DNA from: Candidatus Aquidulcis sp.
Lineage (GTDB): Bacteria; Chloroflexota; Anaerolineae; UBA4142
NCBI GenBank assembly: GCA_020723345.1
Contig: DYJA01000058.1
Span: 1-42,531, forward strand
Reading direction: 5' to 3'
Length of the DNA: 42,531 nt
The translations under genes and the position numbers were made by a program. Below, piece by piece: positions 1 to 42,531 of the stretch. The first letter of the stretch is position 1. Each line of letters begins with the position of its first letter. The notes beneath the pieces were generated by a model. That model was not told the DNA's origin, searched no databases, and saw only the letters and a list, made by a program, of their open reading frames with translations.

Positions 1-1285
1 TTTTCTGCTGGAAGGCAAGTCGACTGGGGTCAACCCCACTCAAAACCAAAGAACCCCTAAATATCAAGCACGAGTTGTGTCCGCCCAACCCAATCGAATT
101 CGACAGCGCGACGCGAATTTCTTTCCGACGCGCGGCGTTCGGCACATAGTCGAGATCACATTCGGGATCGGGCGTAGAATAATTGATCGTCGGCGGCAAA
201 ATTTGTTCTTGCAGCGCTTTGAGGCAAAAGAGCGCTTCGAGCGCGCCTGCCGCGCCGAGCGAGTGCCCAATCATCGACTTGGTCGAACTGATCGGGATTT
301 GCCGCGCGTGCGCGCCAAACACTTGCTTGATCGCGCGCGTCTCGGTCGCGTCGTTCAACTTCGTGCCGGTGCCGTGCGCGTTGATGTAACCGACTTGGCG
401 CGGCTCGATCTTGGCGCGTTCCAATGCCCAGCGCATCGAGCGACCGATGCCTTCGCCTTCCGCGTCCGGCGCGGCGTAATGCACCGCGTCTGCGCTCGTA
501 CCGTAGCCGATCAATTCGGCGTAGACGCGCGCACCGCGCGCGTGCGCGTGCGCCGCGTTTTCCAGCACCATTATACCCGCGCCTTCGCCCATCACAAAAC
601 CATCGCGCGTCGCGTCGAACGGGCGACACGCCTGCTCCGGCGCGTCGTTGCGCGTCGACAGCGCGCCCATCGCGTTGAACCCGGCGAAAACGACCGGCGC
701 GAGCGTCGCTTCCGTTCCGCCGCACACCGCTGCGTCCACATCGCCGCGCCGAATCATCTCCGCCGCTTCGCCAATCGCGTTGCCGCCGGTCGAGCACGCG
801 GAAACGACCGCCAGATTCGGACCTTTGATCCCAAATTCAATCGCGACCATCGCAGGCGCGGTGTCGACCAAAATCATCGGCACGATAAATGGACTGACAC
901 GCCGCGCGCCGCGCGTCTCCAAAATTTTGTTTTGCTCGATCATGCTCGTCGCGCCGCCGACGCCGCTGCCGATCACCACCGCGATTTTTTCGCAGTTCTG
1001 CGCGCTGATTTCCAGATGCGCGTCCGCAATCGCTTCACGCGCGGCGACGGTTGCGAATTGCACAAAGCGTTCGAGCCGCCGCGTCTCTTTCACGTCGAAA
1101 TAATTCTTCGGATCGAATCCTTTGACCTCGGCGGCGATCTGCGTCGCAAGGTTCGTCGGATCGAACGCGGTGATCCGCGTAACCCCGGAACGTCCTGCGA
1201 TCAGATTTTCCCAAGTTGTTTTGACATCGTGGCCAACCGGCGTGATTGCCCCAAGCCCGGTTACTACTACATGTGTTTCATTCAT
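1..1285 (-). CDS. fabF: Beta-ketoacyl-ACP synthase II, 3' end off window
   Basis: Condensing enzyme of type II fatty acid synthesis (malonyl-ACP plus acyl-ACP gives beta-ketoacyl-ACP and CO2), cytoplasmic. Reading the minus strand from ATG at 1285 gives MNETHVVVTGLGAITPVG, the typical FabF N-terminus. The nucleophile Cys lies in VVSACSTGG near residue 163. The two catalytic His lie in INAHGTGTKLND (near 300) and KSMIGHSLGAAG (near 337). The normal C-terminal motif GLGGHNSCLIF is reached at about residue 409 (base 59), where family members end within a few residues. Here the frame stays open through base 1 (RGSLVLSGVDPSRL...), so no stop is visible. This could be a short extension, a frameshift or an assembly edge. 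GAGGA precedes the start. It is divergent from the AEC permease gene. Confidence 0.95.
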   Translation of the reverse strand, partial: MNETHVVVTGLGAITPVGHDVKTTWENLIAGRSGVTRITAFDPTNLATQIAAEVKGFDPKNYFDVKETRRLERFVQFATVAAREAIADAHLEISAQNCEKIAVVIGSGVGGATSMIEQNKILETRGARRVSPFIVPMILVDTAPAMVAIEFGIKGPNLAVVSACSTGGNAIGEAAEMIRRGDVDAAVCGGTEATLAPVVFAGFNAMGALSTRNDAPEQACRPFDATRDGFVMGEGAGIMVLENAAHAHARGARVYAELIGYGTSADAVHYAAPDAEGEGIGRSMRWALERAKIEPRQVGYINAHGTGTKLNDATETRAIKQVFGAHARQIPISSTKSMIGHSLGAAGALEALFCLKALQEQILPPTINYSTPDPECDLDYVPNAARRKEIRVALSNSIGLGGHNSCLIFRGSLVLSGVDPSRLAFQQK

Positions 1286-1312
1286 CGTTTCCTCGCTTGG
1301 CAAGTTATACAG

Positions 1313-1318
1313 ATTATA
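1313..1318 (-). promoter_or_regulatory. Candidate fabF -10 element
   Basis: A perfect TATAAT reads on the minus strand at 1318-1313, 28 bases before the fabF ATG. No good -35 hexamer is seen at 16-18 bases, so only the -10 is proposed. It lies back to back with the AEC promoter. Confidence 0.35.
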
Positions 1319-1345
1319 ACACCAAAAGAGGTGACAGGTGACAAG

Positions 1346-1374
1346 TTGACGAAGATCGTCGGCGCGCGTACAAT
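1346..1374 (+). promoter_or_regulatory. Sigma-70-type promoter of AEC permease
   Basis: TTGACG (1346-1351) and TACAAT (1369-1374) are separated by exactly 17 bases. Transcription would begin near 1381, 25 bases before the chosen start codon, with AGGAA at 1394-1398 as ribosome binding site. Confidence 0.6.
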
Positions 1375-1405
1375 CGCGACACTCTATCTCATTAGGAATT
1401 TCGCT

Positions 1406-2311
1406 TTGGACATTCTGCTTTCCATTTTCACGCGCGTCATCTTGCCGGTGTTCGTCATGATTGCGGTGGGCTATGGCGCCGGTCGGCTGCTCAAGTTCGA
1501 TCTCAAAACGCTTTCCCGCTTTGCGCTCTATGTGCTCGTGCCATGCATGGTTTTTACCGCGATGGCGCGCACGACCATCTCCCCGGTCGAGTTTGGACAA
1601 ATCGTCGTTTTCTATGTGCTGACGCTCACCGCGCTGTACGCGATTTCGGCGTTGACGGCGCGCGGGCTGCGTCTCGATCGCTCGGCGGCGAGTTCGTTCC
1701 ACATCGCGATCCTATTCACCAATTGCGTGAACGTCGGTTTTCCGATTCTCCTCCTCGCCTACAGTCCAGCCGCGGTCGAACGCGGGTTGATCTACATGAT
1801 CGTAATGCAAATCGCTCTGCAGACGTTTGGTGTATACCTCGCCGCGCGCGGCAGAGCAAATCTACGCGACGCGCTCAAGCGCGTTGCGCAGATGCCCGGC
1901 ATGTACGCGCTCGCGCTCGGAATCGCCGTCAACGCCGCAGCCATTCAAATTCCAGCGACGCTTTTCGATCCCCTGAAACTGATCGGCGACTCACTTTTGC
2001 CGTATCTGCTGGTCGTCCTGGGAATGCAACTTGCCGAGGTCGATCTGAACGGGCAATGGCTTGGCGCGTCGGCGGCGACGTTCATTCGGTTGGTGATCGC
2101 TCCGGTTGTGTCTATCCTCGCCGCGAACTTGATGAACTTGCAGGGAATCACACGGCAAACGATGATCCTGGAAAACAGTATGCCGACCGCGATCTTCGGC
2201 GTCGCGCTCGCGCAGGAATTTGATACCGCGCCCGATTTGATCACGACGGTGATCTTCATTTCGACACTCGCGAGTATGTTTTCTTTGACCGTGCTAATCG
2301 CGGTGATCTAG
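1406..2311 (+). CDS. AEC-family membrane transporter
   Basis: Predicted permease of the auxin efflux carrier (AEC) family, 301 residues, close to the usual 300-320. The whole protein is a run of hydrophobic helices (about 8-10) split by a short cytoplasmic region around residues 145-165, as in bacterial AEC/malonate-type carriers. The C-terminal half has MILENSMPTAIFGVALAQEF, a typical AEC stretch with a helix-breaking Asn/Pro. The substrate cannot be told; organic acids are common in the family. The open frame extends much further upstream, but that part is antisense to fabF. I chose TTG at 1406 because it follows a good promoter (1346-1374) and AGGAA at 7 bases. An alternative start a few codons away is possible. 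Confidence 0.85.
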   Translation: MDILLSIFTRVILPVFVMIAVGYGAGRLLKFDLKTLSRFALYVLVPCMVFTAMARTTISPVEFGQIVVFYVLTLTALYAISALTARGLRLDRSAASSFHIAILFTNCVNVGFPILLLAYSPAAVERGLIYMIVMQIALQTFGVYLAARGRANLRDALKRVAQMPGMYALALGIAVNAAAIQIPATLFDPLKLIGDSLLPYLLVVLGMQLAEVDLNGQWLGASAATFIRLVIAPVVSILAANLMNLQGITRQTMILENSMPTAIFGVALAQEFDTAPDLITTVIFISTLASMFSLTVLIAVI

Positions 2312-2415
2312 AATAATAAATCTTCCGTTAGAAATTACCCGCCGGATGATTTTTGTCAATGCGCAACGCGCCAACGCGTGTTATGCTAATCGCAGAATTT
2401 TTGCGGGAGGTAATC

Positions 2416-2976
2416 ATGAAAGCGACTCAGGTTTTACGCGACGAACACGAAGGTATTTTGGCGATGCTCGCCGTGGTGGAAGCCGCGGCGAACCGTTTGC
2501 AGAATGACAAGGAAATTCCAAGCGATTTGATGACAAGCGCCGTCGGCTTTTTCCGCAACTTTGCGGACAAGTGCCATCACGGCAAAGAAGAGGATGAGTT
2601 GTTCCCCACGCTGGAACAGCGCGGCGTGCCGCGCCAAGGCGGACCAATCGGCGTGATGCTCATGGAACACGATCAGGGGCGCGCGTTCATTCGCGGCATG
2701 GGCGACGCGGCGACCAAGTATGCGCAAGGCGACAAGACGGCGACGCCCGCGCTCATCCAAAACGCGCTGGGCTATATCAATTTGCTGCGCCAGCACATCG
2801 CGAAAGAGAATGACATTCTGTTCGCCATGGCGGATCAAATTCTCGCCGACGCTGATCAGACGAAACTGTTCGACGCGTTCGAACAGATCGAAGCGACGCG
2901 CACGGGACCCGGCGAACACGAACGCTATCACGCGATGATCGCCGAGTACCAAAAAATCGCGGCGAGTTGGGCGTAA
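2416..2976 (+). CDS. Hemerythrin HHE domain protein
   Basis: A 186-residue cytoplasmic protein with a hemerythrin-like four-helix bundle that should bind a di-iron centre for O2, NO or redox sensing. Visible ligand candidates are His in RDEHEGIL (residue 11), CHHGKEEDELFP (HxxxE, near 55), LMEHDQGR (near 90) and RQHIAKEND (HxxxE, near 125). A further HERYH near the C-terminus is typical of the standalone HHE group. The ATG at 2416 follows GGGAGG at 5 bases; the upstream in-frame ATG at 2353 lacks such a site. It is a single gene with no regulatory domain attached, so the signal or substrate is unknown. Detoxification of nitric oxide or iron-sulfur repair support are family-based guesses. Confidence 0.85.
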   Translation: MKATQVLRDEHEGILAMLAVVEAAANRLQNDKEIPSDLMTSAVGFFRNFADKCHHGKEEDELFPTLEQRGVPRQGGPIGVMLMEHDQGRAFIRGMGDAATKYAQGDKTATPALIQNALGYINLLRQHIAKENDILFAMADQILADADQTKLFDAFEQIEATRTGPGEHERYHAMIAEYQKIAASWA

Positions 2977-2992
2977 GTAAGTTTGTTTGCGT

Positions 2993-3021
2993 TTGTTTCC
3001 TACGCAAGTTCGTGCTAAAAT
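2993..3021 (+). promoter_or_regulatory. Candidate promoter of the 117-residue protein gene
   Basis: TTGTTT (2993-2998), a 17-base spacer and TAAAAT (3016-3021). The start site would be near 3028, with AAGGAGG at 3042-3048 ahead of GTG 3055. Confidence 0.45.
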
Positions 3022-3054
3022 GGCTGGCAGAATGAACCCGCAAGGAGGCAGCCC

Positions 3055-3408
3055 GTGCCAGCACCGGGGCGACCCAATCCGCCCGCGCCGGATTTGACCC
3101 ATCTCATTTTGCCGCCCTACGAAATTCCCGATTTGATCGTGATGGGCGGCATCGTCGTGGAGAATCGCGGCAGCGCGCCCGCGCACAATGTCAAGATCGT
3201 TTTGGAATTCGACGACGCGGACACGAGCAAAATTCGGCACTTGCAAGTCGCCAGCGACGTCGAGTACATTTTGCGCGGCGGCGGCGAACTGCAATCGTTC
3301 GCGACACTGCGCGTGCGGCAATTGTTACCGGGGCAACGCATCGTGATCTACTTTAGCGGACCCAATCGCGTCTTGCCGCGCGTCAATGTGACGAATTACG
3401 AAGGGTAA
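3055..3408 (+). CDS. Small protein of unknown function, beta-rich domain
   Basis: I do not recognise a named family for these 117 residues. The N-terminal 25 residues are proline rich. The rest (IVVENRGSAPAHNVKIVLEF..., ...LLPGQRIVIYFSG) has the alternating pattern of an Ig-like or CARDB-like beta sandwich, where 'N-x-G-x-A-x-A-x-N-V-x-V' repeats are common. No signal peptide or membrane segment is seen, so the protein is either cytoplasmic or translated without export. The GTG start at 3055 is favoured by a near-perfect AAGGAGG six bases upstream. It is convergent with the PDZ gene and separated from it by a strong terminator hairpin. Confidence 0.65.
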   Translation: MPAPGRPNPPAPDLTHLILPPYEIPDLIVMGGIVVENRGSAPAHNVKIVLEFDDADTSKIRHLQVASDVEYILRGGGELQSFATLRVRQLLPGQRIVIYFSGPNRVLPRVNVTNYEG

Positions 3409-3442
3409 AAAAATCAAACGCGCCAAATGAGCCAAACACGCC

Positions 3443-3479
3443 AAAACGCGGAAGCGATCTTGAATCGCTTCCGCGTTTT
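3443..3479. terminator. Bidirectional intrinsic terminator
   Basis: Perfect 16-bp arms: AAAACGCGGAAGCGAT (3443-3458) and its complement (3464-3479), with loop CTTGA. A-rich and T-rich arm ends give a U tract in both directions, fitting the convergent genes ending at 3408 (+) and 3529 (-). Confidence 0.85.
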
Positions 3480-3480
3480 C

Positions 3481-3529
3481 TGTTCACTGTTCACTGTTCA
3501 CTGTTCACTGTTCACTGCTGACTGCCCAC
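3481..3529. repeat. Heptanucleotide tandem repeat (TGTTCAC)n
   Basis: Five perfect TGTTCAC units (3481-3515) are followed by two degenerate ones, TGCTGAC and TGCCCAC. The array runs from the terminator to the stop codon of the PDZ gene. It is one of several unrelated heptamer arrays in the window. Confidence 0.9.
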
Positions 3530-4056
3530 TATCCGCCGGGGAATCGGAACTGACCACCGGGGATCATCGGCGTGTAGCGAATGCCCAACCACGCCGTATC
3601 TTTGTTGTCCGCCGCCGCGCCAAGTTGAACCGCCAAAGTCAAGGTCTGTGATCCGCGCGTGATCGCGAGATCAACCTTGTCGCCGGGCTTGTACGTCTTG
3701 ATCGCATCCGCCAACGACGTCTGCGCGCCAAGTTTCGTGCTGCCCACCGCGGTGATGACATCGTCCACTTTGACTCCGGCTTTATCGGCAGGGCTGTCCT
3801 TTTCAACTTCCGTCACGCGCGCGCCGCCGATCACATTCATCGCGGGCGGCAACCCGCGCGAAGACGGCACACGCTCAGTTCCCTGCGACGGCTGATTCGG
3901 CTGCCCCGGCAACTGGCTCGACAGGATCTCTTGTTGCGTCGTCAGACGCGCATTTTGTCCCACGACATATCCTGCCGCGCCGCCGGTCACCGCGCCCAAC
4001 AACAATCCCAGGATCAACATTCCGACTGCCAACAAAATCGCTCCACGTGTACTCAT
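3529..4056 (-). CDS. Membrane-anchored PDZ domain protein
   Basis: A 175-residue protein with an N-terminal glycine-rich transmembrane anchor (residues 5-33), a Pro/Gln/Ser-rich linker (45-70), and one PDZ domain (about 72-150). The PDZ domain has the HtrA/DegP-type signatures VTEVEKDSPADKAGVKVDDVI and a GSTKL/DLAI core. No trypsin-like protease domain is present, so this is a protease-less HtrA relative, perhaps an adaptor that binds C-terminal peptides outside the membrane. It resembles the C-terminal part of HtrA proteins but has its own start, with GAGG six bases before the ATG at 4056. It ends inside the heptamer array. Confidence 0.8.
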   Translation of the reverse strand: MSTRGAILLAVGMLILGLLLGAVTGGAAGYVVGQNARLTTQQEILSSQLPGQPNQPSQGTERVPSSRGLPPAMNVIGGARVTEVEKDSPADKAGVKVDDVITAVGSTKLGAQTSLADAIKTYKPGDKVDLAITRGSQTLTLAVQLGAAADNKDTAWLGIRYTPMIPGGQFRFPGG

Positions 4057-4112
4057 TGGTACCTCACTTTCTATGCGAGTCTCGATTGCTCGACTCGTAA
4101 TTTTCGCGTTTG

Positions 4113-4140
4113 ATTATGCCCGCGCAAGATTAAATCCCAA
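4113..4140 (-). promoter_or_regulatory. Candidate promoter of PDZ gene
   Basis: On the minus strand, TTGGGA (4140-4135), a 16-base spacer and CATAAT (4118-4113). It is divergent from the nurA promoter. Confidence 0.35.
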
Positions 4141-4168
4141 TGAGAGTTGGATTAGGGTACGCCGCGAG

Positions 4169-4197
4169 TTTACATCCCGGACGAGATACGGTATAAT
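4169..4197 (+). promoter_or_regulatory. Sigma-70-type promoter of nurA
   Basis: TTTACA (4169-4174), a 17-base spacer and consensus TATAAT (4192-4197). Expected start near 4204; GGGAGG at 4212-4217 then serves ATG 4223. Confidence 0.75.
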
Positions 4198-4222
4198 TGG
4201 CACAGATGTTCGGGAGGCGCAA

Positions 4223-5368
4223 ATGGCAAATTTTATCGATCGGCTGAGCGAAAAACTAGCGGAAGAAAAAACGCGCGACGAGTTGCGTCGCACCTTGAGC
4301 AAGGACGCGCTGCCGCACGAAGAATCACTCCAACGTTTGGTGAAAAAGCACTGGCACAAACTGCCGCAAACAAAAACAACAGGATTGCGCCCGGCGGTCG
4401 CGGTCGACGGCTCGCGCGCGGTGCGTCACCTCGCGAACGGCGCGTACCTATTCGTCGCGCAGGCGCTCATCGTCGGCGAACGAATGGGCGAACCGCTGGA
4501 AGACGCTGATGTGGACGTAAAGATTCTGTCCGGCGCTACGCAAGCCCGATTCATCGAACGCTACGCGGAATTGATGATGCACCGCCTCGAAGCGGCGTTG
4601 GCGAGCAAGTACGCGGAAACGATGCCGCAAGGCAGCGTCATTTTTCTCGACGGCGCGTTGTACGGACAATTGCCACAGTTGTATCCGCTGGGCGAAGGCA
4701 CAGAAGCACAAGAAAACTTGCCGGGCATTATTCTTGAGCATTACAAAAACCTCTTCAATCAATGTAGTGAACGCAATTTGATCTTGGTTTCGATTGCCAA
4801 AACAAGCCACGAAGCGACACATTCAAAGGTTTGGTGGAGACATACCTACACGGAAAACTTGCCGAAAGAGAGAGAAATCTCCGACAGCGAAGCACTTTAT
4901 CGCTGGACAGAACTCGCGGCAGGTTTTTCGACACCGATTCTTTTTGGCAAACGATCGTTCTCGAACCAACCCGAAAACATCGTATTCGACAAAGTGCGGA
5001 ACGCGCCCGCCATCGCGTCGTTTTTCGTCCGGCTGGCGGAATTCGACGACGCGCTGCGGATCGATGTTCCGGCGACGTGCCTGGGACGCGGCGAAACCAT
5101 CGGCGATATCGAAACCGACGCCGAGATTTTGCTGGATGCGCCCGACGATGTGAAACGCGTGACGACGCTCCTCGAACTTTTGCAAGCCGATTACGGCGGA
5201 CTGGAAGTCTACAACGCGCTGCTCTACAGCGTCGACCGCGAAGTGCGCCTGCGCCAAGTCATCATGGACGAGGTGTACATCCCGGTGATCGAAAGTGGAT
5301 TGCGCGAAGGCGACAGCAATATCGAACTGCGGCTAGATCGCAGCGAACGACGATTTCATTCGCGATAA
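4223..5368 (+). CDS. nurA: NurA domain 5'-3' nuclease
   Basis: A 381-residue NurA-family protein. In archaea NurA works with the HerA/HerA-like ATPase in DNA end resection; many bacteria carry a homologue. Family signs are AVDGSRAVRHL (about residues 66-76, metal-binding Asp), VIFLDGALYG (about 140-150, second acidic motif) and a C-terminal acidic/hydrophobic part (LRQVIMDEVYIPVIESGLR). The upstream in-frame ATG at 4073 has no ribosome site and precedes the promoter, so ATG 4223 (five bases after GGGAGG) is chosen. No HerA gene is adjacent or elsewhere in the window, so any ATPase partner must lie outside. Its own promoter and no close neighbour suggest a monocistronic gene. Confidence 0.85.
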   Translation: MANFIDRLSEKLAEEKTRDELRRTLSKDALPHEESLQRLVKKHWHKLPQTKTTGLRPAVAVDGSRAVRHLANGAYLFVAQALIVGERMGEPLEDADVDVKILSGATQARFIERYAELMMHRLEAALASKYAETMPQGSVIFLDGALYGQLPQLYPLGEGTEAQENLPGIILEHYKNLFNQCSERNLILVSIAKTSHEATHSKVWWRHTYTENLPKEREISDSEALYRWTELAAGFSTPILFGKRSFSNQPENIVFDKVRNAPAIASFFVRLAEFDDALRIDVPATCLGRGETIGDIETDAEILLDAPDDVKRVTTLLELLQADYGGLEVYNALLYSVDREVRLRQVIMDEVYIPVIESGLREGDSNIELRLDRSERRFHSR

Positions 5369-5377
5369 CGATCTTGT

Positions 5378-5406
5378 TTGACAAACACCGCGCAGTGTGC
5401 TACGCT
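5378..5406 (+). promoter_or_regulatory. Sigma-70-type promoter of sugar dehydrogenase
   Basis: Consensus TTGACA (5378-5383), a 17-base spacer and TACGCT (5401-5406). Start near 5413, about 60 bases of leader before ATG 5473, with GGAAGGG at about 5457. Confidence 0.7.
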
Positions 5407-5472
5407 TGGCTACAAATTACTCTCTAGCAAGTTGCGCGCTGATGAGGGCGCGCAACGGAAGGGATAGTTACA

Positions 5473-6732
5473 ATGCTAACAAAAAAACTGATCGCGTTTG
5501 CGGCGGTGATTTCTGTCATCGCCGGACTAGGATTGTGGTGCGGCGGAATTGCGCCGACCACGCACGCCGCGCCGCTCCGAGCAACCTGGCCCCCCTCGCT
5601 CACGCTAACGCAAATCGCCGGCGGTTTTTCGCTTCCCACATACATCACTCACGCGGGTGATGGCTCGGGCAGAATCTTCGTTCTCGAAAGAGCCGGTCGG
5701 ATTCGGATCGTCAAGAATGGCGTCGTCAATCCAACGCCATTTCTCGACATCAGCGCGCGCGTGAACAGTAGCGGATCGGAACAGGGTTTGCTCGGCATCG
5801 CGTTTCCGCCCAACTACGCGAGCAAAAAATATTTCTACGTCAATTACACAAACAAGACGGGGATCGGCAACACGATCATCGCGCGGTACCAAGTCACGGC
5901 AAACCCAGACGTGGCGGATCCGAACAGCGAACTGATCGTCCTGGGAGTCATCCAGCCGTACGCGAATCACAACGGCGGACAGTTGCAATTCGGACCCGAC
6001 GGTTATCTCTACATCGGCATGGGCGACGGCGGCAGCGGCGGCGATCCGCAGAATAACGCGCAATCGCCCGGCACATTGCTCGGCAAAATATTGCGGATCG
6101 ACACCGAACGAACTACTGCGCCGGTTCCACCATCGACGGGTACATTTGCGTATTTCCTTCCGATCATCGCGCGCACGTTCGGCACTGCCGGTTATGCGAT
6201 CCCGATCACAAATCCGTACACGCAAACGGCGGGCTATCGCGGCGAAATCTGGGCGCTCGGCTTGCGTAATCCGTGGCGCTTTTCGTTCGACCGCGCGACC
6301 GGCGATTTGTACATCGCCGACGTGGGGCAAAACGCGTGGGAGGAAGTTGATTTTCAACCGGCGGCGAGCGCGGGCGGCGAGAACTATGGCTGGCGCGTTT
6401 TGGAAGGCGCGCATTGCTACAACCCCGGGTCCGGTTGCGTACCGCCCGCGCGTTATTCCGCGCCAGTCGCGGAATACAGTCACACGTTCGGTTGTTCGAT
6501 CACCGGCGGCTATGTCTATCGCGGTCCCGGCAACACGGCGATGCAAGGCATTTATTTTTACGGCGATTTTTGCTCCGGGCGCATCTGGGGTTTGCAAAAC
6601 TCCGGCGGCTGGCAAACGCAACAACTCGCGCAACCTGCGATCAACATCTCGACGTTTGGCGAAGACGAAGCAGGCAATTTGTACGTCGCGAGTTATTCCG
6701 GCGGCGCGGTCTTTCAGATCACGACGCCGTGA
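5473..6732 (+). CDS. Exported PQQ-type glucose/sorbosone dehydrogenase
   Basis: A 419-residue member of the soluble glucose dehydrogenase/sorbosone dehydrogenase (GSDH) family, a six-bladed beta propeller that oxidises sugars with PQQ. Residues 1-35 form a signal peptide: Lys-rich start, hydrophobic core, and AHA-like cleavage at THAAP. Propeller motifs include LGIAFPPNYASK, NHNGGQLQFGPDGYLYIGMG (about 170-190, with calcium/PQQ-type Gly/Asp pattern) and a WALGLRNPWRFSFD motif typical of the family (about 257-270). Cys pairs near residue 317 (CYNPGSGC) and 335 could form disulfides outside the cell. Which sugar is used, and whether PQQ is bound, cannot be read from the sequence; no pqq genes are nearby. 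It stands alone behind its own promoter. Confidence 0.85.
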   Translation: MLTKKLIAFAAVISVIAGLGLWCGGIAPTTHAAPLRATWPPSLTLTQIAGGFSLPTYITHAGDGSGRIFVLERAGRIRIVKNGVVNPTPFLDISARVNSSGSEQGLLGIAFPPNYASKKYFYVNYTNKTGIGNTIIARYQVTANPDVADPNSELIVLGVIQPYANHNGGQLQFGPDGYLYIGMGDGGSGGDPQNNAQSPGTLLGKILRIDTERTTAPVPPSTGTFAYFLPIIARTFGTAGYAIPITNPYTQTAGYRGEIWALGLRNPWRFSFDRATGDLYIADVGQNAWEEVDFQPAASAGGENYGWRVLEGAHCYNPGSGCVPPARYSAPVAEYSHTFGCSITGGYVYRGPGNTAMQGIYFYGDFCSGRIWGLQNSGGWQTQQLAQPAINISTFGEDEAGNLYVASYSGGAVFQITTP

Positions 6733-6753
6733 AAAGTTTGGCAACGCCAGAAT

Positions 6754-6825
6754 AGCCACAGAGAACACGGAGAGCACAGAGAAAATCTTGTCTCTTCCTC
6801 TGTGTTCCCTGTGATCTCTGTGGCT
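6754..6825. repeat. 72-bp foldback repeat of the CACAGAGA type
   Basis: Ends AGCCACAGAGA (6754-6764) and TCTCTGTGGCT (6815-6825) are perfect inverted copies. The interior is built from CACAGAGA/ACACGGAG units on the left and their complements on the right. It lies between the dehydrogenase stop and amrS and may act as a terminator or be a dispersed repeat. Confidence 0.75.
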
Positions 6826-6851
6826 GAAAAGAAATTTGGCACGGAACGAAT

Positions 6852-7940
6852 ATGGAAACGCAAACTGAAATTCGCAAGCCCATCGCGGGCGATGTGCCGC
6901 TGGCGCACACGCTCGACGAATTGGTGCGCGAAGGAAAATTATACGAGAAACTCGACGGCAAGCGCGTGCGCTGTTACGCGTGCGCGCATCGCTGCCTGAT
7001 CAATGACGGCGCGCGCGGCATTTGCCAGGTGCGCTACAATCGCGGCGGCGAACTGTTCGTGCCGCACGGCTACGTCGCCGCGCTCAATCCCGACCCGACC
7101 GAAAAGAAACCGTTCTTTCACATTTTGCCCGGTTCGATTACGCTGACGTTCGGGATGCTCGGTTGCGACTTGCATTGCGCGAATTGCCAGAACTGGGACA
7201 TTTCGCAAGCGCTCCGCGATCCAGAAGCGGGCTACGCGCCGCAACGCGCGTCGGCGGAACAGATCGTCGCGGTTGCGCGGCGCAGCGGCGCGCAACTCAT
7301 CGGCAGTTCGTACAACGAACCGCTGATCACGAGCGAGTGGGCTGTCGAAATCTTCAAACTCGCGCAAGCGCACAACATTCGCGGCATTTACGTTTCCAAC
7401 GGGAACGCGACGCGCGAGGCGCTGGAATTCATTCGCCCGTATGTCATTGGCTACAAAATCGATCTCAAGACGATGCAGGACAAGCAGTACCGCAAGCTCG
7501 GCGCCGCGCTCAACCACGTTCTTGACGCGATCAAGATGGCGCACGAAATGAGTTTCTGGGTCGAGATCGTCACGCTTGTCATTCCTGGCTTCAACGACTC
7601 AACCGAAGAGTTGATGGAGACGGCGCGCTTTATTCGCTCCGTCTCGCCCGATATTCCGTGGCACGTCACCGCGTTTCATCCCGACTACAAAATAACCGAC
7701 GCGGATTTCACGCCCGCGTCCACGCTTTTGCGCGCGGCGGAGATTGGGCAAGAAGCGGGCTTGCATTTCGTTTACGCGGGCAACCTGCCTGGCGGCGTGA
7801 AGAATTACGAGAACACGTACTGCCCCAAGTGCAACACAGTGCTCGTCGAGCGGTACGCGTATCGCATTCTGCGCGACAAGTTGACGGGCAAGGGTGTGTG
7901 TTACAAATGCGGGGAGAAGATCGCGGGGGTATGGAACTGA
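6852..7940 (+). CDS. amrS: AmmeMemoRadiSam radical SAM enzyme
   Basis: A 362-residue radical SAM protein of the AmmeMemoRadiSam AmrS type. The radical SAM cluster motif is CDLHCANC (Cys105, Cys109, Cys112; CX3CX2C), followed by QNWDIS, characteristic of this family. An N-terminal cysteine group, CYACAHRC...C (41, 44, 48, 58), and a C-terminal zinc-ribbon-like pair of CxxC motifs (CPKC and CYKC) flank the barrel. The usual partners AmrA and AmrB are not in this window. The chemical reaction is not established. The small antitoxin-like gene follows 19 bases downstream. The 3' end (7866-7934) has a second, degenerate copy at 8201-8269. Confidence 0.88.
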   Translation: METQTEIRKPIAGDVPLAHTLDELVREGKLYEKLDGKRVRCYACAHRCLINDGARGICQVRYNRGGELFVPHGYVAALNPDPTEKKPFFHILPGSITLTFGMLGCDLHCANCQNWDISQALRDPEAGYAPQRASAEQIVAVARRSGAQLIGSSYNEPLITSEWAVEIFKLAQAHNIRGIYVSNGNATREALEFIRPYVIGYKIDLKTMQDKQYRKLGAALNHVLDAIKMAHEMSFWVEIVTLVIPGFNDSTEELMETARFIRSVSPDIPWHVTAFHPDYKITDADFTPASTLLRAAEIGQEAGLHFVYAGNLPGGVKNYENTYCPKCNTVLVERYAYRILRDKLTGKGVCYKCGEKIAGVWN

Positions 7941-7959
7941 CACTCGGAGGAAAATAACG

Positions 7960-8196
7960 ATGGCAAAAACACTCGCGGAGATTTCCACAACGGAGCTTGA
8001 ACAACTCGTCGAGCGCACAATTGACAAGCGGTTGGAAGTCTGGCTCGCCCAATTAGCCGACGCGCTAACCGGAGTGAGTGAAGACGAGATGCCTCTCCGA
8101 TCTGATTTCGCCGCGTCGCTTCGGCGTTCTTTGGAACAAGCGCGCGCGGGTGAAGGGATTGACCTCAAAACTTTTCGAGAGCAATTGGCGCGATGA
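7960..8196 (+). CDS. Small antitoxin-like protein, no intact partner
   Basis: A 78-residue, charged, mostly helical protein (LEQLVERTIDKRLEVWLAQL..., FAASLRRSLEQARAGEGIDL, FREQLAR). Size, charge and the 'LKTFREQL' C-terminus are like antitoxin-type proteins placed ahead of RelE- or PIN-type toxins, but I cannot assign a named family. The ATG at 7960 follows GGAGG at about five bases. An ATG overlaps its stop (ATGA, 8193-8196), as in many two-gene toxin-antitoxin units, but that frame stops after eight codons (8219). Immediately afterwards the sequence turns into a decayed amrS 3' end. I infer that a toxin gene was lost or replaced. Confidence 0.6.
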   Translation: MAKTLAEISTTELEQLVERTIDKRLEVWLAQLADALTGVSEDEMPLRSDFAASLRRSLEQARAGEGIDLKTFREQLAR

Positions 8197-8200
8197 GTGC

Positions 8201-8269
8201 GTTCGGCGCGATCACTTGACGGGGCGCGGCGCGTGCTCCAAGTGCGGAGAGAAGATTGCAAGGTATGGA
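8201..8269 (+). pseudogene. Degenerate second copy of the amrS 3' end
   Basis: Translating this stretch gives RRDHLTGRGACSKCGEKIA, which lines up without gaps with RDKLTGKGVCYKCGEKIA at the end of AmrS (bases 7866-7934). Roughly 15 of 22 residues match, and the nucleotides are similar too. It has no start of its own and is only the last 23 codons, lacking the stop. It marks a recombination or insertion boundary between the antitoxin-like gene and the lower-GC DNA that begins near 8275. Confidence 0.7.
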
Positions 8270-8353
8270 AGCAGGATCAACCGCTTTCCGCCTAAAAGAA
8301 TTAAAGCCTGCAATGGATTATGCGAATTAGTCCCGCCCAATCAAAAGAACACA

Positions 8354-9415
8354 ATGTCCAAGACGCAATTCCTCAATAGGCTGTTTGATGCTCATGCTAA
8401 AGACCTCCAAGAATTTTATGCAGAAGAGGAGGATATCTTTATTTGCCCCATCTGCATGACCGGGTTCTCACGAGATGCAATAAAGGAAAAAAACGTGACG
8501 GATGGTCATGTCTGGCCCAAGTCTATACGAATGGTGAGTAAGAAGGCTAGAAATATGCACGTGCTACTTTGCGCGGATTGCAATCACGTTGCAGGGGAAC
8601 GTGGCGATGCGCAAATGCAGCTTCACGAAGAAATTCGGAAGGGCGAAGAAACTGGAAAACCGCACAGAAGCAGAATCGTCCATCTACGCAGAAAACAAGA
8701 CGACATTCCTATCAGTTTGAATGCGGTTGTTTCTTATAATCTTGAGGATAAGTCCATTACTGTCTCAGGCAGATTGGATAGGGATGCGAAATGGCGTGAT
8801 AGCAGACCGGAAGATCAAGCAAGATTCATGGAACTATTCCAGAAACAAGAACCTGTCGATATACTTATTCATCCGCCCAGAGATTACAAACCCGAGTTAG
8901 CTGAGGCGGGATGGATAACTTCCGCCTATCTTATGGGGTTCTATAGTCTCGGCTATCGCTTTATTTTCCATCCAAGTTTAGACCCAGTGCGAGAATATAT
9001 CTTGAACTCCTTCGACAAGACAATCAAAGAAAATCCGGTAAAACTAAATCCAGATGATTTTGGCATTTGGGAACAAAAGTCGGGCCATTCTGCCGATCCT
9101 GAATTGTTATTTATGGTTCCCTTTGAGTTGGGGAAGCGCGTTTATTTGCAGGCGAACTGCTTGAAGTATGAAATAAGGCTCCCGTTCCGATATCGCTACC
9201 CTGTTCTAATGCCTATTCTCCACCGTATTATACCTGGTTTTGCGATCAAACTTCCGTCATTACGAGAAGCCAAAGAAACCGTATTCTTCAGTATTCCACA
9301 CAACAAAATAAGCGGCCACCGGTCATGGTACGATGACTTATTGGGCACGCCTCACATCAAACGCGAGCCATTCCCACAAGATGCTTCGAGTGAGGAAAGT
9401 ATCGTGAGGCAATAA
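8354..9415 (+). CDS. HNH-like nuclease domain protein, lower GC
   Basis: A 353-residue protein. Its N-terminal zinc-binding HNH-like module has CPIC (Cys31, Cys34), DGHVWPKS (His52, the expected general base) and LLCADCNHVAGERGD (Cys73, Cys76, Asn77, His78), the usual CxxC...H...CxxCN order of HNH endonucleases. The remaining 260 residues match nothing I can name. The gene is visibly poorer in GC than its neighbours and avoids their GCG/CGC habit, pointing to recent transfer. The start ATG at 8354 has only a weak AAAGAA upstream; the open frame extends upstream through the amrS remnant, which is not part of the gene. The DNA methyltransferase follows after 24 bases, so a restriction or defence role is plausible but unproven. 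Confidence 0.75.
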   Translation: MSKTQFLNRLFDAHAKDLQEFYAEEEDIFICPICMTGFSRDAIKEKNVTDGHVWPKSIRMVSKKARNMHVLLCADCNHVAGERGDAQMQLHEEIRKGEETGKPHRSRIVHLRRKQDDIPISLNAVVSYNLEDKSITVSGRLDRDAKWRDSRPEDQARFMELFQKQEPVDILIHPPRDYKPELAEAGWITSAYLMGFYSLGYRFIFHPSLDPVREYILNSFDKTIKENPVKLNPDDFGIWEQKSGHSADPELLFMVPFELGKRVYLQANCLKYEIRLPFRYRYPVLMPILHRIIPGFAIKLPSLREAKETVFFSIPHNKISGHRSWYDDLLGTPHIKREPFPQDASSEESIVRQ

Positions 9416-9439
9416 ACGAAGAACAAAAGAGTTCTATCT

Positions 9440-10294
9440 GTGGAAAACAAAGCATACTACATCAACGATTGTCTCCGCATCTACCACACCGACATTCTGA
9501 CCACCGATTGCGTTCCCGCGAACTCGGTTGACCTTATCGTCACGTCGCCGCCGTACAACGTGGACATTCAGTACGGCGCGCACGACGATCAAATGTCGTA
9601 TGGCGATTATCTCGCGTTCACGCGCGAGTGGATCGCCAAATGCTACGCGCTCGCGAAACCCGAAGGACGCTTTTGCTTGAACATTCCGCTCGACAAGAAC
9701 AAAGGCGGACAGCAAAGCGTTTGCGCGGACATTACGACGATAGCGAAACAAATCGGCTGGAAATATCACTCGACGATAATTTGGAACGAGCAGAATATTT
9801 CGCGGCGAACCGCGTGGGGCTCGTGGCTCTCCGCGTCCGCGCCCTTCGTGATCGCGCCCGTCGAAGTGATCGTCGTTTTGTACAAAGAGAGTTGGAAAAA
9901 AACAAGCGGCAGCAAAAAGTCAGACGTGACGCGCGACGAGTTTATGGCGTGGACGAACGGCGTCTGGAATTTCAACGGCGAAAGCAAAAAGCGTATCGGG
10001 CATCCCGCGCCGTTTCCGATTGAACTGCCGCGGCGATGCATCAAGTTGTTCACTTTCGTCGGCGATGTCGTGCTCGATCCGTTTCTCGGCAGCGGGACGA
10101 CGCTCGTCGCGTGCGCGGAGACCGGGCGGCAAGGCATCGGCTTGGAGATCGACGCGAACTATTGCGAGTTGGCACAGAAACGCTTGGAGAAAATGTTCGA
10201 CCACGGAGAGCCGACCACCGACGGCAAATCCTTCGACTCCGCTTCGCTCCGCTCAGGACGCAGCAATCGGCGGTCTGCCGTCAGCGGTCGTTGA
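9440..10294 (+). CDS. DNA methyltransferase (N4/N6, SPPY type)
   Basis: A 284-residue site-specific DNA methyltransferase of the N6_N4_Mtase family (amino-methylates adenine or cytosine using SAM). Catalytic motif IV is TSPPYN (residues 35-40); the SAM-binding motif I, DPFLGSGTT (213-221), comes after it, so the order is that of the beta class. The target-recognition region lies between (about 110-190). Target sequence and base cannot be read. GTG at 9440 is taken as start because the conserved fold begins almost at once. The last 25 residues (from about 258) are not methyltransferase-like; they are encoded by an inserted repeat (10229-10258). The gene is followed after 9 bases by a PD-(D/E)XK-like gene, the arrangement of a type II restriction-modification pair. 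Confidence 0.9.
   Translation: MENKAYYINDCLRIYHTDILTTDCVPANSVDLIVTSPPYNVDIQYGAHDDQMSYGDYLAFTREWIAKCYALAKPEGRFCLNIPLDKNKGGQQSVCADITTIAKQIGWKYHSTIIWNEQNISRRTAWGSWLSASAPFVIAPVEVIVVLYKESWKKTSGSKKSDVTRDEFMAWTNGVWNFNGESKKRIGHPAPFPIELPRRCIKLFTFVGDVVLDPFLGSGTTLVACAETGRQGIGLEIDANYCELAQKRLEKMFDHGEPTTDGKSFDSASLRSGRSNRRSAVSGR
10229..10258. repeat. CCTTCGAC...GCTCAGGA dispersed repeat in coding end
   Basis: A 30-base repeat inside the methyltransferase 3' end. Its reverse complement matches 28 of 30 bases of 23914-23943 in the sigma factor gene. It encodes the low-complexity tail SFDSASLRSG. The following GGCGGTCTGCCGTCAGCGGTC resembles the heptamer arrays elsewhere. Confidence 0.8.
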
Positions 10295-10303
10295 GAGACG
10301 ACG

Positions 10304-10822
10304 ATGCCCAACGCGCGCAATCAGTACGACACACGCGATTGTCTGGAGCGCGGCGAGAGCGCGGAGCAGCAGTTCGCGCGCCTCGCGATTGCGCGCGGTT
10401 ATCGCGTCAGCGCGTCCACGGGGCGGCAGGACATTGACGAGCATTGGGATTTGCTGATCGTCAAGCCGGGTGAAACGCATCGCGTCGACATCAAAGCGAT
10501 GAAGCGGATCGCGCGCACCGACGCGCACGCGCAAGATGAGTGGGTGTGGATCGAGTTGCGCGGCGTGCGACCCGGCGAACGCGGCTGGCTCTTCGGCGGC
10601 AAAGCGGATTGGATCGCGTTCGAGCGCGCGGCGTCGTTCGTGATCGTCCCGCGCACCGCGCTTGCCGCGCTGATTCCACAAATCGTCGACGCGAAATCGC
10701 GCGTAAGCAAACCTACCGACGCCAAGTACAAAGTCTATCAGCGCGCTAATCGTCCCGATCTGCTCACTTTGGTCGAAATGACACAATTGGATAAAATAAA
10801 GATTGCAGAGTGGCGAAAATAA
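10304..10822 (+). CDS. PD-(D/E)XK nuclease-like protein
   Basis: A 172-residue protein. An N-terminal helix, GESAEQQFARLAIARGYRV, with conserved Glu leads into HWDLLIVK (Asp49) and HRVDIKAMK (Asp62, Lys64). This gives the spacing D-x12-D-x-K of a PD-(D/E)XK metal-dependent nuclease core. The later WIELRG and GWLFGGKADWIAFE segments fit the following strands. The family name is not certain; phage and bacterial hypothetical proteins of this pattern exist. Placed nine bases after a DNA methyltransferase, it is the best candidate for a cognate restriction enzyme. The base composition matches the methyltransferase, not the HNH gene, so these two may have arrived together. A promoter for enolase seems to lie in its 3' end. 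Confidence 0.65.
   Translation: MPNARNQYDTRDCLERGESAEQQFARLAIARGYRVSASTGRQDIDEHWDLLIVKPGETHRVDIKAMKRIARTDAHAQDEWVWIELRGVRPGERGWLFGGKADWIAFERAASFVIVPRTALAALIPQIVDAKSRVSKPTDAKYKVYQRANRPDLLTLVEMTQLDKIKIAEWRK
10769..10797 (+). promoter_or_regulatory. Candidate enolase promoter
   Basis: TTGGTC (10769-10774), a 17-base spacer and TAAAAT (10792-10797), within the 3' end of the preceding gene. Start near 10804, 37 bases before the eno ATG. Confidence 0.45.
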
Positions 10823-10837
10823 AAACCGAAAGGATGA

Positions 10838-12127
<1,290 letters not shown>

Positions 12128-12128
12128 A

Positions 12129-12414
12129 TGTCATTTCGAGAATACATACCGCCCGCGGTATGTTTACGGGCAGAGAACCTTGTCATGTCGAACGGAGTGA
12201 GACATCTCGCTCCGCTCGATGTGACAAGTTTCTGGGTAATTTTTCATGAACTTGCGTTCACCAGCGTTCCGATGAAAATGTTGCACGGGCGGCTCGCCCG
12301 TCGCAGAGCGAGCCAGCGGCTCGCGCAACAGTCCATTTTCAGGAGAGCGCAGCGAGAAATCTCGGCAACAGATGTCGAGATTTCTCCTCGCGAAAAACGC
12401 TCATCGAAATGACA
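12129..12414. repeat. Composite foldback element between eno and mntP
   Basis: This nearly 300-base intergenic stretch is bounded by perfect 11-bp inverted ends TGTCATTTCGA (12129-12139) and TCGAAATGACA (12404-12414). Inside are several hairpins: ACATACCG/GCGGTATGT near 12143-12162, CTTGTCA...TGACAAG with an inner CGGAGTGAG/CTCGCTCCG stem (12178-12228), GGGCGGCTCGCCCG near 12288, and GAGAAATCTCG/CGAGATTTCTC (12353-12386). No coding potential or known riboswitch was recognised. It may terminate eno and is probably a mobile or REP-type composite. Confidence 0.65.
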
Positions 12415-12425
12415 CTGTCATCATC

Positions 12426-12983
12426 ATGGATTGGCTTTCGATTCTGCTGATCGCCCCGAGTTTGGGCATGGATGCATTCGCCGTCGCGCTGGGCGTCGGC
12501 GCAGGTCTGTCAAACAACTCGGGGCGACCTCTATTCCGTTTGTCGTTTCACTTTGGCTTGTTCCAATTTCTGATGCCCCTGATCGGGTGGTTCATCGGCG
12601 ACGCCGTGCAACAATTTTTCGCGGCGTACGATCACTGGATCGCGTTCGCGCTGCTCGCGTGGGTCGGCGGGCGCATGGTGCGCGAATCGTTCAATCGTGA
12701 CGAAGAACGTCTGGCGGTCGATCCGACACGCGGCATGAGTCTGGTCGTACTTTCGATTGCGACGAGCATCGATGCGCTCGCGGTCGGTTTGAGTCTCGCG
12801 ATGTTGCGCGTCGATCTGTGGATTCCCAGCGTCATCATCGGCATCGTCGCCGCGGGCATGACGCTGACCGGAATGTTGCTCGGTCGCCGCTTGCAAGAAT
12901 CGTGGGGCAAACGCGCGGAACTTGTCGGCGGTTTGGTTTTGATCGCGATTGGGTTACGCGTGGTGTGGACACACTTGATGTAG
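12426..12983 (+). CDS. mntP: Manganese efflux pump, MntP family
   Basis: A 185-residue inner-membrane protein with six predicted helices, the normal size for MntP (YebN), which exports Mn2+. The two internal repeats each carry an acidic helix motif: SLGMDAFAVALGVG (about residues 10-25) and ATSIDALAVGLSL (about 117-130). The conserved Asp residues probably contact the metal. ATG 12426 is chosen because upstream codons belong to the foldback repeat; no clear ribosome site is visible. The family is often controlled by the yybP-ykoY riboswitch, but I do not see one here. The stop codon TAG lies within a perfect palindrome (12980-13006). Confidence 0.9.
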   Translation: MDWLSILLIAPSLGMDAFAVALGVGAGLSNNSGRPLFRLSFHFGLFQFLMPLIGWFIGDAVQQFFAAYDHWIAFALLAWVGGRMVRESFNRDEERLAVDPTRGMSLVVLSIATSIDALAVGLSLAMLRVDLWIPSVIIGIVAAGMTLTGMLLGRRLQESWGKRAELVGGLVLIAIGLRVVWTHLM

Positions 12984-13006
12984 GACAAATTTGAAATTTG
13001 TCCTAC
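12980..13006. repeat. GTAGG...CCTAC palindrome 1
   Basis: GTAGGACAAATTT (12980-12992), a central G, and the exact complement AAATTTGTCCTAC (12994-13006). It includes the mntP stop and ends just before the MaoC ribosome site GGGAGGAG. It is one of four related palindromes in the window. Confidence 0.9.
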
Positions 13007-13019
13007 CTGGGAGGAGACA

Positions 13020-13478
13020 ATGGCAGAATATCATCCGCGCGGAATGTACTTTGAGGAATTCAACGAGACGACGCAAGTCGTTTCGCAAGGTCGCACGATC
13101 ACCGAAGCCGATCTGATGAATTTCGCCGCGCTCACCTGGGACACCAACCCCATGCACAGCAACGCCGAGTACGGCAAGACCACGCCGTTCGGCGAGCGCA
13201 TCGCGCACGGCATGTTGGGGTTATCGTACACAGTGGGATTGGCGTGGCAGATGGGATTCATGGACGGCACGGTCATCGCGTTCACTGGTCTCGAATGGAA
13301 ATTCAAAAGCGCGGTGAAGATCGGCGACACAATCCGTATGGTGGGCAAAGTCAAACAGACTAAAGCGATGCGCGCGGCAGGCGGCGGGTTCGTCGTGTTC
13401 GATGTCAAGGTGCTGAATCAACGCGACGAAGTGACGCAGCAAGGCGAGTGGACGGTGCTGGTGAAAAGCAAACCGTGA
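13020..13478 (+). CDS. MaoC-like (R)-hydratase, hot-dog fold
   Basis: A 152-residue protein of the MaoC dehydratase family, which adds water to 2-enoyl-CoA or related thioesters. The catalytic hydratase-2 pattern is visible as ALTWDTNPMHSNAEYGKTTP (Asp and His, about residues 37-56) followed by RIAHGMLGLSYTVGL. The C-terminal half forms the beta sheet, with FKSAVKIGDTIRMVGKV typical. GGGAGGAG precedes the ATG. It starts a same-strand block with alcohol dehydrogenase, EtfB/A and acyl-CoA dehydrogenase, so a role in fatty acid or branched acyl-CoA turnover is likely. The exact substrate cannot be read. Confidence 0.9.
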   Translation: MAEYHPRGMYFEEFNETTQVVSQGRTITEADLMNFAALTWDTNPMHSNAEYGKTTPFGERIAHGMLGLSYTVGLAWQMGFMDGTVIAFTGLEWKFKSAVKIGDTIRMVGKVKQTKAMRAAGGGFVVFDVKVLNQRDEVTQQGEWTVLVKSKP

Positions 13479-13488
13479 TGCGTGAGAC

Positions 13489-13529
13489 GTGTTTCGTGTT
13501 GCGTATTGCGTAAACGGAACACGAAACAC
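13489..13529. repeat. Inverted repeat between maoC-like and adh genes
   Basis: GTGTTTCGTGTT (13489-13500) and AACACGAAACAC (13518-13529) are exact inverted copies with a 17-base loop. The surrounding GCGTATTGCG and GCAACACG units are near-heptameric, like other arrays here. Confidence 0.8.
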
Positions 13530-13547
13530 GCAACACGAGTGACGGTT

Positions 13548-14549
13548 ATGAGGGCGATGTTGCTAAAGCGCGCGCGCCGCGTCGCCGACAATCCGCTGGA
13601 GTTTGTGGAAGTCGAGACGCCGACGCCGCGCGCCAACGAAATCCGCATCGCGGTGCGCGCGTGCGGCGTGTGTCACACCGACTTGCACACGATTGAAGGC
13701 GAAATCGCGCTGCCGAAATTGCCGATCATCCCAGGGCATCAAATCGTCGGCGTCGTCGAAAGCGCGGGGCAAGATGTTACGCGATTTCACGTCGGCGCGC
13801 GCGTCGGCGTGCCGTGGCTGAATTGGACTTGCGGCGCATGCGAGTACTGCGCGCGCGGTCTCGAAAACCTTTGCGAGAACGCGCGGTTCACGGGACAACA
13901 CGTTGACGGCGGCTACGCCGAGTTCGTCGTCGTGAACGAGAATTTTGCGTACAAAATCCCCGATGTGTTCGACGATGCGCACGCCGCGCCGTTGTTGTGC
14001 GGCGGCGTGATTGGTTATCGCGCGCTGCGCGTCAGTGGCTTGCAGCCAGGCGAGCGCGTCGGCTTGTTCGGTTTCGGATCGAGCGCGCACATCGCGCTGC
14101 AAATCGCGCGGCATTGGAACTGCGAGGCGTACGTCTTTACGCGCAGCGAAGAACATCGCGCGCTCGCGCGGCAACTGGGCGCGGCGTGGACAGGCAGCGC
14201 GAGCGACGCGCCGCCGCATCTGCTCGACCGCGCGATTATCTTCGCGCCCGTCGGTGATTTAGTACTCGACGCGCTGCGCGTGCTGCGAAAAGGCGGCGCG
14301 GTCGCGCACGCGGGTGTTTACAGCACGCCGATTCCGCAACTCGATTATAACTTGCTGTACCACGAGCGCGTCGTGCGGAGTGTTGCGAATAGTACGCGCC
14401 AAGACGCGATTGATTTGCTGCGCGTCGCCGCGGAGATTCCAGTCAAGACAGAAGTAGAAACATTTCCCCTGCAAGACGCAAATCGCGTGCTGCAATTGCT
14501 GAAGACGAGCAAGGTACGCGGCAGCGCCGTGTTAGAGATCGCCAGATGA
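13548..14549 (+). CDS. Zinc-dependent alcohol dehydrogenase
   Basis: A 333-residue medium-chain dehydrogenase, NAD(P)+-dependent, oxidising an alcohol or reducing an aldehyde. The catalytic zinc site shows CGVCHTDLHTIEGE (about residues 37-50) and PGHQIVGVVE (about 62-71). The structural zinc loop is CGACEYCARGLENLC (about 95-109), with four Cys. The Rossmann motif is GLFGFGSSAHIALQIAR (about 175-191). It resembles the AdhA/'Zn-dependent ADH family' found in hyperthermophiles and Chloroflexota. The ATG at 13548 starts the conserved sequence; upstream in-frame codons are part of an inverted repeat. Its stop overlaps the nhaA start (ATGA), implying translational coupling. Confidence 0.92.
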   Translation: MRAMLLKRARRVADNPLEFVEVETPTPRANEIRIAVRACGVCHTDLHTIEGEIALPKLPIIPGHQIVGVVESAGQDVTRFHVGARVGVPWLNWTCGACEYCARGLENLCENARFTGQHVDGGYAEFVVVNENFAYKIPDVFDDAHAAPLLCGGVIGYRALRVSGLQPGERVGLFGFGSSAHIALQIARHWNCEAYVFTRSEEHRALARQLGAAWTGSASDAPPHLLDRAIIFAPVGDLVLDALRVLRKGGAVAHAGVYSTPIPQLDYNLLYHERVVRSVANSTRQDAIDLLRVAAEIPVKTEVETFPLQDANRVLQLLKTSKVRGSAVLEIAR

Positions 14550-15718
14550 GAACAACCCTCAGCAAACTCTTTACGGAATTTCTCGAAAGCGAGCAGGCAT
14601 CAGGAATTATTCTGATTTTTTGCACTGCGGCTGCGATCGCCATTGCCAATTCTCCCTTCGGAAAAACCTTTGTGGACTTTTGGCATCTCAAAGTTGGATT
14701 TGCCACCGAGAACCTCGTTCTGAAATACAGCGTGGAGCATTGGATCAACGATGGGCTGATGGCAATTTTCTTTTTGCTGATCGGTCTCGAAATCGAAAGG
14801 GAGATTTACATTGGCGAGTTGTCGGACGTGAAGAATGCGCTCCTGCCTATTGTCGCCGCCATCGGCGGAATGGCGGCGCCTGCTCTGCTGTACTTTTTAG
14901 TCAATCAAGGAACTGAAACGCAAGCGGGCGTCGGTATTCCAATGGCAACTGACATTGCTTTTGCGCTCGGCGCGCTCGCGCTGTTGGGCAGCAAGATTCC
15001 CGTAGCGTTGAAGATTTTTCTGACTGCCCTGGCGATCATAGATGACTTGGGCGCGATTATTATCATTGCGCTCTTTTACGTGGGCAATTTCTCGCCTTTG
15101 TATCTCGCTGCGGCTTTGGGAATCTTTGTAGGATTGTTGATCCTCAATCGTCTCGGCGCGCGTCGGTTGATCTTTTATCTGATCCCTGGCTTGGTGATGT
15201 GGTACGCGATGCTGCAATCTGGAATCCACGCCACCATCGCGGGCGTCCTCTTGGCTTTTGCGATTCCGTTTGCGCGCGGCGACGAAAACTCGCCTTCGTA
15301 TCAATTGCAACATTTCTTGCACAAGCCCGTCGCATTTATCATCATGCCGCTGTTCGCGTTCGCCAACACGGGTATCGTTCTCACGGGCGATTGGCTCGCG
15401 GGCTTGACGGCGGCAAGCAGTTTGGGCATTTTCGCTGGTTTGTTCGTGGGCAAGCCGCTGGGAATTGCGCTGGCTAGTCTTTTTGCAGTCAAATCGGGGC
15501 TGTCTCGATTGCCCAGCGATGTATCGTGGAGACATGTCGTCGGCGTCGGGTTCCTGGGTGGCATTGGATTCACGATGTCAATCTTCATCACGTTGCTAGC
15601 TTTTAGCAACCCTGAAATCGTCCAGAGTTCGAAAATTGCAATTCTACTTTCGTCACTTTGCGCGGGAGTGACTGGTTTTGCGATCTTGAATAGCCAAGCG
15701 CCCGCACAGGAGAAATGA
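14546..15718 (+). CDS. nhaA: Na+/H+ antiporter NhaA
   Basis: A 390-residue inner-membrane antiporter exchanging Na+ (or Li+) out for H+ in. NhaA signatures are ESEQASGIILIFCTAAAIAI near the N-terminus, FFLLIGLEIEREI (about 75-87), GVGIPMATDIAFALGAL (about 130-146) and AIIDDLGAIIIIAL (about 165), with the paired Asp of the ion site. The length is normal. It starts inside the stop of the alcohol dehydrogenase gene and ends one base before etfB, so it is embedded in an acyl-CoA operon. Codon choice looks less GCG/CGC-biased than in its neighbours, which may mean it was inserted later. Gene order suggests cotranscription; the functional link is unclear. Confidence 0.96.
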   Translation: MRTTLSKLFTEFLESEQASGIILIFCTAAAIAIANSPFGKTFVDFWHLKVGFATENLVLKYSVEHWINDGLMAIFFLLIGLEIEREIYIGELSDVKNALLPIVAAIGGMAAPALLYFLVNQGTETQAGVGIPMATDIAFALGALALLGSKIPVALKIFLTALAIIDDLGAIIIIALFYVGNFSPLYLAAALGIFVGLLILNRLGARRLIFYLIPGLVMWYAMLQSGIHATIAGVLLAFAIPFARGDENSPSYQLQHFLHKPVAFIIMPLFAFANTGIVLTGDWLAGLTAASSLGIFAGLFVGKPLGIALASLFAVKSGLSRLPSDVSWRHVVGVGFLGGIGFTMSIFITLLAFSNPEIVQSSKIAILLSSLCAGVTGFAILNSQAPAQEK

Positions 15719-15719
15719 C

Positions 15720-16625
15720 ATGTCGCCAACTCGCCCGTACAACTCGATTGTCCTCGTCAAACAAGTGCCCGACACGCACAACATTCACGGCGATGTGATG
15801 AAAGAGGACGGCACGATCAATCGCGCGGCGTTGCCCGCGATTTTCAATCCCGAAGATTTGAACGCGCTCGAAATGGCGCTCCAAGTCAAGGAACGTTACG
15901 GCGGCGCGGTCACCGTGCTGACGATGGGACCGCCGATGGCGGCGGAGGTTTTGCGCGATGCGCTCTATCGCGGCGCGGATCGCGTCGTGCTGCTCAGCGA
16001 CCGACGCTTTGCGGGCGCGGATACGCTTGCGACCTCGTACACGCTCAAATACGCGATTGAAAAGATCGGCGCGTACGATCTCGTCTTTTGTGGTCGCCAG
16101 GCGATTGACGGCGATACCGCGCAGGTCCCGCCGCAGACCGCCGAAAAACTCGGCATCCCACAAATCACGTACGCGGAAACGATTGTCAATCTCGACGGAA
16201 ATGAAATCGTCGTCGAACGCGCGTTCCCGCTCGGCAAGGAAATGGTCAAGTGCGCGCTCCCTTGCCTGCTGACCGTCGTCGGTTCGGCGAATCGCCCGCG
16301 TCCGCCATCGGTTCGCAAGATGATCGAAAATAAACTTGCCGCGACGCCGCTCGAATACAAAACGCTGCTGAGCCAGTGGCAAGAATTCGAGACGGAAGAA
16401 AAACTGGACGCGTATCTCGCCGCGCACAATCTCAAAATCACGTTGTGGACTGCCGACGATCTTGCGGTGGACGCGAATCGGCTTGGACTGAACGGATCGC
16501 CGACCCAGGTTTACAAAGTCAATTACGTCGTGCTGGAGACAACCGAAAGCAAACAAGTGCCCGCGAATGCGGAAGGCATCAACGCGCTGATGCAAGAGTT
16601 GGTGAAAGAATACATTGTGGGATAG
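15720..16625 (+). CDS. etfB: Electron transfer flavoprotein beta subunit
   Basis: A 301-residue ETF beta subunit; with EtfA it carries electrons from acyl-CoA dehydrogenases to the quinone pool. Recognisable parts are IVLVKQVPDTHNI (11-23), NPEDLNALEMALQVKERYGG, VLTMGPPMAAEVLRDALYRG (the AMP-side region) and the family signature region DLVFCGRQAIDGDTAQVPPQ (about 120-140). It is some 40 residues longer than many EtfB proteins, with the extra sequence in the C-terminal part; such longer forms exist in Chloroflexota and anaerobes. AGGAG precedes the ATG. The spacing to nhaA is one base. A structured 134-base gap separates it from etfA, unlike the usual tight etfB-etfA junction. Confidence 0.93.
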   Translation: MSPTRPYNSIVLVKQVPDTHNIHGDVMKEDGTINRAALPAIFNPEDLNALEMALQVKERYGGAVTVLTMGPPMAAEVLRDALYRGADRVVLLSDRRFAGADTLATSYTLKYAIEKIGAYDLVFCGRQAIDGDTAQVPPQTAEKLGIPQITYAETIVNLDGNEIVVERAFPLGKEMVKCALPCLLTVVGSANRPRPPSVRKMIENKLAATPLEYKTLLSQWQEFETEEKLDAYLAAHNLKITLWTADDLAVDANRLGLNGSPTQVYKVNYVVLETTESKQVPANAEGINALMQELVKEYIVG

Positions 16626-16628
16626 CCA

Positions 16629-16740
16629 TCGAATCAATTCGACGGCTCAATAGGTGAAGATTCGATGAATCGGATTGACGCGCTAATCGGTTTCCAACCG
16701 ATTTTCACCTACGTTAGCCGTCGTGTTTCTAACCGACGGC
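16629..16740. repeat. Multi-hairpin intergenic block before etfA
   Basis: Nested inverted pairs fill the gap: CGACGGCT (16640-16647) with AGCCGTCG (16716-16723), AGGTGAA (16652-16658) with TTCACCT (16704-16710), and an inner AATCGGTT/AACCGATT hairpin (16685-16703). The arm GCCGTCG (16717-16723) can instead pair with CGACGGC (16734-16740) directly upstream of the etfA ribosome site. The two folds exclude each other, so an attenuator is possible; a composite palindromic repeat is the alternative. Confidence 0.6.
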
Positions 16741-16759
16741 GGTCTTTGGAGAATCATAA

Positions 16760-17779
16760 ATGACCAACAACGATATCTGGGTTTTCGTCGAACAGGAAGA
16801 AGGCAAAATTGCCGATGTGAGTTTGGAGTTGCTGGCGAAGGGACAAGAACTCGCGCGCCGATTGAACAGCCAGGTATGCGGCGTACTGTGCGGTGCGAAC
16901 GTCACAGAATTAGCCGAGACCGCGATCCATCACGGCGCGGATCGCGTATTGCTTGCCGATCATCCCGAACTGGAAAATTATCGCACGCTGCCGTACGCGC
17001 GCGTCGCCTCCGATTTGGCGCGCGAACGCCGCCCGTACACATTTTTGTTCGGCGCGTCGCCGATTGGGCGCGATCTTGCGCCGCGCGTCGCGAGCGCGCT
17101 GCAAGTTGGGCTGACGGCGGACTGCACCGATCTGCAAATCGGCGATTTCGAATCGAAAAAAGAAAAGAAGGTCTATTCCGATTTGCTGTACCAGATTCGT
17201 CCCGCGTTCGGCGGCAACGTGATCGCGACGATCGTCAATCCGAACACGCGTCCGCAAATGGCGACAGTGCGCGAGGGCGTAATGCGCCGCCGCGATCCTG
17301 ACACATCGCGCAAAGGTGTGATCGAAAAAATCGCGCCGACATTCGACGCGCGCGAATTGGTGCTGCAAGTCCTGAGCCGCGAGACGCGCGAGTCCACGGT
17401 CAATCTCAAAGGCGCGCCGATTATTGTTTCGGGTGGCGCGGGCGTTGGCAGTCCCGAGAACTTTGAATTGATCCGCGAGTTAGCGCACATCCTCGGCGGC
17501 GAAGTGGGCGCGTCGCGCGCCGCCGTCGACGCGGGCTTGATTTCGCGCGAGCATCAAGTCGGACAGACGGGCGTAACCGTGCGCCCGCGCTTGTACATCG
17601 CGGCAGGCATTTCGGGCGCGATTCAACACCGCGCGGGAATGAGCGAATCGTCCAAGATCATCGCGATCAACACCGATCCCAACGCGCCGATTTTTCAGAT
17701 CGCGCATTACAAGATCGTCGGCGATATTGCGGAAGTGATTCCGCTGATGATTCGCGCGTTCCGCGAGAAAGCGAAATAA
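16760..17779 (+). CDS. etfA: Electron transfer flavoprotein alpha subunit
   Basis: A 339-residue ETF alpha subunit that binds FAD and partners EtfB. The N-terminal domain begins IWVFVEQEEGKIADVSLELL. The C-terminal FAD domain shows IIVSGGAGVGSPENFELI (about residues 220-238), VGASRAAVDAGL, QVGQTGVTVRPRLYIAAGIS (about 262-281), GAIQHRAGMSESSKIIAINT and DPNAPIFQIAHYKIVGD, all normal for the family. The ATG at 16760 follows TGGAGA. It lies downstream of a hairpin block that could adjust its expression relative to etfB. An acyl-CoA dehydrogenase gene follows, the natural electron donor. Confidence 0.96.
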   Translation: MTNNDIWVFVEQEEGKIADVSLELLAKGQELARRLNSQVCGVLCGANVTELAETAIHHGADRVLLADHPELENYRTLPYARVASDLARERRPYTFLFGASPIGRDLAPRVASALQVGLTADCTDLQIGDFESKKEKKVYSDLLYQIRPAFGGNVIATIVNPNTRPQMATVREGVMRRRDPDTSRKGVIEKIAPTFDARELVLQVLSRETRESTVNLKGAPIIVSGGAGVGSPENFELIRELAHILGGEVGASRAAVDAGLISREHQVGQTGVTVRPRLYIAAGISGAIQHRAGMSESSKIIAINTDPNAPIFQIAHYKIVGDIAEVIPLMIRAFREKAK

Positions 17780-17789
17780 TTTTCACCGC

Positions 17790-17818
17790 GTAGGGGCGCA
17801 ATTGAATTGCGCCCCTAC
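17790..17818. repeat. GTAGG...CCTAC palindrome 2
   Basis: GTAGGGGCGCAATT (17790-17803), a central G, and the exact complement (17805-17818). It sits between etfA and the acyl-CoA dehydrogenase gene, 12 bases before that gene's GGAG. Confidence 0.9.
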
Positions 17819-17840
17819 CGTGGTCAACACGGAGCATACG

Positions 17841-19565
17841 ATGGCAGACAATTTTTTCCTCGACAATCTTGATCTCCAATATCATTTGCAACACACCGAT
17901 TTGCGTCACGTCGTCGCGCTCAAAGAAAAGAATTTCTCTTTCCACGAGAAATATCTCGCCGCGCCGCGCAACTATCAAGACGCGCAAGACAATTATCGGC
18001 GGCTCTTGATGGTGCTGGGTGATATTTGCGCGAACGTCGTCGCACCGCGCGCGGCGGAGGCGGACGAAGTGGGCGCGCAATTCCGCGATGGCAAAGTCGA
18101 GTATTCGCCTGCGACCCAGGACGCGCTCCACGCGTTCAAGCAAGCCGAATTGCTGGGGACGATGCTGCCCTGGGAATACGGCGGGATGAATTTGCCCGAA
18201 ACGATCTATCAGATGATGGTCGAAATCATGTCGCGCGCCGACGCGGGTTTCATGACGATTGTCGGCTTGCTCGAAATCGCGCTCTCGATCAACGAATTCG
18301 GCGACGATGCGATGAAAGCGCGCGTCCTGCCGCGTTTCGCGCGCGGCGAGGTCACCGGCGCGATGGTGCTGACCGAGCCCGACGCGGGTTCCGATCTGGG
18401 ATCGGTGCAAACGCGCGCGACGTACGACGAAGCCGCGAAGATGTGGCGCATCAACGGCGTCAAACGCTTCATCACGAACGGCTGCGCGGACATTATGGTC
18501 GTCCTCGCGCGCAGCGAACCCGACAGCAACGACGCGCGCGGTCTTTCGATGTTTTTGGTCGAGCGCGACGACAGCGTGACGATCCGCCGCATCGAAAACA
18601 AGATGGGGTTGCACGCGTCGCCGACGTGCGAGATCCAGTACACCAACACGCCCGCGCAGTTGATCGGCAAGCGGCGTTTTGGTTTGATTCGCTACGCGAT
18701 GGCGCTGATGAACGGCGCGCGCCTCGCCGTCGCCGCGCAAGCGGTCGGGATCGCCGAAGCCGCGTACCGCGAAGCGTATCGGTACGCGCACGAGCGCGTG
18801 CAGTTCAACCAGCCGATCCGAAATTTTCCCGCTGTCTCGCGCCTACTGCTTTCGATGCGGAGCGAAATCGAAGCGACGCGCGCGTTGATCTATGAAGCCG
18901 CGCGCTGGGTGGATTTGGAAAAGGCGCTCGAACATCATATCGCGTCGAGCGCGAAACCCGATCCCGCCGACCGCCAGGCATTGAAGCGCGCGGCGCGGAT
19001 CGCCGAAGCGCTCACGCCGTTGGTCAAGTACTATTCCACCGAGATGGGCAATCGCGTTTGCTACAAAGCGATGCAAGTCCACGGCGGCGTCGGATACATG
19101 CGCGAGTTCAACGTCGAGCGGCATTTCCGCGATGTTCGCGTGACGAACATTTACGAAGGGACGAGCCAACTCCAAGTCGTCGCGGCGATTGGCAAACTGC
19201 TCGGACACTCGCTCGACGATTTGCTGAACGAATGGGCGGCGCAGGATTACGGTCCCGAACTCGCGCCGCTCAAAAACCAGGTCGAGGAAGCGACCGCGCT
19301 CTTCAATCGTTCCACCGATCATTTGAAAGAATGTCCAACCGAAGTGATTGATTACTACGCGTCCGACGTGGTGGACATGGCGACGCAAGTGATCAACAGT
19401 TGGCTGCTGCTCCAACACGCGCGCGCGGATGCGAAAAAGAAATCGGTCGCGCAGGTCTACATCGGCGATCAATTGCCCCGGATGCGCGGCATCGTCGCCG
19501 CGGTGCAAGCCGCGGACGCGTCGCCGCTGAAAAATCGGGACGCGATTTTGGCGAGTGCGTTTTAA
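17841..19565 (+). CDS. Long acyl-CoA dehydrogenase
   Basis: A 574-residue flavoprotein oxidising an acyl-CoA to 2-enoyl-CoA and passing electrons to ETF. FAD/substrate motifs are GAMVLTEPDAGSDLGSVQTR (about 173-192) and KRFITNGCADIMVV (about 208-221). QVHGGVGYMREFNVERHFRD (about 412-431) and TNIYEGTSQLQ (about 435) carry the loop with the usual catalytic Glu. The protein is some 180 residues longer than medium-chain enzymes. The extra C-terminal helical domain is like that of the roughly 600-residue group that includes DmdC-type enzymes, so the substrate may not be a simple fatty acyl-CoA. ATG 17841 follows GGAG at six bases. Genes for both ETF subunits lie just upstream. Confidence 0.92.
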   Translation: MADNFFLDNLDLQYHLQHTDLRHVVALKEKNFSFHEKYLAAPRNYQDAQDNYRRLLMVLGDICANVVAPRAAEADEVGAQFRDGKVEYSPATQDALHAFKQAELLGTMLPWEYGGMNLPETIYQMMVEIMSRADAGFMTIVGLLEIALSINEFGDDAMKARVLPRFARGEVTGAMVLTEPDAGSDLGSVQTRATYDEAAKMWRINGVKRFITNGCADIMVVLARSEPDSNDARGLSMFLVERDDSVTIRRIENKMGLHASPTCEIQYTNTPAQLIGKRRFGLIRYAMALMNGARLAVAAQAVGIAEAAYREAYRYAHERVQFNQPIRNFPAVSRLLLSMRSEIEATRALIYEAARWVDLEKALEHHIASSAKPDPADRQALKRAARIAEALTPLVKYYSTEMGNRVCYKAMQVHGGVGYMREFNVERHFRDVRVTNIYEGTSQLQVVAAIGKLLGHSLDDLLNEWAAQDYGPELAPLKNQVEEATALFNRSTDHLKECPTEVIDYYASDVVDMATQVINSWLLLQHARADAKKKSVAQVYIGDQLPRMRGIVAAVQAADASPLKNRDAILASAF

Positions 19566-19568
19566 CGT

Positions 19569-19647
19569 GTCAACGAATGTCTAACGAGTAAACGAATCGG
19601 CGCGCAAGCACGATTCGTTTATTCGTTTCGCGAAGTGATTCGTTGAC
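19569..19647. repeat. Nested foldback after acyl-CoA dehydrogenase
   Basis: The outer arms GTCAACGAAT (19569-19578) and ATTCGTTGAC (19638-19647) enclose the hairpin TAAACGAATCG (19589-19599)/CGATTCGTTTA (19611-19621). It may end transcription. The right outer arm overlaps the -35 of the next promoter. Confidence 0.75.
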
Positions 19648-19671
19648 GCCGATTGTCGAACGTTGTATAAT
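19643..19671 (+). promoter_or_regulatory. Sigma-70-type promoter of DUF433/DUF5615 pair
   Basis: TTGACG (19643-19648), a 17-base spacer and consensus TATAAT (19666-19671). The -35 lies in an inverted-repeat arm, which might also serve as an operator for the antitoxin. Confidence 0.7.
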
Positions 19672-19699
19672 CGCGCGTGAAAAGGAGCGTGAGAACCCT

Positions 19700-20035
19700 A
19701 TGATTACAGATGTACTTGTCGCACAGCCCGCGCCATGTCAGATGGATGATACTGGTGTCCTGCGTGTTGCTGGAACGCGCGTGCGCTTGGACACTGTCAT
19801 TGGCGCGTTCAATAGCGGTTATTCCGCCGAAGAGATTCTGCTCAAATACCCCTCGCTCAATCTCACCGACATCTACGCGATCATCACGTACTATCTCTGG
19901 CATCGCGAAGAAGTGGATCGCTATCTGGCAGAGCGCCAGAAAATCGCCGAGCAAGTGCGCCAAGAAAATGAGCAACGTTTTCCGCCGCAAGGTATCCGCG
20001 AACGCCTGCTCGCGCGTCAGACGAAACCACAATGA
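19700..20035 (+). CDS. DUF433 antitoxin-like protein
   Basis: A 111-residue DUF433 protein. The conserved core VAGTRVRLDTVIGAFNSGYSAEEILLKYPSLNLTDIYAIITYYL (residues 23-66, shown in parts: VAGTRVRLD, SAEEIL, LNLTDIYAII) is a winged-helix-like DNA-binding module. The charged C-terminus (EVDRYLAERQ...) is probably the toxin-binding tail. It is the predicted antitoxin and autorepressor of the DUF5615 gene that starts within its stop codon (ATGA overlap). AAGGAG precedes the ATG by about 12 bases. A strong promoter lies directly upstream. Confidence 0.85.
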   Translation: MITDVLVAQPAPCQMDDTGVLRVAGTRVRLDTVIGAFNSGYSAEEILLKYPSLNLTDIYAIITYYLWHREEVDRYLAERQKIAEQVRQENEQRFPPQGIRERLLARQTKPQ

Positions 20036-20391
20036 ACGCGTCAATCCGATTCTTGGCGGATGAAGATTTCGACAACGACATCTTGCGCGGTGTACTCCGA
20101 AGAAAGCCGAATCTGGATATTGTCCGTGCCCAGGATGTAGAGCTTGGGGGAATGGAAGACCCTACAATCCTGGAATGGGCAGCGCAAGAAAGGCGCATTG
20201 TGTTGACGCACGATGTGAGCACGATGACGGCGATTGCCTATGCCCGAATTCGCGATGGCTTGGCGATGCCTGGCATGTTCGCAGTGAGCCAATCCATTCC
20301 CATCGCGCAAGCCATCGCCGATATTTTGCTGTTGGCTGAGTGTAGCGCCGAAGGTGAGTGGGAAAATCAAGTGCGCTATCTGCCGTTGTAG
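20032..20391 (+). CDS. DUF5615 PIN-like toxin
   Basis: A 119-residue DUF5615 (PIN-like, Mut7-C related) protein, expected to be an RNase-type toxin. Acidic catalytic candidates lie in RFLADEDFDNDILRG (Asp9-Asp12 region), DPTILEWAAQERRIVLTHD (Asp near residue 43 and 61), and the typical 'R-I-V-L-T-H-D' strand is present. The start overlaps the DUF433 stop, so the two are translationally coupled. Such pairs are predicted type II toxin-antitoxin units; toxicity itself is inferred from family and context. No third gene belongs to the unit. Confidence 0.85.
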   Translation: MNASIRFLADEDFDNDILRGVLRRKPNLDIVRAQDVELGGMEDPTILEWAAQERRIVLTHDVSTMTAIAYARIRDGLAMPGMFAVSQSIPIAQAIADILLLAECSAEGEWENQVRYLPL

Positions 20392-20592
20392 GCGCGGTCT
20401 CCAATCTTACCTCCGCGCACAGAAGCAAAAAATGCCAAAACGCAATATCGGCATGGAAATCCCAATTGGTATCCGTGAAATCAGGGTTTACAAAGCACGG
20501 CGCGTGTCACTGCGGGTACGCAAACTTGCGCGTCCCACCCCTCCGCGAAAAACCCGCGCCCAATTGCAGTCGTCACAAGCGGCAAACCCAAC

Positions 20593-21765
20593 ATGAATCC
20601 AAACAATGCTAATACATCCGACGTCATTGTCATCGGCGGCGGAGTTCACGGCGCGAGTCTCGCGTTTCACCTGGCGCAGCGCGGCGTGCAAGCGACCGTG
20701 CTCGAAAAGCAATTCGTCGGCGCGGGCGCGACGGGACATTCCAGCGGGCTTGTCCGCATGCACTATGACACGGAAGTTGACTCGCGGCTCGCGTGGGAAT
20801 CGTTCCAATATTTTTGCGATTGGAAAAATCGCGTCGGCGGCGAGTGCGGGTTTACGCGCGCGGGTTTCATTCAGATCGTACGACGCGAGGCGCAAGCCGC
20901 GCTGCGCGCTACCGTGGCGCTGCAGCAGAAAATCGGCATTCCCACGTTGATTGTCACGGCGGACGATGTAAAGCGTCTCGCGCCATCTTTTCGCACGGAC
21001 GATTTCGAGCTTGCCGCGTACGAACCCGAATCGGGCTATGCCATGCCAAGCGACACCGCGAACGCGCTGATGAACGCGGCGCGCGAACGCGGCGCGCGTC
21101 TCGTGCAGAACTGCGCGGTCACCGCGATCAATATGACAGGGGGACGCGTCGCGGGCGTGGAAACGACACAGGGCAAGTTCTCCGCGCCAATCGTAGTAAA
21201 CGCCGCGGGCGCGTGGGCAAATCAAATCAACAAAATGGTCGAACTCGATTTGCCGTACGATACGTGGCGGCACGATACGATGTTCGTCGTTCGCCCGCAA
21301 GAAATCGCGCTGGCACATCCGATGGTGATTGATTTTCCGAACGAAATGTATTTTCGTCCTGAAGGCGGATTAACGCTAGTCGGATTGGAAGACGGCAATC
21401 CGCTCGGTGATTCGCCGGATGGCGACGCGGATCACGCGCAGCCGGGGTTCGTCGAGCGCGCGATTGATCGCATTTGTCAGCGCGTGCCGGCGATGAAGGA
21501 CGGCGGCTTGCACAGCGCGCACGGCGGCTACGACGGCATCACGCCCGATCAGCATCCGATCCTCGGCGCGACGGGACCCGATGGTTTCTATCTCGACTGC
21601 GGGCACAGCGGAACTGGGTTCAAGACCGCGCCCGCGATTGGATTGTGCATGGCGGAATTGATCCTGGATGGCAAATCGAAAACGGTGGACATTTCGCCGT
21701 TCGCGCCGAGTCGTTTTGCGGAAAGGAAATTGATCAAAAGCAGTTACGCGAATGTGTGGAAGTGA
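20593..21765 (+). CDS. FAD-dependent oxidoreductase, DAO family
   Basis: A 390-residue flavoenzyme of the D-amino acid/sarcosine oxidase (DAO) superfamily, cytoplasmic. The FAD dinucleotide motif is DVIVIGGGVHGASLAFHLAQ (residues 10-29), followed by TVLEKQFVGAGATGHSSGLV (about 36-55), where a GATGHSSG loop is typical of sarcosine/dimethylglycine oxidase-like enzymes. The C-terminal GHSGTGFKTAPAIG (about 336-349) closes the FAD site. Substrate probably a secondary or tertiary amine or an amino acid; it cannot be fixed from sequence. The upstream 200 bases (20392-20592) have no recognisable promoter or riboswitch. It is a single gene. Confidence 0.88.
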   Translation: MNPNNANTSDVIVIGGGVHGASLAFHLAQRGVQATVLEKQFVGAGATGHSSGLVRMHYDTEVDSRLAWESFQYFCDWKNRVGGECGFTRAGFIQIVRREAQAALRATVALQQKIGIPTLIVTADDVKRLAPSFRTDDFELAAYEPESGYAMPSDTANALMNAARERGARLVQNCAVTAINMTGGRVAGVETTQGKFSAPIVVNAAGAWANQINKMVELDLPYDTWRHDTMFVVRPQEIALAHPMVIDFPNEMYFRPEGGLTLVGLEDGNPLGDSPDGDADHAQPGFVERAIDRICQRVPAMKDGGLHSAHGGYDGITPDQHPILGATGPDGFYLDCGHSGTGFKTAPAIGLCMAELILDGKSKTVDISPFAPSRFAERKLIKSSYANVWK

Positions 21766-21777
21766 ATTTCGTGTTGG

Positions 21778-21806
21778 ACTTCCGAAGTCTCGAAAACTTC
21801 GGAAGT
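21778..21806. repeat. ACTTCCGAAGT palindrome
   Basis: Arms ACTTCCGAAGT (21778-21788) and ACTTCGGAAGT (21796-21806) flank a short loop. It sits at the point where the acetyltransferase reading frame is cut. Confidence 0.85.
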
Positions 21807-21810
21807 TTGA

Positions 21811-22107
21811 TTTCGAAAGGCGACGTTTGGCATTTTCATCGGCGACAAGAATTATTGGAGCCAGGGTTACGGCACCGACGCGACGAAAACCATGCTGCGG
21901 TTTGGATTCGAAGAACTGGGTTTGAATCTGATCGAGTTGGAAGTGTACGCCTTCAATCCGCGCGCGATTCGCGCCTACGAAAAAGCGGGGTTCCGCCAAT
22001 CCGGTGTGCATCGGCAAAGTCTGTATCGCGACGGCAAGTTCCACGACGAGTACATTATGAGCATCTTGCGGGAAGAATGGGCAATCAGTCAATCGGTCAA
22101 CCAGTAA
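21811..22107 (+). pseudogene. GNAT acetyltransferase, N-terminal half missing
   Basis: Open sequence of about 98 codons encoding the C-terminal half of a RimJ/RimL-like GNAT N-acetyltransferase: IGDKNYWSQGYGTDATKTML (acetyl-CoA binding Q/R-x-x-G-x-G/A loop with Gly-Tyr-Gly) and NLIELEVYAFNPRAIRAYEK (the classic NxRAIRxYEKxGF motif). The usual N-terminal 80-90 residues are absent. In-frame TGA at 21808 and a palindrome (21778-21806) lie where they should be. ATG 21892 could start a 71-residue protein, but it would lack the acetyl-CoA loop. I therefore call it a remnant. The last residues AISQSVNQ are encoded by repeat DNA. Confidence 0.75.
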
Positions 22108-22141
22108 TCAGGAATTTCCTGATTGCCCGCTTGACTGATTG
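22082..22141. repeat. Large hairpin between GNAT remnant and mutY
   Basis: Outer arms CAATCAGTCAA (22082-22092) and TTGACTGATTG (22131-22141); inner arms AATCAGGAA (22106-22114) and TTCCTGATT (22115-22123). Units AATCAGTC, AATCGGTC, AACCAGT are degenerate near-heptamers. Confidence 0.8.
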
Positions 22142-22147
22142 ACGAGT

Positions 22148-23233
22148 ATGGTCACACCGAAACTCTCGACTGCACGACGCAATGTCTTCGCCGCGCGTTT
22201 GCTCGCGTGGTACGCGCAAAACAAGCGCGATCTGCCGTGGCGGCGCGACGCACACGATCCGTACCGCGTCTGGATTTCGGAAACGCTATTGCAGCAAACC
22301 CAGGTCGCGACGGTGATTCCGTATTACGAACGCTTTCTCGCGCGCTTTCCGAACGTGCGCGCGCTCGCGTCCGCGCGATTGGATGATGTGTTGAAAATAT
22401 GGGAAGGCGCCGGGTATTACGCGCGCGCGCGCAATTTGCATCGCGCGGCAAAGGAAATCGTCGCGCGGTTCGACGGAAAAATTCCGAGCACCGTCGAAGA
22501 ACTGCGAACGCTGCCCGGCATCGGTCGGTACACGGCGGGCGCGGTTGCGAGCATCGCGTTCGGGCGCGACGCGCCGGTACTCGATGGAAATGTGAGCCGC
22601 GTGTTGTGCCGGTATTTCAAAGTTGAAGGCGAGCCGAAAAGCGCGGTAACTGAGAGGACACTGTGGGAACTCGCGGGAACTCTATTGCCGCGCGGACGCG
22701 CCGGGGATTTTAATCAGGCGCTGATGGAGCTGGGCGCAACGGTGTGCACGCCGCGCAATCCACAATGCGCCGCGTGTCCGATCACGCGCGCGTGTCTCGC
22801 GCGGCGATTGAACCTGCAAGACAAACTGCCGACGAAACGCGCCAAGCGGAAACTGCCGCATCATCAAGTCGCGGTCGGAGTAATCTGGAAAGGCAAGCAC
22901 ATTCTCATCGCCAAACGCTTTGCGCGCGATTTGCTCGGTGGGCTGTGGGAATTTCCCGGCGGACATTGCGAAAAAAACGAAACGCTCGCGCATTGCGTCG
23001 CGCGCGAAACGCGCGAGGAACTGGGAATCGCGATCGCGGTTGGAGAGGAATTTGCAGTCGTGGATCACGGTTACTCACACTTTAAGATCACGCTGCACGC
23101 GTTCCACTGTCGCTGGATCAGCGGTCGCCCGCGCGCCGTCGGTTGCGCCGCGTGGAAATGGATCGCGCCGCGCGACTTGGGGCGGTACGCGTTCCCGGCG
23201 GCGAATCGGAAAATCATCGCACAGTTGCAGTAG
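22148..23233 (+). CDS. mutY: A/G-specific adenine glycosylase
   Basis: A 361-residue base-excision repair enzyme that removes adenine opposite 8-oxoguanine. The N-terminal glycosylase domain has VWISETLLQQTQVATVIPYY (catalytic Glu near 41), the helix-hairpin-helix LPGIGRYTAGAVASIAFG (about 121-138) and PVLDGNVSRVLCR (catalytic Asp near 144). The 4Fe-4S cluster motif is CTPRNPQCAACPITRAC (CX6CX2CX5C, about 200-216). The C-terminal NUDIX-like domain that recognises 8-oxoG follows, from about residue 237 (GGLWEFPGGHCEKNETLAHC). ATG 22148 is preceded by a TTG three codons upstream, also possible. No strong ribosome site is seen. The stop codon lies inside a terminator palindrome. Confidence 0.96.
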   Translation: MVTPKLSTARRNVFAARLLAWYAQNKRDLPWRRDAHDPYRVWISETLLQQTQVATVIPYYERFLARFPNVRALASARLDDVLKIWEGAGYYARARNLHRAAKEIVARFDGKIPSTVEELRTLPGIGRYTAGAVASIAFGRDAPVLDGNVSRVLCRYFKVEGEPKSAVTERTLWELAGTLLPRGRAGDFNQALMELGATVCTPRNPQCAACPITRACLARRLNLQDKLPTKRAKRKLPHHQVAVGVIWKGKHILIAKRFARDLLGGLWEFPGGHCEKNETLAHCVARETREELGIAIAVGEEFAVVDHGYSHFKITLHAFHCRWISGRPRAVGCAAWKWIAPRDLGRYAFPAANRKIIAQLQ

Positions 23234-23263
23234 GTCAAGTTTGTAAACTTGACCTACTGCAAC
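23224..23263. terminator. GTAGG...CCTAC palindrome 3 / terminator after mutY
   Basis: 19-bp perfect arms: GTTGCAGTAGGTCAAGTTT (23224-23242) and its complement (23245-23263), with a two-base centre, followed by a TTTTTT run (23264-23269). It contains the mutY stop TAG. The core is the same palindrome type found at 12980 and 17790. Confidence 0.88.
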
Positions 23264-23302
23264 TTTTTTGTTGCCGCGCTGTATAGATCAGTAGAAGGCG
23301 TT

Positions 23303-23974
23303 ATGACATTCACAGCAGCGCAGCGCGGCTATCAAATGTGGGCACGCCGAATGGAATCATTTGAAAACGCGTCGGACGGCGACCTCGTCGCGCGCACGCG
23401 CGCAGGACGGCGCGATGCGTACGGCGAATTGGTGCGGCGACATCAAACCGCTGTCTACAACATCGCGTACCGCCTCGTCGGCGAGCGACAGACCGCGCTC
23501 GATCTCGCGCAAGAAACCTTCGTGCGCGCGTTCGGTGCGCTCGACTCGTTCGACCGCACGCGCCCGTTCGCGCCGTGGCTCCATCGCATCGCGACCAACG
23601 CCGCGCTCAACTGGCTCGAACGCAAACGCGTGCCGACAGTACCGCTCGAACGCGACGACGCGGAACGCGCGCTTGAAATTCCCGACGAGTCACACGAACC
23701 CGAGCGCGTCGTCCTGGCAGCGGAGCAAAACGCGCGAATCCACCAAGCGCTTCTCGGCTTACTGCCGCGCCAGCGCGCGGTGATCGAACTGCGCCATTTT
23801 CAAGACCTGGCGTACGAAGAAATCGCAACCGCGCTCGGCATCCCGGTGAGCGATGTCAAAAGCGATTTGTTCCGGGCGCGGCAACATCTACGCCGAATCC
23901 TTGCGAAGGATCATCCTGAGCGGAGCGCAGCGAAGTCGAAGGAATTCTTGCAAGGTTGGACTACTGAGACATGA
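23303..23974 (+). CDS. ECF-type RNA polymerase sigma factor
   Basis: A 223-residue group 4 (ECF) sigma factor. Region 2 is YGELVRRHQTAVYNIAYRLV...DLAQETFVRAFGALDSFD (about residues 40-95), and the -10-binding helix is APWLHRIATNAALNWLERKR. Region 4 is LLPRQRAVIELRHFQDLAYE through IATALGIPVSDVKSDLFRAR (about 150-200), the -35-binding helix-turn-helix. ATG 23303 follows AGAAGG; ATG 23351 is an alternative that removes 16 N-terminal residues. The last 20 residues (from about KDHPERSAAKSKEF) come from an inserted repeat (23914-23943). The stop overlaps the anti-sigma start, so the pair is coupled. Confidence 0.93.
   Translation: MTFTAAQRGYQMWARRMESFENASDGDLVARTRAGRRDAYGELVRRHQTAVYNIAYRLVGERQTALDLAQETFVRAFGALDSFDRTRPFAPWLHRIATNAALNWLERKRVPTVPLERDDAERALEIPDESHEPERVVLAAEQNARIHQALLGLLPRQRAVIELRHFQDLAYEEIATALGIPVSDVKSDLFRARQHLRRILAKDHPERSAAKSKEFLQGWTTET
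23914..23943. repeat. CCTGAGC...GTCGAAGGA dispersed repeat in sigma gene
   Basis: A 30-base element encoding the sigma factor's tail. It matches the reverse complement of 10229-10258 at 28 of 30 bases. The flanks AATCCTTGCGAAGGAT and AGGAATTCTTGCAAGG are also partly palindromic. Confidence 0.8.
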
Positions 23975-24480
23975 ATCACTTATCAACCGAAATTCTCAAT
24001 GCGTTGCTCGATCAGCAACTCGCGCCCCGCGCGCACGACAACGCGCAAGCCCATCTCGCCGCGTGCGCGGAATGTCGCGCCGAACTTGCCGCGCTGGAAC
24101 ACGTCGCCGCCGCGCTCGCCGCGCTCACACCTGAGTCGCTGCCCGTCGATCTTGCGCCGCGCGTGCTCGCGCAGATCGAACCAGCGCAGCGCGCGCCGTG
24201 GATGATCGCGCTGATTGTCGCGGAAACGGCGGCAGTGATCGCGCTCGCGGTGTGGCTGGGCGAAACGCTCGCCCCGCTGTTCGACCTGCTGCCCGATTTC
24301 GGCGCGACGTTGATCGCGCTCCAGCAAGGCGCGAACGATGCATTGAACGCGCTCAACATCGAACCACTGCAAAGCGTCGCGCCGACAGAATGGCTGATGC
24401 TCTGCGCGGCGGCAGTCGTTGCATGGCTGATTGCAAATCGGATATTGATTCAGTTACCCCAAAAGGAGAGAATCGTATGA
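23971..24480 (+). CDS. Zinc-finger anti-sigma factor, membrane bound
   Basis: A 169-residue anti-sigma factor. The N-terminal zf-HC2 motif is HLAACAEC (HX3CX2C, about residues 27-34) with an upstream His, as in ZAS-type anti-sigma domains. A transmembrane helix (about 78-97, MIALIVAETAAVIALAVWLG) and a second one near 142-158 put the sigma-binding domain in the cytoplasm and a short loop outside. It starts within the sigma factor stop (ATGA) and ends within the start of the next gene (ATGA), so three genes are translationally linked. It should hold the sigma factor inactive until a signal reaches the membrane. Confidence 0.88.
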   Translation: MNHLSTEILNALLDQQLAPRAHDNAQAHLAACAECRAELAALEHVAAALAALTPESLPVDLAPRVLAQIEPAQRAPWMIALIVAETAAVIALAVWLGETLAPLFDLLPDFGATLIALQQGANDALNALNIEPLQSVAPTEWLMLCAAAVVAWLIANRILIQLPQKERIV

Positions 24481-24965
24481 ACATCTTCTACAATCCGTGG
24501 TTTCTTGTTTTCGCCATCGTTCTATTCGGCGCGGGCTTGGCGGCGCTGGCAGTGCTGTGCAACACAATGTTTCCCGATTTCGTGCGCCGCGCGCGCGATC
24601 AAGCCACGCAGCGAACGCGTCGCGCGTTTCTCATCGGCTTGGTCAACTTGTTGTTCTTCGGATTGATCGCGCTTGCGCTGCTCGGCGCGCGCTCTACGCC
24701 CACCAAAGTCGTCGGCGTGATCGTCGCGACGATTGTGCTCACCTTCCTCGTGCTCGGCGCGTCCGTTATTTCGCGCTGGATCGGCGAACGACTGCGTCCC
24801 AACGACACGAGTGTGACGCGCCAAGTGCTCGCCGGTATTGTGACGGTCGAACTCGCGGAGACGTATCCACTTGTTGGCTGGATCGTCGTGCCGTTGTTGT
24901 GCGCGTCAATCGGGCTGGGTTCGGTGATTCTCACGTTGTTTCAACGCAAACAAACGGCGCAGTAG
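24477..24965 (+). CDS. Four-helix membrane protein of unknown function
   Basis: A 162-residue membrane protein with about four hydrophobic helices (about residues 8-28, 49-67, 73-93 and 128-150) and a positively charged loop RRARDQATQRTRR (about 37-49). I do not recognise a family. AAAGGAGAG lies eight bases before the ATG, which overlaps the anti-sigma stop. Position directly behind a sigma/anti-sigma pair suggests it is either a target or a sensor of that system. Confidence 0.75.
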   Translation: MNIFYNPWFLVFAIVLFGAGLAALAVLCNTMFPDFVRRARDQATQRTRRAFLIGLVNLLFFGLIALALLGARSTPTKVVGVIVATIVLTFLVLGASVISRWIGERLRPNDTSVTRQVLAGIVTVELAETYPLVGWIVVPLLCASIGLGSVILTLFQRKQTAQ

Positions 24966-24986
24966 GTCAAAAACATTGGAGGGAAA

Positions 24987-25640
24987 ATGCCGCAATCATT
25001 GACGCGAAGGGATTTTCTGAAGATCGGTTGCGGGAGCGCGGTGGCAGCGACTCTCGCTTGCGTGGGATTAGGCGTGCTCGCGACCGTGTCGCCCGATATT
25101 TCGCTAGTTGATACTCAGAGCACGGGGATTCTATCCGCGAAAAAAATTCTCATTGCGTACGCGACGCGCGCGGGTGCGACAGTTCAAGTCGCTCAGACGA
25201 TTGGCGAAACGTTGGCGGCAACCGGCGCAGCGGTTGACGTGCGCCCGATCACGCGCGTGAACGACTTGAAGGGCTATACCGCCATGGTGATCGGCAGCGC
25301 GATTCGGATGGGAAAATGGCTGCCCGAAGCGACTGATTTTGCAAAATCGAACCAATCAATCCTGGCGACAATGCCGACTGCGTGTTTCTTGGTCTGCGCG
25401 ACTTTGCACGAGGACACGGCGGAAACGCGAACCAAAGTCCTGGCGTATCTCGATCCGATCCGTCCAGTCCTCAAGCCGAAAAGCGTTGGCTTGTTTGCGG
25501 GCAAGATGGACTATGGTACGCTCTCGCTGCTCGATCGTTTCATCGTGCAGAATGTAGCGAAGGTCCCACAAGGCGACTGGCGGAACGGGGACGCCATCCG
25601 CGCGTGGGCGCGTGACTTGCCCAACACACTTCGCGCATAA
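24987..25640 (+). CDS. Flavodoxin-fold protein with Tat-type signal
   Basis: A 217-residue protein. The N-terminus, LTRRDFLKIGCGSAVAATLA (residues 5-24), has the twin-arginine pattern RRDFLK followed by a hydrophobic core, so export by Tat is expected. From residue 53 there is a flavodoxin domain: KKILIAYATRAGATVQVAQT, with the FMN phosphate loop YATRAGAT, then VIGSAIRMGKWLPEA and a C-terminal VGLFAGKMDYGTLS. The closest family is the Flavodoxin_5/HemG-like group (protoporphyrinogen oxidase-like). Exported flavodoxins are uncommon; the enzyme may be membrane attached. GGAGG precedes the ATG by a few bases. It follows the sigma/anti-sigma genes on the same strand and is probably part of that unit. 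Confidence 0.85.
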   Translation: MPQSLTRRDFLKIGCGSAVAATLACVGLGVLATVSPDISLVDTQSTGILSAKKILIAYATRAGATVQVAQTIGETLAATGAAVDVRPITRVNDLKGYTAMVIGSAIRMGKWLPEATDFAKSNQSILATMPTACFLVCATLHEDTAETRTKVLAYLDPIRPVLKPKSVGLFAGKMDYGTLSLLDRFIVQNVAKVPQGDWRNGDAIRAWARDLPNTLRA

Positions 25641-25657
25641 TCGGTCTCGCAAATTTC

Positions 25658-26836
25658 TTATCGCGAGAATGATCGTAGGTTAGCGTCTCGCGTCGTCCGG
25701 TACACTTCAAAGGTCTCGCGCGCGGCGCGCTCCCACAAAAATCGCGCCGCGCGCGCCAAGGACTGGGCGCGCAGTTCATCGCGCAACGCGGCATCGTCCA
25801 GCACGCGCGCGATGGTTTGCGCGATTTCTACCGCGTCGCGCGGATTCACCAACAGCGCGGCATCACCGACAACTTCCGGCAACGCCGACGCGTTCGAGCA
25901 AATCACCGGCGCGCCGCACGCCATCGCCTCCAGCGGCGTCAAGCCAAATCCTTCGTACAACGACGGCATCACGAAAACGGTCGCGCCCGCGTACAGCGCG
26001 GGCAGATCAGCGTCGGCGACGTTGTGAATATGTTTGACCGCCGACCGCTGACCGCTGACCGCTGATTTTTCTGCGGCGGTCGGCGGTCGGTTGTCTGCGG
26101 TCGTGTTTGCGTATCTTTCGTCCCACGCCCCCGCGATCACCAACGCCGCGTCTGTTTCGACGCGCGCCCACGCGTCCATTAGCGTTGCCAGATTTTTGTG
26201 CGGCTTGTTGATGCCGACGTACAAAACGTACCGCGCAGGCAACGCGTATTTTTCGCGCGCGCGCGCGATTGCCGCGTCCGACTGCGACGCAAAACGCGCG
26301 TCCGCCGCGAGCGGTATCACCGCGATTTTCTCACGCGGCACGCGCAGTCGCGCGATCAAATCGTCGCGCGTCGCAACCGATGGGACGATCACGCGCGTCG
26401 CCGTTTTTGCCGCGAGCCATGCCGCCCAGCGAAAGAAAAACCGCGCACGCACGCTGGGCACGTCGTTTGGAAAGAGCAACGGAATCAAGTCGAAGATCGT
26501 GACGACGGAGGGAACACGGTGAAAGTGCGGTTTGATGAAATAGGGCGAATGGAAAATTGCGAATTGCGAATTGCGAATTGCGAATTGAAGACGATATTGC
26601 TCGGCTAACGAAAACGTCGGCACATCGACGCGGCGAAGTTCGACATTGGGATGACGCGCGAGCGCGGCGAGGTCGTAGCGCGTGTTTCGCGAAGCGAGCG
26701 CAGGATTGTGCAGGACAACAAACTTGGAATCGGATGCAACGCGCGCGAGCGCATCGATCAGGTTGTACGTGTATCGCCCGATGCCGGGAAAGTGATCTTG
26801 GACATATCGGCCGTCAATTGCAAACGCATCACGCAT
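25658..26836 (-). CDS. GT4 glycosyltransferase with repeat insertions
   Basis: A 392-residue GT-B fold, retaining GT4 glycosyltransferase. The N-terminal acceptor domain starts [20 protein letters not shown]. The C-terminal nucleotide-sugar site has the E-x7-E motif [20 protein letters not shown] (about residues 292-311) and [19 protein letters not shown]. It is a close paralogue of the next gene upstream. Two heptamer arrays lie inside the frame: one encodes [18 protein letters not shown] (26555-26587), the other [20 protein letters not shown] (26036-26102) in a loop between core strands. The start codon ATG 26836 is supplied by a third heptamer array. It is the last gene of the glycan operon. 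Confidence 0.88.
26036..26102. repeat. Inverted heptamer array inside glycosyltransferase gene
   Basis: GACCGCC followed by three GACCGCT units (26036-26063), then GCGGTCGGCGGTC-type units in reverse (26073-26102). The arms GACCGCCGACCGC (26036-26048) and GCGGTCGGCGGTC (26076-26088) are exact complements. The array stays in frame with the gene. Confidence 0.85.
26555..26587. repeat. (AATTGCG)n heptamer array inside glycosyltransferase gene
   Basis: Four perfect AATTGCG units (26555-26582) plus AATTG. In the gene frame they encode [11 protein letters not shown]. No stop arises because the length keeps the frame open. Confidence 0.9.
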
Positions 26837-26848
26837 CACGCATCACGC
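26825..26848. repeat. (CGCATCA)n array joining two glycosyltransferase genes
   Basis: Three CGCATCA units plus CGC. On the minus strand the unit reads TGATGCG, which contains both TGA and ATG. The upstream gene stops at the TGA in 26831-26829 and the downstream gene starts at the ATG in 26836-26834. Confidence 0.9.
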
Positions 26849-27989
26849 TTTCGTACACTGCCAACGTTTCGCGCGCCGCACGCTCCCAGGAAAATCGCGC
26901 CGCACGCGCACAACCCTTCGCGCGCAATTCATCGCGCAACGCGCGATCGATGATGACACGCTCGACCGCGTTCGCGATTTCGCCAACCTCGCGCGGATTG
27001 ACGAGCAGCGCCGCAGCCTGCCCTGAGCTTGTCGAAGGGTCGCCGACGACTTCCGGCAACGACGACGCGTTCGAGCAGACAACCGGCGCGCCGCACGCCA
27101 TCGCCTCCAGCGGCGGCAAGCCAAACCCCTCGTACAATGACGGAAACACGAACGCGTCGCACGCGGCGAAGAGCGCGGGCAAATCCGCGTCGGGCACGTG
27201 ATCGAGAAAATCAACCTGATTTTCCATTCCGACTTGCCTGACGTGATCGAACGTATCTTGGTACAGCCAGCCCTTGCGTCCGGCGATCAGCAACCGATGC
27301 GGATAGCCGCGTTCGCGTAAAACGCGCAGCGCGTCGACGAGCGCGCGAATATTCTTACGCGGCTCGATCACGCTGACAAAAAAGAGAAACGGTTGATTGT
27401 GCGCGTACCGCGCGCGCGCCTGCGCGATACGGTCGGGATTGGTTTCGGGACGCAGCGCGGGATCGGCGGCTTCATAGATCACTGTGATTTTGTCGGGAGG
27501 TAATTGGTAATTGGTGATCGCGTCGCGCTTGGTGCATTCCGAGACCGCGATGATCGCGTCGGCGCGGCGCAAGAAATGCGGCATCGCGCCTTGCAAGAAC
27601 CAGCGATTCAAAGGGAGGTGATATTCGGGAAAGAATTGGAAAATCAAATCGTGGAGTGTGAAAACCGTGCGCGCGTTTTTCAGCGACGGCAATAAATGTT
27701 CGGTCGCGTGAAAAACATCCGCGCGCGGCATCACGCGATCCATCGGCGCGCGCAGAACATGCGCGAGCCACACGAGCATCCGCCACGGACGCGCGTCGAG
27801 CGGGACGTTCGCGCGCGGCAACGCACGCAGCGCGGGCGACAACGCTTCGTCTGTGAATTTGCCGTGCGCGAAGGCAAGGTACGCGTTTACTTTGTCTTGT
27901 GTAACCAGGTGCTCGGTCAACATTCGCGCGTACCGACCGAGTCCGGCTTTTTTGTGAATGATGGGTGAAAGATCAATCGCGATTCGCAT
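26829..27989 (-). CDS. GT4 glycosyltransferase with an 8-residue repeat insert
   Basis: A 386-residue GT4 enzyme. N-terminus RIAIDLSPIIHKKAGLGRYA; E-x7-E motif [20 protein letters not shown] (about 282-301). Compared with the neighbouring paralogue ([12 protein letters not shown]), it has eight extra residues in EVVGD-PSTSSGQA-AALLVNP. These come from a 24-base dispersed repeat near 27017-27039. The insert sits beside the nucleotide-sugar site, yet the frame is kept. The gene overlaps the downstream one by eight bases through the heptamer array and the upstream one by 17 bases. The sugar donor is unknown. Confidence 0.9.
   Translation of the reverse strand: MRIAIDLSPIIHKKAGLGRYARMLTEHLVTQDKVNAYLAFAHGKFTDEALSPALRALPRANVPLDARPWRMLVWLAHVLRAPMDRVMPRADVFHATEHLLPSLKNARTVFTLHDLIFQFFPEYHLPLNRWFLQGAMPHFLRRADAIIAVSECTKRDAITNYQLPPDKITVIYEAADPALRPETNPDRIAQARARYAHNQPFLFFVSVIEPRKNIRALVDALRVLRERGYPHRLLIAGRKGWLYQDTFDHVRQVGMENQVDFLDHVPDADLPALFAACDAFVFPSLYEGFGLPPLEAMACGAPVVCSNASSLPEVVGDPSTSSGQAAALLVNPREVGEIANAVERVIIDRALRDELRAKGCARAARFSWERAARETLAVYESVMRDA
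27017..27039. repeat. CCTGAGC...GTCGAAGG repeat in frame in GT4 gene
   Basis: CCTGCCCTGAGCTTGTCGAAGGG, read on the plus strand. It shares the ends CCTGAGC and GTCGAAGG with the elements at 10229-10258 and 23914-23943 but has a shorter middle. It encodes PSTSSGQA on the minus strand. Confidence 0.75.
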
Positions 27990-29118
27990 TTTCCATTTTC
28001 GATTGCGCGGTCAGACGATAAAAATGTTCCATTCGCCACGTCATTTTGTCGAGCGTGTATTCGGTTTCGGCGCGCACGCGCGCGGCGCTGCCCATTTGCG
28101 CACGGCGCGTTTCGGAGATCAGCAAACTGACGAGCGCGGCAGCGAGCGCGGCGTCATCGCCGGGCGGCGTCAAAATACCGGTCGCGCCATCCACGACAAT
28201 CTCCGGCAGCGCGCCCGCGTTTGCCGCGACGACCGGACGCCCCGCGATCATCGCTTCGATCACCGTGCGCCCAAACGGCTCCGGCGCGGTGCTCGTGTGC
28301 GCGACGATGTCAGCGGCGGCATAGACGATCCCAGGATCGCGCACAAAGCCGGTAAATGTGATCGGCGCGCCAAGTTGCTCGGCGAGCGCGCGCAATTTAC
28401 GAAAGTACGTTTCGCCGCCGCCGAGCGGTCCCGGCTTTTCGTCTTCCGCGTGCCACGCGCCGACGATCAAACCGCACGCGTTTGGAATTGTTTGCGCGGC
28501 GCGCGCGAGCGCGCGAATGAAAACGTCCTGCCCTTTCCAGCGCACCAAGCGCCCCAGATGTGCGATGACCAGATCGTTTTCGCGCAGACCCAGTTCCGCG
28601 CGCGCGGCGGCGCGCGAAATCGCGCCGGGCGGGCGCGCGCCGTCCGGCGCAAATCCGGCAAAGCGCAAGTTCGGATAGTACGCCGCGATGTATTGCGACA
28701 CGGCGACGATGACGCGCGGCACGCGTCCGAAAAGCGTGCCCGCCCAGCGCGGCATCGTATCGTCGCAGACGCGCCACAGCAGCGGCACGCCGGACATTTG
28801 CGACGCGACCGCGCCGATGAGGTGCGCCCGCACGGTGAACGAGTGCATCACGTCGGCGCGCGCGGCGCGCGCGAGACGCGCCAAACGCGCGCCTGCGTAA
28901 AGCAATCGCCACAGAAAAAACGGATTGCGATTGATCTGCGGCAGCGGCGTCGTCAAGACCGGAGCGCCGCTCGCGCGAAAACGTTCGAGTACCGGACTGC
29001 GCGGATCAGTGACGATGGTCGGCGCGAATTCGTCGCGATTCAACGCGCTGAGCAGATCGAGCAAGAACGATTCCGCGCCGCCGAAAAAAGGCGCGTGATC
29101 AATCAACAGAACGTTCAT
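27973..29118 (-). CDS. GT4 glycosyltransferase
   Basis: A 381-residue GT-B glycosyltransferase of family 4. The start NVLLIDHAPFFGGAESFLLD has the glycine-rich GGAE acceptor-side loop. The donor half begins near residue 175 (LGRLVRWKGQDVFIRA), and the E-x7-E motif is in TAPEPFGRTVIEAMIAGRPV (about 289-308), followed by AGALPEIVVDGATGILTPPG. All expected elements are present. It overlaps its neighbours by 17 bases downstream and 4 bases upstream, so it is translated as part of the operon. Substrates cannot be deduced. Confidence 0.9.
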   Translation of the reverse strand: MNVLLIDHAPFFGGAESFLLDLLSALNRDEFAPTIVTDPRSPVLERFRASGAPVLTTPLPQINRNPFFLWRLLYAGARLARLARAARADVMHSFTVRAHLIGAVASQMSGVPLLWRVCDDTMPRWAGTLFGRVPRVIVAVSQYIAAYYPNLRFAGFAPDGARPPGAISRAAARAELGLRENDLVIAHLGRLVRWKGQDVFIRALARAAQTIPNACGLIVGAWHAEDEKPGPLGGGETYFRKLRALAEQLGAPITFTGFVRDPGIVYAAADIVAHTSTAPEPFGRTVIEAMIAGRPVVAANAGALPEIVVDGATGILTPPGDDAALAAALVSLLISETRRAQMGSAARVRAETEYTLDKMTWRMEHFYRLTAQSKMENANRD

Positions 29119-30191
29119 CGCTTGATTTTCTGATACACCGCGAATGTTGCGCGCGCGGTACGTTCCCAGGTAAACAACCGCGCCTGCGCGATGCCGCGCG
29201 CGCGTAAATTGTCCGCGAGGCGCGCGTCTGTCAAAACCAAACGGAGCGCGTCCGCGAGTTTAGCCGGGTCGTGTGAGTCAGTCAAGATTGCCGCGTCGCT
29301 CGCAAGTTCGGATAGAGAGCTGGCGTCCGCGCAGACGACGGGCGCGCCGGACGCCATCGCTTCCAAGATCGGCAAGCCAAACCCTTCGTAGATTGAAGGC
29401 AAGGCAAAAACGGCGGCAGAATGATACCAGGCGCGCAGTTGATTTTCCGACGCGCGCGGAATTTGCCGCACTCGTTCGCGCAGATCGAACTGATCAATCA
29501 ACTGGTCTTGTGCCGCGTCAAATTGCCCTCCCGCTTGAACAAACACCCAATCCAACTCGCGCAGGCGCGCCAGCGCGGCGAGCAGCGTCGCAATATTCTT
29601 GCGCGGCGCGCACGAACCAACGTGCAAAACGACGCGCCGATCTTGCAGGAAGTACTGTTCGCGCAGTGCGCGCACATCGGCGTCGGTCACCAGCTCGAAA
29701 AATTCCGCGCCGACGGCGAGCGGCACGACGGTAATTTGCTCCGCCGGATAGTTCGAGCGTTGCCGAATCTCATCGCGCGTGAACGTCGAATCGGCGATGA
29801 TGTGCGCGGCGCGCAGCATCGCGCGGAACGAGCGCTCCCACAAGCGTCGCGCGAGACCGCGCCCTTCGTTCAGCGCGACCGGCGCAAGATCGTGACACGT
29901 CACGACGGTGCGCCGCGCGTCGAACGCGTCAATCAAGTGCGCGTACGAATGATCCGCGATGTGATTCACGTCGCCCTGATGTGCGCGCGCGGCGAGCGGG
30001 TAGATCGTCGAGCGCCACGCGTAATTCGCGAGCGTGTCTAGCGCGCCGCGCAAACGCGGCAGCGGGCGCGCGGCGACATACGACTGCGCGTCGCAACCGA
30101 TCGCGCGTAACGCGCGCGTCAACTCATCGGCGTAACGTTCCATGCTCCACCAGCGCTCGGTGGGTAGATCGCGAAACAGGGTCACTTGCAT
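29115..30191 (-). CDS. GT4 glycosyltransferase
   Basis: A 358-residue GT4 enzyme starting at ATG 30191 (QVTLFRDLPTERWWSMERYA). The open frame extends upstream to 30431 but overlaps the preceding gene there, so the short start with a 10-base overlap is chosen. The donor domain shows LHVGSCAPRKNIATLLAALA (about 211-230), and the E-x7-E motif lies in PSIYEGFGLPILEAMASGAP (about 275-294). DLAPVALNEG and STFTRDEIRQRSNYPAEQIT are typical of the WbaZ-like/mannosyltransferase subgroup. The donor sugar is not determinable. Confidence 0.9.
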   Translation of the reverse strand: MQVTLFRDLPTERWWSMERYADELTRALRAIGCDAQSYVAARPLPRLRGALDTLANYAWRSTIYPLAARAHQGDVNHIADHSYAHLIDAFDARRTVVTCHDLAPVALNEGRGLARRLWERSFRAMLRAAHIIADSTFTRDEIRQRSNYPAEQITVVPLAVGAEFFELVTDADVRALREQYFLQDRRVVLHVGSCAPRKNIATLLAALARLRELDWVFVQAGGQFDAAQDQLIDQFDLRERVRQIPRASENQLRAWYHSAAVFALPSIYEGFGLPILEAMASGAPVVCADASSLSELASDAAILTDSHDPAKLADALRLVLTDARLADNLRARGIAQARLFTWERTARATFAVYQKIKR

Positions 30192-31297
30192 CGCGCCAAG
30201 ACCTGATCGAAAAATCGCGCGTTCGCGGCGGCGATGCGCGCGTGGGTGAAATGCGCCAGCACGCGCGCGCGCCCGGCGCGCGCGAGGTGGGCGCGGCGCG
30301 TAGGATTCGTTTGCAGCCCCGCAATAGCATCGCGCAACGCAGCAACATCGCCTTCCGGAAAGATCATGCCGGCGTCGGCGATCACTTCCGGGATCGCGCC
30401 CGAATTCGAGCCGATGACCGGCACACCGCACGCCATCGCTTCAATCAGCACATGCCCGAATTGCTCTTTCCATGTTCGCGTGGTCTGCGAAGGCAGAACC
30501 AATACGTCGAGCGCGTTCAGGTAGCGCGCGATGTCCTCGTGCGGCACGGCAGTAACGATCCGCGCGCGCATGGTGAGCGCGTGCGCCTCCATCCATCGAT
30601 CCATCGCCGCGCACGCCGAGCCCGATCCGACGATGAGCAACTGCGCGTCCAAGTCATTGACTGCCGACAGTAATGTCCAAATGCCTTTTTCATCTGCCAG
30701 GCGTCCGATGTAGCCGATCACAAAGTTGTTCAAGCCAAGCAACTGCCGTAGTTCAGCGGATTGCCGCGGCTGGAAAAGTTCCGGATCAACTCCGAGTTGC
30801 GGCGTCACGGTAATCGGCTGGGCGAATCTTTTCGCGCGCAGAACCTGCGCGGCTTGGGCGTTGCCGGCAATCGCGCCGTCGCAGCGCGCCAGGTTGTAGC
30901 GTTCAACGCCGGGAAATCCGACGCGGCGCGGAATATTTTCCCACGTGAAGCAGACCAGTTTGGCGCGGCGCTTGAACAGCGCGAGTTGCGCCAGCGCGAG
31001 ACTTGGCGGTTCTTCCTCGACGTAAATCAAATCGGGTTGCGACTGCTGGATGATCCGATATAGCGCGCGGAGTGGATAAAAATATCGCAAGATGTGACCG
31101 CTGCAACAAACTGGCAACGCGTTCAAGGTGTACGTGGTTGATGCGCCAACAGCCGAGTCAACGACGAAGAGCGCATCCTGCCAGCGTGTCGGAACGACCG
31201 CAGTGAGCGTCATGTGCCGCGCGAGCGCGTCGAGTTTGGCGCGGTTGATCGGCGCGGTGTACGTGTGCGAGACAATCAAAACGCGCGGCGCGGTCAC
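30182..31297 (-). CDS. GT4 glycosyltransferase
   Basis: A 371-residue GT4 enzyme. GTG start at 31297 overlaps the stop of the preceding methyltransferase gene (GTGA). N-terminus APRVLIVSHTYTAPINRAKL; donor half IGYIGRLADEKGIWTLLSAV (about 205-224); E-x7-E in WKEQFGHVLIEAMACGVPVI (about 286-305), followed by NSGAIPEVIADAGMIFPEGD. Normal family length. The overlap at both ends points to tight translational coupling. Confidence 0.9.
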   Translation of the reverse strand: MTAPRVLIVSHTYTAPINRAKLDALARHMTLTAVVPTRWQDALFVVDSAVGASTTYTLNALPVCCSGHILRYFYPLRALYRIIQQSQPDLIYVEEEPPSLALAQLALFKRRAKLVCFTWENIPRRVGFPGVERYNLARCDGAIAGNAQAAQVLRAKRFAQPITVTPQLGVDPELFQPRQSAELRQLLGLNNFVIGYIGRLADEKGIWTLLSAVNDLDAQLLIVGSGSACAAMDRWMEAHALTMRARIVTAVPHEDIARYLNALDVLVLPSQTTRTWKEQFGHVLIEAMACGVPVIGSNSGAIPEVIADAGMIFPEGDVAALRDAIAGLQTNPTRRAHLARAGRARVLAHFTHARIAAANARFFDQVLARCK

Positions 31298-31857
31298 TTG
31301 ATCACCTTAAGCGTAAAGTACAGATCGCGCGCCGGAAAGATGAACGCGAGATACGCTTCGTAGAAATGTGGAAAGCGATTGGCGAGCCACTGGAAACCGG
31401 TCAAGCGAAACGGACGCGCAAAACGCAAGAACGCGCGCGCCTTTGCAAAGCGCGCGGCAGAGTAAAAATCGGCGACCGGCGACTGCGTTTCAAACGCGCG
31501 GCTGACGAGCGATGGACAAAACGGCGGATGAGCGACAAAGTAATCGAATGAAAAGAGCGACAAATGCCGGAGATGCGTCGGATCGGTGTAGCCAAAGCGG
31601 TTGGAAAAATGCGGCGTGACGATTTCGACGCGCGCACCCGCGCAGGCGACGCGATGGAGTTCTTCGACGAAGCGGACAAAATCGGTCACGTGCTCAACGA
31701 TGTGGTTGCACACGATACGATCGAATTCATTATCGGGCAGAGGCCACGGATAGCGGTTGAGATCGTGTACGATGTCCGCCGCCGTGCGCGCGTTGAAATC
31801 AATTCCAATCGCGCCGGGGGTTTTCGCGTTGCCGCAACCCACGTCGAGAATTTTCAT
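31294..31857 (-). CDS. SAM-dependent methyltransferase
   Basis: A 187-residue class I methyltransferase (Methyltransf_11 type). SAM-binding motif I is KILDVGCGNAKTPGAIGIDF right at the N-terminus; acidic motif II VHDLNRYPWPLPDNEFDRIV (about 30-49); then HIVEHVTDFVRFVEELHRVA. Probably methylates a sugar or lipid intermediate of the glycan pathway, inferred from context. It overlaps both neighbours by four bases. Confidence 0.85.
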   Translation of the reverse strand: MKILDVGCGNAKTPGAIGIDFNARTAADIVHDLNRYPWPLPDNEFDRIVCNHIVEHVTDFVRFVEELHRVACAGARVEIVTPHFSNRFGYTDPTHLRHLSLFSFDYFVAHPPFCPSLVSRAFETQSPVADFYSAARFAKARAFLRFARPFRLTGFQWLANRFPHFYEAYLAFIFPARDLYFTLKVIK

Positions 31858-34334
31858 CGCTTGGCTCCGGGCGCGCGCGCCGACCTGCGCCGCAGCCGCG
31901 CCGCGCCGACAACGACAACTCCAAGCCCAGTTCCGATGGTGATGCCGCCTCCGGCTGCCAAGCCGGGCGGCGCGTAACTTAATTCGACGCGGTGTGTCCC
32001 GGCAGAGAGATAGACCGCGCGCAAAGTGTAATTGGCGCGCAGAACCGGCGCGGATATTCCATCCACTGTCGCCGACCAGCCGGGCGCGAAGATTTCGCTC
32101 AGCACCAAAATGCCGGGCGTATCTGTAATCGCCAAGAGCGCAAGTTGGTTCGGCGCATATTTTTGCATCTGCACCAAAGCCGGATTCGCAGGCACAGGAC
32201 CTAACACGCCGACCGGTTGATCGAGAACTACCTGCCGCGCCGGGTCGAAGTCGGAACGATAGATCGTCTGCAACGTCGCCGCGTCATCGGCGATGACCTG
32301 CGCGTCGTACACGACAAACGCGCGCGGCAGCGCGTCGATGCTTTTCGAGACGTACGCCGTCACGCGTTGCGGGACAGGATAATCGCTCTGCGCGCGATCG
32401 TACGCTATGATCTGCACGTTTTCTTGCGCGACTGTTTTCCAATCAGATGAATCGACCGGCTTGAGCGTAAACGCGGTCGTCACATTCAGCAACCGCAGCG
32501 CACGCGCGTTGAATTGCTTGAGGAAGCCGAGGTCGAGAACGGCATCCGAAGACTCCAGACCATAGTTGATCAAATCGCGGTAACGCTTGCTTGCCTGTGG
32601 AAATCCGCTCTGCACATTCGCAAACCCAAAGACATTGCCCATGTTAGTGGGCAGCAAGGTATCTTCGGCGTAAATACGTGCTCTTTCCGGCGACGCGTCG
32701 AGGTACGCCAGCATTTTCTTTTGGTCTGGACGGATGATATCAGAAACGGGAACAACAACCAGATAGCGCCAACTGAACCAGGCAAGGTCGAATGCAATGA
32801 TTATCCCCAGGAGCGTGAGCGCGAACCGGGGCGTGCGCCGGGATGCGATTAACACTCCGCCCGCGAGCAACAAGATGATCGCCGGAAAGACGAACTGGTC
32901 AGGCAGAGCGGGCATCACTCGCTGGACGATTCCAAGAGCATAATCCACCGAGCGCGTGCGCCCCCCAGCGGTGCTTACATACGCCGCGCGCGCGAGCGCT
33001 TCGGCGAGCGCGGTCAGACCTGGGTTTCCGAGTCGCGTGATCAAGCCGAGGAGCAGAAAGAAAATGCCAAGTCCGCTGAACGCAAGAGCCAGGCGTCTTA
33101 TCCAACTCCGATCTTGGCACTTGCTCTGCACGCGACTTGTACCCAGTCCCGCAAGCATTGACAGCGCGAAACAAAACAGAATGAGCATTCGCGCCGGGAT
33201 GCGAAAACTACTGATGCCCGGCAAAGTGTACACGATTCGAAAAGCCGGTGTAAAGCGTCCGAGCGCGAGGACCAGCGCGCATACGGCAACGACGAGGATT
33301 GCAAGTACCTGAGATCGTTTGAAATCCCGAATTGTGCCGAGCGCCAGAATGAGCGAGAGAATGCCCACGTAGATTCCGCTTTCGATTTGCGAAATGTAGC
33401 CGAGAAAATATCCCCAGTAGTTTTGGTCAATGTCGGTGCCAAGAATGTTGGGCAGCACAAGGTTGATCAAATGAGTCGGCGGGAAAGAACTTGACGTGGC
33501 TGTAGCGAAATCAAGCCCGCCGCTTCTGAGCGATCCGGATAGATTAGCCAAGGCCGGCAGCCAGTACACCGCGCCGATTCCCACGCCGATGGCAGCGATC
33601 AAACCGCCGCGTGCGGCGGCTGCCAAGATCGTTCTGAGACGCGTCGCGTTCTGCAGGGGAGATTCGGTGAAGATGCGAACAAAAAGATAGATGGCTAACA
33701 GGAGCGCAGTGTACAACCAGAGTTGAAAGACCGCGCAAAGCGATTGCATGCCCAACGCCGCGCCGGCGGCAGCGACATACTCAAATCGCCGTTCGCGCAG
33801 AGTCTTTTCGGCGAAATAAAAGATCAGTGGAATCCACGCCGCCGCGTAGACGTAGGTGAAATGTCCGGCGAATATTCTCAGCACGGTGGATCCATTGAAC
33901 ATGCACACGAGCGCGCCGACTGTTGCGCCCAGCGCTGTCGCATCAAGTTGCTTGAGGAAAAAGTATGCGCCGATGCCGGCCAGCGCCAAGTGGAAGATGT
34001 ATGCCCAAGCAAAACTCTGGCTGACCGGGAGCAAAGCCGCAACCAAATGCGGAGGGTAAAACAACGGATCCCAAACAAACAGAGCAAGCCCACTCGAAAC
34101 GTACGGATGCCAAAAAGGAAGAGCCCCCGCGCGCAATTGCTCGGCAAGCAGCATCTGCGTCGAATACGCAAAATCCATGTCATTGGCGAAAATGGTCTGC
34201 CCGGGTTGCAGCACTCTGGCGAAATAGATCAACGCGGCGGCGACGATGAGGGTAAGCGGTACACTCCAAGTGGGAAGACGGGCAAGCGCCTGGTTTGTGA
34301 ATCCTGGTAATTTCAGATCTCGGTTTTGATTCAT
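31854..34334 (-). CDS. YfhO-family multi-pass membrane protein
   Basis: An 826-residue membrane protein of the YfhO (GT-C-like) family. About 12-13 hydrophobic helices span residues 20-510; the C-terminal 250 residues form a large extracytoplasmic domain ending in one more helix (about 795-815) and an Arg-rich tail. After helix 1, GQTIFANDMDFAYSTQ has the acidic pair expected of GT-C enzymes in the first external loop. YfhO relatives are implicated in transferring sugars from lipid carriers to wall or teichoic polymers. ATG 34334 is preferred over TTG 34340. It probably completes glycosylation on the outer face of the membrane. Confidence 0.85.
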   Translation of the reverse strand: MNQNRDLKLPGFTNQALARLPTWSVPLTLIVAAALIYFARVLQPGQTIFANDMDFAYSTQMLLAEQLRAGALPFWHPYVSSGLALFVWDPLFYPPHLVAALLPVSQSFAWAYIFHLALAGIGAYFFLKQLDATALGATVGALVCMFNGSTVLRIFAGHFTYVYAAAWIPLIFYFAEKTLRERRFEYVAAAGAALGMQSLCAVFQLWLYTALLLAIYLFVRIFTESPLQNATRLRTILAAAARGGLIAAIGVGIGAVYWLPALANLSGSLRSGGLDFATATSSSFPPTHLINLVLPNILGTDIDQNYWGYFLGYISQIESGIYVGILSLILALGTIRDFKRSQVLAILVVAVCALVLALGRFTPAFRIVYTLPGISSFRIPARMLILFCFALSMLAGLGTSRVQSKCQDRSWIRRLALAFSGLGIFFLLLGLITRLGNPGLTALAEALARAAYVSTAGGRTRSVDYALGIVQRVMPALPDQFVFPAIILLLAGGVLIASRRTPRFALTLLGIIIAFDLAWFSWRYLVVVPVSDIIRPDQKKMLAYLDASPERARIYAEDTLLPTNMGNVFGFANVQSGFPQASKRYRDLINYGLESSDAVLDLGFLKQFNARALRLLNVTTAFTLKPVDSSDWKTVAQENVQIIAYDRAQSDYPVPQRVTAYVSKSIDALPRAFVVYDAQVIADDAATLQTIYRSDFDPARQVVLDQPVGVLGPVPANPALVQMQKYAPNQLALLAITDTPGILVLSEIFAPGWSATVDGISAPVLRANYTLRAVYLSAGTHRVELSYAPPGLAAGGGITIGTGLGVVVVGAARLRRRSARAPGAKR

Positions 34335-34346
34335 TCTCAAACCATC

Positions 34347-35378
34347 TTACGCCAACGCCAGCAATTTCTGCAAGCGGCGTTCGTAGGTGTGTTCCGCGTA
34401 CGCGCGCTGCTGCCCTTGCCGCGCGATTCGCGCGCGCGCGTCGGGATGGCTGAGATAGTACGCAATCTTATCGCGCAAATCGTCCTTGTCCTCAAAGCAA
34501 ACGATTTCTTCGCCCTCGCGGTACAGCCGCGTCAGATCCTCGCGGCGATCACTGAGCAGAAACGCGCCGCAGCCGGTCACTTCGTACGTCCGCAAGTTCG
34601 TCGCGCGGATGGCTTGCGGATGATGTGTGTTCAAGACGATCTGGCTTGCGTTAAAGACCTTGGTCTTTTCGCCGCCGTACACCTCGCGCCCGCGATAGCA
34701 CCGGCGCAGCCCCGCGTCCGGCGCGCGATCCCAGAAATTACCCCAGATCCCGAAATCGAAATCATCCAACCCTTCCAGCAGTTGCGCGCGATGCGGATAC
34801 ATGGACCCGACAAAACACACGGCGTTGCCGTAGCGCGCGCGTTCGGTCGGCGTGAGCGCAACCGTTTTGTGAACGTCGGGATCGCAGCATTGCGGCAAGT
34901 ATTCCACGCGCGCGTTGGGCACACGCGTCCGCGCTTGCTCGACGTACGCGCGATCCACCACCAAAAAGTGATCGTACGCGGCAAGCGTTTCTGCCGGCCG
35001 GCTGAGCCACAAAAACGGATCGTCAAAGCACCAGTTGACGACGCGCGCTTGGCTTTGGCGCAAGCGTTCGACGGTGCGCGGAAAAATCTGTTCGCCCTTG
35101 ATAACCAAAATCAGATCGGGCTGGAACGATTGCGCCGCGCGCACGACGCGCCGATTGGCAGCGTCGAGGATCAGCGCGCGCAACGGTTTGACGCGATTGG
35201 TTACGCGGGCAATTTGCCATAGCAAGGTTTCGGCAAAATTGTAATTGCCCTTGTACGGCGGCACGAGCAAAAAACCGGGATCGACCACGCGCGCGGCGTG
35301 CCCCATCTTTTGCAGGGTCCGCGCGATGTGCCAGCCGGAGGCGCCCTCGAACGTTTGAGCCGCAAGCAGAACGCGCAT
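34347..35378 (-). CDS. CgeB-like glycosyltransferase
   Basis: A 343-residue protein of the CgeB/Glyco_trans_1_2 type. N-terminus RVLLAAQTFEGASGWHIART; middle VVNWCFDDPFLWLSRPAETL (about 118-137), the 'DDP' motif typical of this group; C-terminal NLRTYEVTGCGAFLLSDRRE (about 261-280) and FEDKDDLRDKIAYYLSHPDA, the donor-site region that replaces the GT4 E-x7-E. Length normal. Cytoplasmic or membrane peripheral. Gaps of 11-12 bases to both neighbours. Confidence 0.85.
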   Translation of the reverse strand: MRVLLAAQTFEGASGWHIARTLQKMGHAARVVDPGFLLVPPYKGNYNFAETLLWQIARVTNRVKPLRALILDAANRRVVRAAQSFQPDLILVIKGEQIFPRTVERLRQSQARVVNWCFDDPFLWLSRPAETLAAYDHFLVVDRAYVEQARTRVPNARVEYLPQCCDPDVHKTVALTPTERARYGNAVCFVGSMYPHRAQLLEGLDDFDFGIWGNFWDRAPDAGLRRCYRGREVYGGEKTKVFNASQIVLNTHHPQAIRATNLRTYEVTGCGAFLLSDRREDLTRLYREGEEIVCFEDKDDLRDKIAYYLSHPDARARIARQGQQRAYAEHTYERRLQKLLALA

Positions 35379-35389
35379 TGATTGCCTGC

Positions 35390-36532
35390 CTAACTCTTTT
35401 CCAACAACTGGCGATACACTCTCGCGACCGCGTCGCCGTACTTTTCCCAGGTGAATTCTTCTACGCGCCGCCGCGCGGACTGTCCCAGGGCGCGCCGCCG
35501 GTCCGCGTCGTCATGCAACAACGCGATGCGCTCTTTCAACGCGCCCACGTCACGAATTGGGACGACAAAACCGTCCACCCCATCGCGTGCGACCGCGCCG
35601 CTGTTTTCGCTGACGATCACCGGCAAACCGCACGCCATCGCTTCGTACGTCACGAGCGCGCTCCCTTCCTCGATGGATGGGAAAACAAAGACGGAGGATT
35701 CCTGGTACGCTTGAACCGGATTGGGCGCAAAGCCGCGAAAGACAATGTCGCGGCGATGACGATAGCGCGCGACCACCGATTCCGCATCGCGCGTAATCAA
35801 TCCGACCACGAGCAGTTCCGCGTTTTTTAGATTAAGTTCGTCCCACGCCTGGAGCAGATACTGAATGCCTTTGCGGAGCGTCACGGTACCGATGAAAAGC
35901 GCGCGGAACACGGCGTCGCGTTTTTCGCCGGGCTGGAAGCGCGCGCCATCCACCCCAAATGGCGCCAGCGTGATCTTGCGCCGATCGATCCCGGCGTCGA
36001 GCAGACTGCGGACGACAAACTCGGACGCGGCGAGGATGTGGTCGGCAGTTTCCAGATCGCGGCTGATCGTTTCGAACGTGCGCGCGCTCATCACCGGCGC
36101 GGCAAAACCATAGCGCGCGAACTCGTCTTGCACGAGCGGCACCTGGGTTGCCGGATGCGATGACGCGCCGTTCGTGACAATGCGCGCGCCCTGCGCGCGG
36201 GCGCGCTGGGCTTGCCGGCTCATTTGATTCGCCCAGCCGTGAAAGACGTGACACTCGTCCACGTAACGCGCCGCGCGCCAATCAAAGTACGCATCCTTGA
36301 CGGTCGAATAGAACGCGTGCGGCAAGGCGCGAAAGAGCAAGCCCTCCGGGGCGGGCAAGCGCACGCGGCAAATCTTTTCTTCGGGTAGCGCGACGCGCCC
36401 GGTTCCCAGCGCGATCGCTTTTTTCAGATAATCGGCGCGCGCAATCCCGCGCACGGCATGATATGCCGTATCGCCATAGCCCCCACCGGCGAGTTTGACG
36501 CCAACCGAATATATTGCAGAAATGTCAGCCAT
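35390..36532 (-). CDS. GT4 glycosyltransferase
   Basis: A 380-residue GT4 enzyme. N-terminus SAIYSVGVKLAGGGYGDTAY; donor half FRALFIGTVTLRKGIQYLLQ (about 208-227); E-x7-E in PSIEEGSALVTYEAMACGLP (about 288-307), a variant (EEGSALVTYE) used by several family members. Related to enzymes that act early in exopolysaccharide assembly, though the acceptor is not known. It overlaps the asparagine synthase gene by eight bases. Confidence 0.88.
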   Translation of the reverse strand: MADISAIYSVGVKLAGGGYGDTAYHAVRGIARADYLKKAIALGTGRVALPEEKICRVRLPAPEGLLFRALPHAFYSTVKDAYFDWRAARYVDECHVFHGWANQMSRQAQRARAQGARIVTNGASSHPATQVPLVQDEFARYGFAAPVMSARTFETISRDLETADHILAASEFVVRSLLDAGIDRRKITLAPFGVDGARFQPGEKRDAVFRALFIGTVTLRKGIQYLLQAWDELNLKNAELLVVGLITRDAESVVARYRHRRDIVFRGFAPNPVQAYQESSVFVFPSIEEGSALVTYEAMACGLPVIVSENSGAVARDGVDGFVVPIRDVGALKERIALLHDDADRRRALGQSARRRVEEFTWEKYGDAVARVYRQLLEKS

Positions 36533-38414
36533 TCAAAAATGCCCGATGCCACAATTCGATATTCAACAATTGCCACACGAGCGACGCGCCGCGACCGCTG
36601 CCGCCGCACAAATCGTCGACGATTCGGCGCACATAATTCGGATTGAAATAGCCGCGTTGCGCTGCCGACGCGCTCAGAAGCGTGTCGCGCAAGAACTCGT
36701 ACCACTCCGGTTGACGCGCCCACACTTCAAAGGGCGTCTGAAATCCAACTTTGGGACGATTGACGATTTCCACCGGCAAAAAGCGCGCCGCGGTTTGGCG
36801 CAGCAACGCCTTGGTCGCGAATCCATCGGTTTTGAGCGCGGGCGCAAGCGCGGCTGCCCACTGCACCAGACGATGATCGAGCAGCGGGACGCGTGATTCG
36901 ACTGACGCCGCCATGCTCATGCGATCCGCGACGTGCAGCAGCGCGGCGAGGTACGTTTTCACGTCAACGTACATCGCGCGATTGAGATCGCACGCGTCGG
37001 GGCAGCTATCGAACGTCACCGCGAAATTTTCCAACGCGCGTGCGTCGCCAACCTGCTGGCGAAAATCTGCGCTGTACAGTCGCGCGCGCACGCGCGGCTC
37101 GAGGACGCGCTGCATTTGCGCGTATCGTCGCGGCGCGGGCTGGGCAAGCATCGTGAAGAGCGCCAGTCCCGCGCGCCAGCCCAGCGTCCGCCGCGCGTAA
37201 AAACCGGCGAGCGTGCGCGCCGCGCGCCAACGCCGCGCAAGATTGCTGTCGCCATCAGCCAACAGTTGCTGGTGATGCAGCACGACGGCGCGCGGGTAAC
37301 CGGCAAACAATTCGTCGCCGCCTTCGCCGGAGAGGAGCACCTTGACGCCCTGCTCGCGCGCGAGTCGGCAGACGAAAAAAGTTGGAATTGCCGGAGGTCC
37401 CCCCGCCGGCTCGTCGAGATGCCACACCGCGCGCGGGAAAAATTCCAAGAACTCGCGCGCCGCCGGGACGATCTGGTGATGATCGGTCTCAAATTTCGAG
37501 GCGACGATTTGCGCGTACGGCAGTTCGTCGAACCGCGCGCCTTCGGCGAAACCGACCGAAAATGTTTTAAAGCCGGGCGACGCGTGCCGCATCGCCATCG
37601 CGACGATGCTGCTCGTGTCCAAACCGCCGCTCAAAAAAGATCCGAGCGGCACATCGCTGACCAGTTCCATCCGGACTGAATCTTCGAGCAGGGTTTCTAA
37701 TTCCTCGATTGCATGCGGTTCGTCGGCGTGTCGCGTCTCAAAAGACAAATCCCAATATTGATTGGTTAACACGCGACCATCGGCGACGATCAAAGTGTGA
37801 CCGGGCAGCAATCGCTTGACGCCGTCGAAGAAGGTATGCTCGCCCAGCGTGTAAACGAACGTCAAATATTCATCCAGCGCCGCAAGATTCGTCTTGACGC
37901 GGAACCCTGGGAATTCCAGGAACGCTTTGATCTCGGAGGCGAACAGGAACGATTGCCCATCGCTCCAGTAGTACAGCGGCTTGACGCCGAGCCGATCCCG
38001 CGCGAGCAACAAGCGGTGTTGACGTTTGTCCCAGATCGCAAAAGCAAATATTCCGTTGAAATGATCCGCGCAGCGATCGCCGTACTGCGCGTACGCTTGC
38101 AAAATCACTTCGGTGTCCGACTGCGTGCAAAAGCGGCAGCCCTGGGATTGCAGTTGTGCGCGGATTTCGCGATAGTTGTAAATCTCGCCGTTGTAGATGA
38201 TGACGCGCGCACCGTCCGCGCTCGTCATCGGCTGATCGCCGGTCGCGAGGTCAATGATGCTGAGACGGCGGTGCGCGAGACCGATTTCGCCTTCCACAAA
38301 GAAACCTTCGCCGTCGGGACCGCGATGCTGCATGACGTCAGCCATGCGCTTGAGAACGACCGGGTCTGTGTTGGCTTGTCCATCCAGTCGGAGTATTCCA
38401 GCGATGCCACACAT
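36525..38414 (-). CDS. asnB: Glutamine-hydrolysing asparagine synthase
   Basis: A 629-residue class II amidotransferase. Cys2 (MCGIAGILRL) is the glutaminase nucleophile; RHRGPDGEG-like QHRGPDGEGFF and NGEIYNYREIR complete that domain (residues 1-200). The synthetase domain has the PP-loop PLGSFLSGGLDTSSIVAM (about 254-271) and GEGGDELFAGYPR (about 352-364). Copies inside polysaccharide clusters often amidate a sugar acid or other pathway intermediate rather than make free asparagine, so either role is possible. It overlaps the next gene by eight bases and starts three bases after the flippase stop. Confidence 0.94.
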   Translation of the reverse strand: MCGIAGILRLDGQANTDPVVLKRMADVMQHRGPDGEGFFVEGEIGLAHRRLSIIDLATGDQPMTSADGARVIIYNGEIYNYREIRAQLQSQGCRFCTQSDTEVILQAYAQYGDRCADHFNGIFAFAIWDKRQHRLLLARDRLGVKPLYYWSDGQSFLFASEIKAFLEFPGFRVKTNLAALDEYLTFVYTLGEHTFFDGVKRLLPGHTLIVADGRVLTNQYWDLSFETRHADEPHAIEELETLLEDSVRMELVSDVPLGSFLSGGLDTSSIVAMAMRHASPGFKTFSVGFAEGARFDELPYAQIVASKFETDHHQIVPAAREFLEFFPRAVWHLDEPAGGPPAIPTFFVCRLAREQGVKVLLSGEGGDELFAGYPRAVVLHHQQLLADGDSNLARRWRAARTLAGFYARRTLGWRAGLALFTMLAQPAPRRYAQMQRVLEPRVRARLYSADFRQQVGDARALENFAVTFDSCPDACDLNRAMYVDVKTYLAALLHVADRMSMAASVESRVPLLDHRLVQWAAALAPALKTDGFATKALLRQTAARFLPVEIVNRPKVGFQTPFEVWARQPEWYEFLRDTLLSASAAQRGYFNPNYVRRIVDDLCGGSGRGASLVWQLLNIELWHRAFLNG

Positions 38415-38417
38415 AAT

Positions 38418-39881
38418 TCATTGTCTCGCGAGTAATAACCGCCGCACGTAGTTCGCGCGCTCGAACAGCGCGCGGCGTTCCAGTAGTAGCGCCAGCGCGA
38501 AAAAAATGCTCGCCGCCAGACCGCCCTTGACGATCACGCGCAGCACCAGCGGCATCAGATTAAAGTCCAGCGCGCGCGTCAGCAGAAAATAGATCGTCAC
38601 ACTGCCGACCGCCGCGACAATCGCGGGCGCAAACACGCGCGTCAGATCGATCTGGATCGTTTGCGCTACAAAGCGGTACGTCAACGCGATCCCGACGACG
38701 AACGCGACGCCAACGCCGATTGCCGTACCGATCGCGTTCAGCGTCAGCGTGAGCGGCGTAGCTGCCAGCATCAAGATCGCGGCTTGCGCGACCAACACCA
38801 TCGTCACGCGCTTGGGCTGACCGATGGCGACGAACAACGCGCCGGTGTCGTCGAGCAACGGACGCAGCAGCGAGTAGCCGATCAAAAAACGCAACAAAAT
38901 CGCGCTCGGCAGCCATTTCTCGCCGTACAGCAGAATCAAGAAATCCGGCGCGGCGACGAAAAGCGCGAGCGCGAGCGGGGTCGCCAATGTAAGGATCAAC
39001 CAAAGTGTCATCTCGAACGCTTTACTCAAGCGCGCTGGATCGTTTTGGAGTTTGGAGTACGTCGGGAGCGCGGCGCGCGAAACGATGTGGGTCACCAACC
39101 CGGTGGGCCATTGCGCGACCTTGTACGCTTGCGCGTAATAACCCAGCACCGCCGCGCCGGCGAACGTGCCGACGAGAAAATTATCGAACTGGAGCAAGAG
39201 TATCGTCGCGACCGAGCCGAGCGCGAGCGTTGCGCCAAAGCGCAGCAGCCAGCCCGCCAGCGCGCGATCGAAACTGAAACGAATGGACGGGCGCTGACCC
39301 AGCCACCGGTACGCCCACCAAAATCCAACACTGCTGAACACGGCGTTCACCGTGACCTGACCGACGAGCGCCCAAGCCGCGTAACCTCGCACCGCCAAGC
39401 CAATCGCGACTAGATATGATAGGAATAACGCGCTGGTGACGACGAACGTCGAACGCGCGAAGACAAGTTCCTTTTCCAGCGCGGCGCGCGCGGTCGTCCC
39501 TGCCGCTTCGATGATCATCGCGCCAGCCAGCGCGAGCATGATCGGCGCGGTCGCGATCGGGTAATTGAGCGTCCAGACGACGAAGGACGCGAGCGCGACG
39601 AGGAGCAACGTGAGCAGCGCCGCGCCAGTCTGCAACGCCCAATGCGTCGCGATCAATTGATCGGTTGACGGTTGCCGGTGAATGAACGCGTAATCGAGTC
39701 CCAGTTTGCCGCGCGCGTCGAGCGCGGTGACGAAGAAGAGCGCGAGCGCGAACACGCCAAAGTGCTCCGGCTCGAGCAGGCGCGCCATGATGACGCCGTA
39801 GACGATACCGAGCGCCATGTTGGTGTACGAGCCGAACAGGACGAACAGCGCCCCGCGCACAGCGCGACTCGCTAAACTCAT
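38418..39881 (-). CDS. Wzx-type oligosaccharide flippase
   Basis: A 487-residue membrane protein with about 12-14 helices in the MOP/polysaccharide biosynthesis fold. The N-terminus SLASRAVRGALFVLFGSYTN and YGVIMARLLEPEHFGVFALA (about 26-45) are typical of O-antigen and exopolysaccharide flippases; KVAQWPTGLVTHIVSRAALP (about 235-254) is another conserved part. ATG 39881 overlaps the upstream methyltransferase stop (ATGA); the longer frame to 40016 is antisense-type extension into that gene. It should move lipid-linked glycans across the membrane. No Wzy-type polymerase is visible in the window. Confidence 0.9.
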   Translation of the reverse strand: MSLASRAVRGALFVLFGSYTNMALGIVYGVIMARLLEPEHFGVFALALFFVTALDARGKLGLDYAFIHRQPSTDQLIATHWALQTGAALLTLLLVALASFVVWTLNYPIATAPIMLALAGAMIIEAAGTTARAALEKELVFARSTFVVTSALFLSYLVAIGLAVRGYAAWALVGQVTVNAVFSSVGFWWAYRWLGQRPSIRFSFDRALAGWLLRFGATLALGSVATILLLQFDNFLVGTFAGAAVLGYYAQAYKVAQWPTGLVTHIVSRAALPTYSKLQNDPARLSKAFEMTLWLILTLATPLALALFVAAPDFLILLYGEKWLPSAILLRFLIGYSLLRPLLDDTGALFVAIGQPKRVTMVLVAQAAILMLAATPLTLTLNAIGTAIGVGVAFVVGIALTYRFVAQTIQIDLTRVFAPAIVAAVGSVTIYFLLTRALDFNLMPLVLRVIVKGGLAASIFFALALLLERRALFERANYVRRLLLARQ

Positions 39882-40642
39882 GGCTTGCGTCCCATGCCGA
39901 TCAGATGAATGCCCCACTTGAGACGGAGCGCACACGGCAGCGGAATCAAGCGCTGCAACGCGCCCCCCATCAATTGATGCGGACGGCTCGTCGGGAATTG
40001 ATCGAGCGTGCGCCACGCGTAAATGCCGTCAGTCCGAATGTCGTTCAGCCCGGTCGCCGCGAGATCGTCACGCAATAACGTCGGATTGTATCGCACCATG
40101 GGCGGCGCGGACAAAAAGCCGGGATGATGTTCCAGCCAGTATGGCATCACAGGGTGCGCGCCATTCGGCACGATGATCGCAACCGCGCCGCCGGGTTTGG
40201 CGACGCGCGCCATATTTGTCAGCACGTTCCGCCGCGCAACATGATCCAGCCAATGCTCGACGACGCCTTCGTTGATCACCAAATCGAATTGATTCAGCTC
40301 AAGCGTGAGGTTTTCCAAATCGCCTTCGCCGAACGTGATGTCGAGCGCGCCCACTTGGCGTTCGACTGATTCTTTCAGAGCTGCGGCATTCTTTAGCATC
40401 ATCGGCGAAAAATCGAGCGCGGTGACCGCGCAGCCAAGCAGCGCGAAGCAGACGCTGAACTTGCCGCTGGCGCAGCCGGCTTCAAGCACACGCGCGCCGC
40501 GATCAAGTCGCGCGTACTGCAGCGGCAGTTGAATGAACGGCGAGCGGATGAACCTGCGGAGGAACGCTAGATCAGCGGTCTGTTGATATGCATCGGGCAT
40601 TGCGTCGAACCGCTGCATCCACGCTTGCCCCACATCAGACAT
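39878..40642 (-). CDS. SAM-dependent methyltransferase
   Basis: A 254-residue class I methyltransferase. SAM motif I is ARVLEAGCASGKFSVCFALL (about residues 48-67), motif II VTALDFSPMML, and INEGVVEHWLDHVARRNVLT (about 113-132) holds the post-motif region. The C-terminal 70 residues may select the substrate. It overlaps the flippase gene by four bases and starts 19 bases after the udk stop, in the same operon. A sugar- or lipid-modifying role is inferred from location. Confidence 0.82.
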   Translation of the reverse strand: MSDVGQAWMQRFDAMPDAYQQTADLAFLRRFIRSPFIQLPLQYARLDRGARVLEAGCASGKFSVCFALLGCAVTALDFSPMMLKNAAALKESVERQVGALDITFGEGDLENLTLELNQFDLVINEGVVEHWLDHVARRNVLTNMARVAKPGGAVAIIVPNGAHPVMPYWLEHHPGFLSAPPMVRYNPTLLRDDLAATGLNDIRTDGIYAWRTLDQFPTSRPHQLMGGALQRLIPLPCALRLKWGIHLIGMGRKP

Positions 40643-40661
40643 AGGTTACCTGTTTATCGGT

Positions 40662-41279
40662 TCATTGTACGAGCATCGCGTTGATGCGCGCGACGACCAT
40701 GTCAATCGCGATCGTGTTGAAACCGCCTTCTGGAATGATTACGTCGGCGTAACGTTTGCTCGGCTCGACGAATTCCAGATGCATCGGGCGGACGGTTTCG
40801 AGGTACTGCGCGACGACCGATTCCATCGTGCGTCCGCGCTCGGCAATGTCGCGCTGGAGACGGCGCAGGACGCGCAGATCGGAATCGGTGTCCACGAAAA
40901 TCTTGATGTCGAACAGGTCGCACAGCGCGCGATCGGCGAAAATCAAAATCCCTTCGACCAGGATCACCGCGCGCGCTTCGACGCGCCGCGTCGCGGTTTT
41001 GCGAACATGCTGCGCGAAATCGTACTGCGGCACCTCCACCGCGCCGCCCGCGCGCAGCGCCTTGAGATGTTCGACCAGCAAATCGGTTTCGAGCGAATCG
41101 GGATGATCGTAGTTGATGCGCGCGCGTTCTTCGAACGGCAGCGCGCTGCGGTCGCGATAGTACGCGTCGTGTTGCAAGTACGCGATGCACTCGCGCCCTA
41201 CGCGCTCGAGGATCGATTGGGATACGGTCGTCTTGCCGGAGCCGGAACCTCCGGCGACGCCAATCAGCAAAGGCGGCAT
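40662..41279 (-). CDS. udk: Uridine kinase
   Basis: A 205-residue P-loop kinase that phosphorylates uridine/cytidine with ATP or GTP. The Walker A motif is GVAGGSGSGKTTVSQSILER (about residues 6-25), followed by LQHDAYYRDRSALPFEERAR, YDHPDSLETDLLVEHLKALR and ILVEGILIFADRALCDLFDI, all standard for Udk. ATG 41279 starts the family homology; an in-frame TTG at 41297 lies inside the -10 region. With the -10 at 41291-41286 the message would start at or next to the ATG, so it may be leaderless. First gene of the glycan operon; supplies UMP for nucleotide-sugar synthesis. Confidence 0.93.
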   Translation of the reverse strand: MPPLLIGVAGGSGSGKTTVSQSILERVGRECIAYLQHDAYYRDRSALPFEERARINYDHPDSLETDLLVEHLKALRAGGAVEVPQYDFAQHVRKTATRRVEARAVILVEGILIFADRALCDLFDIKIFVDTDSDLRVLRRLQRDIAERGRTMESVVAQYLETVRPMHLEFVEPSKRYADVIIPEGGFNTIAIDMVVARINAMLVQ

Positions 41280-41285
41280 GGCGAT

Positions 41286-41291
41286 ATTATA
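41286..41291 (-). promoter_or_regulatory. -10 element of udk, possibly leaderless transcript
   Basis: A perfect TATAAT on the minus strand (41291-41286) ends seven bases before the udk ATG. The -35 region is weak (no hexamer close to TTGACA at 16-18 bases). Confidence 0.4.
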
Positions 41292-41350
41292 CAACAATCT
41301 GGGGAAAACGGCACACGTCGGAAGGGATGAAAAATGAGAGATGAAAGTGG

Positions 41351-41532
41351 GGCATGGTTCAAAAACTCTGAAAAGTTAGATTGACACTTTTGCACAACGG
41401 TTCGGAAATTTTTCGGCAACCAAGTGCCTCGAAGTGGCTATTTTGAGCATAAAACTGTGGATTCTTGACTCTTATGTCCAGTTCGCCAAGTCTTCTGTCC
41501 TGGAAAAGTGTCAAGCTAACTTGAACCATGCC
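41351..41532. mobile_element. 182-bp MITE with 12-bp TIRs and 8-bp target duplication
   Basis: This gene-free stretch starts GGCATGGTTCAA (41351-41362) and ends TTGAACCATGCC (41521-41532), exact inverted copies. The direct repeat GAAAGTGG flanks it at 41343-41350 and 41533-41540. Subterminal GTTAGATTGACACTTTT (41375-41391) and its inverted partner (41504-41520) differ at one base; the left end has a 12-base extra segment. No transposase is encoded. The 8-bp duplication and GG start fit ISL3- or IS1595-type elements, but I cannot assign a family. It lies between udk and the promoter at 41549. Confidence 0.88.
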
Positions 41533-41548
41533 GAAAGTGGAAATGCCG

Positions 41549-41576
41549 TTGACAACGCGCGTTGGCGGATTATAAT
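41549..41576 (+). promoter_or_regulatory. Sigma-70-type promoter of sulfite-oxidase-like gene
   Basis: TTGACA (41549-41554), a 16-base spacer and TATAAT (41571-41576). The start would be near 41583, at the left edge of palindrome 4. The MITE target repeat ends nine bases upstream. Confidence 0.75.
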
Positions 41577-41584
41577 TCAGGCGC

Positions 41585-41612
41585 GTAGGGCAATTTTGTA
41601 AAATTGCCCAAC
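41585..41612. repeat. GTAGG-type palindrome 4 in 5' leader
   Basis: GGGCAATTTT (41588-41597) and AAAATTGCCC (41600-41609) with outer GTA/AAC. It is the same type as the palindromes at 12980, 17790 and 23224, with one mismatch in the outer arm. It fills the leader between the transcription start and AAGGAGA. Confidence 0.75.
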
Positions 41613-41623
41613 AAGGAGAAACA

Positions 41624-42040
41624 ATGCCGGACCATCCATTCGCTAAAGTGTTGCGACTCAAGCGCGCGAACCCGACGCGCAAATTTGATCTCCAAGGCGG
41701 GCGACTGCCGCCGGGACAATATCTCACGGAAAAATTCCCGGTGCTGCATTACGGCAGCGTGCCGCGCTTCGATCCGAAAACCTGGGATCTCAAAATCTGG
41801 GGGCTTGTCGAAAACCCCATTCGGCTGACCTGGGACGAATTCCTCAAACTGCCGACCAAGCGCACGGTCACCGACATTCACTGCGTCACGCGTTGGAGCA
41901 AACTCGATACGGCGTGGGAAGGCGTACCGTGGTCGTGGGTCATGGAGAACGCGCGCCCGAAACCGGAAGCGAAATTCATCATGGCGCGCTGCGAGAAGGT
42001 GGGAACTCTATTCGCGTGGCAAGTTCAATGCCTTTGGTAA
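41624..42040 (+). pseudogene. Sulfite-oxidase-like molybdopterin protein, interrupted
   Basis: Residues 1 to about 125 match the YuiH/sulfite oxidase-like oxidoreductase group (Oxidored_molyb): LPPGQYLTEKFPVLHYGSVP, WDLKIWGLVENPIRLTWDEF (about 47-66) and TVTDIHCVTRWSKLDTAWEG, with the Mo-ligand Cys in DIHCVTRW (near 87). Homology stops after ARCEK near 41998. The rest (VGTLFAWQVQCLW) is read from the opposite-strand recombinase-like gene and ends at 42040. About 75 C-terminal residues are lost, so the protein is unlikely to fold normally. The promoter, leader palindrome and AAGGAGA ribosome site are intact. Confidence 0.85.
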
Positions 42041-42531
42041 AGTCAACCACACCTGGCTCACCCGGAATCATGCAGAAAACTTGGCACTTTTTGTCGTGTG
42101 CCATGACTCGGACCTGCATCAGGTTAAATGCGTATTGCATGTTTTCCAGAGAAGGGTCTTGCAGTCCCCGCATTACATCGCTTCGAAATTGCAGCGCCGT
42201 TTCAATGTTGGGCATGACATCAAGCCCTTTTAGTTGGTTGGCGATTAGTTCCTCTTTTGCAATGGCATGCTCATGGCGCCCGGTCGCCAGCTCGATTTGA
42301 GCCTCCAACGACTCCAGGGCCTTTCCCCGTGCTTTCGATGCCAAGCGGCCCAGTCCCTCAATAGCTTCTTCAGCGTCTTTGACTTCCTCCTGGACTAGTT
42401 CGAGTTCCCGCTTCTTGTCGGCGATGGTTTTGTCTGTATTACTGAGGCATCGGCGCAACGTCCTTTCAAATCTCTTCCTATTATTACAACGACGTTTTGT
42501 ATGAATACGACGTTTCGCGCTCAGTAGACGC
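41979..42531 (-). CDS. Recombinase-like protein, C-terminal part, off window
   Basis: The minus-strand frame is open from the right edge (42531) to TGA at 41979, at least 184 codons. A basic, Cys-containing stretch (HTKRRCNNRKRFERTLRRCL) leads into a long coiled coil (about ADKKRELELVQEEVKDAEEA onwards), then FRSDVMRGLQDPSLENMQYA and VRVMAHDKKCQVFCMIPGEP. This order (coiled coil, 'GL...E', then a V-rich strand ending in P) is like the C-terminus of large serine recombinases, but no catalytic domain is in view, so the assignment is tentative. Its last codons (SRSAP, stop) lie in host sulfite-oxidase sequence. Confidence 0.6.
   Translation of the reverse strand, partial: RLLSAKRRIHTKRRCNNRKRFERTLRRCLSNTDKTIADKKRELELVQEEVKDAEEAIEGLGRLASKARGKALESLEAQIELATGRHEHAIAKEELIANQLKGLDVMPNIETALQFRSDVMRGLQDPSLENMQYAFNLMQVRVMAHDKKCQVFCMIPGEPGVVDFTKGIELATRIEFPPSRSAP

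Follow-up and report, generated by a model that had tools for sequence, protein, structure and literature searches.

Two genes of a three-gene row in a Chloroflexota genome, encoding the methyltransferase P0002 and the PD-(D/E)XK protein P0003, probably constitute a type II restriction-modification pair with a stable methylase and an exchangeable nuclease, and the HNH gene that precedes them, P0001, looks like a recent lineage-specific insertion. The window, by which we mean the whole stretch of 42,531 nucleotides analysed, lies on a contig of genome G000 (6.3 Mb, 132 contigs). The first-pass annotation had read the three genes as a possible new restriction or defence unit. When re-derived from the window, they are, as it had described, open reading frames on the same strand (Table 1), with gaps of 24 bp between P0001 and P0002 and of 9 bp between P0002 and P0003, and the motifs it had pointed out are all present: CPIC...GH...CADCN in P0001, TSPPYN and DPFLGSGTT in P0002, and D49-x12-D62-I-K64 in P0003. 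The 353 residues of P0001 are counted from an ATG, and its open frame extends 5' as far as a GTG at 8078. Ten further proteins of the window that were scanned are metabolic, transport, repair or surface-polysaccharide proteins, and neither a prophage nor a larger defence island was seen among them.

Table 1. Features of the locus, with positions in the window
Feature	Position	Strand	Basis
Radical-SAM gene, bordering the conserved site on the left	6852-7940	+	Pfam Radical_SAM; order as in G262 and G251
Partial copy of the radical-SAM 3' end, 73 columns, 74%	8199-8270	+	Source 7864-7936, E 6e-8
P0001, HNH-motif protein, 353 aa	8354-9415	+	CxxC-H-CxxCN motif, three distant relatives
P0002, beta-class DNA methyltransferase, 284 aa, GTG start	9440-10294	+	Pfam, PADLOC and PDB matches
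P0003, PD-(D/E)XK nuclease by predicted fold and motif, 172 aa, ATG start	10304-10822	+	Alignment, predicted fold, pairing and fusion
Enolase gene, 428 aa, bordering the conserved site on the right	10841-12127	+	Named from sequence; order as in G262 and G251

P0002 has the SAM-binding and catalytic motifs of a DNA methyltransferase and matches Pfam N6_N4_Mtase (E 8.2e-49), the PADLOC model for type II methyltransferases, MTase_II (E 1.5e-96), and PDB entry 2zie (E 1.7e-29). The order of TSPPY ahead of DPFLGSGTT is the signature of the beta class, and an SPPY motif suggests N4-cytosine methylation; judged by this motif, P0002 is probably of the N4-cytosine type. Its methylation motif could not be assigned from a methylome study of lake Chloroflexi (PMC6329791). 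The C-terminal tail of P0002 (10208-10291) reads through a REP-like repeat, with CTTCGCTCCGCTCAGGA at 10242. A similar repeat is found in the spacer between the methylase and P0003 genes of G262 (L063:7893-8000), and the linker RSPERSEG of a methylase-nuclease fusion in G316 resembles a read-through of such a repeat.

P0003 has no match above the cutoff in Pfam or NCBIfam and none in PADLOC; in PHROGs it gives a weak match (E 0.01) annotated as of unknown function, and a search of PDB sequences with P0003 or its profile returned nothing. Its one match in Pfam, to PDDEXK_5 (PF11645), scores 14.2 bits, below the gathering cutoff of 26.1, and just 2 of 18 family members match this model at all (best E 0.038). 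With its own Pfam score below the cutoff, P0003 is assigned from the family alignment and the predicted fold. In the alignment of 18 sequences H47, D49 and K64 are invariant, position 62 is D or E, and E21 is nearly invariant; E84, G94, G99 and E107 are also invariant across the relatives, which match P0003 at E values from 1e-19 to 3e-78 and carry conserved W-x-E and GWLYGKAD motifs of their own. The best Foldseek match of the structure model (pLDDT 86.3) is the homing endonuclease I-Ssp6803I (E 4.6e-4, probability 1.00). VIA-align superposes the model on Hjc (Z 9.2, rmsd 3.0, 108 residues aligned), I-Ssp6803I (Z 9.2, rmsd 3.3, 115 aligned), a domain of Eco15I (Z 8.3, rmsd 3.7, 109 aligned) and PvuII (Z 7.8, rmsd 4.0, 121 aligned), and a domain of NhoI is also among the fold neighbours in this range of Z 7.8-9.2, which alone might reflect merely a common arrangement of elements. 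Since the top fold matches are nearly all PD-(D/E)XK enzymes and the D...DVK motif is conserved, P0003 is, by predicted fold and motif, a PD-(D/E)XK nuclease. I-Ssp6803I and PDDEXK_5 are thus the closest known relatives in fold and in Pfam; however, P0003 is only 16% identical to the homing endonuclease, has a partner methylase and the motifs of its own named above, and no intron was seen. Comparison with the copy in G262 gives dN 0.23 and dS 1.5, and the resulting dN/dS of about 0.15 indicates that P0003 is under purifying selection.

The first-pass annotation had staked its reading on a model of P0003 having this fold and on homologues of the 172-residue protein being neighbours of methylases. 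The predicted fold is of this kind, and a methylase of the P0002 clade (63-84% identity) lies within about 3 kb of the P0003 gene in 9 of the 12 carriers in the phylum (G000, G262, G005, G064, G080, G342, G316, G007 and G270), so that the nuclease is linked to a methylase across genomes, as in type II restriction-modification systems. Close methylases of this clade are rare (about 9 of 251 phylum genomes, or about 4%, and 9 of 99 nearer relatives, or 9%), and the co-location is therefore far beyond chance. Nor is the linkage that of one frozen block, because the gene order varies: the methylase comes first in the window, G262, G005, G064 and G080, the nuclease comes first in G342 and G270, and the two genes converge in G007. 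In G316 they are fused into a single open reading frame of 477 aa with the nuclease N-terminal. Recurrence of the pair, together with this fusion, supports the earlier view that a methylase next to a PD-(D/E)XK protein represents a layout of the type II kind. P0003 also occurs without a methylase, in the other three phylum carriers, in a Trueperaceae genome and on Vibrio plasmids of 0.9 Mb. Two loci deserve mention in their own right. In G007 (L057:4953-8531) P0003, a winged-helix/HNH protein and a 514-aa protein without a Pfam match stand in a row convergent with the methylase, and at L061 (G169:C335), read from sequence only, genes for an HsdM-like methylase and an SMC-like ATPase adjoin a P0003 relative that is encoded on the other strand.

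The nuclease beside the methylase is not always P0003. A winged-helix/HNH protein of 192-206 aa (Pfam HNH 5.7e-10, PADLOC REase_II 2e-8) adjoins the clade methylase in G251, G046, G240 and, in decayed form, G267, all of them without P0003, and is present together with P0003 in G007. A BsaWI-like nuclease stands beside the methylase of G270 (Pfam RE_BsaWI, 1.9e-24), next to a P0003 gene that is frameshifted, where an assembly error is possible; nucleases of the same kind with weak scores are found in G328 (1.8e-4), which lacks P0003, and beside a more distant methylase in G023. The close clade methylases of G055 and G120 have no visible partner. The alternative nucleases thus mostly exclude P0003, with G007 and G270 as exceptions.

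The exchange can be followed at one orthologous site, with the order radical-SAM gene, methylase, nuclease, enolase gene, which is common to the window, G262 and G251. The nuclease slot is occupied by P0003 in the window and in G262, and by the HNH enzyme in G251, which belongs to the same genus. Directly before the enolase gene, G251 retains 56 bp from the 3' end of a P0003 gene (87.5% identity, E 3e-15); this length and E value, together with the matching orientation and place, rule out a chance origin. Relics of P0003 were also looked for next to the other methylases with HNH- or BsaWI-type partners, and G251 alone has one. In the methylase tree G251 groups with the window and G262 (96/93), and a wider group adds G342 and G316, which bear P0003 (92/94). 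The simplest reading of these sequences is that P0003 was ancestral at the radical-SAM/enolase site and was replaced in G251. Literature searches yielded no paper on the P0003 family and none on the exchange of nucleases next to a constant methylase.

Under the reading that we favour, P0002 would mark a specific site on host DNA and P0003 would cut that site wherever the mark is lacking, for instance on phage DNA that enters the cell, which would give the pair a role in defence. The methylase would be the constant part of such a locus, and its partner nuclease could be swapped among the P0003 type, the winged-helix/HNH type and the BsaWI-like type. The adjoining methylase and PD-(D/E)XK genes, their variable order and patchy distribution, the exchange of the nuclease and the single fusion all resemble known type II systems, whereas the nuclease P0003 falls into no catalogued family. 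BsaWI cuts W/CCGGW and belongs to the CCGG family (PMC4652773). That BsaWI-like enzymes, one clear and two weakly scoring, adjoin methylases of the P0002 family is a hint that the site of this family may contain CCGG; P0003 itself, in contrast to these enzymes, has no RE_BsaWI match.

P0001 has a different history from the pair. As already remarked in the first-pass annotation, its GC content is low, 44.8% against 58.3% for the window, and the partial copy of the radical-SAM gene, a probable scar of insertion or recombination, sits immediately 5' of it; these two features suggest that it arrived recently. The radical-SAM gene and this copy are separated by a stretch with an open reading frame of 78 aa (7960-8196), for which Pfam gives no significant match and which may encode a small antitoxin-like protein. 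The CxxC-H-CxxCN region of P0001 occupies residues 31-90 approximately and is followed by some 260 further residues. C31, C34, H52, C73, C76 and N77, the residues expected of an HNH protein, are invariant in P0001 and its three relatives, and the assignment is based on this family alignment, the score of P0001 itself against Pfam HNH_5 being 15.4 bits, below the cutoff of 27.5, which the G201 relative reaches at 27.5 bits. A PDB search with the P0001 profile gave only chance matches to zinc fingers. The three relatives, resembling P0001 over its full length, are the only ones in the data searched, and two of them are the only others in the 251 phylum genomes: that of G201 is divergent from a type III mod/res pair, that of G106 lies immediately 3' of a methylase-Mrr fusion, and the third, on an Embleya plasmid, is near a helicase gene and not a methylase. 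A search of phage records and viral contigs for P0001 found none.

Among known defence systems, Septu (PtuA/PtuB) came into question, since PtuB is an HNH protein and P0001 gives a weak PADLOC match (E 0.004); however, no PtuA ATPase gene adjoins P0001, whose neighbours are the radical-SAM gene, the 78-aa open reading frame and the methylase and PD-(D/E)XK genes, and Septu was rejected. Other PADLOC systems matched P0001 weakly or not at all.

The idea that the three genes form one unit is not supported as it was put forward. P0001 is absent from every other P0002/P0003 locus, also from the orthologous ones within its genus and family, which rules out a conserved trio of HNH, methylase and PD-(D/E)XK genes. 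In G251 the methylase follows the radical-SAM gene after about 100 bp with no HNH gene between them, and the position of P0001 is taken in G262 by an unrelated TerC/DUF475 gene, which suggests that the place between the radical-SAM and methylase genes simply takes insertions. We see about an even chance that P0001, as a mobile or defence HNH gene in its own right, came to lie here by accident and has no joint action with the pair. Such an origin is compatible with the restriction-modification reading of the pair, the estimates for P0001 concerning that gene and not excluding the pair. It accords with the low GC content, the partial copy at the left junction, the absence of P0001 from the orthologous loci and the helicase gene near the Embleya relative, although the other two of the three relatives do lie beside methylases, albeit in tiny numbers.

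Those two relatives, the 24-bp gap and common strand of P0001 and P0002, the independent combination of P0003, an HNH enzyme and a methylase in G007, and the succession suggested by G270, where P0003 is broken and a BsaWI-like enzyme adjoins it, and by the completed replacement in G251 could instead mean that all three genes act together, with P0001 as an incoming enzyme for the P0002 site or as part of a two-nuclease restriction enzyme. We consider this rather unlikely, given the rarity of P0001 and its confinement to a single locus of the pair, the different HNH family to which the G007 protein belongs, and the unrelated gene at the same place in G262. The presence of two nuclease folds beside one methylase is best explained by the pair plus a lineage-specific insert, with P0003 still in place and P0001, inserted upstream, perhaps an incoming second nuclease or perhaps a mere neighbour or passenger. 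Possibly the two-nuclease arrangement is an intermediate of nuclease exchange; that the present locus has been caught in mid-exchange, having acquired an unrelated HNH restriction enzyme for the same site and standing one step before the loss of the old nuclease with which this course ends in sister genomes, seems unlikely to us. If it were so, loci with two nucleases and one methylase would be transient intermediates in a succession of nucleases at a fixed methylase.

The family of P0003 extends beyond the phylum, to one Trueperaceae metagenome-assembled genome (L009, the only carrier in its own phylum), to the Vibrio plasmids and to 35 viral contigs; none was found in annotated phage genomes. 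Among 22 marine viral contigs (L022-L043, for example L026:3388-9461), those that extend far enough to display the neighbourhood have the relative flanked by genes for a T7-type primase-helicase and a family A DNA polymerase, with genes for a T7-type SSB and a 5'-3' exonuclease nearby. A methylase just ahead of it is of the N6/N4 type in L022, L023, L024, L027 and L030 and of the C5 type in L038 and L041, and none was seen in the others. The Vibrio plasmids (L010-L012, 0.88-0.94 Mb, non-mobilizable) carry their P0003 relatives without a methylase, near exonuclease, GIY-YIG and ERCC4-type genes, and an overlapping gene of 236-238 aa directly follows each. The fold family is not restriction-specific, as relatives occur without a methylase and are constant in T7-like modules. 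The phage relative probably serves as a nuclease in replication or recombination, and P0003 of bacteria was probably recruited as a restriction enzyme.

It is mainly this place in a phage replication module that keeps alive the idea of P0003 as an accessory nuclease, structure-specific or repair-like, with the true restriction enzyme being a second, variable and often lost nuclease. The T7-like position would suit a nuclease of branched DNA, Holliday-junction resolvases are among the fold neighbours, and the window, G007 and G270 hold a second nuclease beside P0003 (P0001, the winged-helix/HNH protein and the BsaWI-like enzyme, respectively). Vsr is an accessory nuclease of this kind for C5 methylases, and the deamination problem that it addresses is tied to the C5 type. 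P0002 is not a C5 methylase and would not pose this problem, six loci of the pair (G262, G005, G064, G080, G342 and G316) have no second nuclease beside P0003, and other nucleases mostly replace P0003, as the relic in G251 and its absence from G046, G240 and G328 indicate, all of which makes an accessory role quite improbable.

As far as comparative evidence goes, the type of system appears ordinary, type II restriction-modification, with an uncatalogued nuclease family and a well-documented swap of nucleases. A family without a Pfam, NCBIfam or PADLOC model thereby joins the likely restriction enzymes. G251, with the relic in its DNA, is a clear case of a restriction nuclease giving way to one of unrelated fold next to a methylase that was kept. 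This swap opens to testing how a cell survives the exchange and whether specificity is set by the methylase.
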